Source: Aromatoleum aromaticum EbN1
GTDB lineage: Bacteria > Pseudomonadota > Gammaproteobacteria > Burkholderiales > Rhodocyclaceae
Assembly (NCBI RefSeq): GCF_000025965.1
Contig: NC_006513.1
Coordinates: forward strand, 4,023,400 to 4,087,399
Direction: 5' to 3'
DNA: 64,000 nt
The notes beneath the pieces were generated by a model. It searched no databases, was not told the DNA's origin, and was given only the letters and a program-made list of their open reading frames with translations. This document shows, piece after piece, positions 1 through 64,000 of this stretch. Position numbers and translations under genes: made by a program. Position 1 is the first letter of the stretch. The number at the start of each line of letters is the position of its first letter.

Positions 1-588
1 GTCTTCGCTGACCTCGAGGCTCACCAGCAGTGCTCGCATGGCCTTGACCATGCCGTCCGGACCGGACAGGTAGTAAATGGGCCGATGCAAGTCCGGTACG
101 TATTTCCTCACCATCGCGGCATCGACGCGGCCGTGCTCTCCGGGCCAGCCATCCGGCGCCGAGCTGAAGGTCGGGACGTAACGGAAATTCGGATTCTCCT
201 TGGCCAGTCGCTCGAAATCACTTTTCAGCGGCAGGTCGTCCGGCGTGCGGCTGGCGTGCAGCAAGGTGATCTGGTGCGCGGTCCTGTCATGAGTAGCCTG
301 GGCGATCATGCTGCGCACCGGGGTGACGCCGATGCCGCCGATGATGAAAACCGCCGGGGTAGATTCGGTCTTGTGCAGCGTGAAGTCACCGTACGGCGCA
401 TCGAGCTTGACCTCGGTGCCGATCGGCAGATTCTTCAGCACTCGTTTGAAGGCGGTGTCGCGCATGCGGGTCGCTGCGACCAGGTCGGACTCGTAAGGCG
501 CCTGCACCAGTGAAAACCCGCGCGTATTGCCTTCGTCGTCGGTCTCGGGTGGGTCGATCAGCGTGTAGTCGGCGAATTGTCGGAAGCC
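1..588 (-). pseudogene. 5'-truncated FNR-type flavin/NAD(P)H oxidoreductase fragment
   Basis: Reading the minus strand gives a continuous ferredoxin-NADP reductase-like sequence. A FAD-binding barrel part (QFADYTLIDPPETD) is followed by the NAD(P)-binding start GGIGVTPVRSM and the YYLSGPDGMVKAM segment near the C-terminus, which is typical of the family. The frame is closed upstream by a TGA at 589-591, directly where IS200-type tnpA sequence begins, and no start codon remains. About the first 35-40 residues expected for the family are missing. The 3' end leaves the window at position 1, so the C-terminus cannot be judged. I read it as a gene decapitated by an insertion plus a deletion. The FNR fold is clear; the electron donor and acceptor are not. 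Confidence 0.75.
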
Positions 589-589
589 T

Positions 590-839
590 CATCTGATCGT
601 AACGCTCGTCCTCCTCTTCCTGAGCGCGGATGTACGCCCGCACGATCGCTTCGTCCAGACCGACCGTAGAAACGAAGTAGCCGCGCGCCCAGAAGTTCTC
701 GCCAGTAAAGTTCTTCTGTCGGCCGCCGAACCGTCGCGCGATCTGGATCGCACTCTTGCCCTTCAGATACCCGACCACGTTTGAGACCGCATACTTGGGC
801 GGAATGCTCAGGCACATGTGCACGTGATCGCCCATCAGA
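590..839 (-). pseudogene. tnpA: IS200-type transposase tnpA, 3' half
   Basis: This is the C-terminal part of a Y1 (HUH) transposase. It begins with GDHVHM, the HUH metal-binding motif (HVH), and continues through IPPKYAVSNVVGYLKGKSA and NFWARGYFVSTVG, which are hallmark stretches of IS200-like TnpA. The catalytic tyrosine region (GYFVST) is present. The frame joins the N-terminal half at 2309-2480 once the IS3 element and one copy of the 5-bp duplication are removed. After DQMR the family similarity stops and the frame continues meaninglessly through the reductase fragment. Confidence 0.8.
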
Positions 840-863
840 GAGGTGGCCCCGATTGTCTGGACA
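840..863 (+). repeat. IS3 element terminal inverted repeat (orfB side)
   Basis: This is the 24-bp end of the element, pairing with the inverted copy at 2285-2308. The target duplication TCAGA abuts it at 835-839. Confidence 0.85.
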
Positions 864-1083
864 GGGAATCCGGTTCGATAAGTGGAGCCTTGCCGGTTAG
901 GGCCGGGGGCCCGAGGTCTGGGTTGGTTTTGACTTTCTCATATTTTATAAAAATCGGTTCGAGCTCGGTGGAGCTTGTGGGCGAAGGGCTGCGCGGTGGG
1001 AAAGTCGTCAGACTTTTCCACGGCAAGCGGCCCGGTGCGCGAAGCGCATCGTCCATAAATCCACGGAGCCAGCCTTTGTGCCG

Positions 1084-1917
1084 TCATGCCGCCAGCGGCG
1101 TCTCATCGCGGAGCGCGCCGAAGTACGCCTGGTCGGGGGTGCGCCCGTCGTGAGCGCGGTGCGGCCGGCGTTCGTTGTAGAAGCGCAGGTAGGCGCCCAG
1201 GTGGGCCTTGGCCTCGGCGACGCTGTCATAGGCCTTGAGGTACACCTCTTCGTATTTCACGCTCTTCCACAGCCGCTCGACGAAGACGTTGTCGCGCCAG
1301 CAGCCCTTGCCGTCCATGCTGATCTGGATGCCGTTGTCTTTGAGCAGGTCGGTGAAATCGGTGCTGGTGAACTGGCATCCCTGATCGGTGTTGAAGATCT
1401 CCGGGCGGCCGTAGCGATGCAGCGCTTCGCGCACCGCATCGAGGCAGAAGTCGGTGGTCAGCGTGTTCGACAGCCGCCACGCCAGCACTCGGCGCGAGGA
1501 CCAATCGATGATGGCGAACAGATACACGAAACCCTTGCGCATCGGGATGTAGGTGATGTCGGCGGCCCACGCCTGGTTGGGGCGTTCGATCTTCAGATCC
1601 CGCAGCAGGTACGGATAGATCTCGTCACCGCGGCGGCGCCGGGACGTGTTGGGCTTGCGATAGAGCGCCTCGATGCCCATGCGGCGCATCAGCGTGCCGA
1701 CGTGCTTGCGCCCGATCGCATGCCCCTCGGCGCGCAGCAAATCCCGCAGCATCCGCGCTCCGGCAAACGGGTGCTCGAGATGCAGTTCGTCCATCCGGCG
1801 CATCAGCGCCAGATCGTGCGCCGACACTTCTCGCGGCGTGTAGTACATCGACGAGCGCGCCAGACGCAGAATCCGGCATTGCTGCGTCAGCGGCAGTTCA
1901 TGGGTGCGGTCGATCAT
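1084..1917 (-). CDS. IS3-family transposase OrfB (DDE integrase)
   Basis: 277-residue retroviral-integrase-type transposase subunit that provides the catalytic core for IS3 transposition. An N-terminal HTH_21-like segment (residues about 40-90) precedes the rve domain. The catalytic triad is visible as D120 (AADITYI), D178 (NTDQGCQF) and E214 (VERLWKSVKYEE), with exactly 35 residues between the second Asp and the Glu. The start ATG overlaps the orfA stop as ATGA. The junction contains AAGAAAATGA, where a -1 slip on the A-run would enter the orfB frame and could give an OrfAB fusion, the usual IS3 strategy. The ORF is intact and full length. Confidence 0.93.
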   Translation of the reverse strand: MIDRTHELPLTQQCRILRLARSSMYYTPREVSAHDLALMRRMDELHLEHPFAGARMLRDLLRAEGHAIGRKHVGTLMRRMGIEALYRKPNTSRRRRGDEIYPYLLRDLKIERPNQAWAADITYIPMRKGFVYLFAIIDWSSRRVLAWRLSNTLTTDFCLDAVREALHRYGRPEIFNTDQGCQFTSTDFTDLLKDNGIQISMDGKGCWRDNVFVERLWKSVKYEEVYLKAYDSVAEAKAHLGAYLRFYNERRPHRAHDGRTPDQAYFGALRDETPLAA

Positions 1918-2219
1918 TTTCTTGCGCTCAGCAGGCCCGCCTTGGTGAGCGCGCTTTCTAAAAAATCATTCTCCAGCGTCAGCTGCCCGATCTTGGCGTG
2001 CAGCTTCGTCAGATCCGGTGCGGCGGTCGCGGTCGCCGAGGCGTCACCGAACACGTGCGCGGCGCGCTCCATCAACTGGCTCTTCCAGTCGGCGATCTGG
2101 TTCGGATGGACGTCGAACTGCTGCGCCAGCTCGGCCAGCGTCTTGTCTCCTTTGAGCGCGGCCACCGCCACTTGCGCCTTGAACGCCGGCGAGTGGTTTC
2201 GCCGTTTCCTTCTCGTCAT
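1914..2219 (-). CDS. IS3-family transposase OrfA (HTH subunit)
   Basis: 101-residue DNA-binding subunit with a helix-turn-helix of the HTH_8/IS3 transposase type (residues about 10-55, including HSPAFKAQVAVAALKG and the conserved DVHPNQIADWK) and a C-terminal leucine-zipper-like segment (KIGQLTLENDFLESAL) used for multimerisation. It overlaps orfB by 4 bp. The promoter is expected between 2220 and the inverted repeat at 2285-2308. Confidence 0.92.
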   Translation of the reverse strand: MTRRKRRNHSPAFKAQVAVAALKGDKTLAELAQQFDVHPNQIADWKSQLMERAAHVFGDASATATAAPDLTKLHAKIGQLTLENDFLESALTKAGLLSARK

Positions 2220-2284
2220 GCTCTTGCTCCATTTCAGGGCCGCTCACGCGGCCATCGCTGGGGCAAGGCTACCACCTATCCGGC

Positions 2285-2308
2285 TGTCCGAATTTCCGGG
2301 GCCCGCTC
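2285..2308 (-). repeat. IS3 element terminal inverted repeat (orfA side)
   Basis: 24-bp end upstream of orfA, matching the 840-863 end at 16 of 24 positions. The second TCAGA target copy abuts it at 2309-2313. Confidence 0.85.
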
Positions 2309-2480
2309 TCAGATGCCCCTCCACAATCTTCGACTCCTTGTGTGCCGCCAACTCGTGGAGCATCTCCCCAACATGCCGACGTAACGCCCCGAACAGCTTC
2401 TTCTTGCGCCTCTTCGGTATGAACACCACGTGATACTTACAGTCCCATCTCGTGTGACTCAGGCTCTGATACTCTTTCAT
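2309..2480 (-). pseudogene. tnpA: IS200-type transposase tnpA, 5' part
   Basis: N-terminal piece beginning at the ATG 2478-2480 (MKEYQSLSHTRWDCKYHVVF), with the characteristic TRWDCKYHVVFIPKRRKK start of IS200 TnpA. It ends at KESKIVEGHL, where the IS3 element is inserted. The rest of the protein continues at 839 downward. An ATG further upstream (2561) is in frame, but the family start is the one given. Confidence 0.8.
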
Positions 2481-2551
2481 CGTGAATCTCCTTCTCTTGG
2501 CGGAGATCGAAAATTCACGCTGACCGTCGTATAGGTCAAACCTCTGTGAGT

Positions 2552-2570
2552 CCCCCGGCAAAGCCGGGGG
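2552..2570. repeat. Left-end hairpin of the IS200-type element
   Basis: CCCCCGGC, a 3-nt AAA loop, then GCCGGGGG: a perfect 8-bp stem located upstream of tnpA, the position of the TnpA-recognised subterminal hairpin in IS200/IS605 elements. It lacks a T-run on either strand, so a terminator is less likely. Confidence 0.6.
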
Positions 2571-2826
2571 CTTACCTCATTACCGAGTTACTTGGCGGGA
2601 TCCGACAGGAATACTGATATCACTGGGATTCGGCGCAGCCCGGTCTGACCCCGATTTTCTGCGCGTTGTCGGTCACGTCGCGGAGATTGCCGCGGAAGGG
2701 ATCAGCGGCGATGACGGCGAGGTTGATGTCCGAAAGGGTGTGTATGTCTCTGGATGGCGCGGGGGTTGTGTCGCTGGCGCGGCTGGAAGCCGGGGCGGGA
2801 TTATCGCCGGAAAGGGTGGAAAACGC
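2571..2826. other. Intergenic region, no supported gene
   Basis: Lies between the IS200 remnant and the glycosyltransferase stop. The N-terminus of the truncated reductase is not here, so the insertion did not simply split that gene. A short minus-strand frame around 2620-2735 (including IAADPFRGNLRDVTDNAQK) reads like protein and ends in a stop, but I do not recognise it and see no start. It may be a gene relic. Confidence 0.4.
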
Positions 2827-3933
2827 TCAGACGCGGTCGAGCGCTTCGGCGTTGTCCAGCGCGGCGGAGGCGGAAGACCACGGCCAGCGGAAACGCACCA
2901 GTCGCAGGTAGCACAGCAGGTAGGCCGCGGACGTGAGAAGGACCACGGCCAGGCACTGGCTGCGGCTGTGCCAGACGAACTGCGCGAAGCCGGCGGGGAC
3001 GAGCGCGAACAGCCACATCAGCGGCGAGACGGCTGCATTGCGCAAGGTGGGGCGGTCGGCGGGGACAAAATGGCGTACGACGCGCGCATGCACGAGGCTA
3101 TGCAGGTGCAGACGGTCGGCCGCGCCGGGATGGTGCTCGCGATAGCGCCGGCGCGCGATGCTGAAGATCAGCTCCATCACGGGGTAGGCGCAGATCAGCA
3201 GGCTGACCCACGGGGAGACTGCGGTGTTGCGCTCGGGCAGCAGGATGGCGAGCCAGGCGAGCGCGAAGCCCCCGAGATAGGCGCCGCCATCGCCGAGGAA
3301 GATCTTGCCGGCGGGAAAGTTGATCGCGAGGAAGCCGGCGAACGCGGCGGCGAAAGCCCAGCACACGGACGCGAGGACGACATCGTCCACCTGGAAGGCC
3401 ACGAGGCCGAGCGCACCGAACATGATGACCAGCGCGCCGCCGGCGAGGCCGTTGAAGCCGTCGATCATGTTGACCGCGTTGGCGATTCCGCCCGCTGCGA
3501 ACGCGGTGAGGATCACCGCTGCCGGCAGCCACTGCAGGATGAAATCGACCGGCGCGAGGTCGAGGTGATCGAGCGCGATGCCGGTGAGCTGCCACGCCAG
3601 CACGCCGCTACACAGCGTCGCCACCAGCCGCCGAGTGACGCTGACTTTCTTGGTGAGGTCTTCGGCAATGCCGAAGGCGAACGCCGGCACTGCGGCCAGC
3701 AGGAGGGGAAAGAGGATCGCCTGCTCGTCCGCGCCCGCCGTGAAAGCGCCGACGACGAGCGCCGCCACCACTGCGAGGCCTCCGACGCGAGGCGTCGGCG
3801 CGACGTGGAACTTCTGGATTCCATGGTCCGAATCCAGCGTGAAGCGGCCGTGCAGATTCTTGGTGAGAACGATGACAAGGGCAACGAGGCAGGAGGTTGC
3901 TGCGATGGCGAAAAAACTTTCCGGAAAACTCAT
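2827..3933 (-). CDS. WecA/MraY-family undecaprenyl-phosphate sugar-phosphate transferase
   Basis: About 368-residue polytopic inner-membrane enzyme (roughly ten hydrophobic segments). It should transfer a sugar-1-phosphate, probably a HexNAc-phosphate, from a UDP-sugar to undecaprenyl phosphate, the first step of O-unit or exopolysaccharide repeat synthesis. Family motifs present: HVAPTPRVGGLAVV near residue 43, NAVNMIDGFNGLAGG (catalytic Asp/Asn loop), FLGDGGAYLGG, and the C-terminal HHPGAADRLHLHSL histidine motif. I chose ATG 3931-3933 (MSFPESFF) because the hydrophobic N-terminus starts there; an in-frame ATG at 3993 would add 20 polar residues. It lies near the wza/wzc export operon on the same strand, which supports a polysaccharide role. 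Sugar specificity cannot be read. Confidence 0.88.
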   Translation of the reverse strand: MSFPESFFAIAATSCLVALVIVLTKNLHGRFTLDSDHGIQKFHVAPTPRVGGLAVVAALVVGAFTAGADEQAILFPLLLAAVPAFAFGIAEDLTKKVSVTRRLVATLCSGVLAWQLTGIALDHLDLAPVDFILQWLPAAVILTAFAAGGIANAVNMIDGFNGLAGGALVIMFGALGLVAFQVDDVVLASVCWAFAAAFAGFLAINFPAGKIFLGDGGAYLGGFALAWLAILLPERNTAVSPWVSLLICAYPVMELIFSIARRRYREHHPGAADRLHLHSLVHARVVRHFVPADRPTLRNAAVSPLMWLFALVPAGFAQFVWHSRSQCLAVVLLTSAAYLLCYLRLVRFRWPWSSASAALDNAEALDRV

Positions 3934-4373
3934 CAGGCGTTTCTCGTTTTTGGCTTGTTTGCTTGTGGTCTGTGCCCTCGCCTCCCCGCCCAAAAAGTTT
4001 TCGGATTGGCGGGAATGCCCTTGGGGCGCGGCGCTGCGGCTTTTCCCGAAGCACGGGACGCGATGTTATCAACATGAACATGCGCTGCAAGCAAATATTT
4101 CACGACTGAACGCAGGTACTTATCGGTAGGCCATCCAAGGTATTGTCATGAATGTTGGCGTTACCGTATATATGGTATTGGCAGTGCTGGCATGCACTTG
4201 AGTATGGAGCTGGTGGCAGGGTTATTACGGACCCGAACCAGGAGACGATGATGCAAATGGCGCCGCCCCCGCTCGGTGGTCATTGACAGGCTGGCGGACT
4301 GCGGGGCAGCAAGAGCGTATGTCGCAAGTTCGCGCAGATAGGCGGCACTGTGGCTTACGCTCGATTCACTTGA
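3934..4373. other. Intergenic region
   Basis: Upstream of the sugar transferase (minus) and of the antitoxin (plus). The part next to 3934 should hold the transferase promoter. I see no convincing gene, tRNA or repeat; the frames that cross it are antisense continuations of neighbouring coding bias or are very short. Confidence 0.5.
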
Positions 4374-4395
4374 CTGTGTCGCAAACGAGACACAG
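4374..4395. promoter_or_regulatory. Palindromic operator candidate upstream of antitoxin
   Basis: The 7-bp arms CTGTGTC and GACACAG are separated by 8 bp, centred 23 bp before the antitoxin ATG. Type II antitoxins of the RelB/DinJ class repress their own promoter by binding such inverted repeats. A TTGACT just before it could be a -35 element. Binding is inferred. Confidence 0.5.
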
Positions 4396-4407
4396 AAGGA
4401 TCCAACC

Positions 4408-4686
4408 ATGGCTCGTTCCACGATGCTGCACATCCGGGTAGACGACGAAATCAAGACGCAAGCCAGCGAGGCACTGGCAGCGATGGGACTGTCCATGTCG
4501 GATGCCGTGCGCATCCTGCTCAAGCGCGTGGTCAACGACCAGGCTTTTCCGCTGGAGCTGAAAGTGCCCAACGCCCGGACCCGTGCGGCGACGGAAGAAG
4601 CCCGCGCAATGACGAAGGCCCGTGCCGCCCGTTCTGGCTCTGCTGATGCGCTGATCGATGACCTGGAAAAAGCCCGCCAGCAGTAA
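4408..4686 (+). CDS. RelB/DinJ-family antitoxin
   Basis: 92-residue protein with an N-terminal ribbon-helix-helix (MLHIRVDDEIKTQASEALAA, then GLSMSDAVRILLKRVV) followed by an acidic/Ala-rich tail that in this family wraps the toxin. AAGGAT precedes the ATG as ribosome-binding site. It is the antitoxin half of a DinJ-YafQ-like pair, but the partner toxin is reduced to a stub (see 4658-4720). It may act only as an autorepressor or may neutralise toxins encoded elsewhere. Sequence and length match the family well. Confidence 0.88.
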   Translation: MARSTMLHIRVDDEIKTQASEALAAMGLSMSDAVRILLKRVVNDQAFPLELKVPNARTRAATEEARAMTKARAARSGSADALIDDLEKARQQ

Positions 4687-4720
4687 GCGGGCGCTGCTGC
4701 CGAGGGCGTGTGACTACACC
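4658..4720 (+). pseudogene. Truncated YafQ/RelE-type toxin gene (5' stub)
   Basis: Begins with ATG inside the antitoxin gene (29-bp overlap), the usual arrangement for these pairs. The 21-residue start MTWKKPASSKRALLPRACDY matches the N-terminus of YafQ-like toxins. After DYT the similarity stops abruptly and unrelated sequence follows. None of the downstream catalytic residues of the RelE fold (His/Asp and C-terminal His-Phe) can be found in any frame up to 4842. I therefore call it a 3'-deleted toxin. Confidence 0.65.
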
Positions 4721-4730
4721 AGGAAGGGCT

Positions 4731-4763
4731 TGACGGATAACACCTTCGGCTCATCCGCCCTAC
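4731..4763. repeat. Possible small dispersed palindromic repeat at the toxin breakpoint
   Basis: CGGATAACACC, TTCGGCTC and ATCCGCCCTACG form an interrupted CGGAT/ATCCG palindrome of the type often dispersed between genes in betaproteobacteria. It begins about 10 bp after the toxin similarity ends, so it may mark the deletion point. No second copy was found in this window, so the repeat status is from general knowledge. Confidence 0.3.
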
Positions 4764-4827
4764 GCGGTGGGCGCTGGCGTCAAGCTGAGTCTCGAGCTCC
4801 AGAATCAGTCGCCAAAGGTGCGGCGGG

Positions 4828-4833
4828 TATACT
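4828..4833 (+). promoter_or_regulatory. Possible -10 box very close to the start codon
   Basis: TATACT lies 8 nt before the ATG at 4842, with no Shine-Dalgarno between them. If it is a sigma-70 -10 box, the mRNA would be leaderless or nearly so. No good -35 is visible. Confidence 0.3.
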
Positions 4834-4841
4834 CCGCCCCC

Positions 4842-6104
4842 ATGTCGAAACGCCTGCCCCCCTTCACGCATCCGCTCAAGCTCGCCAGGTGGCTCGCTTT
4901 CGCGCTGTTCGCGGCGCTCGCGGCGTGGCGGATCGTCACGCTGAACCTCGCCGATCACTACATCGACACCGGCGAAACGGTGGCCGCGACAGAACTGCCC
5001 AGTGTGGAACATCCGGTCGCGCTGACCCGCGAGGCGCGGCAGCTGCTCGACGCCGAGCCGCAACGGGCGGTCGCGCTGCTGCAGCGGGCGGTGCGCGCCG
5101 ACCCGACGTACGGTTTGTCGTATGCGTTGCTCGGCGCGCTGTGGGAAAAAGCCGGCGACGCGCGGCGGGCGAGAAGCGCGATCGACGCGGCGGCGGCTTT
5201 CGCGCCGGCGAAAGTGGATGTGCGCCTGATCGCGGCCGGGTTCGAGCTCGGGCGCGACGATCTCGCCGCGGCGCTGCGCCATTCGAGCGTCGCGCTGACG
5301 CGTCGCGGCAGCCTGCGCGCAGCGATGTTCCCGGAGCTGCTGCGCATTGCGGACGAACCCGCGAACCGCGAGGCGTTCTCGGCGCTGCTTGCCGAACCCG
5401 TCGCGTGGTGGCCGGCGTTCGTCGGCTTCGCAGCGAACAAGGGCGAGCGGCTCGAAACAGTGATGGCGCTGTATGCGCTGTCGGAAGCGAGCGCGGCGAA
5501 TGCGCTGCAGGGCCACGGCTTGGCAGCAGTGCTGCGGCGCCTGCAGCGCGAAGGGCTGTGGCTCGATGCGCGGCTGGCGTGGATGAATGCGCTGCCGGTC
5601 GAGCAGCTCGAAGGAATGGGCAACGTGTTCAATGGCGGCTTCGAAGAGCCGCTGTCGGGCGTTGGCTTCGACTGGGTGAGCGCGAAAGCGGGCCACGTGC
5701 TGGTCGAGCCGCTGCCGACTTCCGGCGCGACCGGCGCCGCTGCGCTGAACGTCGTGTTTCGCGGCCCGCGCGTGCGCTTTCGTCACCTCAGCCAGCAGCT
5801 GATGCTGGAACCCGGAAGCTACGCGCTGCGCGGCCGGGTGCGCCCGGACGGGCTGGAAGCGGAACCGGGACTGGCATGGGCGGTTTCGTGCATCGGCGCG
5901 CGCGAGCGGCAGGTCGGCATCACGGAGCATTTTTCCGGCCGCTCGGCATGGCGCAAGTTCGAGACGACGTTCACCGTCCCCGCCGCCGATTGCGCGGCGC
6001 AGGTACTGCGGCTGCAGCTCGGCGGCCGCGTCGCGCTGGATTTCGAAGCCAGCGGACCGATCTGGTTTGATGACATCGTGATCGAGCGCCTTGACGCTCG
6101 CTGA
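4842..6104 (+). CDS. Membrane-anchored TPR protein with C-terminal beta-sandwich-like domain
   Basis: About 420 residues. An N-terminal transmembrane helix (LARWLAFALFAALAAWRIV, residues about 14-32) is followed by Ala/Leu-rich helical repeats of TPR type (about 60-260: PQRAVALLQRAV, YGLSYALLGALWEKAGDARRA). The C-terminal part (about 265-420), beginning VFNGGFEEPL and ending FDDIVIERL, looks like the jelly-roll carbohydrate-binding-like domain seen in exopolysaccharide and O-antigen loci. I chose ATG 4842 rather than the in-frame ATG at 4767 because the upstream 25 codons are unconserved in character and contain TATACT. It probably works in assembly of a surface polysaccharide; no catalytic residues are recognised. 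Confidence 0.7.
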   Translation: MSKRLPPFTHPLKLARWLAFALFAALAAWRIVTLNLADHYIDTGETVAATELPSVEHPVALTREARQLLDAEPQRAVALLQRAVRADPTYGLSYALLGALWEKAGDARRARSAIDAAAAFAPAKVDVRLIAAGFELGRDDLAAALRHSSVALTRRGSLRAAMFPELLRIADEPANREAFSALLAEPVAWWPAFVGFAANKGERLETVMALYALSEASAANALQGHGLAAVLRRLQREGLWLDARLAWMNALPVEQLEGMGNVFNGGFEEPLSGVGFDWVSAKAGHVLVEPLPTSGATGAAALNVVFRGPRVRFRHLSQQLMLEPGSYALRGRVRPDGLEAEPGLAWAVSCIGARERQVGITEHFSGRSAWRKFETTFTVPAADCAAQVLRLQLGGRVALDFEASGPIWFDDIVIERLDAR

Positions 6105-6164
6105 CCCGCCGTGTACCTTTCGTCCCAAAGTTTTGTTACATCGAATTCACCTAGAGGTTGAAAA

Positions 6165-6677
6165 ATGAAGAAGATCACCGGAGTTGCCGCCGCACTCACC
6201 CTGAGTGGCGCGATGGGTGCCGCCCACGCCGCCGAACCGCTGCAGGTCGCGGCGCTGACGAACGTCGACGGTAAAGTGCTGATCCACAAGGGCAAGGACT
6301 ACACCATCGCCAAGGCCGGTTCTCCTCTGATCGAAGGCGACCGCGTCATCACGCTGAAGGGGTCGAAAGCCGACGTGGCGTTTGCCGAAGGTTGCGTGAC
6401 CAGCCTGAAGGAAAACGCGGTGCTGGCGATCGGCGGCGTGGATGTCTGCGCGACCGGCCCGCTGTCGGCGAACCCCGAACCCGTCAAGTATGCGCAGGCA
6501 ATCGGCGCCCCGGTGCCGACCTCGGCGTTCACACTTGGCAGCAGCACGGGCTTGGGTCTGAGTACCGGCATGGGCGCGCTGATCGGCGGCGGCACGGTCC
6601 TGCTGACCGCCGGAGGCGAACTCGGCACCGCCCACGAGGACGACGACAACGACGACCGCCCGATCAGCGGGCAATAA
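6165..6677 (+). CDS. Secreted FecR-like domain protein
   Basis: 170 residues with a clear Sec signal peptide (MKKITGVAAALTLSG to AHA, cleavage after about residue 23). A FecR-type beta domain follows (VDGKVLIHKGKDYTIAKAG, DRVITLKGSKADVAF, GCVTSLKENAVLAI), then a Gly-rich hydrophobic stretch (TGLGLSTGMGALIGGG) and an acidic Asp tail. Such proteins occur next to polysaccharide and exosortase loci. The start is supported by GAGGT 8 nt upstream. It lies 60 bp after the TPR gene and is followed by a clear terminator, so the two may be cotranscribed. The Gly-rich segment could insert in a membrane. Molecular role unknown. Confidence 0.75.
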   Translation: MKKITGVAAALTLSGAMGAAHAAEPLQVAALTNVDGKVLIHKGKDYTIAKAGSPLIEGDRVITLKGSKADVAFAEGCVTSLKENAVLAIGGVDVCATGPLSANPEPVKYAQAIGAPVPTSAFTLGSSTGLGLSTGMGALIGGGTVLLTAGGELGTAHEDDDNDDRPISGQ

Positions 6678-6716
6678 GCCGGGCGGCCTCGCGCCGCACC
6701 GGACGAACTTCCGAAG

Positions 6717-6742
6717 GGCTCCGCACAACGCGGGGCCTTTTT
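6717..6742 (+). terminator. Rho-independent terminator
   Basis: Stem GGCTCCGC/GCGGGGCC with one G-U pair, 5-nt loop ACAAC, followed by TTTTT; 40 bp after the FecR-like gene. Confidence 0.8.
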
Positions 6743-6807
6743 CAATTGTGCAGGGGGAAAGCACGCAGGGCGGGGCAGACGGTTTCCAGGCCGCCCCGCC
6801 CTGCCGG

Positions 6808-8379
6808 TCAATCGGACGGCTTGTGGAACAGGCCGCTGATCAGCACGTCCCGGCCGCGCCGGATGAGTTCCAAGCGGATCGATCCGGCGAACACTTCCTC
6901 GCCGACGCCGTCTTTACGCCGTATGCGCACCAGATAGCCGCCTTCGCCGTGCGCCGAGGCGCTTTCCGGCGACCAGCGCATGTCGAGGAGTTCGATGCGA
7001 CGCGCCTGGGTCGAGCCGAACAGCTCCTCGTAGTCCTTGCGGATCTCCGCCCTGCGGCCGGTTCCGGAGCGTACATCGTCGGTGAACAACTGCATGAAGC
7101 GGTCGATGTCGCCGAGCTGATAGGACGACGAGAACTGGTCCAACACACGCGCTGCGTCCGATACCGTCAGGCCGGCCGGAACGGGCGCTTCGGCCGGCGG
7201 GCTCGCGGGAGCGGACGCTTCCGCGGCACCTGCGGGGGCGGGAATGAGTTCGACTGGCGCGGGCTGCGTTACTGGCTGCTTTACCGCCTGCGTTTCCGGC
7301 TGCGGGAGCGGGCGCGGCGGCGGAGGTGGGACAGGCGCCGCGGCGACTTCGAGCGGTCTGTCGACGACGACCGGCGGGGGCTCGGCGGGAACGGGTTCGG
7401 GCACTTCGGGCACGTGTTCGCGAACCGGGGAGAGGGCTGCGACGGGCGGGGTTTTTCCCGGTGTGGGGATTGCGCTCGCGGAGCTTGCACGCGCCGCGGT
7501 GTTTGCGGCGGCAGGCGGCAGCTGCGACGCGGCGCGCATTGCCTTGGCAGGTGCGGCTTCTGCCACCTTTTCTGCCACCTTTTCTGCCACCTTCGCCGGC
7601 ACGGCTTCTGCCCCCTTGGCCGGCGCCGCTGCGAGGGGGGCCTGCGGAACCGGGGCCTGCGGAACCGGGGCGGCACGTTCGGCGGGAGCGACGGCGAGCG
7701 GAGCTTTCGGCGATGCTCGCGACGCGCCGATCGCGCCGGCCGGGGCGCGATTGAGATAGACCGCGAGGACGGCGATGAAGCCGACGAGCGCGATGCTGCC
7801 GAGCACGTACTGCGGGAAATTTCGCCGCACGGTCAGGGGCAACCTTTCGGTCAAGGTGGGAGCGGCGCCGGCGGCGCGTTTGCGTTCCGCCTGCGAGACG
7901 ATCCTGATCGAGACCGACATCCGCGGCGAGCGGGCCTGCCTCCGCTCCAGATCAAAAGCCGCGCGGCGCTGATCGTCGCGCAGCACGTGGTGCGCGAGGT
8001 TGATCCGCGCCGAGAGTTTTTCCCGGTCGCTGTCGGCCCATCCCTGACGGTCCGGATGGAAGATGCCCATCATGACGCGGTAGTGCTCGCGGATCTGGTC
8101 GGCGGTCGCGTCCCGGTTCAGCCCGAGAACACGGTAATGATCCGCTTCGTACGCCAGCAGCACGTGCTCGACGAAGAACAGCGCTGCGCGCCGGGGCTCG
8201 TCCAGCCCGTATTGCCTGCCGTTGCGCACTGCTTCGGCTGCGGTGCGCATGACGACGAGGGTGTCCGCGGGCAGCGCACCGCCGCCGCGCACCAGCTCGC
8301 CGAAGCGCGTCGGCTCGGCGAACACTGCCAGCGCGAGCGCCGCTGCGCCTCCCCTGCCCCCCTCCCCGGCCGCACTCAT
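6808..8379 (-). CDS. J-domain membrane protein with C-terminal NTF2-like domain
   Basis: 523 residues in three parts. The first is an N-terminal J domain (about 80-140) with the HPD motif at 108-110 (GIFHPDRQ), the Hsp70-stimulating signature. The second is one transmembrane helix (about 190-210, YVLGSIALVGFIAVLAVYL) and a long Pro/Ala/Glu linker containing short tandem repeats (VAEKVAEKVAE; VPQAPVPQAP). The third is a C-terminal about 115-residue domain resembling SnoaL/NTF2-like folds (VSDAARVLDQFSSSYQLGDI onward). The start overlaps the stop of the upstream wzc-like gene as ATGA, so it is the last gene of the polysaccharide export operon. The J domain would face the cytoplasm and the NTF2-like domain the periplasm. 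It may recruit DnaK to the export machinery, but that is inference. Confidence 0.8.
   Translation of the reverse strand: MSAAGEGGRGGAAALALAVFAEPTRFGELVRGGGALPADTLVVMRTAAEAVRNGRQYGLDEPRRAALFFVEHVLLAYEADHYRVLGLNRDATADQIREHYRVMMGIFHPDRQGWADSDREKLSARINLAHHVLRDDQRRAAFDLERRQARSPRMSVSIRIVSQAERKRAAGAAPTLTERLPLTVRRNFPQYVLGSIALVGFIAVLAVYLNRAPAGAIGASRASPKAPLAVAPAERAAPVPQAPVPQAPLAAAPAKGAEAVPAKVAEKVAEKVAEAAPAKAMRAASQLPPAAANTAARASSASAIPTPGKTPPVAALSPVREHVPEVPEPVPAEPPPVVVDRPLEVAAAPVPPPPPRPLPQPETQAVKQPVTQPAPVELIPAPAGAAEASAPASPPAEAPVPAGLTVSDAARVLDQFSSSYQLGDIDRFMQLFTDDVRSGTGRRAEIRKDYEELFGSTQARRIELLDMRWSPESASAHGEGGYLVRIRRKDGVGEEVFAGSIRLELIRRGRDVLISGLFHKPSD
7561..7675. repeat. Short in-frame tandem repeats in the linker of the J-domain protein
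   Basis: Three copies of a 12-bp unit (around 7563-7600, encoding VAEK) and two copies of a 15-bp unit (around 7640-7670, encoding PQAPV). Unit lengths are multiples of three, so slippage would lengthen or shorten the linker without breaking the frame. Confidence 0.7.
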
Positions 8380-10661
8380 GCTGCGGAACGACTGCCTTCT
8401 TCGTCGCCGTGCTGGTAGTAGGAGTTGTAGTAGTAGCCCTGCGCGCCGCTGCGGGCCGCGATCTTCGTCAGCACGCCGCCGATGACGCGAGTGCGCGTGC
8501 TGCGCAGGCGCTTGAGCGCGCCGGCGAGGAAGTCCTTGCGCGTGCCGCCCGCTTCGACGATGACGACGGTGGCATCGGTGATGCTGCCGAGCAGCGGCGC
8601 ATCGGCGAGGCCAAGCACCGGCGGGCCGTCGACGATGACGCAGTCGAAACGGTCCTTGGCGACGTCGAGCAGCGCGACCATCTTGGCGCTGCCGAGGAGT
8701 TCTGCCGGGTTCGGCGGCAGCGGCCCGGACGTGATGACGAAGAGCTTGTCGTACGGCGTTGGCTGCGTGACATCGACCGGCCGGGAGTCGCCGGCGAGGT
8801 AGTTCGTCAGCCCCGCCCTGTTGGGCAAGCCGAGCTTGCGGTGCACCGAGGCCTTGCGCAGGTCGGCGTCCACCAGCAGCACTTTGAGGCCCATCTGCGA
8901 CAGGTTGATCGCGAGCGCCAGCGCGGTCGTGCTCTTGCCTTCGCCTATCGACGCGCTGGTGACCATCAGGACTTTCGGGATCCCTTCCTGCGTCGAGAAC
9001 TGCATCGCGGTCTGGAGCGAGCGATAGGCTTCGGAGAAGCCCGAGCGCGGGTCGTCGAGCTGTTCCAGCACGAGCTCGCGCGCCGCGTCGCCGGCGCGCT
9101 TGACCAGCGGCACCATGCCCAGCACCGGCAGGCCGAGCAGGCGTTCCATGCTTTCGCCGTCCTTGATCGTGTCGTCGAGGTGTTCGAACAACAGCGCCAG
9201 GCCGATGCCGCCGAACAGCCCGAGCAGCGCGGCGATCAGCGCGTTGAGCAGCGTCTTCGGCTTGAATGGCTGGAGCGGGACTTCGGCCTTGTCGACGACC
9301 GACACGTTGTTCACGCCGACGCCGCCGGCGACGCCGACTTCCTTGTAGCGCTGCAGCAGGCCGTCATACAGCTGGCGGTTGGTGTCGACTTCGCGCTTGA
9401 GGATGTTGTACTGGATGCTGCGGTCCTGCACGCCGAGCACGGTACGCTTGCTCTCGTCCATCTTCGTCTGCAGCATCGCCTCCTGCGCGCGCGCCGCCTG
9501 GTAGGCGCTGCGGATGCCGCTGCGCACGTGGGCGAGTTCCTCGGCGATCTTGGCCTGCATCTCGTCGATCTGGCTCTGCAGCTGGACCATTTTCGGATAG
9601 GCGGGCTTGTAGATCTTGAGGTTTTCCTGGTATTCGGTTTCGAGCTTGGCCTTGTGGCCCTTGAACTCCTGGATGACCTTGTTTTCGAGCACCTGCGGCA
9701 TGCCTTCGACGCTGCCGCTTTCGAGCTGCTGGTATAGCGCTTCGGCGCGGATGCGCTCCTGCTGCGCCTTGGCGAGCGCCGTCGTGAATTCCTGCATCAC
9801 CTGGGTGTCGACGCTCGCTTCCTGCTCGCCGCCGCGGACGATCTGTTCCTCGCGCGCGAACGCGACGAGTTCCCGCTCGGTTTCGCCGAGCTTCACCTTG
9901 AGCTGCTGCAACCGCTCTTCGAGGAACACTTTGGCGAACGACGACGCGTCCATGCGCCGCTCGAGGTTCACGTTGATGAAGGCTTCCGAGATCGCGTTGA
10001 CGATGCGGCTCGCGAGCACCGGGTCGGAGCTGTCGAAATGGATCTTGACGAGGCGCGAATTGCGCACCGGCTCGATCGTCAGGTTTGCGAGGAAAGCTTT
10101 CGTCAGCTTGAGCTTGCGAATCTGCTCGGCGTCACCTTCGACGGGTTCTTCTTCCCCGCCCGCGAGAAGGGCCTTGAGGCTCGCGAGCAGCGACGGATTA
10201 GCTGCGGCGAAAACCGGGTGGTCGCCGAGGTTGAGCTGGTCGATGACGCGCTGCGCGAGCGAGCGGCTTCTGAGCAGCTCGTACTGCGTCTCGTAGAAGT
10301 CCTTGGTGTCGCCCTGCATCTCATTGGGCGTGACGCCCTGGTAGTCGAGCACCTTGGCTTCCTGGCGTTCGATCTGCAGCGTGAGGCTGGCGCGGTAGAT
10401 CGGCGTCATCAGGAAAGTCGCGGTCAGCACCGACACCATGACAATGGCGAAGAACGTGATCACCGTCCATTTGCGCTTGACGATGGTGTCCCAGATCGCG
10501 CGCAGGTCGATCGTGTCGTCGTCGTCCTCCTCGACATGGGAACGCCATTCGGCGGGATGCGCGAGCGCAGTGCTTTCGCGGCGCTCGACGAGCGCGTTGC
10601 GGCGCGGGACTTCCTGCCCGCGCTCGTCGCCGGCGTCCGGCTTTTCTGTGTTATCCATCAT
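8376..10661 (-). CDS. Wzc-type polysaccharide co-polymerase and BY-kinase
   Basis: About 760-residue inner-membrane chain-length regulator and tyrosine autokinase. It has an N-terminal Wzz domain with flanking transmembrane helices (first about 58-78, second about 455-475), a long periplasmic coiled coil and a GNVR-like segment. The cytoplasmic BY-kinase carries Walker A (SIGEGKSTTA), Walker A' (VLLVDADLRKAS) and Walker B (FDCVIVDGPPVLG). The C-terminal tyrosine cluster (GYYYNSYYQHG) is the autophosphorylation site. It works with the outer-membrane Wza-like protein encoded 33 bp upstream and with the phosphatase further upstream. Two adjacent ATGs (10661, 10658) are possible starts. Confidence 0.93.
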   Translation of the reverse strand: MMDNTEKPDAGDERGQEVPRRNALVERRESTALAHPAEWRSHVEEDDDDTIDLRAIWDTIVKRKWTVITFFAIVMVSVLTATFLMTPIYRASLTLQIERQEAKVLDYQGVTPNEMQGDTKDFYETQYELLRSRSLAQRVIDQLNLGDHPVFAAANPSLLASLKALLAGGEEEPVEGDAEQIRKLKLTKAFLANLTIEPVRNSRLVKIHFDSSDPVLASRIVNAISEAFINVNLERRMDASSFAKVFLEERLQQLKVKLGETERELVAFAREEQIVRGGEQEASVDTQVMQEFTTALAKAQQERIRAEALYQQLESGSVEGMPQVLENKVIQEFKGHKAKLETEYQENLKIYKPAYPKMVQLQSQIDEMQAKIAEELAHVRSGIRSAYQAARAQEAMLQTKMDESKRTVLGVQDRSIQYNILKREVDTNRQLYDGLLQRYKEVGVAGGVGVNNVSVVDKAEVPLQPFKPKTLLNALIAALLGLFGGIGLALLFEHLDDTIKDGESMERLLGLPVLGMVPLVKRAGDAARELVLEQLDDPRSGFSEAYRSLQTAMQFSTQEGIPKVLMVTSASIGEGKSTTALALAINLSQMGLKVLLVDADLRKASVHRKLGLPNRAGLTNYLAGDSRPVDVTQPTPYDKLFVITSGPLPPNPAELLGSAKMVALLDVAKDRFDCVIVDGPPVLGLADAPLLGSITDATVVIVEAGGTRKDFLAGALKRLRSTRTRVIGGVLTKIAARSGAQGYYYNSYYQHGDEEGSRSAA

Positions 10662-10694
10662 TTCCGGGGATTTTTTTGCGAATTGTTCGGAAGA

Positions 10695-11399
10695 CTAGCG
10701 GACGGTGCCGAAGCCGATGAAACCGCGCAGCGTGTCGGTCACGCCCTTGACCATCGAACGGGTTGTCGAGCTGCCGACGACGACGACGTCGTTGCCCTGG
10801 ATGAGCGGGTCATCGACTTTGCCGGAGCGTACGGCTTCGAGGTCGAACACCAGCTGCTCCTTGTTGCCGTCGGCGAGAGTGCGGAAGATGCTGACCTGGT
10901 TGATGTCGGCGATCTCGCTGACGCCGGCGGCGAGCGCGATCGCCTGCAGGAGCGACGTGCGCCCGGACAGCGGGAAGATGCCCGGCTTGGTCACTTCGCC
11001 TTCGACGGTGACGCGCTGGCTGACGAACTCCTTGATGAAGATCGTGACCTGCGGGTCCTGCAGGCAGCACTCCGTGAGGCGTCGCGCGATCTCCTCTTCG
11101 ACGACGCGGGCGCTCAGGCCCGCTGCCTGGACCTGCCCGATCAACGGCAGCCCGATGAGGCCGCGCGCGTTGACGCGCACCGTGCGCGACAGGTCGTCGA
11201 CCTGGAAAACGGTAATTTCGAGCAGGTCGTACGGCCCGATGTAGTAGTCGTCGAACAGGGGGCCGGGGTCGTTGAGCGCAGTGCCTGCCGACGGGAGGAC
11301 CGACGCCACGGGCGCCGGCGCGGACACCTCCTGGGCATGAACGGGGGACGACGAAATCATTGCGCAGGACAACACTGCGCCTGCAAGGTAAACACGCAT
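10695..11399 (-). CDS. Wza-type polysaccharide export protein (Poly_export/SLBB)
   Basis: 234-residue periplasmic/outer-membrane channel subunit. A signal peptide (MRVYLAGAVLSCAMISSSPVHA) has no lipobox, unlike E. coli Wza, so it is probably not a lipoprotein. The Poly_export domain follows (YYIGPYDLLEITVFQVDDLS, with LIGLPLIGQVQAAGLS), then one SLBB domain (VTVEGEVTKPGIFPLSG). A CC pair (ECCLQDP) is unusual. It is shorter than E. coli Wza (about 380) and has a single SLBB, as common in betaproteobacterial exopolysaccharide loci. The gene is in one operon with the wzc-like gene. Confidence 0.9.
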   Translation of the reverse strand: MRVYLAGAVLSCAMISSSPVHAQEVSAPAPVASVLPSAGTALNDPGPLFDDYYIGPYDLLEITVFQVDDLSRTVRVNARGLIGLPLIGQVQAAGLSARVVEEEIARRLTECCLQDPQVTIFIKEFVSQRVTVEGEVTKPGIFPLSGRTSLLQAIALAAGVSEIADINQVSIFRTLADGNKEQLVFDLEAVRSGKVDDPLIQGNDVVVVGSSTTRSMVKGVTDTLRGFIGFGTVR

Positions 11400-11489
11400 T
11401 TACAACCACTCCCCGGACGACGAAGCCGAGACTCTAGGGCAAGAGCCTGCTGCCGGCGCGGACAAATCTGACGTTTTCGACAAGGCAGG

Positions 11490-12290
11490 CTAATGCCGTC
11501 GAAACAGCCGGTTGAAGAAGCCGGCACGCCCACTCGCCGAAGAACGGCGGGTTTGCGGCAACGGCGGCAGTTTCTCGGGCGAAAGGTCGCGGAGTATACC
11601 CGCAGGCCGGACCTCGACCAAATTATATGCTTCCTGGGTACCGACCCGGCGCTCGGCTGCCGCCCGGCCCTCCGCGAGCAGCGGCGGGCGGCGTCGCGCG
11701 CTGTGGGCGTCGGTCGCGAGAACATGCACGAGCCCTTCGTCGAGCATGCGTTCGCCCCAGTACTTCGCCTCTTTGCCGAAACGTCCGGTGAGGCTGCCGG
11801 AAGTCACCTGCATCCACGCCCCCGAGCGGACGAGTTCGCCGAACATCGGGTAGCGGCTTTCGATCCAGGTCAGCCGCTCCGGGTGGGTCACGACCGGGAC
11901 ATAGCCGGACGCGAGCAGGTTGAAGACGAATTCCTCGAAGCGCGGCGGCGCCACGTGGTGCGGCGGTTCGAGGAGAAAATAACGACTGTCACCGAGCCGC
12001 GGCACGCTTCCCGCCTTGAGCCGCGACAGCAGCTCCGGCGTGACGTGCGCGTCGGCCCCGCAGGTCAGCCGCAGGGGGATTCCGGCGGCGTCGATTTCCT
12101 GCTGCAGCGCATGGATCGCCGCGGCGATGCCGACGCTGTTGTTGTCGAACATGCCCGGATAGATGTGCGGCGTGCAGGCGACGACAGTGATGCCGTCGGC
12201 CGCGGCGATGCGCGCCATTTCGAGCGCAGTCGCAAGATCGGCCGCCCCGTCGTCGATGCCCGGGAGCATGTGGCAATGCAGGTCGATCAT
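11490..12290 (-). CDS. CpsB/CapC-type PHP-family tyrosine phosphatase
   Basis: 266-residue manganese-dependent protein tyrosine phosphatase of the PHP superfamily. It should dephosphorylate the Wzc-type kinase and thereby set polysaccharide chain export. The metal-binding motif MIDLHCHMLPGIDDGA is at the N-terminus, with further PHP histidines in CTPHIYPG, VVTHPERL and LATDAHSARRRPP. The Arg-rich C-terminal tail (FFNRLFRRH) is a variable extension. First gene of the minus-strand export operon, 90 bp before the wza-like gene; the tRNA-Leu gene lies just upstream on the same strand. Confidence 0.92.
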   Translation of the reverse strand: MIDLHCHMLPGIDDGAADLATALEMARIAAADGITVVACTPHIYPGMFDNNSVGIAAAIHALQQEIDAAGIPLRLTCGADAHVTPELLSRLKAGSVPRLGDSRYFLLEPPHHVAPPRFEEFVFNLLASGYVPVVTHPERLTWIESRYPMFGELVRSGAWMQVTSGSLTGRFGKEAKYWGERMLDEGLVHVLATDAHSARRRPPLLAEGRAAAERRVGTQEAYNLVEVRPAGILRDLSPEKLPPLPQTRRSSASGRAGFFNRLFRRH

Positions 12291-12363
12291 GCCGCGCGGG
12301 AGTCGAAAAAGACGCGGGAAAGAGTGCTGATGCGGATGCGGATGCGGATCGGGAAAAACCGGG

Positions 12364-12448
12364 TGGTGCGAGGGAAGAGACTCGAACTCTCACGCCTTGC
12401 GGCGCTGGAACCTAAATCCAGTGCGTCTACCAATTCCGCCACCCTCGC
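12364..12448 (-). tRNA. tRNA-Leu (anticodon TAG)
   Basis: 85 nt including encoded CCA. Acceptor stem GCGAGGG/CCCTCGC, long type II variable arm (GCGCCGCAAGGCG), T-arm GAGTTCGAGTCTC, and anticodon loop TTTAGGT giving TAG, which reads CUA/CUG leucine codons. Confidence 0.95.
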
Positions 12449-12521
12449 CCGCCGGGCATTCGAACGACGCCCGGAGCGCGGATTATACATAGAAGGGGGG
12501 ATGCTCGACGTTACATCGACG

Positions 12522-13634
12522 CTACATTCGCAGGCGCTCGCCATAGCCGGTCATCTCCAGGTAGCCGCGGCCGATCTCGCGGCCGTCTTCGAGAAGGCGC
12601 ACCGCACCTTCCCAGTACACGGCGCCGGTCGTGCCGCGGCTGTCGAGTTCCTGGTCGTCCATCAGCGGCTGCAGTGCCAGGCGGCGGCCGTCGATGTCGA
12701 GCTGCCATTCGACCGGGTATTCGGTGCCGGTGCGCGGCGAGCGCCAGCGCCGCCCGGGGATGAACGTGACCTGCGCGGGAGCGAGCGCGCGCGGCATGCC
12801 GTCGCCGCGGCGCAGCGTGCCGGCGGTCCACGTCGCTTCGCCGGTGGCGGTGCGCATGCGAAACGCCATCAGCGCGCCGCCGTCGGAGAGGTTGATGCCG
12901 ATCCAGTCCCAGCCGCGCGCTTTTTCCGGCAGGTAGGCGCTCGACCATTCATGATCCAGCCATGCGCGGCCGGTGACGCGGTGCGTTTTGCCCCGCACGC
13001 GCAGGCTGCCGCTCACGCCGAGCTGCGGACGGCTGTAGTAATGGCTCGCGTGCTGCGGGTCGGGCGCTTTCTGGCTGAAGCCGTCCTGGCCGTTGGGCAG
13101 CGGCGGGCCGGCGGAGTCGAAGCGCAGGTCGTACGCGAAGCTGTCGGCGTCGACCGAAGTGCGGTAATGGTCCTGCGACCATTCGAGCGCCCAGTTGCCA
13201 ATCCACGCGCGGGTGTGTCCGGTCGCGGCGCCGGCCAGCGGGTCGAGCGCACGTTCGCCGCGTTCGGCGTGCAGCAGCCGGCCTTCGGCGGGATCGGCGA
13301 CCGCGGCGTGCGCGAGGATCAGCTGGCGCGGCGCGAAGCGGCTCGGGTTGTCCTCGCCGATGCGCGTGCGCACGCGAAAGAACGTGACCTGGAAGCCGCG
13401 CTCGACGCCCTCCTCGTCCGTGACCCAGCCGGTCACGTACCACCACTCGGTGCGGTAATCGGGGTGCGCGCCGTGGTCGGCGGGAAACTGCAGCGGCCGG
13501 CCGGCGACAACCGGCGGGTAGTCGGGCCGATCGCTCCCGTTAACGCTCTCGTCATTGCTCCCGTTCCGCACCGACGGTGCGGCCGCCAGGCTCGACGCGA
13601 GCCACAGCAGCACTGCGGCGACGAATGCGCGCAT
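12522..13634 (-). CDS. AttH/CrtC-like lipocalin-type secreted protein
   Basis: 370 residues with a signal peptide (MRAFVAAVLLWLASSLAAA). Family features are DYRTEWWYVTGW near residue 50, DLRFDSAGPPLP and LDHEWSSAYLP about two thirds along, the signature of the AttH/hydroxyneurosporene-hydratase-like double lipocalin fold. No carotenoid genes are near, so a carotenoid hydratase role is not supported. Its gene overlaps the FtsX-type permease stop (TGATG), making it the third member of an ATPase-permease-lipocalin operon. Such trios are thought to move or bind a hydrophobic compound at the envelope; the ligand is unknown. Confidence 0.85.
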   Translation of the reverse strand: MRAFVAAVLLWLASSLAAAPSVRNGSNDESVNGSDRPDYPPVVAGRPLQFPADHGAHPDYRTEWWYVTGWVTDEEGVERGFQVTFFRVRTRIGEDNPSRFAPRQLILAHAAVADPAEGRLLHAERGERALDPLAGAATGHTRAWIGNWALEWSQDHYRTSVDADSFAYDLRFDSAGPPLPNGQDGFSQKAPDPQHASHYYSRPQLGVSGSLRVRGKTHRVTGRAWLDHEWSSAYLPEKARGWDWIGINLSDGGALMAFRMRTATGEATWTAGTLRRGDGMPRALAPAQVTFIPGRRWRSPRTGTEYPVEWQLDIDGRRLALQPLMDDQELDSRGTTGAVYWEGAVRLLEDGREIGRGYLEMTGYGERLRM

Positions 13635-16180
13635 CACCAGTCCTCCCGCACCGCGAGCACCGCCGACTGGCGCATCGCCTGGTAGCCTGACAAGCGCGCG
13701 GCGACAGCGGCGAGCAGCACCACCGCGACGGCGAACGCGGCGAGCGCCGCCAGTGGCCACCGGATGTCCATGCTCCAGTGAAAGCTCTGGCGGTTGACGA
13801 CTTCGACCAGCACCAGCGCGACCGCGCCGCCTGCCGCCAGGCCGACCGCGACGCCGACTGCCGCGCCGAGTGCCCCTTCGAGCGCGAGCAGCCGGCCGAT
13901 GTCCCGCCGCGTCAGCCCCAAGTGGCGCAGCATGCCGAATTCCTTGCGCCGCGCGGTCGCGAGCGCGGCAAAGCTGGTGCTGACGCCGAACAGGCCGATC
14001 AGGATCGCGACGGCTTCCATCAGGTATGTAACGAGGAACGTGCGATCGAAAACCGCCAGCGTCTTCGTGCGGATCTCGCCCGGCGCGACGAGCTCGAAAT
14101 TCTGTCCGTCGAACTGCGCCTGCAACGCCACCGCGACCGCTTCCGCCTCCACGCCGGAGGCGACGCGGATCGCGACGTTGTTCGAGCGGGAATCGCCGGT
14201 CAGCGCCCGATAGTCGGCAAGCTCGACGAGCACGGCACCGTGCTGCCGCGCATAGTCGCGCCACACGCCAGCGACGCGGAAGCGGTGCGGCGCGCCGCCG
14301 AGCGGCAGCGACAGCGTGTCGCCGACGGCGACGCGGAAAAGATCGGCCATCGCTTCGGATACCCACGCGGGCGGCAGGTCGTCGGGTTTGCGCAGGTTCG
14401 CGGCCTCGCCTTCGACGAGCGGCACGGCGGCCCCGTCGGCGACGGGACGGGCGATCAGCGTTACGGGAAACTGCGCTTCGTCGAGCCGCAGCGTGTCGTA
14501 ACGCACCGGCTGCACCGACGAGACTCCGGGCGTCGCGGCAACTTGGCCGAGGACTTCGGGCGTCAGGAACGCGCTCGCGCTGGAGCCCGACGACGATGCG
14601 CGCAGGTAGAGGTCCGCAGACAGCACGTCGGACAGCCAGTCGTCGACCGAAGTGCGGAACGAACTCACCATGATCGCCATCGCCGCGGCGAGCGCGACGC
14701 TGGCGACGACGCCGGCCCCGGCGACCACGACCTGTCCGGGCGCGGCGGCGAGCCGGGCGTGCGCGAGGCGCAACAGGACGGAACGCCCGCCGTCGAGGGC
14801 GCACATCGCGAGCCGCACGACGGCCGGCAGGACCAGCACCGAGCCGGCGAGGATCAGCGCGATCGCCGCATAGCCGAACACCGGGACGCCGCCGAGCGGC
14901 GGCAGCAGGCACAGCAGCAGCGCGAGCCCCAGCGACGCGAGCGCGGCAGGCCAGCGCGGGCGCGCCCGCAACACTTCGACGTCGTCGCCGGCGCGCAAGG
15001 CCCGCGCCGGCGCGACGCGACTCGCTTCGCGCGCCGGCAGCCACGCGCCGCCGACGCCGGCTGCGATGCCGAGGACGAGATAGGCCGCGGTCGCGAGCGG
15101 TTCGAAGCGCAGGCCGGGTTCGACACCTTCGAAATAGCCGGCCCCGAGGTCCGCGCCGACGATCGAGAACGCGAGCCCGCTCAGCACGTAGCCCAGCGCG
15201 ACACCGACCAGCCCGCCGACCAGCCCGAGCACCGCGCCTTCGGCGAGCAGGCCGCGCAGCAAGGTGCGGCGGTCGAGGCCGAGCGCGCGCAGGAACGCGA
15301 GCTCCTGGCGTCGGCGCACGACCGACAGCAGCTGCGTCGAGAACACGAGGAAGCCGCCCGTCAGCAGCGCGATCGCGGCGAGCATCGTGAGGTTCACGCG
15401 GTACGCGCGAGACAGCCCGGCGACCTGCGACGCGGCGGCTTCGGGCGCGAGCAGCTCGACGCCGGCCGGCAGCAGCGGACGCAGCCGCTCGATCGCCGCC
15501 GCGCGGTCGACGCCTTGCGCGAGGCGCAGGTCGATACGCGTGACGCGCCCCACCTGATCGAACAGCCGCTGTGCGGCGGCGATGTCCATGACCGCGAGGC
15601 GCTGGCCGCGGCCGGCGCCGGGCACGCTGCCGAGGATGCGCAGGTGTTCTTCGCGCGGACCGGCGAAGACCGCAAGCGTGCCGTCCGTGTCCACGCCGGT
15701 GCCCCTGCCGGAGCCCACTCCGAGCGCGAGCGCGGCTTGCGCGGCGGGGCTGAGGAACACCGCGTCCGCGGCGAAGACGGCGAATTCGCCGGCAGTCTCC
15801 GCATCCGGCACCGGCATCAGCGCCGGCTGCACGCGCCGCACGCGCAGCGCGTCGACGCCGAACACGCGCAAGGTGTCGTCGCGCTGCGGCAACGACGCTT
15901 CGACTTCGAGGATCGGGCTCGCATCGGCCACTTCGGGCCGCTGCGCGAGCAGGACGTAGAGCGTGTCGTCGAATCCGGTGCGCGGCCCCATCACCTGCAG
16001 GTCCGCTTCGCCGGCGACGAGGCGCATGCCGCGGCCGAATTCGTCGAGCGCCGCGCCGTGGATCAGCTGCACCGCAAGGCCGAGCGCGACGCCGAGCGCG
16101 ATCGCGAGCAGCGACAGCGCGGTCGCGAGCCGCCGCCGGGCGAGGCTCGCGAGGAATACGTGGCGCAGCCCGGCGTTCAT
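13634..16180 (-). CDS. FtsX-type ABC transporter permease (two FtsX domains)
   Basis: About 848-residue inner-membrane protein. It has an N-terminal helix (ALSLLAIALGVALGLAVQLI), a large periplasmic MacB_PCD-like domain, a first FtsX four-helix domain (about 270-410), and a second periplasmic and FtsX domain at the C-terminus (QAMRQSAVLAVREDW end). MacB/LolCE-type systems of this kind act on lipids, lipoproteins or drugs by mechanotransmission. I chose ATG 16180 (MNAGLRHVFLASLARRRLA), preceded by GGAAG; the in-frame ATG 16237 would overlap the ATPase gene. Partner ATPase is 31 bp upstream, lipocalin-like gene directly downstream. Confidence 0.9.
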   Translation of the reverse strand: MNAGLRHVFLASLARRRLATALSLLAIALGVALGLAVQLIHGAALDEFGRGMRLVAGEADLQVMGPRTGFDDTLYVLLAQRPEVADASPILEVEASLPQRDDTLRVFGVDALRVRRVQPALMPVPDAETAGEFAVFAADAVFLSPAAQAALALGVGSGRGTGVDTDGTLAVFAGPREEHLRILGSVPGAGRGQRLAVMDIAAAQRLFDQVGRVTRIDLRLAQGVDRAAAIERLRPLLPAGVELLAPEAAASQVAGLSRAYRVNLTMLAAIALLTGGFLVFSTQLLSVVRRRQELAFLRALGLDRRTLLRGLLAEGAVLGLVGGLVGVALGYVLSGLAFSIVGADLGAGYFEGVEPGLRFEPLATAAYLVLGIAAGVGGAWLPAREASRVAPARALRAGDDVEVLRARPRWPAALASLGLALLLCLLPPLGGVPVFGYAAIALILAGSVLVLPAVVRLAMCALDGGRSVLLRLAHARLAAAPGQVVVAGAGVVASVALAAAMAIMVSSFRTSVDDWLSDVLSADLYLRASSSGSSASAFLTPEVLGQVAATPGVSSVQPVRYDTLRLDEAQFPVTLIARPVADGAAVPLVEGEAANLRKPDDLPPAWVSEAMADLFRVAVGDTLSLPLGGAPHRFRVAGVWRDYARQHGAVLVELADYRALTGDSRSNNVAIRVASGVEAEAVAVALQAQFDGQNFELVAPGEIRTKTLAVFDRTFLVTYLMEAVAILIGLFGVSTSFAALATARRKEFGMLRHLGLTRRDIGRLLALEGALGAAVGVAVGLAAGGAVALVLVEVVNRQSFHWSMDIRWPLAALAAFAVAVVLLAAVAARLSGYQAMRQSAVLAVREDW

Positions 16181-16211
16181 TGGCGCTTCCTGGGGCGACG
16201 CGGCGAAGCGC

Positions 16212-16889
<678 letters not shown>

Positions 16890-17119
16890 CGGTTCAGCGT
16901 CCCCTCGTTGACGAAGAATGCCGCACACCCCGCTCCCGCTTCGGCTCCCGCCTCCGTCGCGGGACACGCCGCTCGCATGCAGCCTCGAACAATAATCCGA
17001 ACGGCGGTGCTTGTCGCCCTGCTGTCCCGCTCGATGCGGCAGGCAACGCGGGGGCCAATCGAACAAATAGGCGCCGAACAAATGGGCGCCGAACACCGGA
17101 AGGCGCTGCGCCGATCGCG

Positions 17120-17125
17120 TATACT
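17120..17125 (+). promoter_or_regulatory. Possible -10 box of the hpnCDE operon
   Basis: TATACT, preceded by CG, is 14 nt upstream of the hpnC ATG. The space between has no Shine-Dalgarno, so a very short leader is likely. No clear -35 is visible. Confidence 0.35.
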
Positions 17126-17139
17126 CCCGGCGCCCCGCC

Positions 17140-17973
17140 ATGCCCGTCGATCACTACGAGAACTTTCCTGTCGCGTCGCTGCTGCTTCCGGCCCGTTTGC
17201 GCGAGCCGGTGGAAGCCATTTACGCGTTCGCGCGCAGCGCCGACGACATCGCCGACGAAGGCGACGCGCCGGCCGTCGCGCGCCTGGCGCGGTTGAACGA
17301 CTACCGCCTCGAACTCGACGCGATCGGGCGCGGCGCACCGCCTCGCGATGCCGGGCTCGCGCCGATGTTCGACCGCCTCGCCCGCAACATCCGCACCCAC
17401 GCGCTGCCGCTGCCGCTGTTCCGCGACCTCCTCGACGCGTTCAGCCAGGACGTCGGCAAGACGCGCTACGCCGACTTCGCCGAGTTGACCGATTATTGCC
17501 GCCGCTCGGCGAACCCGGTGGGGCGCCTGCTGCTGCATCTGTACGGCGCGGCAACGCCGGACAACCTGCGGCTGTCGGACAGGATCTGCACCAGCCTGCA
17601 GCTGATCAACTTCTGGCAGGACGTCGCGGTCGACCGGGCGAAGCGCCGCATCTACGTGCCGCAGGACGACCTCGCGCGCTTCGGCGTCGGCGAAGCGGAC
17701 ATCGACGCCGGCCGCTGCGACGAGCGCTGGCGCGCGCTGATGACGTTCGAGGTGCAGCGGGCGCGCGCGACGATGCTCGAAGGCGCGCCGCTCGCACGCC
17801 GCCTGCCGGGCCGCATCGGCTGGGAGCTGCGCCTGATGGTCGCCGGCGGCCTGCGCATCCTCGAACTGATCGAAGCTGCGGACTACGACGTGTTCCGCCG
17901 CCGCCCGATGCTCGGCCGCACCGACTGGCCGCGGCTCGCGTGGCGCGCCCTGCGATATGAAGGAATCGGATGA
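17140..17973 (+). CDS. hpnC: Hydroxysqualene synthase HpnC
   Basis: 277-residue trans-isoprenyl diphosphate synthase (squalene/phytoene synthase superfamily). In the bacterial three-enzyme route HpnC converts presqualene diphosphate to hydroxysqualene. The two Asp-rich motifs are RSADDIADE (about 33-41) and NFWQDVAVDRAKRRIYVP (about 155-172). First gene of hpnC-hpnD-hpnE; its stop overlaps the hpnD ATG by 4 bp. Assigned to HpnC rather than HpnD by order and by the MPVDHYENFPVASLLLP start. No squalene-hopene cyclase is in the window, so hopanoids are implied but not shown. Confidence 0.93.
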   Translation: MPVDHYENFPVASLLLPARLREPVEAIYAFARSADDIADEGDAPAVARLARLNDYRLELDAIGRGAPPRDAGLAPMFDRLARNIRTHALPLPLFRDLLDAFSQDVGKTRYADFAELTDYCRRSANPVGRLLLHLYGAATPDNLRLSDRICTSLQLINFWQDVAVDRAKRRIYVPQDDLARFGVGEADIDAGRCDERWRALMTFEVQRARATMLEGAPLARRLPGRIGWELRLMVAGGLRILELIEAADYDVFRRRPMLGRTDWPRLAWRALRYEGIG

Positions 17974-18803
17974 GCCCTCATGAGTACTGCCAGGACAAGG
18001 CTGCAAAAAGCGGCTCGAGCTTCTATTACAGCTTCCTGTTCCTGCCGCCGGAGCGGCGGCAGGCGATCATCGCGCTGTATGCGTTCTGCCGCGAGGTCGA
18101 CGACATCGTCGATGAATGCAACGACGTGCAGGTCGCGCAGAACAAGCTGGACTGGTGGCGCCAGGAAATCGCGCGGGTGTATGCCGGCGCCCCGAGCCAT
18201 CCGGTCGGCCTCGCGCTGAAGGACGTGCTTGCCCGCTTCAACCTGCCGCGCGAGCAGATGTTCGAAGTCATCGACGGCATGGAGATGGACCTGCGGCAGA
18301 CGCGCTACCTCGACTTCAAGGGGCTGCAGCTGTACTGCTACCGCGCCGCGAGCGTCGTCGGCCTGCTCGCGGCCGAGATCTTCGGCTACCGCGACCGCCA
18401 GACGCTGAAGTACGCGCACGACCTGGGCATCGCGCTGCAGCTCACGAACATCATCCGCGATGTCGGCGAGGACGCGCGGCGCGGGCGGATCTATCTGCCG
18501 ATCGAGGACCTGCAGCGCTTTGAGGTGCCGGCGAGCCAGATCCTCGAAGGACACGGCGGCGACAACTTTCGCGCGCTGATGCAGTTCCAGGCCGACCGGG
18601 CGCGGACGTTCTACGACCAGGCGTTTCAGCACCTGCCCGCGGTCGATCGCAAGGCTCAGCGCCCGGGCATCGTGATGGCGGCGATCTATCGCACGCTGCT
18701 CGACGAGATCGCGCGCGACGGCTTCCAGGTGCTCGACCGGCGCACGTCGCTGACACCGGTGAGAAAACTGTGGATTGCCGGGTCGACGTGGGTGCGGGCG
18801 TGA
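17970..18803 (+). CDS. hpnD: Presqualene diphosphate synthase HpnD
   Basis: 277 residues. It condenses two farnesyl diphosphates to presqualene diphosphate. The start MSPHEYCQDKAAKSGSSFYY is diagnostic for HpnD, with the Asp motifs CREVDDIVDE (about 42-51) and NIIRDVGEDARRGRIYLP (about 155-172). The ATG overlaps the hpnC stop (ATGA), indicating translational coupling. HpnC and HpnD equal length and fold reflect an old duplication. Confidence 0.95.
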   Translation: MSPHEYCQDKAAKSGSSFYYSFLFLPPERRQAIIALYAFCREVDDIVDECNDVQVAQNKLDWWRQEIARVYAGAPSHPVGLALKDVLARFNLPREQMFEVIDGMEMDLRQTRYLDFKGLQLYCYRAASVVGLLAAEIFGYRDRQTLKYAHDLGIALQLTNIIRDVGEDARRGRIYLPIEDLQRFEVPASQILEGHGGDNFRALMQFQADRARTFYDQAFQHLPAVDRKAQRPGIVMAAIYRTLLDEIARDGFQVLDRRTSLTPVRKLWIAGSTWVRA

Positions 18804-18837
18804 CGCGCGGCGCGGGCGAACCGGCGACGGCGGTGGC

Positions 18838-20156
18838 GTGACGCAGCAGCCCGTCGCGATCATCGGCGCCGGCTACGCGGGGCTCGCATGTGCGGTCGAG
18901 CTCGCGCGGCGGCACGTGCCGGTGACGGTGTTCGAGCGCTCGCACACGCTGGGCGGGCGCGCGCGGGTCGTCGCGAAGGACGGCTGGCGCGTCGATAACG
19001 GCCAGCACATCCTGATCGGCGCCTACACCGAACTCACCCGCCTGCTGCGCCTCACGGGCGGCTCGCCGAAACTGCTCGAACACCTGCCGCTGACGCTGCA
19101 CACTCCCGGCCACATGCACCTGCAGGCGGCCCGGCTGCCGGCGCCGCTGCATCTGGCGATCGGGCTGCTCCGCGCGACCGGCCTGGGCTGGGCGGACCGG
19201 CTCGCGATGCTGCGGCTGATGCGCTTCCTCAAAAAACAGCGTTTCCGCGTCGAAGCGCAGCTGACTGTCGCAGAGCTGCTGCGCGACACGCGCCAGTCCG
19301 AGCGGCTGTCGCGCCTGGTGTGGGAGCCGCTGTGCGTCGCGGCACTGAACACGCCGGTCGCCGAAGCGTCGGCGCAGGTCTTCGCGAGCGTCCTGCGCGA
19401 CAGCCTCGCGGCGGGCGCTTCGGCGAGCGAGCTGCTGATCCCGCGCGTCGACCTGTCCGAACTCTTCCCGGTGCCGGCGGCGCGCTATCTGGCCGTGCGG
19501 CGCGGCAAGCTGCGCACCGGCACCGCGGTCGAGGCGATCCGCCCCGTCGCCGGCGGATTCCGTCTCGAAGGCGATCCGGCCGACCAGCGCTACGCGCACG
19601 TCGTCGTCGCCGCCGCGCCGCATCACGCCGGCGCGTTGCTCGCCCCGCTCGACGGCTGCGCCCGGCTCGCGGCGAAGATCGACGCGCTGTCGAGCGAACC
19701 GATTACGACCGTGTACCTCGCGCTCGGCGCGCCGCTGCGGCTCGCGCACGCGATGATCGGCCTCGTCGACGGCCCCGCGCAGTGGGCGTTCGACCGCGGC
19801 CGGCTCGGCGGCCCGGCGGGCCTCATTGCCTGTGTGATCAGCACGCACGGCACACACGAGGCGCTGTCGCGCGAAGCGCTCACACTCGCGGTGCACGCGC
19901 AGCTCGAACGCCAGCTCGGACGCCGCCTGCCCGCGGCGGAATGGTCGCAGGTCATCACCGAGAAGCGCGCGACTTTCGCGTGCCGCCCGGGCCTCGCCCG
20001 CCCCGGCCCGCAGACGCCGCTCCCCGGGCTGTGGCTTGCCGGCGACTATCTCGACCCGGACTATCCGGCTACGCTCGAATCCGCGGTGCGCTCGGGCGTC
20101 GCGACCGCGGCGCGCGTGCTGCAGGCGCTCGAGCCGACAGCCCCCGAGGCGAACCG

Positions 20157-20160
<4 letters not shown>
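18838..20160 (+). CDS. hpnE: Hydroxysqualene dehydroxylase HpnE
   Basis: About 440-residue FAD-dependent amine-oxidase-fold enzyme that reduces hydroxysqualene to squalene. Dinucleotide-binding motif VAIIGAGYAGLACAVELARR is at the N-terminus, with LGGRARVV following and the C-terminal FAD motif LPGLWLAGDYLDPDYPATLE. I chose GTG 18838 (VTQQPVAIIGAG) because it places the GxGxxG fold at the usual distance; an ATG at 18775 lies inside hpnD. Its TAG stop shares the palindrome CTAG (20157-20160) with the convergent ybbA stop. Confidence 0.9.
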
Positions 20161-20865
<705 letters not shown>

Positions 20866-20882
<17 letters not shown>

Positions 20883-21477
20883 CGTGATCTTCTTCTTCGC
20901 AATAATGGTTTCAGGCGCCGGGCAGGCGGCGACGATACTGGTGTGGGGCGACAGCCTCTCGGCCGGCTACGGCCTGCGTGCGAAGCAGGACTGGCCCACC
21001 CTGCTCCAGACGCGCCTCGAACGCGAAGGGTTCCGCCACACAGTGATCAACGGCAGCGTCAGCGGCGAGACGTCCTCGGGCGGGCGCTCGCGCCTGCCGG
21101 CGGCGCTCGACCGCCACGAACCGGACCTGCTGATCCTCGAACTCGGCGCCAACGACGGCCTGCGCGGCCTGCCGCCGCGGCTGCTCGCGGAGAACCTCGC
21201 CGCGATGATCGAGGCCGCGCGCAGCCGTGGCACCCGCGTGCTGCTGATCGGCATGCAGATGCCGCCGAATTACGGCCCCCCTTACAGGCAGCGCTTCGAG
21301 CAGACTTTCGCCGACGTCGCACGCGAGCACAAGGTGCCGCTGGTGCCGTTCCTGCTCGACGGCTTCGCCGAGCGTCACGAGATGTTCCAGTCCGACGGCA
21401 TCCACCCGACGGCCGAAGCGCAGGAACTCATCGTCGACACCGTCTGGAAGCAGCTCGCGCCGATGCTGAAGGGATAG
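20866..21477 (+). CDS. tesA: TesA-type SGNH lysophospholipase/acyl-CoA thioesterase I
   Basis: 203-residue periplasmic esterase. A signal peptide (MLLRSIVIFFFAIMVSGAGQA) is followed by the SGNH blocks: GDS with nucleophile Ser30 in VWGDSLSAGYG, block II Gly in INGSVSGETS, block III Asn in LGANDGLRG, and block V DGIHPTAEAQ with the catalytic Asp and His. ATG 20866 follows GGAG at 11 nt. It hydrolyses thioesters and esters of medium/long acyl chains in E. coli. An upstream in-frame ATG at 20488 lies inside ybbA and is rejected. Confidence 0.93.
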
Positions 21478-21507
21478 CCGGGGCGCGCGCAGCCTGCGTC
21501 GCCGTCG

Positions 21508-22548
21508 TCAAACGATCCGCAGCAGCGGTTCGCCCACCTCCATCCGGCCGATGACGCGGCCGTCGCTGCCCTGCTCCGCGCGGATCGCCGCGAGCACTTC
21601 GTCCACGGCGTCGGGCGCGCACGCGATCAGCAGCCCGCCGCTCGTCTGCGGATCGGTGACGAGCTTGCGCTGCCACTCCGGCGCTTCGGGCGCGAAGCGG
21701 ATCGATTCGCCGTAGCTCGCCCAGTTGCGCGTCGAGGCGCCCGTCGCGATGCCGTCGCGCACGAGGCGCAGCGCCGCGTCGATCGTCGGCACTTCGCCGA
21801 ACGACACGCTCGCCGTGAGGTTCGAGCCGCGGCAGATTTCGAGCAGGTGCCCGGCCAGGCCGAAACCGGTGACATCGGTCACCGCATGCACGCCCGCCAT
21901 GCCGGCCAGGTGCATCCCGACCCGGTTCAGGAGCGTCGTCCAGTGCAGCATTGCGGCATAGTCGGCCTTTTCGAGCAGGCCTTTCTTGAGCCCGGCCGAC
22001 AGGATGCCGATGCCGAGCGGCTTGGTCAGGATCAGCACGTCGCCGGCCTTCGCGCCGGCGTTGGTCTTGACCTGGGCGGGGTCGACGACGCCCAGGCCGA
22101 CGAGCCCGTAGATCGGTTCGAGGACGTCGATCGAATGCCCGCCGGCGATCGGGATGCCGGCGTCGCGGCACACCGACGCGCCGCCTTCGAGGATGCGGCC
22201 GATGACTTCGGGCGGCAGCTTGTCGATCGGCATGCCGACGATCGCGAGCGCCATGATCGGGCGCCCGCCCATCGCGTAGACGTCGGACAGCGCGTTGGTC
22301 GCGGCGATGCGGCCGAAATCATACGGGTCGTCGACGATCGGCGTGAAGAAGTCGGTCGTCGCGACGATCGCCTGGCGGTCGTTGAGGCGATACACCGCGG
22401 CGTCGTCGGCGGTCTCGGTGCCGACCAGCAGATCCGGCGGGACCAGGCCCGCCGGGGCGTGCGCGAGCAGCTTCGACAGCACGGCGGGAGCGATTTTGCA
22501 GCCGCATCCGCCGCCGTGGGAGAATTGCGTGAGTTTGATCTGATCCAT
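21508..22548 (-). CDS. selD: Selenide, water dikinase SelD
   Basis: 346 residues. It makes selenophosphate from selenide and ATP for selenocysteine and 2-selenouridine synthesis. The glycine-rich N-terminal segment FSHGGGCGCKIAP carries Cys15 and Cys17 and Lys18, the position of the catalytic Cys/Sec; here it is Cys, so no Sec recoding is needed. Further family blocks: ETADDAAVYR, TDVTGFGLAGHLLE, TDPQTSGGLL. ATG 22548 (MDQIKLTQFSH) is the family start; an upstream ATG at 22752 would overlap selU. It is divergent from selU, its functional partner. Confidence 0.95.
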   Translation of the reverse strand: MDQIKLTQFSHGGGCGCKIAPAVLSKLLAHAPAGLVPPDLLVGTETADDAAVYRLNDRQAIVATTDFFTPIVDDPYDFGRIAATNALSDVYAMGGRPIMALAIVGMPIDKLPPEVIGRILEGGASVCRDAGIPIAGGHSIDVLEPIYGLVGLGVVDPAQVKTNAGAKAGDVLILTKPLGIGILSAGLKKGLLEKADYAAMLHWTTLLNRVGMHLAGMAGVHAVTDVTGFGLAGHLLEICRGSNLTASVSFGEVPTIDAALRLVRDGIATGASTRNWASYGESIRFAPEAPEWQRKLVTDPQTSGGLLIACAPDAVDEVLAAIRAEQGSDGRVIGRMEVGEPLLRIV

Positions 22549-22603
22549 GGATTCCAGGGGGAGAAACGGTTGCCCGGCGCAGGCCGGAGCACCGCGACAA
22601 CGC

Positions 22604-23698
22604 ATGAAAAAAGGCATCGCGACCGTAGCACAGCTGTCCGCCTTTGACGAGGTCATCGACGCCCGCAGCCCGGCCGAATTCGACGAAGACCGCATTCCCG
22701 GCGCGATCAGCTGCCCGGTGCTCGACAACGCCCAGCGTGTCGTCGTCGGCACGATCTACAAGCAACAGTCCGCGTTCGAGGCGCGGCGCATCGGCGCGGC
22801 GATGGTCGCCGAGAACATCGCGCATCACCTGAAAACCCGCTTCCACGATAAACCGAAGAACTGGCGGCCGCTGGTGTATTGCTGGCGCGGCGGCCAGCGC
22901 AGCGGCGCGTTCGTCACCTGGCTGCGGCTGATCGGCTGGGATGCGTGCCAGCTCGAAGGCGGCTACAAGACGTGGCGCCGGATGGTGGTCGCGGAACTCG
23001 AAGAACTCCCGGCGCGCTTCGACCTGCGCGTCGTGTGCGGGGCCACGGGCAGCGCCAAGACGCGCGTCCTCGACGCGCTGGCAAAGCTCGGCGCGCAGGT
23101 GCTCGATCTCGAGCATCTCGCCGCGCACAAGGGCTCCGTGCTCGGCGCGCTGCCGGACCGTCCGCAGCCGACGCAGAAATCGTTCGAAACCGAACTGTTC
23201 CGCACCCTGCACGCGCTCGACCCGGCGCGGCCGGTGTTCGTCGAGGCCGAAAGCCGCAAGATCGGCCGCATCCAGGTGCCCGAGGCGCTGATCCGGCAGA
23301 TGCGCGCGAGCCCTTGCGTCGCGATCGAAGCCAGCCGCGAAGCGCGCCTCGAGTTCCTCGTGCGCGACTACGCGTACCTCGGCGACGACATCGCCGACCT
23401 GCAGAAGAAAATCGACTTCCTCAAGGGCCTGCAGAGCAACGAGACGCTGGAACGCTGGAAGACCCTTGCCGCGGCGCACGACCTGCCGACGCTTTTCGCC
23501 GAGTTCATCGAGCTGCACTACGATCCGCTCTACCACCGCTCGCAGAACAGGAATTTCACCCGCTTTCCGAGCGCGCCGATCTTCACGAGCGACGACCTGT
23601 CGCCGGCCGGGATCGAGGCGCTGGCACGGCGCATACTCGCTGCCGCCGCGGCGCAGCCCGAAGCGCTTACTCGGGTGGCCGATCCGGCAACACCGTGA
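22604..23698 (+). CDS. selU: tRNA 2-selenouridine synthase SelU (MnmH)
   Basis: 364 residues. It replaces sulfur by selenium at wobble 2-thiouridine of tRNA-Lys/Glu/Gln, using selenophosphate from SelD. An N-terminal rhodanese domain has the active Cys93 in LVYCWRGGQRSG, and a P-loop domain follows with GATGSAKT at 146-153. ATG 22604 (MKKGIATVAQ) is preferred over 22547, which shares the selD start region. Its 3' end overlaps the convergent methyltransferase gene by 32 bp. Confidence 0.94.
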   Translation: MKKGIATVAQLSAFDEVIDARSPAEFDEDRIPGAISCPVLDNAQRVVVGTIYKQQSAFEARRIGAAMVAENIAHHLKTRFHDKPKNWRPLVYCWRGGQRSGAFVTWLRLIGWDACQLEGGYKTWRRMVVAELEELPARFDLRVVCGATGSAKTRVLDALAKLGAQVLDLEHLAAHKGSVLGALPDRPQPTQKSFETELFRTLHALDPARPVFVEAESRKIGRIQVPEALIRQMRASPCVAIEASREARLEFLVRDYAYLGDDIADLQKKIDFLKGLQSNETLERWKTLAAAHDLPTLFAEFIELHYDPLYHRSQNRNFTRFPSAPIFTSDDLSPAGIEALARRILAAAAAQPEALTRVADPATP

Positions 23699-24233
23699 GG
23701 CCCTGCCCCTTGACGGCGCACACGCGCTGCACGACCGCCGGCCGCGGCCGGGCGACTTCGCCCTGCTCGAAGGCGACGATCGTGTAATCGCCGGCGAGGC
23801 GTTCGAGCAGTTCGCCGGGGCGCAGCAGAAATTCGGGGTTGGCGGGCCTGCCGAAGCGCTCGTTGCCGAGCATGAAGGTTTCGTAAATCAGCACGCCGTC
23901 CGCGGCGAGGCAGTCGAGCAGCAGTCCGAGACGCGGCCGGTAGAGATAATTGGTCACGACGATCGCGTCGAAGCACGCCGTCCCGTAAGGCCAGTCCCCG
24001 TTTTCGAGGTCCGCCTGGGCGACGCTGACGCGCGGCTCGCCGGCGAACGTCGCCAGCGCCGCCACGTCCCGGTCCACCGCCTCGACTTCCCATCCATGGC
24101 GGGCCAGCCAGCGCGCATGCCGGCCATGGCCGCACGCGAAATCGAGCACGCGGCCGCCGACGGGGATCAGTGGCGCAAAGCGCGCGACCCACGCCGAAGG
24201 ATCGGCAACGGCTGAATCAGGGAAGGTTGTCAT
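23667..24233 (-). CDS. Class I SAM-dependent methyltransferase
   Basis: 188 residues. SAM-binding motif I VLDFACGHGRHARWLA (about 29-44), acidic end of strand 2 (VEAVDRDVAAL), motif II QADLENGDWPYGTACFDAIVVTNYLYRP, then DGVLIYETFMLGNERFG. The overall pattern resembles TehB/UbiE-like small methyltransferases; the substrate cannot be read. Convergent with selU (32-bp overlap of 3' ends), divergent from the sensor kinase. Confidence 0.85.
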   Translation of the reverse strand: MTTFPDSAVADPSAWVARFAPLIPVGGRVLDFACGHGRHARWLARHGWEVEAVDRDVAALATFAGEPRVSVAQADLENGDWPYGTACFDAIVVTNYLYRPRLGLLLDCLAADGVLIYETFMLGNERFGRPANPEFLLRPGELLERLAGDYTIVAFEQGEVARPRPAVVQRVCAVKGQGLTVLPDRPPE

Positions 24234-24376
24234 CGGTTTCCTTTGTGTCGTTTTCCGGTGCGGGCGGCATGGATTCTAGCCGGCCCCCCGAGGCATGACG
24301 AGGCCTCTTCGGCGACGACGCCGGTAGCGCGTTCACAACCCGTTTCGGGCAGTCGACTCGGCCGCCCGTCCGGCTT

Positions 24377-26212
24377 ATGCGTAACAATTCAGAGCAATGG
24401 CACGCCGAGTCCCCGCCCCGGCAGGTAAGATCCCCTGAAAAGCGCGGGCCACCCGTGGTTCCGACCCCGACTCACTCCGACGAAAACGCTGTGAAAACGT
24501 CTCATGAGTCTTTTCAGGCGTGGGCGCATCGACTTGCCGGTGCGGCACTCGCGGCGGCGCTGATGACTTCCTCCCCACTGCTGGCCCACCCGCCACTGTT
24601 CGCCTCCGCGTTGCCGCTGGTCGCGCCGCTCGCAGGCCTGCTCCTGGTTCTCGTCGCGCTGTTCGCCTGGCATGTTTTCCGGCGCCGGCCGGCGGCCCGC
24701 GAGGCGCCCGGCGTCGCCGGCTTCGATTCCGCCGAACTCGTCGAACTGCTCGACCTGTCGTCGGACTGGCAATGGAAGACCGATGCGCAGCACCGCTATG
24801 TTCACATCACCGCGGGCCTGCAGGAGCACTCGCGGATCGACCCGCTCGAATTCCTCGGCCGCACGCCTTGGGAACTCGACTCCGGGGAGGCCCTCGCGCA
24901 CAGGGACGCATGCCAGGCGAGCCTTGCGCAGCAGGCACCGCTGAACCTGACGCTGTGCCGCCACGACAATACCGGGAGGCGCCGCTATCTCGAACTGGTC
25001 GGTCGCCCCCTCTACCGCGACGGAAACTTCGCCGGCTACCACGGCATCGGGCGGGACATCACGCAGCGGGTCGAGTCCGACCAGTCGCTGCGCGAGAACC
25101 AGGTGCGCTATCGCGAGCTGATCGAGTCGGTCAACGAGATCCTCTTCCGCACCGATGAAAAGGGCCGGCTGACGTTCCTGAACCGTGGCTGGGAAACGAT
25201 CACCGGCTACACCCTGGAGGAGAGCCTCGACAGCGCGCTGATCGATCACTTCCACCCCGACGACCGCGCCGCGGCGGAGCACCAGATATCGCTGATCCAC
25301 CGGCTGGAACTCCCGGCCTGGACCGCCCAATTGCGGTTGCTGACGCGAAACGGCGAGATACGCTGGGTCGAGGCGACTGCGCATCGCGTGGACCGCGGCG
25401 ACGAAGACGACACGGCGCCGCGCGGCCTGGCGGGAACGCTGTTCGACATTTCGGCGCGCAAGATCGCGGAGATGACGCTGCGCAACATCAACCGGGAACT
25501 CGAAGCCCGGGTGCGCGCCCGCACTGTCGAGCTGGAAGCGGCGAACCGCGAGCTCAAGGCGTTTTCGTATTCGGTGTCGCACGACCTGCGCGCGCCGCTG
25601 CGCGCGATCGACGGGTTCGCCCGCATCCTCGAGGAAGAACTCGGCGAGCGCATCGATCCTGACGCACGGGAACACATCGTGCGCATCCGCAAGGCCGGCA
25701 TGCGCATGTCGCACCTCATCGACGACCTGATCAAGCTCGCCCAACTGGCGCGCCACTCGCTGCAGAAGGAAACCTTCGATCTGTCGGAACTCGCGATCCA
25801 GGTCATCGACGAACTGCGCCGGAGCGAGCCGGAGCGATGCGTCGAAGTGGAAATAACGCGGGACCTGATCGTGACTGCCGACCGCGGACTGATGCAGCGC
25901 GCGCTCCAGAACCTGCTCGGCAACGCGTGGAAATTTTCTTCGCGCAACCCGGTCGCCCACATCTCGCTGACCGCCAGGCGGGATCTGGACCAGCGCGTGT
26001 TCTGCATCACGGACGACGGCGCCGGCTTCGACATGACGCTCGCCGGCAACCTGTTCCGCGCCTTTCATCGCCTGCACCGCAGCACCGATTTTCCGGGCTC
26101 CGGGATAGGCCTCGCGACGACCTGCCGCATCATCGAGCGCCACGGCGGGCATATCTGGGCGAAATCGAAACCTGACGAGGGCGCGAGCTTCTATTTCACG
26201 CTCGGCGGCTGA
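24377..26212 (+). CDS. PAS sensor histidine kinase (membrane-bound, no receiver)
   Basis: About 611 residues, or about 573 if the GTG at 24491 (VKTSHESFQAW) is the true start. Two transmembrane helices (about 52-70 and 76-100), PAS domain 1 (about 118-235, ending GIGRDITQRVE), PAS domain 2 with PAC (about 242-365), a coiled linker, then HisKA with the phospho-acceptor His402 in SYSVSHDLRAPLRAID. The HATPase has an N-box (QNLLGNAWKFSS), DDGAGFDM and a G-box (GSGIGLATTCRIIERHGG). The HisKA resembles phytochrome-like kinases that act on stand-alone regulators. No response regulator is adjacent, so it is an orphan here. Confidence 0.88.
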   Translation: MRNNSEQWHAESPPRQVRSPEKRGPPVVPTPTHSDENAVKTSHESFQAWAHRLAGAALAAALMTSSPLLAHPPLFASALPLVAPLAGLLLVLVALFAWHVFRRRPAAREAPGVAGFDSAELVELLDLSSDWQWKTDAQHRYVHITAGLQEHSRIDPLEFLGRTPWELDSGEALAHRDACQASLAQQAPLNLTLCRHDNTGRRRYLELVGRPLYRDGNFAGYHGIGRDITQRVESDQSLRENQVRYRELIESVNEILFRTDEKGRLTFLNRGWETITGYTLEESLDSALIDHFHPDDRAAAEHQISLIHRLELPAWTAQLRLLTRNGEIRWVEATAHRVDRGDEDDTAPRGLAGTLFDISARKIAEMTLRNINRELEARVRARTVELEAANRELKAFSYSVSHDLRAPLRAIDGFARILEEELGERIDPDAREHIVRIRKAGMRMSHLIDDLIKLAQLARHSLQKETFDLSELAIQVIDELRRSEPERCVEVEITRDLIVTADRGLMQRALQNLLGNAWKFSSRNPVAHISLTARRDLDQRVFCITDDGAGFDMTLAGNLFRAFHRLHRSTDFPGSGIGLATTCRIIERHGGHIWAKSKPDEGASFYFTLGG

Positions 26213-26447
26213 ACGCCCGCGCCGTCCGATGGACCACCCGGATTGCGGAAAATCCCGATCGGAATGCCTTGCCACTTATGTCACAATGGTTCATGGTGCA
26301 CTGCAGTAAGCTTGCACTCGGCTCAGATTCGACCAGACTGTAACGACTGCAATTCCGGTACTCACCGAAGCGTGGCCAACGAAGGTTTCCATGGCTTCGC
26401 GACCCATGGCCAGCGGTTACGGACCCTGTATATTCAGGCGATAAAAA

Positions 26448-29135
26448 ATGAAAGAGAAGCACTACCTCAGTCCCCTGCTCGAACCCAAATCGGTCGGCGT
26501 GATCGGCGCGAGCCAGCGTGAAACATCGCTGGGCAACGTGGTAATCCGCAACATGCAGAACGCGGGTTTTCGCGGCCGGCTGTTCGCCGTCAACCCGAAG
26601 CACGAATCGGTGCTGGGAGTGCCGTGCTACAAGTCCGTCGAGGACGTGCCGCACCGGCTCGACCTCGTGGTCATTGCGGTGCGCGCCGACCGGGTGCTGG
26701 CGATCGTCGAGGGCTGCGGCCGCGCCGGCGTGAAGGCGGTCATCATCATGTCGACGGGATTCTCCGAGACCGGCCCGCGCGGCGCGCTGCTCGAACGCCA
26801 CGTCGTCGAAGCGGCACGCCGCTACCGCATTCGCCTGCTCGGCCCGAACTGCCTCGGCATCATGCGTCCGGTGCTGGGCCTGAACGCGACTTTCGCACAC
26901 GTCAGCGCGATCAAGGGCACGATCGGGCTGATCTCGCAGTCGGGGGCGCTGTGCACGTCGATTCTGGACTGGGCCGAACCGAACAACATCGGCTTCTCGG
27001 CAGTCGTCTCGCTCGGCTCGTCGAGCGACATCGACTTCGGCGAAGTGCTCGAATACATGATCTCGGACCCGCGCACCGAGAGCATCATCATGTATGTCGA
27101 AGGCATCCGCGACGCACGCCGCTTCATGAGCGCGCTGCGCGGCGCGGCGCGTGTCAAGCCGGTGCTGCTGATCAAGGTCGGGCGCCACCCGGACGTGTCA
27201 CGGGCGATCCGCTCGCATTCGGGGTCGATGAGCGGCAACGACGCGGTCTTCGATGCCGCGCTGCGGCGGGCCGGCGTCATCCGCCTGTACAACATGGGGC
27301 AGCTCTTCGCCGCGGCCAACGCGCTGTTCTCGCACTTCCGCCCGCGCGGCAACCGCCTGGCGATCGTCACCAATGGTGGCGGACCGGGCGTGATGGCGGC
27401 CGACCGCGCGGCCGATCTCGGCATCCCGCTTTCCGAGTTCTCGGAGGGCACGATGGAAAAGCTCAATGCCGCGCTGCCGGCCGGATGGTCGCACGGCAAC
27501 CCGGTGGACGTCCTCGGCGACGCGGACGTCGAGCGTTATCGCAAGGCCGTCCAGGCGGTGCTCGAAGGGCCGAACGTCGACGGCGTGCTGGTGATGCTGA
27601 CGCCGCAGGCCAACACCGATCCGACCGCGGTCGCCGAGGCGGTTGTCGAGCTCGAGAAGACCGCTGACAAGCCGGTCGTGACGTGCTGGATGGGCGAGCA
27701 GCTGGTCGGCACCGGGCGCAAGACTTTCGAAGCCGCCGGCATCCCGACTTTCCGCACCCCGGAGCCGGCGGTCGAGCTGTTCAGCCACCTGTCGGCGTAC
27801 TACCGCAACCAGAAGCTGCTGATGCAGACGCCGGCGTCGCTGTCGCACCTCAATCCGCCGAGCGTCGAGAGCGCGCGGCTGGTCATCGAGACCGCGCTGG
27901 CCGAGCGCCGCAAGGTGCTCAACTCGATGGAATCGAAGGCGTTGCTCGCCGCGTTCCGCATCCCGATCGCCCAGACCGTGGTCGCGCGTTCGGCGACCGA
28001 GGCGATGGTGCTCGCCCAGGAGATCGGCCTGCCGGTGGTGATGAAGATCGACTCGCCGTCGATCATCCACAAAGCCGATTCAGGCGGCGTGCGGCTCAAT
28101 CTCGGCAGCCTCGCGGCGGTGCGCACGGCGTACCAGGAAATCCTCGAGGAAGTGCGCAAGAACAAGCCCACAGCGACGATCAACGGCGTCGCGATCGAGC
28201 CGATGATCCTCAAGCGCAACGGCCGGGAACTGGTCGTTGGCGTCAAACGCGACGCGGTGTTCGGCCCGGTGATCACTTTCGGCGAAGGCGGCGACCGCGT
28301 GGTCGCGAACCGCGACATGGAAATCGCGCTGCCGCCACTGAACCACTACCTCGTGCGCGACCTGATCAAGTCGTCACGCGTGTCGGTGCTGCTCGGCGAA
28401 TTCCGCACGATGCCAGCGGTGAAGATGGAGTCGCTGGAGTTCGTGCTGCTGCGCGTCTCCGAGATGGTCTGCGAACTGCCGTGGATCACGGAGCTCGAGA
28501 TCAATCCGCTGATCGTCGACGAGAACGGCGCGGTCGCCGTCGACGCGCGCGTGACGGTCGAGAACGTCTCGCCGTCGGTCGATCGCTACGCGCACATGGC
28601 GATCCATCCGTATCCGTCGCAGCTCATCACGAAGTGGACGACTCTCGACGGCGTCGAGGTCACGATCCGGCCGATCAAGCCGGAAGACGCCGAACTCGAA
28701 GTCGAGTTCGTGCGCACGCTGTCGGCCGAGACGAAGTATTACCGCTTCATGAACACGATGCGCGAGCTGCCGCCGGCGATGGTCGCGCGGCTGACGCAGA
28801 TCGACTACGACCGCGAGATGGCGTTCCTCGCGACGATCCCGGAAGACGGCAAGGAAATCGAGATCGGCGTATGCCGCTACGCGGTGAATCCGGACGGTGA
28901 GTCGTGCGAATTCGCGATCGTCGTCGCCGACGCCTGGCAACGCCACGGCCTCGCGCGCAAGCTGATGGGCATCCTGATCGAAACCGCGCGCAACAAAGGC
29001 ATCATGTACATGAACGGCGTCTTCCTCGCGAACAACGAGCGGATGCTGAAGTTCGTGCAGGGGCTCGGCTTCACGCTGTCGAACGATCCGGAAGACAGCA
29101 CCGTCAAGATCGGCGTGCTGCCGCTGCAGGATTGA
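26448..29135 (+). CDS. ADP-forming acyl-CoA synthetase-like/GNAT protein acetyltransferase (Pat-like)
   Basis: 895 residues. A CoA-binding Rossmann domain (about 1-130: SVGVIGASQRETSLGN), succinyl-CoA synthetase-like domains (about 145-460, with SHSGSMSGND holding the phospho-His position), an ATP-grasp domain (about 490-710), and a C-terminal GNAT domain (about 730-895; acetyl-CoA loop DAWQRHGLARKLMG) follow in order. This is the layout of Pat/PatZ lysine acetyltransferases, which acetylate enzymes such as acetyl-CoA synthetase and in which the synthetase part is often regulatory. AAAAAATGAAAG gives a weak RBS. Monocistronic; a tandem repeat follows the stop. Confidence 0.92.
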   Translation: MKEKHYLSPLLEPKSVGVIGASQRETSLGNVVIRNMQNAGFRGRLFAVNPKHESVLGVPCYKSVEDVPHRLDLVVIAVRADRVLAIVEGCGRAGVKAVIIMSTGFSETGPRGALLERHVVEAARRYRIRLLGPNCLGIMRPVLGLNATFAHVSAIKGTIGLISQSGALCTSILDWAEPNNIGFSAVVSLGSSSDIDFGEVLEYMISDPRTESIIMYVEGIRDARRFMSALRGAARVKPVLLIKVGRHPDVSRAIRSHSGSMSGNDAVFDAALRRAGVIRLYNMGQLFAAANALFSHFRPRGNRLAIVTNGGGPGVMAADRAADLGIPLSEFSEGTMEKLNAALPAGWSHGNPVDVLGDADVERYRKAVQAVLEGPNVDGVLVMLTPQANTDPTAVAEAVVELEKTADKPVVTCWMGEQLVGTGRKTFEAAGIPTFRTPEPAVELFSHLSAYYRNQKLLMQTPASLSHLNPPSVESARLVIETALAERRKVLNSMESKALLAAFRIPIAQTVVARSATEAMVLAQEIGLPVVMKIDSPSIIHKADSGGVRLNLGSLAAVRTAYQEILEEVRKNKPTATINGVAIEPMILKRNGRELVVGVKRDAVFGPVITFGEGGDRVVANRDMEIALPPLNHYLVRDLIKSSRVSVLLGEFRTMPAVKMESLEFVLLRVSEMVCELPWITELEINPLIVDENGAVAVDARVTVENVSPSVDRYAHMAIHPYPSQLITKWTTLDGVEVTIRPIKPEDAELEVEFVRTLSAETKYYRFMNTMRELPPAMVARLTQIDYDREMAFLATIPEDGKEIEIGVCRYAVNPDGESCEFAIVVADAWQRHGLARKLMGILIETARNKGIMYMNGVFLANNERMLKFVQGLGFTLSNDPEDSTVKIGVLPLQD

Positions 29136-29186
29136 ACCCCCAGAACTGACCCCCAGGACTGACCCCCAGAACTGACCCCCAAAACG
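29136..29186 (+). repeat. 13-bp direct tandem repeat, about 3.9 copies
   Basis: Units ACCCCCAGAACTG, ACCCCCAGGACTG, ACCCCCAGAACTG and a partial ACCCCCAAAACG directly follow the acetyltransferase stop codon. One unit differs at a single base. The spacing and variation suggest slippage-type expansion. It is too short and spacer-less for CRISPR. Confidence 0.85.
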
Positions 29187-29221
29187 CTGCTCTCCCGCGG
29201 CCGATCCCGCTTTTTCCGCTC

Positions 29222-30070
29222 ATGACCGCATCCATCGAAACACGCACTTTCCACGATCAACCCGCGCTCGTCCTGCGCACGCCGGGCGGCGCGCAGGCGG
29301 TCGTCTCGCTGCTCGGCGCCCAGGTGCTGTCGTGGACACCGGCCGGCGGCAGCGAGTGGCTGTACCTCAGTCCGCAGGCGCGCCACGATGGCAGCACGCC
29401 GATTCGCGGCGGCATTCCGGTGTGCTTTCCGCAGTTCGCTGCGCTCGGCAGGCTGCCGAAGCACGGCCTCGTGCGCACCCGGCGGTGGACCGTCGGCGAG
29501 CAGCGCAGCGGCGACGACTTCGCGCTGGTGACGCTGACGACGAGCGAAGACGATGCGAGCTACGCAGCGTGGCCGCAGCGCTTCTCCGCCGAGATCACGG
29601 TGATCATCGAAGGCGAGCGCCTCGGCGTCGAGCTGGAAGTCGGGAACACCGGCCACGCGCCGTTTGCGTTCACCGCCGCGCTGCACACCTACCTGCGCGT
29701 CGGCGAAGTCGAGAACGCCCGTCTCGAAGGCCTGCACGGCCACGAATACCGCGACGCCGCGGACAACGACCGCATCAAGCGCGACAGCGGCGATGCGCTC
29801 GTCGTCGAAGCCGAGACCGACCGCGTCTATCACGACGTGCAGCGCCCGTTGCTGCTGCGCGACGGCGGGCGCAGCCTCGGCATCAACGTCGAAGGTTTTC
29901 CGGACGTCGTGGTGTGGAACCCGTGGGAACAGCGCTGCGCGCAAATGCCCGACCTGCCGGCCAACGGATTCCGGCACATGCTGTGCGTCGAAGCCGCAGC
30001 CGCGCGCCACAGGATCGAGCTCGACGCCGGCGAGCAGTGGTACGGGCGGCAAACCCTGATCGCGCTGTAA
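29222..30070 (+). CDS. D-hexose-6-phosphate mutarotase (YeaD-like)
   Basis: 282-residue aldose-1-epimerase superfamily protein that interconverts alpha and beta glucose-6-phosphate. Family landmarks: [19 protein letters not shown] near residue 33, [27 protein letters not shown] with the active His, [10 protein letters not shown] and the C-terminal WNPWEQRC and [10 protein letters not shown] with the catalytic Glu. Start ATG 29222 is the only reasonable one. No partner genes; housekeeping. Confidence 0.92.
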
Positions 30071-30188
30071 CGGCGGCGAGCGCCGCGGCCACGGAGCGTT
30101 GGCGCAGCGCTTGCGGCGATGCGGCCGGTTGTTGCACCATCGCGTCCTTTGCCCGGCGGCCGCTTGCCGCCTTCACGGCCATCCCCTC

Positions 30189-32537
<2,349 letters not shown>

Positions 32538-32568
32538 AATGAGCATGCGCAACAACAGGAATTCGTGC

Positions 32569-33450
32569 ATGACTCCCAATCCGAGCTACGTCCGTGGTTT
32601 CCTGCTCGACGACCTCGACATCCGTGGCGCGGTGGTGCGTCTCGACGACGTCTGGAAAGCGCTGCAGGAAGGGCGCGACTACCCTGCCGAAGTGGCGCGC
32701 CTGCTCGGCGAAATGAGCGCCGTGTCCGCGCTGATCACCGCAAACCTGAAGCAGGCCGGCCGACTGACGTTCCAGATCCAAGGCGAGCGGGCGCTCAGGC
32801 TGCTGGTCGTCGACTGCACCGAGACGCTTAACCTGCGCGCGTTCGCCGCAACCGACGGCGACATCCCTGCGGACGGCGGCCTGAAGGATCTGATCGGCGA
32901 CGGCATCCTGCAGCTGACGCTCGACATCCCCGCGCTCGACCAGCCTTACCGCAGCCTCGTGCCGCTCGAAGGCGACAGCATCGCGGCGACGTTCGAACAC
33001 TACCTGATGCAGTCCGAGCAGCAGCCCGCCGGCATCTGGCTCGCATGCAACGAGGATGCCGCCGCCGCGTTGTTCCTGCAGAAGCTGCCCGGCGCCGACA
33101 CGCGCGACGAGGACGGCTGGACACGCGCCCACCTGCTGGCCCAGACCGTGCAGCCCGGCGAGCTGCTGACGCTCGCGCCGGAAACCCTGCTCGGGCGGCT
33201 GTTCGCCGAAGAGAACGTCCGCCTGTTCGACGCCCGCCCGGTGACGCACGACTGGCCTGCCGACCGCGACAAGGTCATCGGCATGCTGCGCAGCCTCGGC
33301 GAAGCGGAAGTCAGGCGGATCATTGAGGAGCATGGCGAGCTGGTCGTGCGCGACGACCTGTCGAACCACGACTACCGCTTCGAGCCCGCCGAGATCGACG
33401 CCCTTTTCGCCTCGCATCCCGAACCGGGCACGCCGCCGACCCTGCACTGA
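32569..33450 (+). CDS. hslO: Hsp33-family chaperone lacking the redox-switch cysteines
   Basis: 293 residues. The Hsp33 core is clear: [31 protein letters not shown]-type segment at about 51-63, and [20 protein letters not shown] at about 239-258. In canonical Hsp33 a CXC pair and a CXXC pair around the GEAEV helix bind zinc. Here those places read [11 protein letters not shown] (225-235) and [12 protein letters not shown] (261-272), and the only cysteines in the protein are Cys83 and Cys160. It therefore cannot use the zinc/disulfide switch. ATG 32569 has AGGA 9 nt upstream; an ATG at 32539 is possible. Tandem with tex. Confidence 0.88.
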
Positions 33451-33593
33451 CGAAGTGTTCTCCAAGGGGCCGCGGCAGCCCTGCGCGACCTGTGCGAAGG
33501 TGTTGCAGAGGGCGCGGCCGGCATATCCCGCCAGCCTTGCCCGAATCCCTGCCGCTCAGTAGACTCCCAGCCTTTCAGCCACCCATCTCGCCC

Positions 33594-34376
33594 ATGCCCG
33601 CGTCCTCTCCTGCCATCCGCCCGATCGAGTTCCGCAACGCCAGCCTCGGCGCGACCATCGCGGTGCTGCGCGAGGCCGAACCGGCCCGCCTCGCGGATGC
33701 GCTGCACATGATGCTCGGCGGGATGCCGGATTTCTTCAGCGGCGATGCCGTCGTGCTCGATTTTGCCGATCTCGCCGACCTGCCCGCGCGCATCGACTGG
33801 ACCGGGCTGATGAGCCTGCTGCGCCGTTACCAGCTGCAGCCGATCGGCGTGCGCAATCTCCCGCCGGAGCTTGCCGCGGCAGCGCGTCAGACAGGACTGG
33901 CAATCCTCGACGGCGCCGAGCTGCGCGACCGCCAGAACGGGACGGCCGACGCTCCGCGCTCCGCCGCCGCGGCCCCGGCCCCGGCAGCGCACCCTGCCCC
34001 CCCGCCTCCCGCCCCGGAGCCCCGGGCGGCGACCCTGTTCGTCGACCGTCCGCTGCGCTCGGGCCAACAGGTCTATGCTCGCGACGGCGACCTGGTGCTG
34101 TTCGCCGGGATGAGCAACGGCGCCGAAGTCATCGCCGACGGCAGTATCCACTGCTACGGCCCGCTGCGCGGACGCGCGATCGCCGGGGCGCAGGGCGACG
34201 CTTCGGCTCGCATCGTATCGACCAACTTCGGCCCGGAGATCGTCTCGATCGCCGGCATTTTCCGCACTTTCGAACAAGGTATTCCGGAAGCGGTCGCCGG
34301 GCGTGCAGCGCTCGTCCGGCTGCTCGCGAGCGAATCCGACTACAAGCTTGGCATCGAACCGCTGCAGCTCGATTGA
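33594..34376 (+). CDS. minC: Septum site-determining protein MinC
   Basis: 260 residues. MinC_N FtsZ-inhibiting domain (about 5-105), a Pro/Ala-rich linker (about 120-145), and the MinC_C beta-helix (about 148-255: VDRPLRSGQQVYARDGDLV, VIADGSIHCYGPLRGRAIAG, NFGPEIVSIAGIF) that binds MinD. ATG 33594 (MPASSPAIRP) starts the conserved part. First gene of minCDE with a 31-bp gap to minD; together they place the division septum at midcell. Confidence 0.95.
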   Translation: MPASSPAIRPIEFRNASLGATIAVLREAEPARLADALHMMLGGMPDFFSGDAVVLDFADLADLPARIDWTGLMSLLRRYQLQPIGVRNLPPELAAAARQTGLAILDGAELRDRQNGTADAPRSAAAAPAPAAHPAPPPPAPEPRAATLFVDRPLRSGQQVYARDGDLVLFAGMSNGAEVIADGSIHCYGPLRGRAIAGAQGDASARIVSTNFGPEIVSIAGIFRTFEQGIPEAVAGRAALVRLLASESDYKLGIEPLQLD

Positions 34377-34407
34377 GCGCGGCTCCATCTTAAGAAAAGG
34401 GTATACC

Positions 34408-35223
34408 GTGACTCGAGTCGTCGTCGTGACATCAGGCAAAGGTGGCGTGGGCAAGACCACCACCAGCGCGGCATTTTCTTCCGGGCTCGCACTGCGCGGC
34501 TTCAAGACCGCGGTGATCGACTTCGACGTCGGCCTGCGCAACCTCGACCTGATCATGGGGTGCGAGCGCCGCGTCGTGTATGACCTAATCAATGTCATCA
34601 ACGGCGAAGCGAAGCTCAACCAGGCGCTGATCAAGGACAAGCACTGCGACAACCTGTTCGTGCTACCGGCTTCGCAGACGCGCGACAAGGACGCGCTGAC
34701 CGAGGAAGGCGTCGAGAAAGTGCTGAAGGAACTCGAGCACATGGGCTTCGACTACGTCGTCTGCGATTCGCCCGCCGGCATCGAGCGCGGCGCCGTGCTG
34801 GCCTTGACGTTCGCCGACGAGGCGATCATCACGACGAACCCGGAAGTCTCGTCAGTGCGCGACTCGGACCGCATCCTCGGCATCCTGCAGTCGAAGTCGC
34901 GCCGTGCCGCCGAGAGCGACGAGCCGATCAAGGAACACCTGCTCGTCACGCGCTATTCGCCCAAGCGCGTCGACGACGGCGAAATGCTGTCGTACAAGGA
35001 CGTCCAGGAGCTGCTGCGCGTGCCGCTGATCGGCGTCATCCCCGAATCGGAATCGGTGCTGCAGGCGTCCAACCAGGGCCTACCGGCGATCCACCTGAAA
35101 GGCAGCGACGTTGCCGAAGCCTATTCCGACGTCGTCGCCCGCTTCCTCGGCGACGAACGCGAGCTGCGCTTCGTCAACTACGAAAAGCCGGGGCTGATCA
35201 AGCGCCTCTTCGGAGGCAAGTGA
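34408..35223 (+). CDS. minD: Septum site-determining ATPase MinD
   Basis: 271 residues with a GTG start at 34408 supported by AAGAAAAGGG. The deviant Walker [10 protein letters not shown] is at about 10-18, Walker A' region [12 protein letters not shown], and Walker [13 protein letters not shown]. The C-terminal amphipathic membrane-targeting helix ends [10 protein letters not shown]. It recruits MinC to the membrane and oscillates with MinE, which starts 1 bp after the MinD stop codon. Confidence 0.97.
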
Positions 35224-35224
35224 A

Positions 35225-35491
35225 ATGACATTCCTTGCGCGCCTCTTCGGCGAGAAGAAGAAGACCGCGGAGATCGCGAAGAACCGCCTGTCGCTGCTGA
35301 TCGCCCACGAGCGCGGCGACGGTGTGCCGAAAGTGGACTTCCTGCCGGCCCTGCAGCGGGAGCTGATCGAGGTCATCTCGAAGTACGTCCCGGTCAATTC
35401 GGACGACATCAAGGTGCATCTCGACAAGCAGAACAACTACGAAGTCCTGGAAGTCAATATCGTCCTTCCCGAGCAGAATCAGGGACGCTGA
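35225..35491 (+). CDS. minE: Cell division topological specificity factor MinE
   Basis: 88 residues. N-terminal membrane-targeting and anti-MinCD segment ([20 protein letters not shown]; contact helix around 13-28 with [10 protein letters not shown]), then the topological specificity domain ([20 protein letters not shown]). It stimulates MinD ATPase. Typical length; last gene of minCDE. About 240 bp with no gene follow before lysS. Confidence 0.97.
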
Positions 35492-35733
35492 TTCTCACCC
35501 TCACGCCCGGGCCGGCGGCGAAGGGTCAGGCCGCGAGCAGCGACTCGACCTGCCCCCGGAACGCGTACGTTGCCCCAGTGCCGCCCGGCGACCCTGAGCG
35601 ACATCGCGATGTCGCACACAATGTCGCCGGCATCGTCCCCTGAAGCACGTTCGACACGCTGCGTGCCCGGCGCCAATTTGCCCGCGCTACGTCCGCGTGC
35701 CACAATCACTGCTTTTATGCCCCTTGCCGATTC

Positions 35734-37242
35734 ATGAGCGACCAGAACAACACTCCCGCCGCCTCGCAGGACGAGAATCACATCATTTCCGAGCGGCGTG
35801 AAAAGCTGGCCGCGTGGCGTGCCGGCGGCCGAGCTTTCCCGAACGATTTCTCGCGCGAGAACATCGCCGGCAAACTCGATGAGATCTACGGAGAAAAGGA
35901 GTCGCAGGAGCTCGACGCGACGCCGGTCGAAGTGAAAGTGGCCGGGCGCATCATGCTCAAACGCGTGATGGGCAAGGCGAGCTTCATGACGATCCAGGAT
36001 CTCTCCGGACAGATCCAGCTGTACGTCACGCGCGACGCGGTCGGCGAGGACGTCTACGCCGACTTCAAGCACTGGGACATCGGCGACATCGTCGGCGCCG
36101 TCGGCACGCTGTTCAAGACGCGCACCGGCGAGCTGTCGGTGAAATGCACTGACATCCGCCTGCTGACGAAAAGCCTGCGCCCGCTCCCCGACAAGTTCCA
36201 CGGCCTGACCGACGTCGAGCAGAAATACCGCCAGCGCCACCTCGACCTGATCATGAACGAGCAGACGCGCTTCACGTTCGTCGCGCGCAGCCGCATGGTG
36301 CAGTCGATCCGCAACTACATGGTCAGCCACGGCTTCCTCGAAGTCGAGACGCCGATGATGCACCCGATCCCGGGGGGGGCCGCGGCGAAGCCCTTCACGA
36401 CGCACCACAACGCGCTCGACATGGAGCTGTTCCTGCGCATCGCGCCGGAGCTGTATCTCAAGCGCCTCGTCGTCGGCGGCTTCGAGAAAGTCTTCGAGGT
36501 GAACCGCAACTTCCGCAACGAAGGCCTCTCCCCGCGCCACAATCCCGAATTCACGATGATGGAGTTCTACGAGGCCTACGCGAACTACAAGAGCCTGATG
36601 AACTTCACCGAAGGGCTGCTGCGCCAGGCCGCTCGCGAAGCGCTCGGCACCGAAGTGTTCGTCTACCAGGGTCGCGAGCTCGACCTGTCGAAGCCGTTCG
36701 CGCGGCTGACGATCGTCGAGGCGATCCACCAGTTCCACCCAGGCTTTTCGATCGCGCAGTTGAACGACGAAGCCTGGCTGCGCGCGAAGCTGACCGACCT
36801 CAAGGCGAAGCTGCGCGACGACGCGGGCCTCGGCACGCTGCAGCTGATGCTGTTCGAGGAGACCACCGAAGCCGAGCTGTGGGAGCCGACGTTCATCATC
36901 GACTACCCCGCCGAAGTGTCGCCGCTCGCGCGCCGCAACGACGCGAACCCGGAGATCACCGAACGTTTCGAACTCTTCATCGTCGGGCGCGAGATCGCCA
37001 ACGGCTTCTCCGAGCTGAACGACCCGGAAGACCAGGCCGCGCGCTTCCTCGAGCAGGTCAAGGCGAAGGAAGCCGGCGACGAGGAGGCGATGTTCTACGA
37101 CGCCGACTACATCCGCGCGCTCGAATATGGCCTGCCCCCGACCGGCGGCTGCGGCATCGGCATCGACCGCCTCGTGATGCTGCTGACCGACAGCCCGAGC
37201 ATCCGCGACGTGATCCTGTTCCCGCAGATGCGGACGGAGTGA
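35734..37242 (+). CDS. lysS: Lysyl-tRNA synthetase, class II
   Basis: 502 residues. OB-fold anticodon-binding domain (about 65-150, [18 protein letters not shown]), then the class II catalytic domain with motif 1 ([20 protein letters not shown]), motif 2 ([20 protein letters not shown]) and motif 3 ([20 protein letters not shown]). Lysine- and ATP-binding residues in these blocks are intact. Full length; start [10 protein letters not shown]. Confidence 0.97.
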
Positions 37243-37271
37243 TCCCGGCCGCTCCGCCCCATCGTCACCCG

Positions 37272-37290
37272 GGCGCCGCAAGGCGCCTTG
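37272..37290 (+). terminator. Weak hairpin between lysS and mnmC
   Basis: GGCGCC, loop GCAA, GGCGCC, then TTG and soon TCGTTT. The stem is strong but the T-tract is poor, so termination would be partial at best. Confidence 0.35.
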
Positions 37291-37310
37291 TCGTTTCCGA
37301 GGCTGTACCC

Positions 37311-39224
37311 ATGCCGATCGACCCCGCCCGCCTGGCTTTCACCGACGACGGCACGCCCTGCTCGGCGGCCTTCGGCGACGTTTATCATGCGCGTGGCGGC
37401 GGGCTCGAACAGGCGCGCTTCGTCTTCATCGCCGGCAATGGCCTGCCGGCGCGCTGGCAGGGCCGCGAGCATTTCGCGATCCTTGAAACCGGCTTCGGTT
37501 TCGGGCTGAACTTTCTGGCCACCTGGGACGCGTGGCGAGCCGATCCAAAGCGTTGCGAGCGCCTGCATTTCGTCTCGGTCGAACGCCATCCGTTCACGCG
37601 GGAAGACCTCGCGACCTTGCACGCGCGCTGGCCGGAGCTCGCGCCGCTGGCTGCCGAACTGGCGGACCACTGGCCGACGCTGACGCCCGGCATGCACCGC
37701 CTGCATCTGAATCGCGGCCGCGTCGTGCTGACGCTGCTGTTCGGCGACGCACGCGAACTGCTGCCCCGGCTCGAATGCGGTGCCGACGCGTTCTTTCTCG
37801 ACGGTTTCTCGCCGGCCTGCAACCCGGAACTGTGGTCCGCCGCGCTGCTCGCAGAACTCGGCCGGCTGGCGGCATCCGGTGCAACGCTCGCGACCTGGTC
37901 GGTGTCGGGCGACGTGCGCCGGGCACTGGCCGCGGCCGGCTTCGACTGCGAAAAAGCGCCCGGCTTCGACGGCAAGCGCCAGATGTGCCGGGGGCGTCAC
38001 CGCGACGTCGGCACAGGGCCGGCGCCAGCGGCCGCGGCTGCGAGGCATGCGCTGGTGATCGGGGCCGGGCTCGCCGGCAGCAGCACCGCCGAACGGCTCG
38101 CGGCACGTGGCTGGCATGTCGACGTCATCGACGCGGCAGACGGGCCCGGCGAAGGCGCGTCCGGCAACCTGACCGGTGTGCTGCGCCCGCTGCCGAGCCT
38201 CGACGACAACCGGCTGGCGCGCATCACACGCGCCGGCGCACTGTACGGCCTGCATCACCTGCGCCAGCTGACCGAAGCCGGCCTGCCGGTGCGCTGGGAC
38301 GCGTGCGGAGTGCTGCATCTCGCGCGCGACCCGGTCCATGAAGACAAGCAGCGCCGCGTCGTCGAAGCCCATCGTCCGCCGTCCGACTACCTGCGTTTCG
38401 TCGAGCGCGACGAAGCCTCGACGCTCGCCGGCTGGCCGCTGCCGGTGGGCGGCTGGTGGTTTCCGCAGGGAGCGTGGGTCTCTCCGCCGAGCCTTTGCGC
38501 AGCGAACCTGATGACGCATCCCGACCTCATCCGCTGTCACTTCGGACGTGCGATGCAGCGGCTCGAAGCGAGCGCCGATGGCTGGACCGCGTTCGACGCC
38601 GACGGCAAGGCGATCGCCAGCGCCCCGGTCGCCGTGCTTGCGAACGGCGTCGGCATCCGCGCCGTACCGCAGGCGGCGGCGCTTCCGGTGCGCAGCGCGC
38701 GCGGCCAGGTGACGCATTTTCCCGCCGCGGCCGGCAGCCCGCCGAACGTCGTGGTATGCCGGCTCGGTTACGTCGCCCCGGCGCTCGACGGCGTACGCAG
38801 CGCAGGAGCGACGTTCTCGGTCGACGACGACGAGCCGGCGCTGCGCGACGCGGACCAGCGCGAAAACCTCGCGAAACTCGAATTCATCCTTCCCGGCTAC
38901 GCTGCGGCGGTCGACACCGCGGCTCTCGCGGGGCGCGTCGGTTTCCGTCCCGCGTCCCCCGACCGCCTGCCAATGGTGGGGGAAGTTCCCGCCGTCCTGC
39001 GCGCCGACCGGGCCACGCCGCTGGCGCAGATTCCCCGCCACCCCGGGCTGTATGCGGTCGCCGGCTTCGGCGCGCGCGGCCTGGTGTGGGCGAGCCTTGC
39101 CGCCGAGTTGCTCGCCAGCCACATCGCAGGCGAACCGCTGCCGCTCGAGCGCGAGCTCGTCGACGCCCTCGACCCCGCCCGTTATCTGCTGCGGCCGGCG
39201 CGCGGCATGACCCGGGAGGGGTAA
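37311..39224 (+). CDS. mnmC: Bifunctional tRNA mnm5s2U biosynthesis protein MnmC
   Basis: 637 residues. The N-terminal methyltransferase domain (about 1-235) has GFGFGLNFLATWDAW and the DAFFLDGFSPACNPELW catalytic block. A C-terminal FAD oxidase domain (about 245-637) starts ALVIGAGLAGSSTAERLAARGW and has GEGASGNLTGVLRPLPS. MnmC(o) removes the carboxymethyl group from cmnm5U and MnmC(m) methylates the product at the wobble base of tRNA. This is the same wobble nucleotide that SelU modifies. ATG 37311 (MPIDPARLAFTDDG) is the family start. Confidence 0.95.
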   Translation: MPIDPARLAFTDDGTPCSAAFGDVYHARGGGLEQARFVFIAGNGLPARWQGREHFAILETGFGFGLNFLATWDAWRADPKRCERLHFVSVERHPFTREDLATLHARWPELAPLAAELADHWPTLTPGMHRLHLNRGRVVLTLLFGDARELLPRLECGADAFFLDGFSPACNPELWSAALLAELGRLAASGATLATWSVSGDVRRALAAAGFDCEKAPGFDGKRQMCRGRHRDVGTGPAPAAAAARHALVIGAGLAGSSTAERLAARGWHVDVIDAADGPGEGASGNLTGVLRPLPSLDDNRLARITRAGALYGLHHLRQLTEAGLPVRWDACGVLHLARDPVHEDKQRRVVEAHRPPSDYLRFVERDEASTLAGWPLPVGGWWFPQGAWVSPPSLCAANLMTHPDLIRCHFGRAMQRLEASADGWTAFDADGKAIASAPVAVLANGVGIRAVPQAAALPVRSARGQVTHFPAAAGSPPNVVVCRLGYVAPALDGVRSAGATFSVDDDEPALRDADQRENLAKLEFILPGYAAAVDTAALAGRVGFRPASPDRLPMVGEVPAVLRADRATPLAQIPRHPGLYAVAGFGARGLVWASLAAELLASHIAGEPLPLERELVDALDPARYLLRPARGMTREG

Positions 39225-39671
39225 TTTGCATTTATCATGGGGCACCTTTTGCCGGCTCATGTACACGCTTTACGGTATTTGCACCCCCTCCCCCCTTGCG
39301 TAAGATCGCACGGCTTGAAGCTATTAAAAAAACAGCAGGCCGATTTCCCGAGCTGCCGGTACAGGCGGCATCGCACACCGGAATCATGATGTCCGGATGA
39401 AGGTCGGGCGATGGGATTATCGAGCCGCATGATGACCGGCCTGCGGGTCGGACCGATTCGGGTGGAGGAGACAACCGGATCCCGGATGCCCACACTGCGG
39501 GTTTCCCTGAAATCGGCATTTATTTCGTTTGACCGCACCGGAAGCATGAAGCGCGAACGCGCCCGTGCGGCCGAGCGCGGTCGATGCGACGAGAGTGTGC
39601 GAGATGAGCGGCGAAAGACGAGTCGACCTCTCCTGTAACCGACGCCGCACAACCGTTCGAAAAGTGGGTAC
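39225..39671. other. Intergenic region between mnmC and the sensor kinase
   Basis: About 450 bp with lower GC than its neighbours in places (TTTATTTCG, TATTAAAAAAACAG). It probably holds the promoter of the two-component pair. A 75-codon frame at 39411-39638 (+) is open but has no recognisable character or RBS. No tRNA or repeat is visible. Confidence 0.5.
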
Positions 39672-42158
39672 TTGATGACCGGGAATAATCGGGCGGCACG
39701 GATCGCTCCCGCAAATGTAGACGCCGCCCTCGTCGACAGCACCGACCAGATGCTCGGCCTGCTGAGCTGCGACGGTACGGTGCTGCGGGCAAACCGGAGC
39801 CTCGTTGCGTTCTTCGACGTCCCGGCGGACGAAATCCTCGGAAAGCCGCTATGGTCGGCTCCGGGATGGGAGAAATGGGGGATCGGCGCGCTGAACATCA
39901 AGCGCGCGGTCAGGGAAGCCGCGGCGGGCAAGGCGAGTCATGTGCTCGGGATCCTTGCCGACGAGTCGAACAGGGGGCACAGCGCCGAGTTCGATCTCGA
40001 ACGGGTTGCCGAACATTTCGGCCTCGAGCCGTCGATCGCGTTGATGGGCCAGTTCGACGCTATCGGAAAACAGCTTTCGAGCGCTCGGGCGCTGCGCCTT
40101 TCCCAGCTTTACGGTGCGATCTCCGACACCAACAAGGCGGTGATGCGCAGTTCGGGGCCGGAGGAGGTGTATCGCGCAGTGTGCGACGCCTGCGTCCGCC
40201 ACTGCGGTTTCAAGCTCGCGTGGATCGGGCTTCACGATCCGCTGAGCGGTTACATCATCCCGGTCGAGGCCGCAGGCCCGGCCGCCTCCTACGTGGATGG
40301 CATCAGGACAGCGGTGAGTCCCGGCAACATGGAGCGTTACGCCCCTGCCGACCCGGCAGACCGCGACCTGGTGGCGTCGATCGTGCCGGACATCGCGGCG
40401 GATCCCAACCTCGCTGCGTGGCATGCCGCCGCAGCCGCTCACGGTCTGGCATGCCTCGTTTCCCTGCCACTGCAGCGCAACGGCGCGCTGTTCGGCACGC
40501 TCAACGTCTACGGCGGCAAGGCGCATCGTTTCGACGACGAATCAGTCGCGCTGCTCGAAGAGATGGCGGACAACGTTTCCTTTGCGCTCGACCATTTCGA
40601 CCGCGAGGCGCTGCGCTGCCAGACCGAAGCGGCGTTGCGGGCAAGCGAGGCCCGCCTGCAGGAAGCGCAGGCGGTCGGCCGGATCGGCGACTGGGAACTG
40701 GACCGCGAAAGCGGCGCGATGACGTGGTCGCCTGAACTCTTCCATCTCTTCGGACGCTCGCTGGAAATGGGCGCGCCAGACCTCGACGAAGCCCTCGCCT
40801 ACTATGAGCCGGACACGCGTGAACACACCCGCACCTGCTTCCGCGATGCGATGAACATCGGCGAGCGCTGCGAACTCGAACAGACGATCATCCTTCCGTC
40901 CGGCGCGGTGCACCACCATGCGACCCAGATCGTCCCGCTGAAGGACGCCGACGGGCGCGTGTACAAGCTGTTCGGCACCGTCCAGGACATCACCGAGCGC
41001 AAGCTCGCCGAACAGCAGCTTCGCCGCAAGACGCTCGAAATCGAGGACCTCTACCAGAACGCGCCGTGCGGCTACCAGTCGATCGACGCCGACGGCGTCA
41101 TCATCCGCATCAACGACACTGCGCTGGACTGGCTCGGCTACACGCGCGAGGAGGTCGTCGACAGGATGAGGATGATCGACATCCTGAGTCCCGACAGCCA
41201 GCCGATCTTTCTGGACCAGTTCCGGCGCCTGAAGGAAAGCGGCCGCTTGCAGAGCCTGGAACTCGAGCTGATCCGCAGCAACGGATCGAGGCTGCCGGTG
41301 CAGGTCGACTCGACGGCGATCCTCGATGCTGCCGGCCATTTCGTCGCGACTCGCACGATGTTGTCGGACAACTCGGCGCGCAAGCAGCTCGAGATCGAGC
41401 GCGTCGCACATGAAGCGCGCCTCGCCGAACTGTCGCGGCACATGGTCGACGTGCAGGAAAACGAACGACGCAAACTCGCCGGGGAACTCCATGACCGTGC
41501 GAGCCCGAACCTCGCTGCGCTGCAGCTGACGCTGTCGAACCTCGCGTGCGCGCTGCCGGCGTCGGTACTGGCCGAGTTCGAACCGATGCTCGGTGACGCC
41601 CAGGCCCTCCTGCTCGACACCGCCACCGGCATTCGGGAGATCTGCACGAACCTTCGCCCGGCGACGCTGGATTACGCCGGCCTGATCCCGGCGCTGCAGG
41701 ATTACGCGCAACAATTCACGCGCAGGACCGGCACCGCGGTACGCCTCGATCTGGCACCTCTGAAAACCCAGCTTCTGCCGAACGTTCAGTCACTGCTGTT
41801 CCGCATCGCCCAAGAAGCGCTGACGAACTGCGCCAAGCATGCCGATGCGGGAACGATTCACCTCCAGCTGGCGGAGACCGACGACGCCCTCATCCTGAAG
41901 ATTTCCGACGACGGAGTCGGCTTCGACTCCTGCCTGCTGGGCGAAAGCGGTTCCAAGCCCGGCCTCGGACTGATCACGATGAAGGAACGGGCGGAGTTCG
42001 CGGGCGGCCGCTTCACCATCACATCAAACCCTGAATCCGGAACGGAAATCACCGTGACCTTCGACCTTCATGCCCTGAACACCCTATGGAAAACACGCCA
42101 GCATCCTTCGCGACGCGCCAGCGACCGCCTGTTCCAGGCAGAACCGGGGACCTTATGA
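39672..42158 (+). CDS. Multi-PAS/GAF sensor histidine kinase, NarL-partner type (HisKA_3)
   Basis: 828 residues, apparently soluble. PAS (about 20-115), GAF (about 160-310, with a typical EEVYRAVCDACV start), PAS/PAC (about 330-445, ending GTVQDITERK), PAS/PAC (about 455-570), then HisKA_3 with His606 in ERRKLAGELHDRASPN. The HATPase has N-box AQEALTNCAKHADA, DDGVGFD and the G-box PGLGLITMKERAEFAGG. The residues after the phospho-His are RAS rather than the common E/D-containing form. The stop overlaps the ATG of the response regulator gene (ATGA), so they form a coupled pair. Confidence 0.92.
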   Translation: MMTGNNRAARIAPANVDAALVDSTDQMLGLLSCDGTVLRANRSLVAFFDVPADEILGKPLWSAPGWEKWGIGALNIKRAVREAAAGKASHVLGILADESNRGHSAEFDLERVAEHFGLEPSIALMGQFDAIGKQLSSARALRLSQLYGAISDTNKAVMRSSGPEEVYRAVCDACVRHCGFKLAWIGLHDPLSGYIIPVEAAGPAASYVDGIRTAVSPGNMERYAPADPADRDLVASIVPDIAADPNLAAWHAAAAAHGLACLVSLPLQRNGALFGTLNVYGGKAHRFDDESVALLEEMADNVSFALDHFDREALRCQTEAALRASEARLQEAQAVGRIGDWELDRESGAMTWSPELFHLFGRSLEMGAPDLDEALAYYEPDTREHTRTCFRDAMNIGERCELEQTIILPSGAVHHHATQIVPLKDADGRVYKLFGTVQDITERKLAEQQLRRKTLEIEDLYQNAPCGYQSIDADGVIIRINDTALDWLGYTREEVVDRMRMIDILSPDSQPIFLDQFRRLKESGRLQSLELELIRSNGSRLPVQVDSTAILDAAGHFVATRTMLSDNSARKQLEIERVAHEARLAELSRHMVDVQENERRKLAGELHDRASPNLAALQLTLSNLACALPASVLAEFEPMLGDAQALLLDTATGIREICTNLRPATLDYAGLIPALQDYAQQFTRRTGTAVRLDLAPLKTQLLPNVQSLLFRIAQEALTNCAKHADAGTIHLQLAETDDALILKISDDGVGFDSCLLGESGSKPGLGLITMKERAEFAGGRFTITSNPESGTEITVTFDLHALNTLWKTRQHPSRRASDRLFQAEPGTL

Positions 42159-42802
42159 CGATCCGCATCGTACTGGCCGACGACCACCAGATGTTTCGTC
42201 ACGCGCTGCGCGCCATGCTCGAGAAGGAGCCGGGAATCCGCATTGTCGGCGAAGCGAGCAACGGCGACGAACTGATCGACCTCATCAGCCACCAGCCGGT
42301 CGATATCGCGTGTGTCGATATCGGCATGCCGGGGATGAACGGCATCGAGGCGACGCGCCGCCTGCTCGCGATCCGCCCGCACGTGCGCGTGATCGGGCTC
42401 TCGGCATTCTCCGACCGCCAGTTCGTGCTCGACCTGCTCAACGCCGGCGCGACCGGCTACGTAACCAAGGCCGAGGCCGGCGAAGAGTTGTTGCGCGCGA
42501 TCCACACCGTGCAGCAATCCAAGACCTACCTCTGCCCCGACGTCGCCGCGACGGTCACCAACGCCCTGCTCGACAACGCGCCCAAGGACATCTCGGCGCC
42601 GCGCATCACTGCGCGCGAGCGCCAGGTGCTGCAGCTGATCGCCGAGGGCTACACCTCCACCCGCATCGCCGACCGCTTGCACCTGGCGCCGTCGACCGTC
42701 GAGGTGCACCGCCGCAACATCATGCGCAAGCTCGATCTGCACAGCGTCGCCGAACTGACGAAATACGCGATTCGCAGCGGGATAACGACCGTTTCGGGCT
42801 GA
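42155..42802 (+). CDS. NarL/LuxR-family response regulator
   Basis: 215 residues. Receiver domain with acidic pocket ADD (8-10), phospho-acceptor Asp55 in ACVDIGMPGMNG, Ser/Thr in GLSAF and Lys in VTKAE. A C-terminal LuxR-type helix-turn-helix (about 148-207: ITARERQVLQLIAEGYTSTRIADRLHLAPSTVEVH). Cognate of the upstream kinase by 4-bp overlap. Target genes unknown; the phasin gene lies 238 bp downstream on the same strand. Confidence 0.94.
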   Translation: MTIRIVLADDHQMFRHALRAMLEKEPGIRIVGEASNGDELIDLISHQPVDIACVDIGMPGMNGIEATRRLLAIRPHVRVIGLSAFSDRQFVLDLLNAGATGYVTKAEAGEELLRAIHTVQQSKTYLCPDVAATVTNALLDNAPKDISAPRITARERQVLQLIAEGYTSTRIADRLHLAPSTVEVHRRNIMRKLDLHSVAELTKYAIRSGITTVSG

Positions 42803-43040
42803 CTGGAGGTTGTTTTGCGCAGATTACCGGCTTTCGGGGACGCCAAACACGCCGATCTCCGTATATCCCCAAACTGGGTCAGCAAGTAGCATTCCTTCTG
42901 CCCGGAGCGATCGTCGTTTTATGCATTCGAACTCGACCCTCGACCCTCGAGATTGACGGAGGGCCAGGTGCGGAAAGAAGGGCGCCGGTTTCCCGAAAAA
43001 TTTGACGCCGGGCAACGAAGCTCGCTTCGGCGAGATCAGA

Positions 43041-43622
43041 ATGAATATGTTTTCAGGAACTCAAAACATGAATACTCTTCCTTCCGTACAGAAACTGACG
43101 CAGGCAGCAAACGGCAACCTCCAGGCTTTCCAGTCGTTCGCCGACATCGTCCTGAATGCGTCGGAGCGGCTCGTCGCGCTCAACATCGAGACGGCCCGCA
43201 CGCTGTGCAGCACCGCGACGGCGAACGCCGCCCCGTTGACGGCGAGCAATGACATGCGCGACCAGATCGCGGCGCGCATGGGTACGCAAGGCAAGATGTT
43301 CGAACAGGCCGCGGAATACTTCCGCAGCTTCAACGACGTTTGCGCCAAGACCCAGAGCGAGATCGCGGAGCTCAATACGCAGCGCCTGAACGAAGTGTCG
43401 GAATCGATGCACGAGCTGCTCGACAGCGTTGCCAAAACGGGCCCGACCGGCGCGGCCGACATCGTCGCCGCGATGAAGACCGCGATGAGCAATGCCAGCG
43501 CCACGTATGAGAACATGATCAAGACGACTCGCGACGTCACTGAATCGAACCTCGCTGCGGCCAGCAACGCCCTGCAGCCCATCGTGACTGCAACAACGAA
43601 GCAGACGCGCAAGGTCGCCTGA
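43041..43622 (+). CDS. Phasin family protein (PHA granule-associated)
   Basis: 193 residues, helical and amphipathic, with the Phasin_2 pattern (LTQAANGNLQAFQSFADIVL, then ASERLVALNIETART). It coats polyhydroxyalkanoate granules and controls their size. ATG 43041 has GAGATCAG upstream; an internal ATG at 43068 (MNTLPSVQKL) is a good alternative because family members often start there. No PHA synthase lies in the window. A strong terminator follows at 43701. Confidence 0.88.
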   Translation: MNMFSGTQNMNTLPSVQKLTQAANGNLQAFQSFADIVLNASERLVALNIETARTLCSTATANAAPLTASNDMRDQIAARMGTQGKMFEQAAEYFRSFNDVCAKTQSEIAELNTQRLNEVSESMHELLDSVAKTGPTGAADIVAAMKTAMSNASATYENMIKTTRDVTESNLAAASNALQPIVTATTKQTRKVA

Positions 43623-43700
43623 CCGGCAGCAGCCGGAAAGCGGAAAGAAATCCTCCGCAAGTCCCGGGGAACCCCCGGGTTGGGTACGAAATGACCCCCT

Positions 43701-43735
43701 CCCCGCGAAACCGTCCAGGTGCGCGGGGATTTTTT
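43701..43735 (+). terminator. Rho-independent terminator after the phasin gene
   Basis: CCCCGCG and CGCGGGG stem with a 14-nt loop, followed by ATTTTTT. Confidence 0.85.
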
Positions 43736-43841
43736 CGTTTCGCGCCTGCGCCTGCGCCTGCCGGTGTCGGTAAGGGAAGGGGCCGGGAGGGCGCCCTGCC
43801 CTGCGGCCGGAGCAGGAGGATCCTGCAGTCGACCGCTCCGC

Positions 43842-45239
43842 TCAGATGTAGCGGCCGATTCGCATCAGCACCCGTTCACGCCCCAGAACTTCGAGCACGG
43901 CGTCGATCGCCGGTGTCTGGGCGACCCCGAGCGTGGCGACGCGCAGCGGAATCGCGACCTGCGGCATTTTCAGGCTGTGCTCGGCCATCGTGTCCTTGAT
44001 CGCCTGGTTCAGCCCCGGTTTTTCCCATGCCACGTCGGCAAGACGCGCTTTCAGGCTTGCCAGCGCCGCCCTGCCTGCGTCGGTCAGGTGCTGTGCGAGC
44101 AGCTCATCGGACGGGTGGACTGCGACGCAGTAAAGTTCAGCGGCATCCGCGAGCTCGTTCAGGTTCGCGACCCGCTCCTTGTACAGCGCGACGACCGATT
44201 CGAGGCGCGGCCCGGCTTCCGGGTCGACGCCGCGCCGCGCGAGCCGGCTGGCGACATCCGCGGCGAGCCGGGCGTCGTCGCTGTGCTTGATGTAGTGCGC
44301 ATTGAGCCAGTTGAGCTTCTCGGTGTTGAACTGCGCAGCCGAAGGAGTGATGTGGTCGAGATCGAACCAGGTGACGAACTGTTCGCGCGTGAAGATTTCG
44401 TCGTCGCCATGACTCCACCCGAGACGCGCGAGATAGTTGATGACCGCCTCCGGCAGATAGCCGTCATCGAAGTACTGCATCACGCTGACCGCACCGTGGC
44501 GCTTCGACAGCTTCGTGCCGTCGTCGCCGAGGATCATCGACAGGTGCGCGTACAGCGGCACTTCCGCGCCGAGGGCTCGCAGGATGTTGATCTGGCGCGG
44601 CGTGTTGTTCACATGGTCGTCGCCGCGGATCACGTGCGTGATGCCCATGTCGCAGTCATCGACGACGACGCAGAAATTGTAGGTTGGCGTGCCGTCTGCG
44701 CGCGCGATGACGAGGTCGTCGAGTTCGGCATTCGCAATCTCGATGCGCCCTTTCACGAGGTCGTCCCACGCGACGACGCCCTCCACCGGATTGCGGAAGC
44801 GCACGACCGGCTCGACGCCCGCGGGCATCGCGGGCAGCACCTTGCCCGGCTCCGGTCGCCAGCGCCCGTCATAACGCGGCTTTTCGCCGCGCGCGCGCTG
44901 CTCTTCGCGCATGCGGTCGAGTTCCTCCGTGGATGCATAGCAGTGGTAGGCGCTGCCGGCGGCGAGCATCTCGCGGATCACCGCCTTGTAGCGGTCCATG
45001 CGCTGCATCTGGTAGAACGGCCCTTCGTCGGCGTCGAGCCCGAGCCAGCTCATGCCGTCGAGGATCGCCTGCACCGCTGCGGGCGTCGAGCGCGCGACGT
45101 CGGTGTCCTCGATACGCAGGATGAAGGTTCCGCCATGCCGGCGGGCGAATGCCCACGAGAACAGGGCGGTACGCGCTCCGCCGATATGGAGATAGCCGGT
45201 CGGGCTCGGGGCGAAACGGGTGCGAACGTTGGAAGCCAT
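43842..45239 (-). CDS. gltX: Glutamyl-tRNA synthetase
   Basis: 465 residues. Class I synthetase with HIGH-type motif [19 protein letters not shown] at the N-terminus and KMSKS-type motif [13 protein letters not shown] at about 240. The GluRS-specific insertion [19 protein letters not shown] and the C-terminal anticodon-binding helical domain are present. Length is typical. Two tRNA-Val genes lie upstream on the same strand, separated by a terminator. Confidence 0.97.
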
Positions 45240-45340
45240 GGGGATAGGGGCGCGGAGCCGGGTCGAAAGTTCTGGATTCTACGCCTTCGCCCGGACGTCC
45301 CCTGTCGTGACGGGACTACGGCGGGCGGAGGCATAAAAAC

Positions 45341-45369
45341 AAAAACCCCGAAGCCGGGCAGCTTCAGGG
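45341..45369 (-). terminator. Rho-independent terminator of the tRNA-Val genes
   Basis: On the minus strand CCCTGAAG and CTTCGGGG pair (one G-U) around an 8-nt loop, followed by TTTTT. It directly follows the second tRNA-Val. Confidence 0.85.
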
Positions 45370-45376
45370 TCGTGTC

Positions 45377-45451
45377 TGGTGGGCGGTACTGGGATCGAAC
45401 CAGTGACCCCTGCCGTGTGAAGGCAGTGCTCTACCGCTGAGCTAACCGCCC
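45377..45451 (-). tRNA. tRNA-Val (anticodon CAC)
   Basis: 75 nt with encoded CCA. Acceptor GGGCGGT/ACCGCCC, anticodon stem CTGCC/GGCAG with loop TTCACAC (anticodon CAC), T-arm CTGGTTCGATCCCAG. Identical to the copy at 45480-45554 and separated from it by 28 bp. Confidence 0.96.
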
Positions 45452-45479
45452 CGGGGGCTGCGGTGTCTTCGCCGGAAAC

Positions 45480-45554
45480 TGGTGGGCGGTACTGGGATCG
45501 AACCAGTGACCCCTGCCGTGTGAAGGCAGTGCTCTACCGCTGAGCTAACCGCCC
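45480..45554 (-). tRNA. tRNA-Val (anticodon CAC), second copy
   Basis: Same 75-nt sequence as 45377-45451. This is the promoter-proximal copy of the pair on the minus strand. Confidence 0.96.
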
Positions 45555-45650
45555 GTCGGCGAAGAGCGCGAATTGTAGAAGGAGCCCCCTGCCGCGTCAA
45601 GGCGACAATCACGGCAAATCGGGCCCCTGTCCTGCCGCCCCGGACCCTGG

Positions 45651-46121
45651 CTATGCTGCCTTCGACAGCGTCGGACGGCGTGCCTCCATTTTCTCGGCAA
45701 TCGGGCGCAGGTCGCATTTTTCCTCGACGAGTTTCGGAAACAGCTCCTCTTCTTCCTCTTTCACATGGTGTTTGACATATTCGCCGAGCACCGTGACTTT
45801 GGCATCGAACAGTTCGTCGTCAGGGCCCATCGACTCGATCTGCGCGATCAGGTCCTTCGCGGCGGCGTGCTCGACTTTCGCCTCGTCGAGCAGATCGCCG
45901 AACTTCCCGGGGTCGATTTCCCGCACCGCGGGATAGAACAGCTCTTCCTCGAGCGTTGCGTGGACCGTCAGTTCATTACAGACGGTGCGGGCGATCCCGG
46001 CTTTCTCCTCGCTCGTCTTCGCCTTTTCGAAGTCGCCGAAGAGCTTGTTGACCTTGCGGTGATCCTCGAGCAGGGCGCCGAGGGCGTCCTTGAGACCGGT
46101 GGGCAGGCTCGACTTGTTCAT
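45651..46121 (-). CDS. Hemerythrin HHE-domain protein
   Basis: 156 residues, four-helix bundle expected to bind a di-iron centre. Candidate ligands: His21 (LLEDHRKVN), His54 and Glu58 (TVHATLEEE), His85 (KVEHAAAKD), His118/His119 and Glu123 (YVKHHVKEEEEELF). ATG 46121 (MNKSSLPTGL) has GGAGAAC upstream. Single-domain proteins of this class sense or buffer O2, NO or iron. Strong Glu-rich C-terminal helix; no obvious operon partner. About 180 bp upstream hold no gene. Confidence 0.9.
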   Translation of the reverse strand: MNKSSLPTGLKDALGALLEDHRKVNKLFGDFEKAKTSEEKAGIARTVCNELTVHATLEEELFYPAVREIDPGKFGDLLDEAKVEHAAAKDLIAQIESMGPDDELFDAKVTVLGEYVKHHVKEEEEELFPKLVEEKCDLRPIAEKMEARRPTLSKAA

Positions 46122-46300
46122 GCTGTTCTCCTCGATCGGATTGATGAAGCGGCCGCGAAGACCGCGGCGGGATCGACCCGGAAGGTCGTCACCGAAAGCC
46201 CGGATCGGTCCCCTTGCGCCACTGGCCCGGGAACGATCCGCAGCCGATGGAGCAAGGGCCGGTCCCGCGGCAGCGGAAGGCTGCCGGCGTCCGGTCAATG

Positions 46301-46774
46301 TCATATCGGCTTGGCGACCATGAGGTAAAAGATACCGACGAATGCAAGAAATGCCGGCACGCCGAGCGCGAACCACGCGCGGAACAGTCGCCAGTAGCGG
46401 GGCGGGAGCAGCGGACGAGCGTTTTCCGCCGCTTCGACGGCGACGTCACGCAGGCGGATCTGGATCACGACGACGGGAAGCCAGCACGCGACCGCGAGCA
46501 CGTACAGCACGAGCGACCAGGCAATCCAGCGGCTGTCGAGCGGGACGTCGGCCAGCGCGGTCAGCCAGAATCCGGTCAGCGGCTGCAGCACGACGGTAGT
46601 GCCGGTGAACAGCCAGTCGCCGACGACGACGCTGCGCGTGACCGACGCGGCGACGAGCGGATTGCGTTCGAGGCTCGCGCGCAGCAGGTAGAACGCGCTG
46701 CCGATGCCGGTGCCGAACAGCACCGTCGACGACAGGATGTGCACCCACTTGACGATCAGGTACTGGTATTCCAC
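46301..46774 (-). CDS. DUF2269-type integral membrane protein
   Basis: 157 residues with four hydrophobic helices (KWVHILSSTVLFGTGIGSAF; WLFTGTTVVLQPLTGFWLTA; WSLVLYVLAVACWLPVVVIQ; FALGVPAFLAFVGIFYLMV). GTG 46774 (VEYQYLIVKWVHI) is chosen because it begins the conserved YLIVKWVHILS and overlaps the preceding gene by 19 bp, an operon pair often seen with NAD-binding/DoxX-like proteins. Function unknown. Confidence 0.8.
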   Translation of the reverse strand: MEYQYLIVKWVHILSSTVLFGTGIGSAFYLLRASLERNPLVAASVTRSVVVGDWLFTGTTVVLQPLTGFWLTALADVPLDSRWIAWSLVLYVLAVACWLPVVVIQIRLRDVAVEAAENARPLLPPRYWRLFRAWFALGVPAFLAFVGIFYLMVAKPI

Positions 46775-48063
46775 CGGTGCGATTCCAGTTCGTACAGCAG
46801 CCAGATTGCGGCAAGCATCGGCAGGTTCTTCGATACCGGGCCATACGGGTGGAGCCAGAACTCGGGGAGCTTCCAGCTGATGATCGCGGTATAGGCGAGG
46901 ATCAGGCCCGCCTGCACGACGAGCACCGCTGCGCGCCCTCGCCCGGCAAGCATCAGCACGCCAAGCGCGAGGTCGAGCAGCGCGGCGCCGTACAGTGCCG
47001 CCGAACGCAGCGCTTCCGGCACGCCGGCCCGCGCGAGCAGCGCATGGCTCTCGGCGACCGGGAAGACGCCGAGCGAGACGATGCCGGTCAGGATCCAGAC
47101 GAACGCAAGGCTCGCCCGCAGCACCGGCAGCAGCCATTGCAGCTGCACGCCGAGGCGCGCCGCGCCGGCCTCGCGACGCGGGATGAAGTCCTCGACCCCG
47201 CGCGGCTCGCGGCCAAGCAGCCGGCGCATCATCGACGGGTCGGCAGTGTTGCCCCGCCGCAGCATCGCAAGCGCCTCGACGTCGAGCAGCGCGCCGGGCA
47301 GCATCGAGGCGACTTTTGCCGCACTGTCGGTCAGCACATCGGGCACCGGGATGAAATGGGGCGGACGCGCGATGCCGAGCGCCTGGCGCAGCGCCGCGAG
47401 AAACTCGCGCAGCGTCAGCGCATGCGGGCCGACTGCGGCGATGCGCGGGTTGTCCGGCAGCTCGCCGTCGACCAGCCGCACGACGAGTTCGACCAGATCG
47501 TCGATATGCACCGGCTGCACCCGCTGGTCGCCGCGTCCCGGCAGCGGGATCAGCGGCAGCGACGCGAGCACGCCGAAAAGCCGCGCGCTCGTGCCGCCGG
47601 CCCCATACACCAGCGAAGGCTGCACGATCGCGGCCGCAACGGGCAGCCCGAGCAGCACTTCGTCGGCGGCGCGCTTGCTCAGGTGGTAGCCGCTTTGCGC
47701 ATGCTCGTCCGCACCGAGCGCGGAAATCTGGATCACCCGCTTCACGCCGGCTTGCGCGCACGCCGAGAACAGCGCCGCCGGCGCCTGCCGATGCAGCAGG
47801 TCGAACGTCTGCCCCCCGCTTTCACGCAGAATGCCGACCGCGTTGATGACGACGTCGATTCCGCCGAGCATCGGCAGCCAGTCGGCGCTGCGCGTCGCGC
47901 GCCTGAAATCGATTGCAGCATAGTCGAACGCGCCGGCGGTCGAGCGGGTGCGGGCGCTGGCCGGGTCGCGCACGGCAAGGGTCAGCCGGTGGCCTTCGCG
48001 TGCGAAGCGGGTGGCGAAATGGCTGCCGAGGAATCCGGTTCCGCCGGTGATCAGGATGTTCAT
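46756..48063 (-). CDS. NAD(P)-binding epimerase-like protein with C-terminal DoxX-like membrane domain
   Basis: 435 residues. An N-terminal Rossmann domain (MNILITGGTGFLGSHFATRF) of the atypical SDR/complex I NDUFA9-like type (about 1-290, with VINAVGIL and the HLSKRAADE active-site-like Tyr-x-x-x-Lys region: GYHLSK). A C-terminal hydrophobic part (about 305-430) has four helices of DoxX-like character. ATG 48063 follows an AGGAGAAGC RBS. Coupled to the DUF2269-type gene. Substrate unknown. Confidence 0.82.
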   Translation of the reverse strand: MNILITGGTGFLGSHFATRFAREGHRLTLAVRDPASARTRSTAGAFDYAAIDFRRATRSADWLPMLGGIDVVINAVGILRESGGQTFDLLHRQAPAALFSACAQAGVKRVIQISALGADEHAQSGYHLSKRAADEVLLGLPVAAAIVQPSLVYGAGGTSARLFGVLASLPLIPLPGRGDQRVQPVHIDDLVELVVRLVDGELPDNPRIAAVGPHALTLREFLAALRQALGIARPPHFIPVPDVLTDSAAKVASMLPGALLDVEALAMLRRGNTADPSMMRRLLGREPRGVEDFIPRREAGAARLGVQLQWLLPVLRASLAFVWILTGIVSLGVFPVAESHALLARAGVPEALRSAALYGAALLDLALGVLMLAGRGRAAVLVVQAGLILAYTAIISWKLPEFWLHPYGPVSKNLPMLAAIWLLYELESHRWNTST

Positions 48064-48158
48064 CGTGCTTCTCCTGCACGCGGGCTTCGCGCTTGCATGC
48101 GCCTGGCACAAAGCCGGGCTCCCGCCCTTCTCCATTATCCAGACTGACGGAGCGAACA

Positions 48159-48644
48159 ATGATCGACTGGCTGCGCGTGCTGCGCCGCGCCCTTGTTTCC
48201 GGAAGCGGTGCGGGGATCGTCTCGCTGGTCGCGCTCGCCTGCGGCGGCCAGCGCGACTGTCGCAGCGTGTTCGCGCCGGTCAATGCGGTCAGTCACTGGA
48301 TCTGGCGCAGCGTCGCGCTGGGCCAGCAGGAACCTTCCCTGCGATATACGCTCCCGGGCGCCGGCATCCACCACGCGATGTCGATCCTGTGGGCGCTGCT
48401 GTTCGAGGAACGCATCGCCCGCGCCGGATCGCGGAGCGGTCCATTGCGCACGATCGCCACCGCACTCGGCGTGTCGGCCGCCGCATGCTTTGTCGATCTG
48501 CGTCTGACGCCGGAACGGCTGACGCCCGGGTTCGAACGCCGCCTGAGTCCGGAATCGCTGACCGTGGTCTATCTCGCGTTCGCGCTGGGCCTAGCGTTGC
48601 CGTCCATCATCGAAATGCAGCACAGCGACCGGCGGCGTCGATAA
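48159..48644 (+). CDS. Hypothetical inner-membrane protein
   Basis: 161 residues with about four hydrophobic segments (VSGSGAGIVSLVALACGG; IHHAMSILWALLFEERI; IATALGVSAAACFVDL; VYLAFALGLALPSII). Loosely reminiscent of YagU/DUF1440 membrane proteins. ATG 48159 has CGGAGCG 6 nt upstream. It is divergent from the SDR gene with a 95-bp gap. No function can be assigned. Confidence 0.65.
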   Translation: MIDWLRVLRRALVSGSGAGIVSLVALACGGQRDCRSVFAPVNAVSHWIWRSVALGQQEPSLRYTLPGAGIHHAMSILWALLFEERIARAGSRSGPLRTIATALGVSAAACFVDLRLTPERLTPGFERRLSPESLTVVYLAFALGLALPSIIEMQHSDRRRR

Positions 48645-48723
48645 CCGGCATTCCGTGGCGCTTGGCGAGGCACCGCAATTGCTCGACCGGGGTACGACGC
48701 GGAGCCGTGCGACAACGGGATAC

Positions 48724-49233
48724 ATGATGAAGATGGAACCGATCGAAGATATTGCAGCATTCATGAAGCAGAACGGCCTCGTGCTGGTGACTGCCGAATC
48801 CTGCACCGCGGGGTTGATCGCGGCACGCCTGGCGGACGTCCCGGGCGCCGGCGCGCTGCTCGACTGTGCTTACGTGGTCTATTCGTGCGAAGCGAAGGAG
48901 CAGTGCCTCGGCGTGAAGCGGGAGACGATCGAGCGCTTCAACCTGACGAGCGAAGAGGTCGCGCGCGAAATGGCTGAAGGAGCGCTGGAAAAAAGCGCCG
49001 CGAACCTCGCGATCTCGAATACCGGAGTGGCCGAAGCAGTCGACGATGAAACTCCGCCCGGAACCCAGTGCTTCGCGTGGGCGTTCCGCACCGGCCAAAA
49101 CGACGACGGTTCGGCGATATTCAGCGAAACGCATCGTTTTTCCGGCGGTCGCAACGAAGTCAGGGATGCGGGCGCACACTATGCGCTGATGCGCGTACCG
49201 TATTATTTCGCCCGCCTGCACGAATCGTCCTGA
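48724..49233 (+). CDS. CinA C-terminal-type nicotinamide-nucleotide amidohydrolase-like protein
   Basis: 169 residues, the stand-alone CinA C-terminal domain (PncC/YgaD type) that deamidates NMN in pyridine nucleotide salvage. Family motif LVTAESCTAGLIAARLADVPGAG, then VVYSCEAKEQCLGV, AREMAEGAL and ISNTGVAE. The usual VTGIAGP-type active-site loop reads ISNTGVAEAVDDETPPGT, so the family is clear but the loop is divergent and activity is uncertain. ATG 48724 or 48727. Confidence 0.8.
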   Translation: MMKMEPIEDIAAFMKQNGLVLVTAESCTAGLIAARLADVPGAGALLDCAYVVYSCEAKEQCLGVKRETIERFNLTSEEVAREMAEGALEKSAANLAISNTGVAEAVDDETPPGTQCFAWAFRTGQNDDGSAIFSETHRFSGGRNEVRDAGAHYALMRVPYYFARLHESS

Positions 49234-49303
49234 GCCCCGCTGCAGGGCTTGCCGACGCGAGGCGGGCTCGGCGAGCATTCACCGGACGGCGGGAGGCCCG
49301 ATC

Positions 49304-50533
49304 ATGCAAAATTCACCACTGCACCACTTCGATTTCAGGTTCGTGCTGCTCGAAGGCATTCATGCCACTGCGGTCGAGACGCTCGGCACGAGCGGCTATT
49401 CGCGCGTTGATGCGCGTCCCGGTGCACTGACCGGCGACGACCTCATCCACGCGGTCGCCGACGCGGATTTCGTCGGCATCCGCTCGCGCACCCGGCTCAC
49501 CGAGGAAGTGCTGACGCACGCGCCGAAATTGCTCGGCATCGGCTGCTTCTGCATCGGCACGAACCAGGTCGACCTCGAGGCCGCGGCGCTGCTCGGCATC
49601 CCGGTATTCAACGCGCCGTTCTCGAATACCCGCAGCGTCGCCGAGCTGGTGCTCGCCGAGATCGTCATGCTGATGCGCGGCATTCCGGAGAAAAACGCGC
49701 TGCTGCATCGTGGCGGATGGATGAAAAGCGCGAGCAATTCGTGGGAGATCCGCGGCAAGACGCTCGGCATCGTCGGCTATGGCCATATCGGCACGCAGGT
49801 CGGCGTGCTCGCCGAGCACTTCGGCATGAAAGTCGTGTACCACGACATCGAGGCCAAGCTGTCGCTCGGCAACGCGCATCAGCTGGGGTCCCTCGAAGAC
49901 CTGCTGGCAGCGTCGGACGTCGTCAGCCTGCACGTCCCCGAAACCCCGGCGACGCGGAACATGATGGACGCGGCCCGCCTCGCCGCGATGAAGCCGGGCA
50001 GTTTCCTCATCAACGCGTCGCGCGGCACGGTCGTCGATATCGACGCCCTCGCCGATGCGCTCGGCTCCGGCCATGTGCTCGGTGCGGCAATCGACGTGTT
50101 CCCGGCCGAACCGAAGTCCAACGACGAGCCTTTCGTCTCGCCGCTGCTGCGCTTCGACAACGTCATCCTGACGCCGCACATCGGCGGCTCGACGGCCGAA
50201 GCGCAGGCGAACATCGGCCGCGAGGTCGCCGCCAAGCTCGCCCGCTATGCGAACAACGGATCGACAGTTTCTGCAGTGAATTTCCCCGAAGTGTCGCTGC
50301 CCGCGCACGAAGGCCAGTGCCGCGTGATGCACATCCACCACAACGTGCCGGGCATGCTCGCGCGCATCAACGAGCGGATTTCGAAAGCCGGGCTCAACAT
50401 CGTCGCGCAGTACCTGCAGACGACCCAGCACGTCGGCTACGTCGTCATCGACGTCGACGCCGAAGCGCGTCAGGTGGCGTTCGACGAACTCAACGCGATC
50501 GACGGGACGATACGCTGCCGACTGATCTGCTGA
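49304..50533 (+). CDS. serA: D-3-phosphoglycerate dehydrogenase SerA
   Basis: 409 residues, same length class as E. coli SerA, with an ACT domain at the C-terminus (about 335-409: CRVMHIHHNVPGMLARINERI). Substrate domain, then NAD-binding loop GIVGYGHIGTQVGVLAE, catalytic Arg in INASRGTVVD, and Glu-His pair with HIGGSTAEAQ. It catalyses the first step of serine synthesis; serine feedback through the ACT domain is expected. Monocistronic, ended by a clear terminator. Confidence 0.96.
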   Translation: MQNSPLHHFDFRFVLLEGIHATAVETLGTSGYSRVDARPGALTGDDLIHAVADADFVGIRSRTRLTEEVLTHAPKLLGIGCFCIGTNQVDLEAAALLGIPVFNAPFSNTRSVAELVLAEIVMLMRGIPEKNALLHRGGWMKSASNSWEIRGKTLGIVGYGHIGTQVGVLAEHFGMKVVYHDIEAKLSLGNAHQLGSLEDLLAASDVVSLHVPETPATRNMMDAARLAAMKPGSFLINASRGTVVDIDALADALGSGHVLGAAIDVFPAEPKSNDEPFVSPLLRFDNVILTPHIGGSTAEAQANIGREVAAKLARYANNGSTVSAVNFPEVSLPAHEGQCRVMHIHHNVPGMLARINERISKAGLNIVAQYLQTTQHVGYVVIDVDAEARQVAFDELNAIDGTIRCRLIC

Positions 50534-50576
50534 GTTTCCGTCGCATCAGTAAAACGCGAGCGCCAGCATCCCGGCC

Positions 50577-50607
50577 CCCCAGACGTCGATAACGATCTGG
50601 GGTTTTT
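50577..50607 (+). terminator. Rho-independent terminator of serA
   Basis: CCCCAGA/TCTGGGG stem, extended by CGT/ACG with one bulge, then TTTTT. Confidence 0.88.
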
Positions 50608-50631
50608 CGTACTGAATGAACGCCGCGATGC

Positions 50632-51291
50632 TCAGCGTCCCTTCGCCGGAGCGATGTTCTGGTTGAGGTGGAAGAGGTTGTCCGGGTCATAGGCCGCCTT
50701 CACCGCCGCGAGCCGCTCGTAGTTGGCGCCATAGTTTGCCGGCGCACGGTGATCGTCGTCGCCGGACATGAAGTTGACGTAGCCCCCCCTCGCCGCCCGA
50801 GTGGGGATGAACGGCAGCGGCGGCGCAATGTGCCAGCCGAAAAAGCAGCCGAGCTGCTCGGGCGCCGTCGCGATGAGCTCGCGGTAGCACTGCAGCACTG
50901 CAGCGGCATCGTCGAACTCGTAGAACAGCGGCCCGCCGACGATGTCGCCGACCTCGTGGAGCTGAAACTCGAAGCTGGTGACGACGCCGAAGTTGCCGCC
51001 GCCGCGCAAGGCCCAGAACAGGTCTTCGTGCTGGTAGTCGCTCACAGTGACCTGCCGGCCATCGGCGAGCACGACGTCGGCCGACAGCAGGCTGTCGATG
51101 GAGAGACCGACACCGCGGGCGGCATGGACCACGGCCATCACGTCGGCTGCGTCCGTGCACTGGATCACGGCGCGGGGCCTGTGGTCGTGCGTGGCGTTGT
51201 AGACGGCGCGCGCGTCGTCGTAGTCGGAATCGGCAGGGGTGATGACGCGACCGCGTACCGCTTCGGTCAGTGTCTTGATCGTGTCGCTCAT
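50632..51291 (-). pseudogene. Internally shortened berberine-bridge-type FAD oxidase
   Basis: 219 codons, open throughout, but less than half the about 460 residues usual for this family. The N-terminus ([33 protein letters not shown]) is normal. At residue 64-65 it jumps to [19 protein letters not shown], skipping the region with the FAD-attaching His (RGGGH) and the second FAD-binding half. A second jump near 163-166 goes from [10 protein letters not shown] to [11 protein letters not shown]. The end ([13 protein letters not shown]) is the normal BBE C-terminus. Without the flavin-linking segment it should not bind FAD as its relatives do. I call it a degenerate gene; a small novel protein is the alternative. 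Confidence 0.7.
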
Positions 51292-51451
51292 GGCGTGCTC
51301 CTCCGTTTCACCAAGGTGCGCAGAAGATGCGCCCTCGGGCGTTCCGGAAGCGTTCCCGACCTGCTCGGATTAGTTCTCCATAGCGGACGCTCGCCGAAGC
51401 ATGAAAGCCGACTGCACGCTGCGGCCCGGACCCGGTTTTGGCAAAGGGCGG

Positions 51452-51739
51452 TCAGTTGATCCGCCTGGGCCATTTTCGGGCAGTATGGAAGACGCGCAGA
51501 ACTTCCACGGTACCGCCTCGCACGCGATAAGGAAGGATGTACGGGAAACGGGTCACGACAAGTTCCCTCGTTCCGGTAATGCGGCCCGGGCGCCCCCTAT
51601 TGGGGTGATCCGCGAGCATTGCGGCACTGTTTCGCATGTGCCGAACGAACTCCGCCGCCACGCGCGGGTTGTCTTCCGCGATGTAGGCCGCTTCGTCGTC
51701 GAGGTTCTCCAGAGCACGGCGCAGCCACTTAACCGGCAT
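51452..51739 (-). CDS. ParE/RelE-type toxin
   Basis: 95 residues with the ParE-type pattern: VKWLRRALENLDDEAAYIAEDNP, then MLADHPNRGRPGR, TRELVVTRFPYILPYRV and the C-terminal VLRVFHTARKWP. All expected segments are present, so it is likely functional. The start overlaps the antitoxin stop by 11 bp. ParE members inhibit gyrase, RelE members cut mRNA; the R-x-F-H-x-A-R-K end fits either. Confidence 0.9.
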   Translation of the reverse strand: MPVKWLRRALENLDDEAAYIAEDNPRVAAEFVRHMRNSAAMLADHPNRGRPGRITGTRELVVTRFPYILPYRVRGGTVEVLRVFHTARKWPRRIN

Positions 51740-51965
51740 ACTTCCTCATGACCGCATCGACTTCATCGTCGGATGCGAAATCATTGCCATCCGCTTCCTT
51801 GAGCGCCTGTTGTATTTCACCGATTTGCCAGCTCTCAAGTTCAAGATATTGCCGAATGGCTTCGCCAGCCAGGTAAGACTTGGAGCGGTGGGTCGCGTCA
51901 GCCAGTCTGTCGAGCTGTTCCTTCATCTCCGCCGGAATGCGCAAGGTCAGTGTCGTGGTTTCCAT
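51729..51965 (-). CDS. Ribbon-helix-helix antitoxin (CopG/ParD-like)
   Basis: 78 residues. N-terminal RHH (TLTLRIPAEMKEQLDRLADATHRSKSYLAGEAIRQYLE) and an acidic tail ending DEVDAVMRKYAG. ATG 51965 (METTTLTLRIP) has AAGG upstream; an ATG at 51992 is possible but adds an unconserved MYMATQGTT. The antitoxin precedes and overlaps the toxin, as usual for type II modules. Sits between two internally deleted genes. Confidence 0.9.
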   Translation of the reverse strand: METTTLTLRIPAEMKEQLDRLADATHRSKSYLAGEAIRQYLELESWQIGEIQQALKEADGNDFASDDEVDAVMRKYAG

Positions 51966-52076
51966 CGTCGTACCTTGTGTTGCCATGTACACAACTGAAC
52001 GCTAGCACGAAAAATTGTGAGAAAAGCACTTTGAAAAACACATCGGGCACGGCCCGGATCGAGCACGACAAGGCGC

Positions 52077-53306
52077 TCAAGCCGGTGATCGCAGCGCGCG
52101 AAGCTCCAGCCAGCCAGCCCCTTGCGGGCGGGCGATCTCGACGGCACGGCGCAGCGAAGCGGCGGCGGCTTCCCTTTCCCCGCTGCGACAGGCCAGCTCG
52201 CCGTCGAGGCGCCACAGCTCGGCCTCGAGATAGCGCTGGCTGCAGCGCTGTGTCCACGAGAGCGCCTCGCGTGTGGCGGCGCGTACCGGGCGGAACTCGC
52301 CGAGCATGCCGCGCGCCCGGGCGAGCAGCACCGCCCGCATCGTCGGGGTGAGCACGGCCTCACTTCCGTCCGACGAGATCCCGGCGCGAACAGCTTCGAT
52401 GACGAAGAGTGGATTGCCTTCGGTCTCGCGCCAGAGTCGTGCCGCGAGCGTCGCAGTGGTGGCTTCGTCGAGTCGGTCGAGTGGCACGGTGGTCACTGCC
52501 TGGTCGTGGCCCAGGGCGTCGACGAGTCCGACGAGGGGATGATGCGATGGGATCTCCTCCCAGCGGACCGTACCGACGATCGGAGCAGGTCGATGACGGG
52601 ACCCGATCCCCTCGCCCGGTGCCACCCCGAGCTCGCGCTCGAGCACCTCCGCATAGCGGTGGTAGGCGCGCAGCGCCGCGGCTCGATCGCCAAGCGCGAG
52701 GTGTGCTGCCATCTGAAATCGAACGGCCGCTTCGTCGGTCGGCTCCAGACCGATGATGCGTTGGGTATGCCTGAGCGCAGCCTGGTGGTCGTTGCGCCTC
52801 GCGGCCTCTTCGGTCAGCCGCACGAGGACCCGATATGCCTCGGCGCGAAGTGTCGCTCGCTCATCAACGACACAGTCGTCATAACAGGCGGGAAGGAGAT
52901 CGCCCCCATAGAGGCGCGCGGCGAGCTCGAAATCGCCGGCCGCCACGGCATCCCGGAACCTCAGCACGTCGACCTCGCTCGGCCCGGTCGCGATCCACCG
53001 CACCGGCTCGTTGTCGATCTCGACGAACTCGCCGCTGTCCGGAAGGGCATGACGGAAGTCGTGGAGCAGCTTTCCGAGGTTCGTGCGCGCCTGCGCTTCG
53101 TCGGAGTCGGGCCAGAGCTCGAACGCGAGTCGTGAACGATGCTGCGGGTCGCGGCGCAACGCGATCAAGCCCAGAAACCGTTGCAGGCGAAGCGAATTGA
53201 AGGCGCGAAGACGCCGGCCGTCCAGGATGATCTCGACTGCACCAAGCAGTCGGACCTGTAAGCGCGTCGGCCGTTCGCCACCGATGCCGCTCGTGTCACT
53301 CGGCAT
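52077..53306 (-). pseudogene. BTAD/SARP-type transcriptional regulator with internal and C-terminal losses
   Basis: 409 codons, open. Residues about 16-110 form an OmpR-like SARP DNA-binding domain (LQVRLLGAVEIILDGRRLRA, SLRLQRFLGLIALRRD), and about 110-235 a bacterial transcriptional activation domain of helical repeats ending ERELGVAPGEG. Relatives of this type then carry a P-loop ATPase and long TPR region, about 1000 residues in all. Here no Walker A is present. The sequence jumps to pieces of the ATPase (HPLVGLVDALGHDQAVTT, WRETEGNPLFVIEAVRAG), then to a piece of the far C-terminus (ATREALSWTQRCSQRYLEAE), and stops early at RSPA. The DNA-binding part could still work. Function as a shortened regulator cannot be excluded. 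Confidence 0.65.
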
Positions 53307-53354
53307 AGGGGCCCTCTGGCTGCCGTCCCTTGGCCGGTCGCGGACCTTCCCGGC

Positions 53355-53561
53355 TCACGGGCTTTCGTTCTTCCCCTTGTCGTCCCGCCCGCCAGTTTCG
53401 CCGGTCTTCGGCGCGACCGGATCGCGCTTCGGCGACACGGCCGGCGGATCGCTCGCCGGGAAGCTTTCTTCGCTCGACTCGTCGATAAGATCCTCGACAT
53501 GCGAATCCTTCGGCTTATGCACCGAAGGATCGGTGCACGGCTGCTGTTCTGTGTCGGTCAT
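53355..53561 (-). CDS. Small acidic protein with ESFPASDPPA motif
   Basis: 68 residues, highly polar, probably disordered. The central segment ESSEESFPASDPPAVSP contains the motif SFPASDPPA, which recurs in small uncharacterised proteins of many proteobacteria, usually near stress genes. ATG 53561 has a near-perfect AAGGAG 9 nt upstream, which argues that it is translated. Cys9 is the only cysteine. It heads toward the BTAD gene on the same strand (48 bp). Function unknown. Confidence 0.75.
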   Translation of the reverse strand: MTDTEQQPCTDPSVHKPKDSHVEDLIDESSEESFPASDPPAVSPKRDPVAPKTGETGGRDDKGKNESP

Positions 53562-53662
53562 CGAGTTTTCTCCTTGTCGAATACGATCAGGGGCGTCCCC
53601 GTACGACGCCCGGTCGGCCGGGGGGTTCCAACTGCATGGCCACACCCGGCGGATGCCGGGGG

Positions 53663-54154
53663 TCAGGGACGTTCGTTCCCTTCAGTGTCGGTCCAGATTT
53701 CGATCTGGCGCAGTACCGAAAGCACGATCCACGTGATCACGGTCGCGGCGATCGCAACGCCGAAGCGCCCCAGCCCGATCGTCACGCCGATCGCAGACGT
53801 CATCCATATCCCCGCGGCGGTCGTCAGCCCGCGGATGTTGTTTTCCCTTTCGCGCTTCAGGATCGCGCCCGCGCCGAGGAAACCGATGCCGGTGACCAGC
53901 CCCTGGATGACGCGCGACAGGCCGGAACTGTCCATCCCTCCCTCCACCGCCGCGATGACGAACAGCGTCGAGCCGGCGGCGACGAGGATATGCGTGCGCA
54001 ATCCGGCAGCCTTTCCCGCACGTTCGCGCTGCATGCCGATGACGGCGCCGCACAGCAGCGCGACCATCAGGCGCAACATCGGCCTGACGAGTTCATGGAA
54101 CCCCCCCAGCCCGGCAGTGAGTTCGGCGAGAATCGTATCCAAGGCTGCCTCCAT
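53663..54154 (-). CDS. MgtC/SapB-family membrane protein
   Basis: 163 residues with four or five hydrophobic helices (LRLMVALLCGAVIGMQRE; LRTHILVAAGSTLFVIAAV; IGFLGAGAILKRE; TTAAGIWMTSAIGVTIGLG; FGVAIAATVITWIVLSVL). The motifs GAVIGMQRERAGKAAGLRTH and GFLGAGAI are signatures of the MgtC N-terminal domain. MgtC proteins act in survival at low Mg2+ and on ATP synthase control; this one lacks the soluble C-terminal domain of MgtC proper and resembles SapB/YhiD. ATG 54154 (MEAALDTILAEL). Confidence 0.88.
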   Translation of the reverse strand: MEAALDTILAELTAGLGGFHELVRPMLRLMVALLCGAVIGMQRERAGKAAGLRTHILVAAGSTLFVIAAVEGGMDSSGLSRVIQGLVTGIGFLGAGAILKRERENNIRGLTTAAGIWMTSAIGVTIGLGRFGVAIAATVITWIVLSVLRQIEIWTDTEGNERP

Positions 54155-54267
54155 GGCCCCGCGGATGCGCGGCGCCGGGAATGAGTGCAGCCCGCATGCA
54201 CGTGCCACGCATGAACCAGCAATTGCAGTGCCTCGGGCCGTTCTCGCCCGAACGCGTATTCAACGAC

Positions 54268-54831
54268 TCAACGCGACCGCAGCAGCGACGGCGGTTCCGG
54301 CTCGGGCGCACGTGGCGCCAGCTGCAGCGTGTCGCGCTCCGCCTCTCGCGCTTCCCGCGCCAGCGCCCGCAAGCACAGCGCGACGGTGCCGGCGAAGACC
54401 TCGTCGTACCACGGGAACGCGCCGCTCGCGGCGACGACGATGCCGTCGAGGCACACGCCCCCCGCGAGCAGCGTGTCGCCGGTGCACAGCAGGTGCGGGA
54501 ACTGGTGCTGCACGACTCGGCCGTCCCTGCCGGTCATCCAGCTCAGACGCGCCTTGGCGCAGGCGAACGCGGCGTAGTCGGCGTCCCACGCGGCGCGATC
54601 GCCGAACGCGTGCTCGTGCAGGATCGCCTCCTCGAACGACGCGGTGCCGGGCGGCCGGCACGGGTCCATGACGACGACGTGGAGAAAGCCGCTGCCGACG
54701 ACGCTGCGGTCGCGCATCGCGTGCTCGATCATCGGCGCTGCCAGCGCGATCGCGCGGCGGGCGGCGGCAGGCGTGAGGTAATGGCTGCCGGCGCCGGGGG
54801 CGGCAGGCACATCTTCATTCAGTGTCGTCAT
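54268..54831 (-). CDS. Hypothetical protein of unknown fold
   Basis: 187 residues, soluble. An N-terminal helical part (YLTPAAARRAIALAAPMIEHA) is followed by alpha/beta sequence with HVVVMDPCRPPG and DGIVVAASGAFPWYDEVFAG; the C-terminal 20 residues are Pro/Glu-rich. The general layout (LTPAAARRAI ... DGIVVAASG) recalls GlcG/HbpS heme-binding-like proteins, but I do not claim membership. In the minus-strand cluster, 54 bp after the ABC fusion gene. Confidence 0.5.
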   Translation of the reverse strand: MTTLNEDVPAAPGAGSHYLTPAAARRAIALAAPMIEHAMRDRSVVGSGFLHVVVMDPCRPPGTASFEEAILHEHAFGDRAAWDADYAAFACAKARLSWMTGRDGRVVQHQFPHLLCTGDTLLAGGVCLDGIVVAASGAFPWYDEVFAGTVALCLRALAREAREAERDTLQLAPRAPEPEPPSLLRSR

Positions 54832-54885
54832 GTCGGGCTGCTCCGGGGTGGGTTTCGGGGAAGCGCTGGGGCCGCCAGGTGGAGG

Positions 54886-57606
54886 TCATGGCGGCGGCTC
54901 GAGGGCCGGTGGCGCAGGCACATCGGTACGCCGTCCGGCAAGGTTCGCGATCACGGCGACGAGCTCGTCGGCATCGACCGGCTTCGCGATGCACACCTGG
55001 AACCCGGCTAGCATCGCGCGCATGCGGTGATCACCGCGATAGGCGCTCAGCGCGACCGCGGGCAGACGCTCGGCGAGGCCGAACCCGTGCTCGACCTCGA
55101 AGCGGCGCAGCTGCCGGATCACCTCGTAGCCGTCCTCCTCGTCGCCGAGCGCGACGTCGCAGACCAGGATGTCCGGCCAGCGGGAACGCGGCAGCGCGAA
55201 CAGCCCTTGGAGCGCCGCGGCGCCAGACGGGCTGGAACGCGACAACGCGCCGTGCCGGTTCAGCAGCGCCTCGAGCTGCGCACGTATTTCGGCGTTGTCA
55301 TCGACGACCAGCACGTTGATTCCTGAAATCGACGGCGCCGCGAGCGCCGGAGTGCCCGCGACAGGCTCTGCGCCGCCTTGCGCTGCGGCGGCCCCGATCG
55401 CTGTCGTCCCCCGCAGCGGAAACTCGACGACCGCCCGCACGTCCCCGTCCGGGTCGCGCCGCAGCTCGATCGTGCCGTGGTGCTGCTCGACGATCGCACG
55501 GATCCTCGTCAGGTCGAGCTGCGGGACCCCGGCGGCAGGTGGAGGCTCCGCGTCGGCCGTCTTCCCGGCGTGGATGAAGCTCACACGCAGGCGCTCGCCG
55601 ACGCGCTCGATGCGCCACTCGGCGCGACCGCCCGGCGGCGTGGAGGCGATCGCGTTCTCGGCCAGCGCCCACATCACCTGCTGCAGCAGCCCCGGATCGC
55701 CGGTGATGCGCACCGGATCGGCGGTGATCGTGCTGTAGAAGCCGATGCCGCGCGCATCGATCGCGGCGCGCAGGCCGTCGACGACGCCCGCGAGCAGCGC
55801 GACGAGGTTGATCTGCTGCGTCGCGAGACCGCGTTCGGCGCGCTCGACTTCCTGCTGCTGGCGCTGCAGCTGCCACAGCTGCGCGTAGATCCCGCCCTGG
55901 CGCAGCAGGTGGTCGTGCGAGCCGCGCTCGACGACGCGGCCATGTTCGAGCACGAGGATCTCGTCCGCGTCGACGACCGTCGACAGGCGGTGCGCGATGA
56001 TCAGCGTCGTGCGCGTCTTCGCCAGCCGGTCGAGCTCGTCCTGGATCGCCCGTTCGGAGCGCGTGTCGAGCGCCGACGTCGCTTCGTCGAACACCAGGAT
56101 CGGCGGATTCTTGAGGATCGCACGCGCAATCGCGATGCGCTGCTTTTCGCCCCCCGACAGCATCACTCCGCGTTCGCCGACTTCGGCGTCGTACTGGTTC
56201 GGCAACGCCGAGATGAAATCGTGCACGTGGGCGGCCTTCGCCGCGTCGATCACTTCGGCGAGCGAGACGCCGGGACGCCCGTAGGCGATGTTGTATGCGA
56301 CGGTGTCGTTGAACAGGATCGTGTCCTGCGGCACGATGCCGAGCGCCGCGCGCAGGCTGCGCAGCGAGACTTCGCGGATGTCCACACCGTCGATCAGGAT
56401 GCGTCCGCCGCCGACCTCGTAGAAGCGGAACAGCAGCCGCGCCAGCGTCGATTTGCCCGACCCGCTGCCGCCGACGACCGCCACTGTGCCGCCGGGAGAG
56501 ATCGTGAAGCTCACGTCCCACAGGATCTGCCGGTTCGGCTCGTAGCCGAAGTCGACGTGCTCGAAGCGCACCTCACCGCGCGAAACCGCGAGGTCCGCGG
56601 CCTGCGCCGCTTCGCCGATCTCGGGCTTCTGTTCGAGCAGGCGCAGCATCTTCTCGGCGTTGACCGCCGCATCACGCGTCTGGCGAAAGACGAAACCGAG
56701 CGAGTTCAGCGGCAGGCAGATCTGGATCACGTAGGCATTGACCAGCACCAGGTCGCCGATCGACATCGTGCCCTGCACGACGTTCTGCGCCGCCAACAGC
56801 ATCACGACGGCGACACCCACCGCGATGATCGCGCTCTGGCCGATGTGCAGCATCGACAACGCCTTCTGGTTCTTGACGCCGACGTCGACCCAGTCGTCGA
56901 GGATGGTGCCGAAGCGTCGCTGCTCGTAATGCTCGTTGGTGTAGTACTTGACTGTCTCTTGGTTCAGCAGGCTGTCGACGAGCCGGCCGTTGGCGCTCGA
57001 ATCGAGCTCGTTGAGCGCACGCTGGTAGATCGCCCGGCGCTCGGTGAACAGCACCGTGAAGCTCGTATACACAAGAAAGGTCGCGAGGATGACGCCGGTG
57101 AACCAGTCGCTGTAATTGAGCGTCATGATCACGATCACCGCGATGATCTCGATCATCGTCGGCAGGATCGTGAACAGCCCGACGCCGAGCAAAAACCCGA
57201 TGCCCGCCGTGCCGCGCTCGACGTCGCGCGTGACGCCGCCCATGCGGCGCCTGGCATGGAAACGCGAGCTGAGGCGGTGCAGGTGCTGGAATACGTCGAG
57301 GAGGAATCCCGACACCGTTTTCTGCGTGACGAGCACGAACACCACGTCGCGCACTTCGCTGAAGAACGTGCCGAGAAAGCGCAGCAGCGCGTAGCCGAGC
57401 AGCAGGAAAACCGGCAGGACGGCGACCGGTGCGGCGCCGAGGTTGTCGATGATCGCTTTCAGCGCCAGTGGCACCGCGACCACGGCGAGCTTCGCGAGGA
57501 CGACCAGGCCGAGCGCAGCGGCAGTGCGCTGCGGATAGCGAAGCACCGCTGCCGACAGCAGGCGCAGGACGAAGCCGCGCGTCGAGGGCGGCGAGGAAGC
57601 TCTCAT
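54886..57606 (-). CDS. ABC exporter fused to degenerate histidine-kinase ATPase and receiver domain
   Basis: 906 residues from ATG 57606 (MRASSPPSTRG). Six-helix exporter domain of Atm1/HlyB type (about 15-320). Complete NBD (about 345-580): Walker A GGSGSGKS 379-386, signature LSGGEKQR 483-490, Walker B ILVFDEAT 503-510, H-loop His539. Then comes an addition not found in normal exporters. Residues about 585-732 resemble a histidine-kinase ATPase (N-box-like QQVMWALAENAIASTPPGG with Asn651; VEFPLRG end) but lack a HisKA His, and the G-box position reads LDLTRIRAIVEQHHG, so the ATP lid glycines are lost. Residues about 763-890 are a receiver with VVDD (767-770), phospho-acceptor Asp817 and Lys875. 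A substrate cannot be read. Confidence 0.85.
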   Translation of the reverse strand: MRASSPPSTRGFVLRLLSAAVLRYPQRTAAALGLVVLAKLAVVAVPLALKAIIDNLGAAPVAVLPVFLLLGYALLRFLGTFFSEVRDVVFVLVTQKTVSGFLLDVFQHLHRLSSRFHARRRMGGVTRDVERGTAGIGFLLGVGLFTILPTMIEIIAVIVIMTLNYSDWFTGVILATFLVYTSFTVLFTERRAIYQRALNELDSSANGRLVDSLLNQETVKYYTNEHYEQRRFGTILDDWVDVGVKNQKALSMLHIGQSAIIAVGVAVVMLLAAQNVVQGTMSIGDLVLVNAYVIQICLPLNSLGFVFRQTRDAAVNAEKMLRLLEQKPEIGEAAQAADLAVSRGEVRFEHVDFGYEPNRQILWDVSFTISPGGTVAVVGGSGSGKSTLARLLFRFYEVGGGRILIDGVDIREVSLRSLRAALGIVPQDTILFNDTVAYNIAYGRPGVSLAEVIDAAKAAHVHDFISALPNQYDAEVGERGVMLSGGEKQRIAIARAILKNPPILVFDEATSALDTRSERAIQDELDRLAKTRTTLIIAHRLSTVVDADEILVLEHGRVVERGSHDHLLRQGGIYAQLWQLQRQQQEVERAERGLATQQINLVALLAGVVDGLRAAIDARGIGFYSTITADPVRITGDPGLLQQVMWALAENAIASTPPGGRAEWRIERVGERLRVSFIHAGKTADAEPPPAAGVPQLDLTRIRAIVEQHHGTIELRRDPDGDVRAVVEFPLRGTTAIGAAAAQGGAEPVAGTPALAAPSISGINVLVVDDNAEIRAQLEALLNRHGALSRSSPSGAAALQGLFALPRSRWPDILVCDVALGDEEDGYEVIRQLRRFEVEHGFGLAERLPAVALSAYRGDHRMRAMLAGFQVCIAKPVDADELVAVIANLAGRRTDVPAPPALEPPP

Positions 57607-57716
57607 CGGGGCGACGGTCCTGTGCTCGGCGCCCGCGCTGCGGGAGGCCGATCGTTCGGCAAAAAAACAGGGCCGGGGCGAAATCCGCCGCCGGCCCTGG
57701 CCTCTCATGCAGCGGA

Positions 57717-58166
57717 TCAGTGGCTCGGAGGCTGCCAGTAGTTCTGCTGGCCGTAATAGGCGTGTATTTCACTCGCCCAGGTGGTGTCGGCCATGCTCGG
57801 CCAGTGGTCCTTGTCGAATCCCGGAGCGTTCTTCAGCCGTTCGGCGTCCACGTCGAGGATGAAGCACTTGCGGTCCGTATCGAGCGTCAAGGCGCCCCAC
57901 GGGATCGCAAAGAGCTTGCGCCCGAGACCGAGGAAACCACCCGTCGACAGCACTGCGTACGCGACCCGGCCGCTCTGCACGTCGATCATGACCTCCTTGA
58001 TATTGCCCAGGTCTTCGCCGGCACGATTGACGACGTCATCGCCTTCCAGCGTGCTCGCCGCCATGACCTGGGGGCCGGGTCCGCTGCGGTCTTCGTTTCC
58101 CGAACCGACGATGTCGGCGTGTTGAGTGGTAGTGGTGGTGGTGCCGGGAGGATTGATGCTTGCCAT
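57717..58166 (-). CDS. PRC-barrel domain protein
   Basis: 149 residues. Thr-rich N-terminus, then a PRC barrel (about 35-115: VMAASTLEGDDVVNRAGEDLG, IKEVMIDVQSGRVAYAVLSTGG, KLFAIPWGALTL). The C-terminus (HAYYGQQNYWQPPSH) is aromatic-rich. ATG 58166 (MASINPPGT) has AAGGAG at 6 nt. Such proteins are usually stress-induced, and this one sits between the ABC fusion and the BON protein. Its binding partner is unknown. Confidence 0.88.
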   Translation of the reverse strand: MASINPPGTTTTTTQHADIVGSGNEDRSGPGPQVMAASTLEGDDVVNRAGEDLGNIKEVMIDVQSGRVAYAVLSTGGFLGLGRKLFAIPWGALTLDTDRKCFILDVDAERLKNAPGFDKDHWPSMADTTWASEIHAYYGQQNYWQPPSH

Positions 58167-58241
58167 GTCATTGCTCCTTTTGGATGAAAGTTCCACGATG
58201 AAGACGGCCGGACACCGCGCGCGACGTCCGGCCGGCCCTGC

Positions 58242-59213
58242 TCACTCCCTGCTTTGTCCTTTCGACTCGCCGGAGGAGCTTCCTCGTCCGCCCGAATCGC
58301 CCGGCTCCGGTTGCCCGGATACCGATCGCCCGGACGAAGCTCCGGTTTCCTGCGCGGCCCGATTCGACGATGCCTCGAAACGGGCGAACGACTCCGCTCC
58401 CGCCGGAGGCTCCGGAGCGCGGATGCGCAGGTGGTTTTCGATGTCCTTCACGCCCCAGCAACTGTCCGCGACGTCTTCGATCACGTGCTTCATGTAGCGC
58501 TCCGGAACGGTCCCTTCGAGCGTGACGCAGCCGTCCGAAACATTCACCGAGACCTCGGTGACGTCGAGCGACCGGTCCTGCATGAGGCGCTCGCAGACGA
58601 CTTCGCGAAGACGCTCGTCGGAACGCGAATAGCCTTTCGGCCCCTGCCGGCCGCGCCCGGCGCCGCTCCACAGCGGCATGCCGCGGTATTGCGGGGTGCG
58701 GCTGCAGGACGGGCTGCCGACGTACGGCAATTCCTGGTCCTGAATCCACTGGCCTTGCGACGACCCGTAGTCGCCCGCGCCGAAGCCGCCGCGCAGGCCG
58801 CCCTGCTGGAAGCGCCCCGGAGTGGGGTCCACCGGGCCGTAGTCCGCGTCGCCGGAAACCCCGTGATACGGCCGGTTGCCGCCGTACCCACCCCCTTCGA
58901 GACTCCCGCCCGGGTTGCCCCTGCGCCAGTCCTGGAGGTTAGGGTCCTGGCCGGACCGTCCGTATTCCTGGCTCGTGCGTCCGCCGAACGAGCCTTCCCG
59001 CACCGAGCCATAGCCTCCTGCCGAACCCCCGTCGTCGAAACCGCGCTGGCTGTCCTGCAGCTGTTGCGGCTGGCGCGATCCGCTGCCCTCGCCCTGTCCG
59101 TACACAGCGGGGGGTTTGCCATAACCCGGCCCCGGCATGCCGGGGCCACCTTGTCCGCGGCGGACCTCTTCGTCGTGCTGCCGTGTTGGTTGCGAACGAT
59201 GTCGTTTCATCAT
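58242..59213 (-). CDS. Gly-rich protein with a BON domain
   Basis: 323 residues from the MM start at 59213 (AGGAGG upstream). The first about 200 residues are low-complexity, rich in Gly, Tyr, Gln, Arg and Ser, with repeated GGYGG/YGG-like units. A single BON domain follows (about 225-285: LREVVCERLMQDRSLDVTEVS, CVTLEGTVPERYMKHVIEDV) and then a Ser/Gly-rich tail. No signal peptide is visible, which is unusual because most BON proteins (OsmY, Kbp) are periplasmic or small. The low-complexity arm resembles an RNA-binding or phase-separating tail. Confidence 0.8.
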   Translation of the reverse strand: MMKRHRSQPTRQHDEEVRRGQGGPGMPGPGYGKPPAVYGQGEGSGSRQPQQLQDSQRGFDDGGSAGGYGSVREGSFGGRTSQEYGRSGQDPNLQDWRRGNPGGSLEGGGYGGNRPYHGVSGDADYGPVDPTPGRFQQGGLRGGFGAGDYGSSQGQWIQDQELPYVGSPSCSRTPQYRGMPLWSGAGRGRQGPKGYSRSDERLREVVCERLMQDRSLDVTEVSVNVSDGCVTLEGTVPERYMKHVIEDVADSCWGVKDIENHLRIRAPEPPAGAESFARFEASSNRAAQETGASSGRSVSGQPEPGDSGGRGSSSGESKGQSRE

Positions 59214-59412
59214 CGTGCTCCTCCTGCGCGATCGGTGAGGGGCCGGAGCGCCGCCTTGCGCCGGCGACCCTGCTCCATCTTCCGCGGAGAGTGGCAAACG
59301 TCGTGCCCACGGTGGGCGCCCCGCCGAACGGCCCGATGGCCGTTACGGCAGCGCAAGGCGTGCAACGATTACAGGAGGGTGCAATTAGCGGCGCGAACCG
59401 GCGCGGCCAGTG

Positions 59413-62400
59413 TCACGCCGCCGATGCCTGGCGGCGTTGCGCGTCGAGGTCCGCGACGTCGAGTGTCGCGGCGATGGTCTCGATCAGGATCCGCGCCTCG
59501 ACCGGTTTGCCGACGCATTCCTGGAAGCCGGCGAGTTCGAAGCGCGTGCGGTCGAGGCGACTCAGGGCGGTCACTGCGACTGCCGGGATGAACGGCAGCG
59601 AAGCCAGCTCGCGCACGCGCTGCAGCACGCTGAAGCCGCTGTCGCCCGGCATCGCTATGTCGAGCAGCAGGATTGCCGGCAGGCTGACGGCATCCGGCCG
59701 GGCGAGCTCCGCGAGGAGCTCGGTGCCGGAACTGAAGGTGCGCACGTGCGCACCGGCCTGCGACAGGATCAACGTCATCACTTCGCGCGCGTCCGCCTCG
59801 TCATCGACAACCAGCACGTCGACACCTTCGAGCGCAATGCGCGGCGGACGGCCTTCCCGCGCCTCGGGCGATTCGCCCGGCAGGGCGTCCTGCACCGGGC
59901 GGGGCAGTTCCACCGTGAATACCGACCCGCAGCCCGGCCCGGCGCTCTCGACGCGCACTGCGCCGCCGTGGAGTTCGACCAGATTGCGCACCAGCGCAAG
60001 CCCGATCCCGAGGCCCTGGTGACGACGCGTCATCGACGTGTCGGCCTGGCTGAAGCGGTCGAACACGTGCGGCAGAAAGCCGGCCTCGATGCCGACCCCG
60101 GAATCCGCGACCGACAGGATCACCGACGTCTCGCCCTGGGCCAGGCGCAGCTCGACCCAGCCGCCTTCGGGCGTGAACTTCAGCGCGTTCGCGAGCAAGT
60201 TGATGACGATCTGCTGCAGCCGGTCGTGGTCGCCATTGATCATCAGCGAGGGGCAAGCGGTATCGACGCGCAGCTCGATCCGTTTCGCCTTCGCCGTATC
60301 CCACGAAAGGTCGATCGCCGCGTGGACGATTTCGACGAGATTCACGCGGCGGCTGTTCAGCTCGAGCTTGCCGCTGATGATCCGCGACGTGTCGAGAAGG
60401 TCGTCAATCAACCGCGCCTGATGGTCGATGTTGCGCTTGATCGCCTCCGCCGCGCGCAGCACCGTCGCCGGTTCGGGATTGCCCGACGCGGTCAGCACCT
60501 GGCTCCAGCCTTTGAGCGCGTTCAGCGGCGAACGCAGCTCGTGCGAAACGATCGCGAGGAACTCGTCCTTCGCGCGGTTGGCGCGTTCGGCCTCACCGCG
60601 CAGACGGTGTTCGGCGACGAGCAGCTGTTCGAGTTCGCGCTGCGCACGCTTGCGCTCGGTGATGTCCTTGGACACGCCGACGAGCCCGAACACGTGCCCC
60701 TGGGAGTCGCGCAGCGGCGACTTCGTCACGAGGAAAGTGCGCGTGCCGGCGCGTGTCGTGCGCGATTCCTCGACGACGATCGGCCGGCGCGTCTCGATGA
60801 CGCGGCGGTCGTTTTCGAGGATGCGCCGCATTTCCTCGGAGCTGCCGAAAAGACTCTCTTCCTTGTGCCCGACGACCTGCGCGCGACTCAACCCCATCGC
60901 CTGCAGCGCGGCTGGATTGACCATCATGATGCGGCCTTCGCGACTTTTCGCGACGATCAGCTCCGGGGTGCTTGCAGCGATCGTGCGCAGCAGCGTCGTG
61001 CTCTCGCGCAGCACCGACATGGTTCGTTCCAACGCCCGCGTGCGGTCGCCGACGCGCCGGTCGAGAGCGGCGTAGGCCTGCCGGTCCGCATGTTCCCGCG
61101 CGCGATGGGCGCGCGCGTCGCGGAGCACCAGCACACCGCCGTTGATTCCGCCTTTCCAGTCGCGGATCGGCGTCGCGGTCGCCTCCACCGCGCGCACGCT
61201 GCCATCGCGCATGCGCAGTCCCGGTTCCCCGCTGATCGTCACCTGGCCCAGCTCGGAAAATGCCCTCGCGAACGGTGATCCCATCGGCTGGTCGGTCGCT
61301 TCGTCGACGAGCACGACCAGCTCCTGCAGATCGCGGCCGATCGCGTCGCCGACCTTGACATCGAGCAACGTCTCCGCTGCAGGGTTGAGGAACCCGACAC
61401 GCATCTCGTTATTGACGGTGATGACCGCGTCCTCGATGGTGGCAAGCGTGACCTCCAGCCACTGCTGCTGCGTGTTGGCGCGGATCTCGGCAATCGAACG
61501 GTCGGTGTTCATCTCGTCGAGCCGGGCAGCAGTCCACAGGATCAGGACCGTGCACGCGACGATCATCGCAACTGCCACGACCCCTTCGCCCTCGATCACG
61601 CCGAACCATCCGAAGCGCTGACCCAGTGCCTGCAGCCAACCGGCCAAGAGCGGCACGGCGATGGCGACCGGCAGCAGGCGGCGGAAAATCACCGCGCCGG
61701 GCGAATCGTGCTCGAGCAACTGTATGAACCGCGGCGGCGGATTCCTCAACAGCAGGCTGAAGCTCGTGATCAGCAGCGCCAGCGCCACCGGCAGCGCGAT
61801 GCCGACCGAAGGGATCGCGAGGTTCAGGCGGACGAAATGGAAAGTCAGCCCGACTACCGCCACCAGCGCGACGCCGCCGACGGCCACCGCGAGCAGCCGC
61901 GAGATCGCGACCAGGCGGGAGTCGCTCAGGGGCGCGAGCGCCAGCGCTGCGGAAAGGAGGAGGTAGGTGGTGGCTGTCCCGACAGCCGGCCCGGAAGGGG
62001 AATAAATGGATTCGGATTCGGCCGGCGGCAGCAGGGGCGACAGGACCATGCCGACCGGATCCGGTCCGATCGTCAGCGCCATCATCGACATCAGCGCGAC
62101 GGCAACGGCCGCGAAGGCGACGGTGAAACGTGCGCGCGCGGCCGGCGCGCGATCGAGCTCGCGCAACGCGAAGGCAATGAACAGGAGCTTGACGATGCTG
62201 GTCGGCAAGAACGGCACGAACTCCGCTCCCAGCGTTCCCAGAGCGGGCATCCCGACAAACCACCCCACTGCGCCGATCAGCGCCAGCACCACGACGGCGG
62301 GACTGGCATACGCGGAGATTTGCCGGAGCCGCATCCCCCAGACGCTCGGGACCCGTTCCGCGGCAGCGGGAAGGAAGACGCTATCGCCCATTCGAATCGT

Positions 62401-62469
62401 CATCGGCATGGTCTCCGGTCTTGCGTCACCCTCGCGCAAAGACGGCCATGAGATGGCCATCCGGCTCAC
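59413..62469 (-). CDS. Hybrid sensor histidine kinase (membrane domain, two PAS, HisKA, HATPase, REC)
   Basis: 1018 residues, or about 990 from an internal ATG. N-terminal membrane-sensor region with eight or so helices (about 55-315, a MASE-like layout); PAS 1 (about 335-450) and PAS 2 (about 490-605, ending GVSKDITERKRAQ). HisKA follows with His643 in IVSHELRSPLNALKGW, then HATPase with LLANALKFTPEGG, ADSGVGIE and GLGIGLALVRNLVELHGG. The C-terminal receiver has VVDDEADA and the phospho-acceptor Asp in LLLDIAMPGDSG, and ends with AGFQECVGKPVEA. That last block is close to AGFQVCIAKPVDA in the ABC fusion receiver encoded just downstream. No separate regulator with a DNA-binding domain lies nearby. 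Confidence 0.93.
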   Translation of the reverse strand: MSRMAISWPSLREGDARPETMPMTIRMGDSVFLPAAAERVPSVWGMRLRQISAYASPAVVVLALIGAVGWFVGMPALGTLGAEFVPFLPTSIVKLLFIAFALRELDRAPAARARFTVAFAAVAVALMSMMALTIGPDPVGMVLSPLLPPAESESIYSPSGPAVGTATTYLLLSAALALAPLSDSRLVAISRLLAVAVGGVALVAVVGLTFHFVRLNLAIPSVGIALPVALALLITSFSLLLRNPPPRFIQLLEHDSPGAVIFRRLLPVAIAVPLLAGWLQALGQRFGWFGVIEGEGVVAVAMIVACTVLILWTAARLDEMNTDRSIAEIRANTQQQWLEVTLATIEDAVITVNNEMRVGFLNPAAETLLDVKVGDAIGRDLQELVVLVDEATDQPMGSPFARAFSELGQVTISGEPGLRMRDGSVRAVEATATPIRDWKGGINGGVLVLRDARAHRAREHADRQAYAALDRRVGDRTRALERTMSVLRESTTLLRTIAASTPELIVAKSREGRIMMVNPAALQAMGLSRAQVVGHKEESLFGSSEEMRRILENDRRVIETRRPIVVEESRTTRAGTRTFLVTKSPLRDSQGHVFGLVGVSKDITERKRAQRELEQLLVAEHRLRGEAERANRAKDEFLAIVSHELRSPLNALKGWSQVLTASGNPEPATVLRAAEAIKRNIDHQARLIDDLLDTSRIISGKLELNSRRVNLVEIVHAAIDLSWDTAKAKRIELRVDTACPSLMINGDHDRLQQIVINLLANALKFTPEGGWVELRLAQGETSVILSVADSGVGIEAGFLPHVFDRFSQADTSMTRRHQGLGIGLALVRNLVELHGGAVRVESAGPGCGSVFTVELPRPVQDALPGESPEAREGRPPRIALEGVDVLVVDDEADAREVMTLILSQAGAHVRTFSSGTELLAELARPDAVSLPAILLLDIAMPGDSGFSVLQRVRELASLPFIPAVAVTALSRLDRTRFELAGFQECVGKPVEARILIETIAATLDVADLDAQRRQASAA

Positions 62470-62516
62470 TCATGTTAAGACCGTGATCTGCTGGCAGTGT
62501 TCTTTTTTGCAGATAA

Positions 62517-62921
62517 TTACCGTTTCGCCGGGAAGCGCGACCACTGCCAGGATTGCCGCGGGTCGGCGGCTGCGCCTGACGAAGCGGTCCTGCCTGTACC
62601 GCGTTGCTGCACCCACCCCATCAGATGCGGGACCGCGGCCCACGGGCTGCCGTAGCGCCAGCGCAACGCCGACAGCGCCAGGCCCGTTGCCACTGCGAGA
62701 AAGCCCTTGCGCACCGGCGCTCCCGCCTCCTGTCGGCGAGGACGTCGCCGTATCAAGTTGCCGACGACAAACCCCGTCATCAACGCTGCACCCAGGCCGC
62801 GCGGGGAGGCGACTTCAGTGCGCACATGCCCGCGCCACGCGGCGAACTGCGCATGCAGCAATCGGCGCTCGAGCGCGACCCGTGCTTCAGCCTCCGCGAG
62901 CGACTTTCCACGTGTGTTCAT
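62517..62921 (-). CDS. Hypothetical small membrane-associated protein of a YqjD/E/K-type set
   Basis: 134 residues. A charged N-terminal helix (SLAEAEARVALERRLLHAQFAAW) is followed by a Gly-rich hydrophobic segment (GLGAALMTGFVVGNLIRRRP) and another (GFLAVATGLALSALRW). The ATG overlaps the stop of the YqjE-like gene (ATGA), so the two are translated together. In E. coli the analogous place after yqjE is held by yqjK, a small protein, but I cannot claim homology. Probably inner-membrane. Confidence 0.6.
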   Translation of the reverse strand: MNTRGKSLAEAEARVALERRLLHAQFAAWRGHVRTEVASPRGLGAALMTGFVVGNLIRRRPRRQEAGAPVRKGFLAVATGLALSALRWRYGSPWAAVPHLMGWVQQRGTGRTASSGAAADPRQSWQWSRFPAKR

Positions 62922-63310
62922 TGTCTGTCTCCGCGCAGCGGCTCGCCTTCGACTTGCCGCAACGTTGCGGCAAGCGGCGGATTGCGCTTGAGCTGATGCC
63001 ACAGCCACGTGCCCGCGAGCGCCGCTGCGACGATGTTGAGCAGTCCCGCGCACGCCAGCACTCCGGGCCACGAAATGCCGTCCTGGAGCAGCCAGCCGGC
63101 GACGGCGACGACGAATGCGAGCCACGCCGTGACGACCAGCACCGCGGCCACGATCGCGACGCACAACACTGCGATGACCTGATGCACCGCATGGCGGGCG
63201 TCGACGACGACCAGCGATACGTACGCTTTGACCAGACTTTTGACCCGCCGCAACAGGCCTGGCAGCGAAGGGTCCGCAGGGCCTGTCTCGTACGTTTCCG
63301 CCGCCATCAT
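62918..63310 (-). CDS. YqjE-like phage-holin-superfamily membrane protein
   Basis: 130 residues with an N-terminal helical, charged region (LPGLLRRVKSLVKAYVSLVVVDAR) and two transmembrane helices (VIAVLCVAIVAAVLVVTAWLA; LACAGLLNIVAAALAGTWL). This is the Phage_holin_3_6/YqjE pattern, found with YqjD-type ribosome/membrane proteins; it is a chromosomal stationary-phase protein and not a phage remnant. ATG 63310 or 63307. Lies 22 bp after the YqjD-like gene. Confidence 0.85.
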   Translation of the reverse strand: MMAAETYETGPADPSLPGLLRRVKSLVKAYVSLVVVDARHAVHQVIAVLCVAIVAAVLVVTAWLAFVVAVAGWLLQDGISWPGVLACAGLLNIVAAALAGTWLWHQLKRNPPLAATLRQVEGEPLRGDRQ

Positions 63311-63332
63311 CGACTCTCCCGCTCGCGGACGA

Positions 63333-63632
63333 TCAGTGCGACGTGAAGCGACTGAACAACATCCCCACTCCGACCGCGATCATCACCGAGGCGACCGGAT
63401 GGCGCCTGACGCATTCGCGCGCACCTTCCAGCATATGGTCCTGCGTCACCATCCACTCCTGCCCTTTTTCTCCGGCCTGCCGCAGCGTGGAAGCTGCCGC
63501 ACCCGCAAGACGATCTACCGTGTCATGAGCGGTGCTCGTGAATTGCTCGATCTTCTGCGCCCCCTTCTCGGCGCCCGCGCCAACTGTGCCCTGTGAACCC
63601 ACGCCTTGCATGCCCGGTGTCGTATTTTCCAT
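63333..63632 (-). CDS. YqjD/DUF883-like membrane-anchored protein
   Basis: 99 residues. Flexible Gly-rich N-terminus, amphipathic helix (HDTVDRLAGAAASTLRQAGEK), and one C-terminal transmembrane segment (HPVASVMIAVGVGMLFSRF), the typical ElaB/YqjD/DUF883 tail (RRHPVASVMIAVGVG). ATG 63632 (MENTTPGMQG) has a strong AAAGGAG. In E. coli YqjD binds ribosomes at the membrane in stationary phase. First gene of the yqjD-yqjE-like set. Confidence 0.87.
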   Translation of the reverse strand: MENTTPGMQGVGSQGTVGAGAEKGAQKIEQFTSTAHDTVDRLAGAAASTLRQAGEKGQEWMVTQDHMLEGARECVRRHPVASVMIAVGVGMLFSRFTSH

Positions 63633-63725
63633 TTTGAATTCTCCTTTGACTGATCTGCCGAAGCCGTTGCCAAGGCAAAGCCGCTGGCGTACTCGCCGGG
63701 TAGCAAACGGCGTGCCCGATGACAT

Positions 63726-64000
63726 TCAACGCCGACGCTCGTCCTCGCGCGGATCCCGGTTCGTTGCCTCCGACGTCTCGCGCGGCACGTCTGCACCGGG
63801 CGAGCGTTCGGGCGGCACGCCTGGACCGGGGACGTCCGACGGAATACCGCGTCCGGTGGTGTCGCGCAGACCGCGGCGGATATCGCGCGCCGCCTGTTCG
63901 ATCACCTTGCGCGGGAGCTTCCCCTCCGGCTCGGGGCGGTCGGGCGACTCGTCCCTTTCGTGGGGCAATGGCATTTCGTCGGCGACGGGAGGACGCGCGA
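63726..64000 (-). CDS. Small polar protein, N-terminus outside the window (partial)
   Basis: At least 82 residues from the in-frame ATG at 63974. The frame stays open to the window edge and reads RPPVADEMPLPHERDESPD across that ATG, which looks like one continuous conserved start region, so the real start is probably beyond 64000. The middle (KLPRKVIEQAARDIRRGLRDT) is basic and helical, and the C-terminus is Pro/Arg/Glu-rich. Polar, probably disordered, with the same general style as the SFPASDPPA protein. Function unknown. Confidence 0.55.
   Translation of the reverse strand, partial: ARPPVADEMPLPHERDESPDRPEPEGKLPRKVIEQAARDIRRGLRDTTGRGIPSDVPGPGVPPERSPGADVPRETSEATNRDPREDERRR

Follow-up and report, generated by a model that had tools for sequence, protein, structure and literature searches.

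A conserved subfamily of Atm1-type ABC exporters carrying a decayed histidine-kinase ATPase-like domain and a receiver on the same chain

In the 64,000-nucleotide stretch of the Aromatoleum aromaticum EbN1 genome analysed here (hereafter, the window), a gene on the minus strand (54886..57606, read from 57606 down to 54886) encodes an Atm1-type ABC half-exporter of 906 amino acids plus stop, in which the nucleotide-binding domain (NBD) is followed on the same chain by a HATPase-like domain and a receiver. This tailed layout defines a conserved subfamily and is not a one-off. Searches of open-licence PubMed Central listed no paper whose title or abstract describes the architecture; given this and the conservation of the layout, we regard it, on sequence grounds, as a new combination of parts of known kinds; plasmid records label the tailed exporters only as ATP-binding cassette or ABC transporter domain proteins. 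Our preferred reading, which we hold tentatively but consider a serious candidate, is that the protein exports a glycan or glycolipid and that phosphorylation of the receiver it carries modulates the exporter. Related bacteria retain the fusion next to genes for sugar polymers, so that a signalling pathway may act on the pump as a direct switch.

Pfam matches in the exporter comprise ABC_membrane (residues 31-296, the transmembrane domain, 56719..57516), ABC_tran (364-511), HATPase_c (636-732) and Response_reg (765-886). The NBD extends over about residues 346-582 (55861..56571); it is followed by the degenerate HATPase_c-like domain (about residues 593-735; 55402..55830) and the receiver (about residues 763-890; 54937..55320), all on the minus strand. 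The NBD motifs (Walker A K385, LSGGE at 483-487, D507/E508 and H539) are invariant in alignment A1, which consists of 33 full-length proteins, and with both ABC_membrane and ABC_tran present the protein has the make-up of a half-transporter. It shares these intact motifs and the half-transporter fold with the Atm1/ABCB7-type exporters, being 47% identical to NaAtm1 (PDB 4MRN) over 477 aligned residues, but differs from them in about 320 additional C-terminal residues. The Response_reg match scores 52.4 bits, and the HATPase_c match lies barely over its cut-off (27.0 vs. 26.4 bits; 29.5 bits for the tail by itself). The receiver contains the acidic pair D769/D770, the phospho-acceptor D817, the switch residue S854 and K875-P876. 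We found no Pfam match to HisKA in the whole exporter at E up to 1, or in the tail alone at E up to 10, in searches whose program filters discard most matches above about E 0.1; moreover, the alignment to NaAtm1 stops at residue 582 and the kinase homology begins at about residue 594, which leaves no space for a DHp domain. The tail is homologous to the HATPase_c and receiver domains of hybrid histidine kinases, such as kinase L112 and the kinase encoded in the window at 59413-62469, but unlike these the exporter has no sensor, no DHp domain or HisKA histidine and neither ATP lid nor G boxes, and carries an ABC exporter instead; the stretch from the G1 box through the ATP lid to the G2 box, present in L112, is gone from the exporter tails. 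The original prediction of a complete NBD followed by about 320 residues, forming a HATPase-like domain without the HisKA histidine or the G-box glycines and a receiver with intact D817 and Lys875, is borne out by Pfam and the alignments, including the numbering of D817 and K875; the prediction gave no strand. The structure comparison covered the ABC part (residues 6-587), and the fold of the tail is assigned from its Pfam and sequence matches together with the secondary structure in the model of the whole protein.

Among the best 80 matches of a genome-contig scan, which correspond to 79 loci, the tailed layout was found in 42; the remaining 37 have a match and a reading frame that stop soon after the NBD. 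The tailed loci belong to Aromatoleum, Burkholderia, Paraburkholderia, Caballeronia, Trinickia, Pseudorhodoferax, Roseateles, Pelomonas, Mitsuaria and a Rhodocyclales MAG (Burkholderiales in the broad sense), and plasmid records add five more, for a total of 47. The original prediction had named a sequencing error joining two genes as the case that would overturn it; the recurrence of the layout, in 42 of the 79 loci of the scan and in additional genomes, rules out such a fusion or a chance frame. At least 7 of 399 sampled genomes of the order, the genome of the window included, contain, among the matches listed, one that reaches into the tail (E up to 1e-190). With the tail as the query against 61 relatives (E up to 1e-20), 8 genomes match, seven of which encode an exporter (G000, which is the genome of the window, G006, G007, G008, G010, G019 and G029) and one of which, G013, matches by a kinase only. 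Across 274 genomes of the class, 4 match at 1e-18, namely the genome of the window and three with kinase frames.

In a tree of the ABC part (91 rows; built by a quick method, with an uncertain root and three distant paralogues on very long branches), the tail-less Atm1 proteins form one clade of 37 rows (36 loci and L002, a paralogue from the genome of the window), and the tailed exporters fall outside it. The tailed or tail-less state changes 3 times on this tree, where the tail-less L022 from Dechloromonas groups with the Rhodocyclaceae; L116, another related exporter without a tail, is outside the trees. The tree of the tails, likewise obtained by a quick method and with some long branches, separates 54 exporter tails from 25 kinases by a single branch (SH-aLRT 100), so that one fusion is probable, and it does not support repeated independent fusions. 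A single fusion with a loss in L022 is the simplest account of these trees. The closest kinase relative found for the tail is L112, which is a kinase by its frame and is 41% identical. The tail tree does not support the neighbouring kinase as the direct source of the tail, since it groups that kinase with the other kinases.

The two domains of the tail differ in conservation. The receiver residues D769, D770, D817, S/T854, K875 and P876 are each present in 33 of 33 proteins of A1, whereas R668 is the sole invariant column of the HATPase-like domain, and the N-box asparagine, N651 in the Aromatoleum exporter, occurs in 16 of 33 proteins. Outside A1, we identified broken receivers in two Rhodocyclaceae exporters (L013/L107 and L014/L108), in which Ala-Gly replaces the acidic pair; L108 also has Arg in place of K875, and position 854 is Gly in L108 and in L120, a member of the same genus. 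By a simple counting method applied to few pairs, some with high dS, dN/dS was 0.06-0.27 for the receiver, 0.06-0.60 for the ATPase-like domain (0.60 in the pair formed by the window exporter and L115) and 0.03-0.23 for the ABC part in the same eight pairs, and 0.47, 0.56 and 0.22, respectively, in the L107-L108 pair. The receiver residues are thus maintained in most lineages seen, next to an ATPase-like domain that, judging by its lost motifs, has decayed. Some lineages manage without the receiver, given that L022 and L116 have no tail and yet retain the pocket residues described below. These patterns would be accounted for if, probably on one occasion in the ancestry of a betaproteobacterial clade, an Atm1-type half-exporter acquired the C-terminal half of a hybrid histidine kinase, and the acquired catalytic part then decayed into a connector without ATP-binding motifs while the receiver stayed canonical.

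We further compared the substrate pocket of 50 tailed and 37 tail-less proteins, with three distant paralogues dropped and L022 kept apart. Six positions (195, 210, 249, 254, 307 and 316) are fixed differently in the two groups, at 90% or more within each. At two of these, all 50 tailed proteins have Q195 and H254, compared with Arg in 35 of 37 and Asn in 37 of 37 tail-less proteins; the Gln and His also occur in L022, L116 and further exporters inspected. By alignment, Q195 corresponds to R210 and H254 to N269 of NaAtm1. PMC9000953 lists T317, R324, R328, N387, Q390, L433, G437 and R441 as conserved pocket residues of AtAtm3, among which R328 and N387 match Q195 and H254 by residue offset, and PMC6424863 names the matching Arg and Asn of R. 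capsulatus. The other six pocket residues, shared with NaAtm1, are kept (R191, Q257, G304 and R308 in 50 of 50 tailed proteins, T184 and L300 in 33 of 33 proteins of A1), so that the tailed exporters depart from the eight-residue glutathione pocket at two positions. A separate tail-less Atm1 relative, 51% identical, is encoded elsewhere in the same genome.

The tailed exporters are linked to glycan genes. Of the 47 tailed loci, 42 have GT9/waaF, a carbamoyltransferase or GT1 in the fetched flank, vs. 0 of 36 tail-less loci; the counts are not independent, since the loci are related by descent, some flanks are short and end at contig ends, and the zero denotes absence of this cluster and not of all glycan genes, because the reference genes came from tailed loci. 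Per gene, we counted GT9/waaF in 41, the carbamoyltransferase in 39, GT1 in 30 and PIG-L in 22 of the 47; the five loci without any of the first three in the fetched flank are L019, L020, L029, L055 and L059. The linkage holds in several families, with varying order and orientation, and tail-less relatives with the Q195/H254 pocket share it in part: the flank of L022 contains GT1 and PIG-L, and glycan genes adjoin L116. In the genome of the window, GT1 lies at G000:C1:4089952, 2.5 kb beyond the end of the window, and is followed by an SDR, a GmhB-like phosphatase, a heptosyltransferase II-like GT9 (waaF) and a GT4. GT1 resembles MshA, at a score under the family cut-off (273.7 vs. 462.5 bits), and lies no more than about 15 kb from the exporter in G006, G007, G010, G019 and G693. 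With the G029 carbamoyltransferase as the query, close relatives (64-68%) were found in G010, G019 and G693, only 41-42% relatives, elsewhere in the genome, in G000, G006, G007 and G008, and none in G544 at 1e-40. The glycan is therefore not uniform, given that the genome of the window has no close carbamoyltransferase orthologue (best match 41%) and G008 has no match to GT1. The gene tables of four annotated plasmid loci, which are incomplete, list no other flippase beside the glycan genes. As a separate observation, an ABC importer-type set is found upstream in the plasmid locus of B. multivorans. Similar neighbours raised the possibility that the exporter belongs to the low-oxygen-activated locus of B. 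cenocepacia; the accessible portion of PMC6127331 does not mention it.

The window also encodes, 2 kb upstream of the exporter, a hybrid histidine kinase (PAS, HisKA, HATPase_c and REC; 59413..62469, minus strand), a candidate phosphodonor that the original prediction had named as the partner. In 7 of the 8 tailed Rhodocyclaceae loci inspected (that of the window, L019, L020, L108, L115, L120 and G019, but not G029), an orthologue of this kinase is encoded close to the exporter, which is consistent with a partnership in this family. Other observations weaken the pairing. Two of the seven kinase-linked exporters (G010 and G019) have broken receivers, so that the kinase persists without a usable receiver; in G013, where the tail query found no exporter at E up to 1e-20, a similar kinase gene adjoins the same sigma-54 regulator gene. 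By a count based on one query and a motif filter, which may miss divergent kinases, HisKA kinases are present in the flank of 20 of 47 tailed vs. 1 of 37 tail-less loci and absent from the fetched flank of 27 of 47 tailed loci, and the adjoining kinases outside the Rhodocyclaceae are of other kinds. This regulator, of the NtrC type, is encoded between the glycan genes and the kinase side of the locus. When at most one mismatch is allowed, the 64 kb contain two sigma-54-like sites, a number not above chance (1.7 expected). One -24/-12 site (59294..59308, minus strand, 1 mismatch) is about 80 bp upstream of the inferred start of a BON-domain gene (58242..59213, minus strand), the first gene of the putative exporter operon, which continues with a PRC-barrel gene (57717..58166, minus strand) directly upstream of the exporter; the other (63703..63717, minus strand, 1 mismatch) precedes a DUF883-like gene on the kinase side. 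In L019, L020, L120 and L115 the BON gene is likewise preceded by a site at the equivalent position; L107, L108 and L021 have none.

Several other readings have to be weighed against this evidence. If the protein were an ordinary Atm1 moving glutathione-linked compounds, with the glycan genes as neighbours by inheritance only, one would have to explain the replacement of two pocket residues in every tailed protein, a linkage that outlasts changes of gene order in several families, and the separate Atm1 relative in the same genome; we consider this improbable. That the tail is a fading relic, useful in an ancestor and nearly neutral now, agrees with its absence from L022 and L116, the broken receivers of L107 and L108 with their elevated tail dN/dS, and the 0.60 of the ATPase-like domain in the pair with L115. 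The invariant receiver residues of A1 and the low receiver dN/dS of the other eight pairs speak against it, however, and make it very improbable.

The exporter could also be a flux-reporting co-sensor, whose tail docks on a kinase and either reports exporter activity or drains phosphate onto D817. A kinase-derived tail could dock on a kinase core, kinase genes adjoin 20 tailed loci, and of the two PDB sequences that match the ATPase-like domain below E 0.001, the better is DivL (PDB 4Q20; E = 1.4e-5), a kinase-like membrane signalling protein with PAS domains that is not a transporter. The direction of signalling is not readable from sequence, however, and the majority of tailed loci have no HisKA kinase in the fetched flank; we consider this reading unlikely. 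It has a parallel in BceAB-BceS and also CbrA, in which transport modules are coupled to two-component signalling and the transporter or its domain informs a kinase, whereas in the Aromatoleum protein it is the exporter that carries a receiver. A receiver that lacks a DNA-binding output often works through protein binding, and one that binds a partner, e.g., a glycosyltransferase, could place the exporter beside the glycan enzymes without affecting the ATPase rate. The multi-enzyme pathway linked in most tailed loci is compatible with such a scaffold, but strict conservation of the phosphorylation site is expected only if phosphorylation matters, and we regard this role as quite improbable.

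Phosphorelay control of transport, our preferred reading, fits the retained canonical receiver, the decayed ATPase and a fusion that was probably single and inherited. The exporter is linked to a glycan locus with an MshA-like GT4, an SDR, a GmhB-like phosphatase and heptosyltransferases, and often with a PIG-L deacetylase and a carbamoyltransferase of the NodU-like kind; its cargo across the inner membrane would probably be an oligosaccharide or glycolipid of the linked pathway. D817 might receive its phosphate from the neighbouring hybrid kinase in Rhodocyclaceae and from other kinases elsewhere, and its phosphorylation would most likely alter the dimerisation of the receiver or its packing against the NBDs of the homodimer, thereby tuning ATP-driven export. 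Transcription of the locus would probably be set by the linked NtrC-type regulator via sigma-54 promoters. A more specific version, which the same sequence features allow but which we think doubtful, makes the exporter a two-component output: one membrane kinase would both activate the sigma-54 regulator for heptose-glycan synthesis and phosphorylate the exporter receiver, matching synthesis to export, with the dead ATPase coupling the receiver to the NBD.

The usual outputs of two-component receivers are DNA binding, enzymes or motors. If the preferred reading is true, a receiver within an ABC exporter would switch transport directly, and the protein would offer a single-protein system for measuring phosphorylation control of an ABC motor, with controls built into the family in the form of intact receivers, broken receivers (L107 and L108) and tail-less members (L022 and L116). 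The findings would also point to an uncharacterised heptose-glycan pathway and an Atm1-derived pump with a changed glutathione pocket. Mycobacterium Rv1747 and CFTR are ABC exporters under protein-phosphorylation control, at Ser/Thr and not through an aspartate receiver; the likeness is one of working only, in that a phosphorylation-related domain is attached to an ABC protein.

Downstream of the exporter, the minus strand encodes a 187-amino-acid protein (54268..54831) and an MgtC-family membrane protein by Pfam (53663..54208), which is probably part of the same operon. Homologues of the 187-amino-acid protein were identified in 14 of 47 tailed loci and also in L022. Its structural model (pLDDT 82.7) had no Foldseek match at E up to 0.001; the best match had E = 2.8e-3 (probability 1.00; TM 0.46-0.50 by query length), with EfgA and OrfY/DUF336 among the proteins matched. 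Within the family, Pfam matches were to HbpS-like in 1 of 14 members (E = 0.0062) and to QslA in 5 of 14 (best E = 0.0013). At these modest scores, the protein is probably HbpS/GlcG (DUF336)-like.

In the exporter homologues of two Rhodocyclaceae loci, L107 and L108, the acidic pair of the receiver has been lost and the tail is fast-evolving; these proteins represent natural loss-of-function controls. Close to the end of the putative exporter operon lies a BTAD-domain transcriptional activator-like frame (window 52077-53306). The product of window 54268-54831, which has no Pfam match of its own, is probably an HbpS/GlcG-like protein, with conserved WDADY and GIVV..SGA motifs.

Past the window end, on the stretch of the same contig denoted L121, an NtrC-type sigma-54 response regulator is encoded on the minus strand (L121:1655-3154), flanked by the hybrid histidine kinase side and by glycan genes, with 71-96% identity across the Rhodocyclaceae and Dechloromonas loci that possess it. 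The glycan gene group (GT1-SDR-GmhB-like HAD-waaF-GT4; L121:3773-8706, on G000:C1) starts approximately 2.5 kb beyond the window end and is a shorter version of the cluster found at many Burkholderiales loci, which additionally contains a carbamoyltransferase, a second GT9 and a UDP-glucuronate decarboxylase. A second carbamoyltransferase (34-41%) is present elsewhere on the contig, at L110 (G000:C1:2340000-2358000); a further ABC exporter (38% to the query) is encoded approximately 5 kb away, and this is perhaps another glycan-export locus.

At the Paraburkholderia/Burkholderia loci L098, L023-L027, L030, L049 and L096, the PIG-L gene is followed on its far side by genes for manganese catalase, ferritin-like and hemerythrin proteins, which suggests a redox-stress island.
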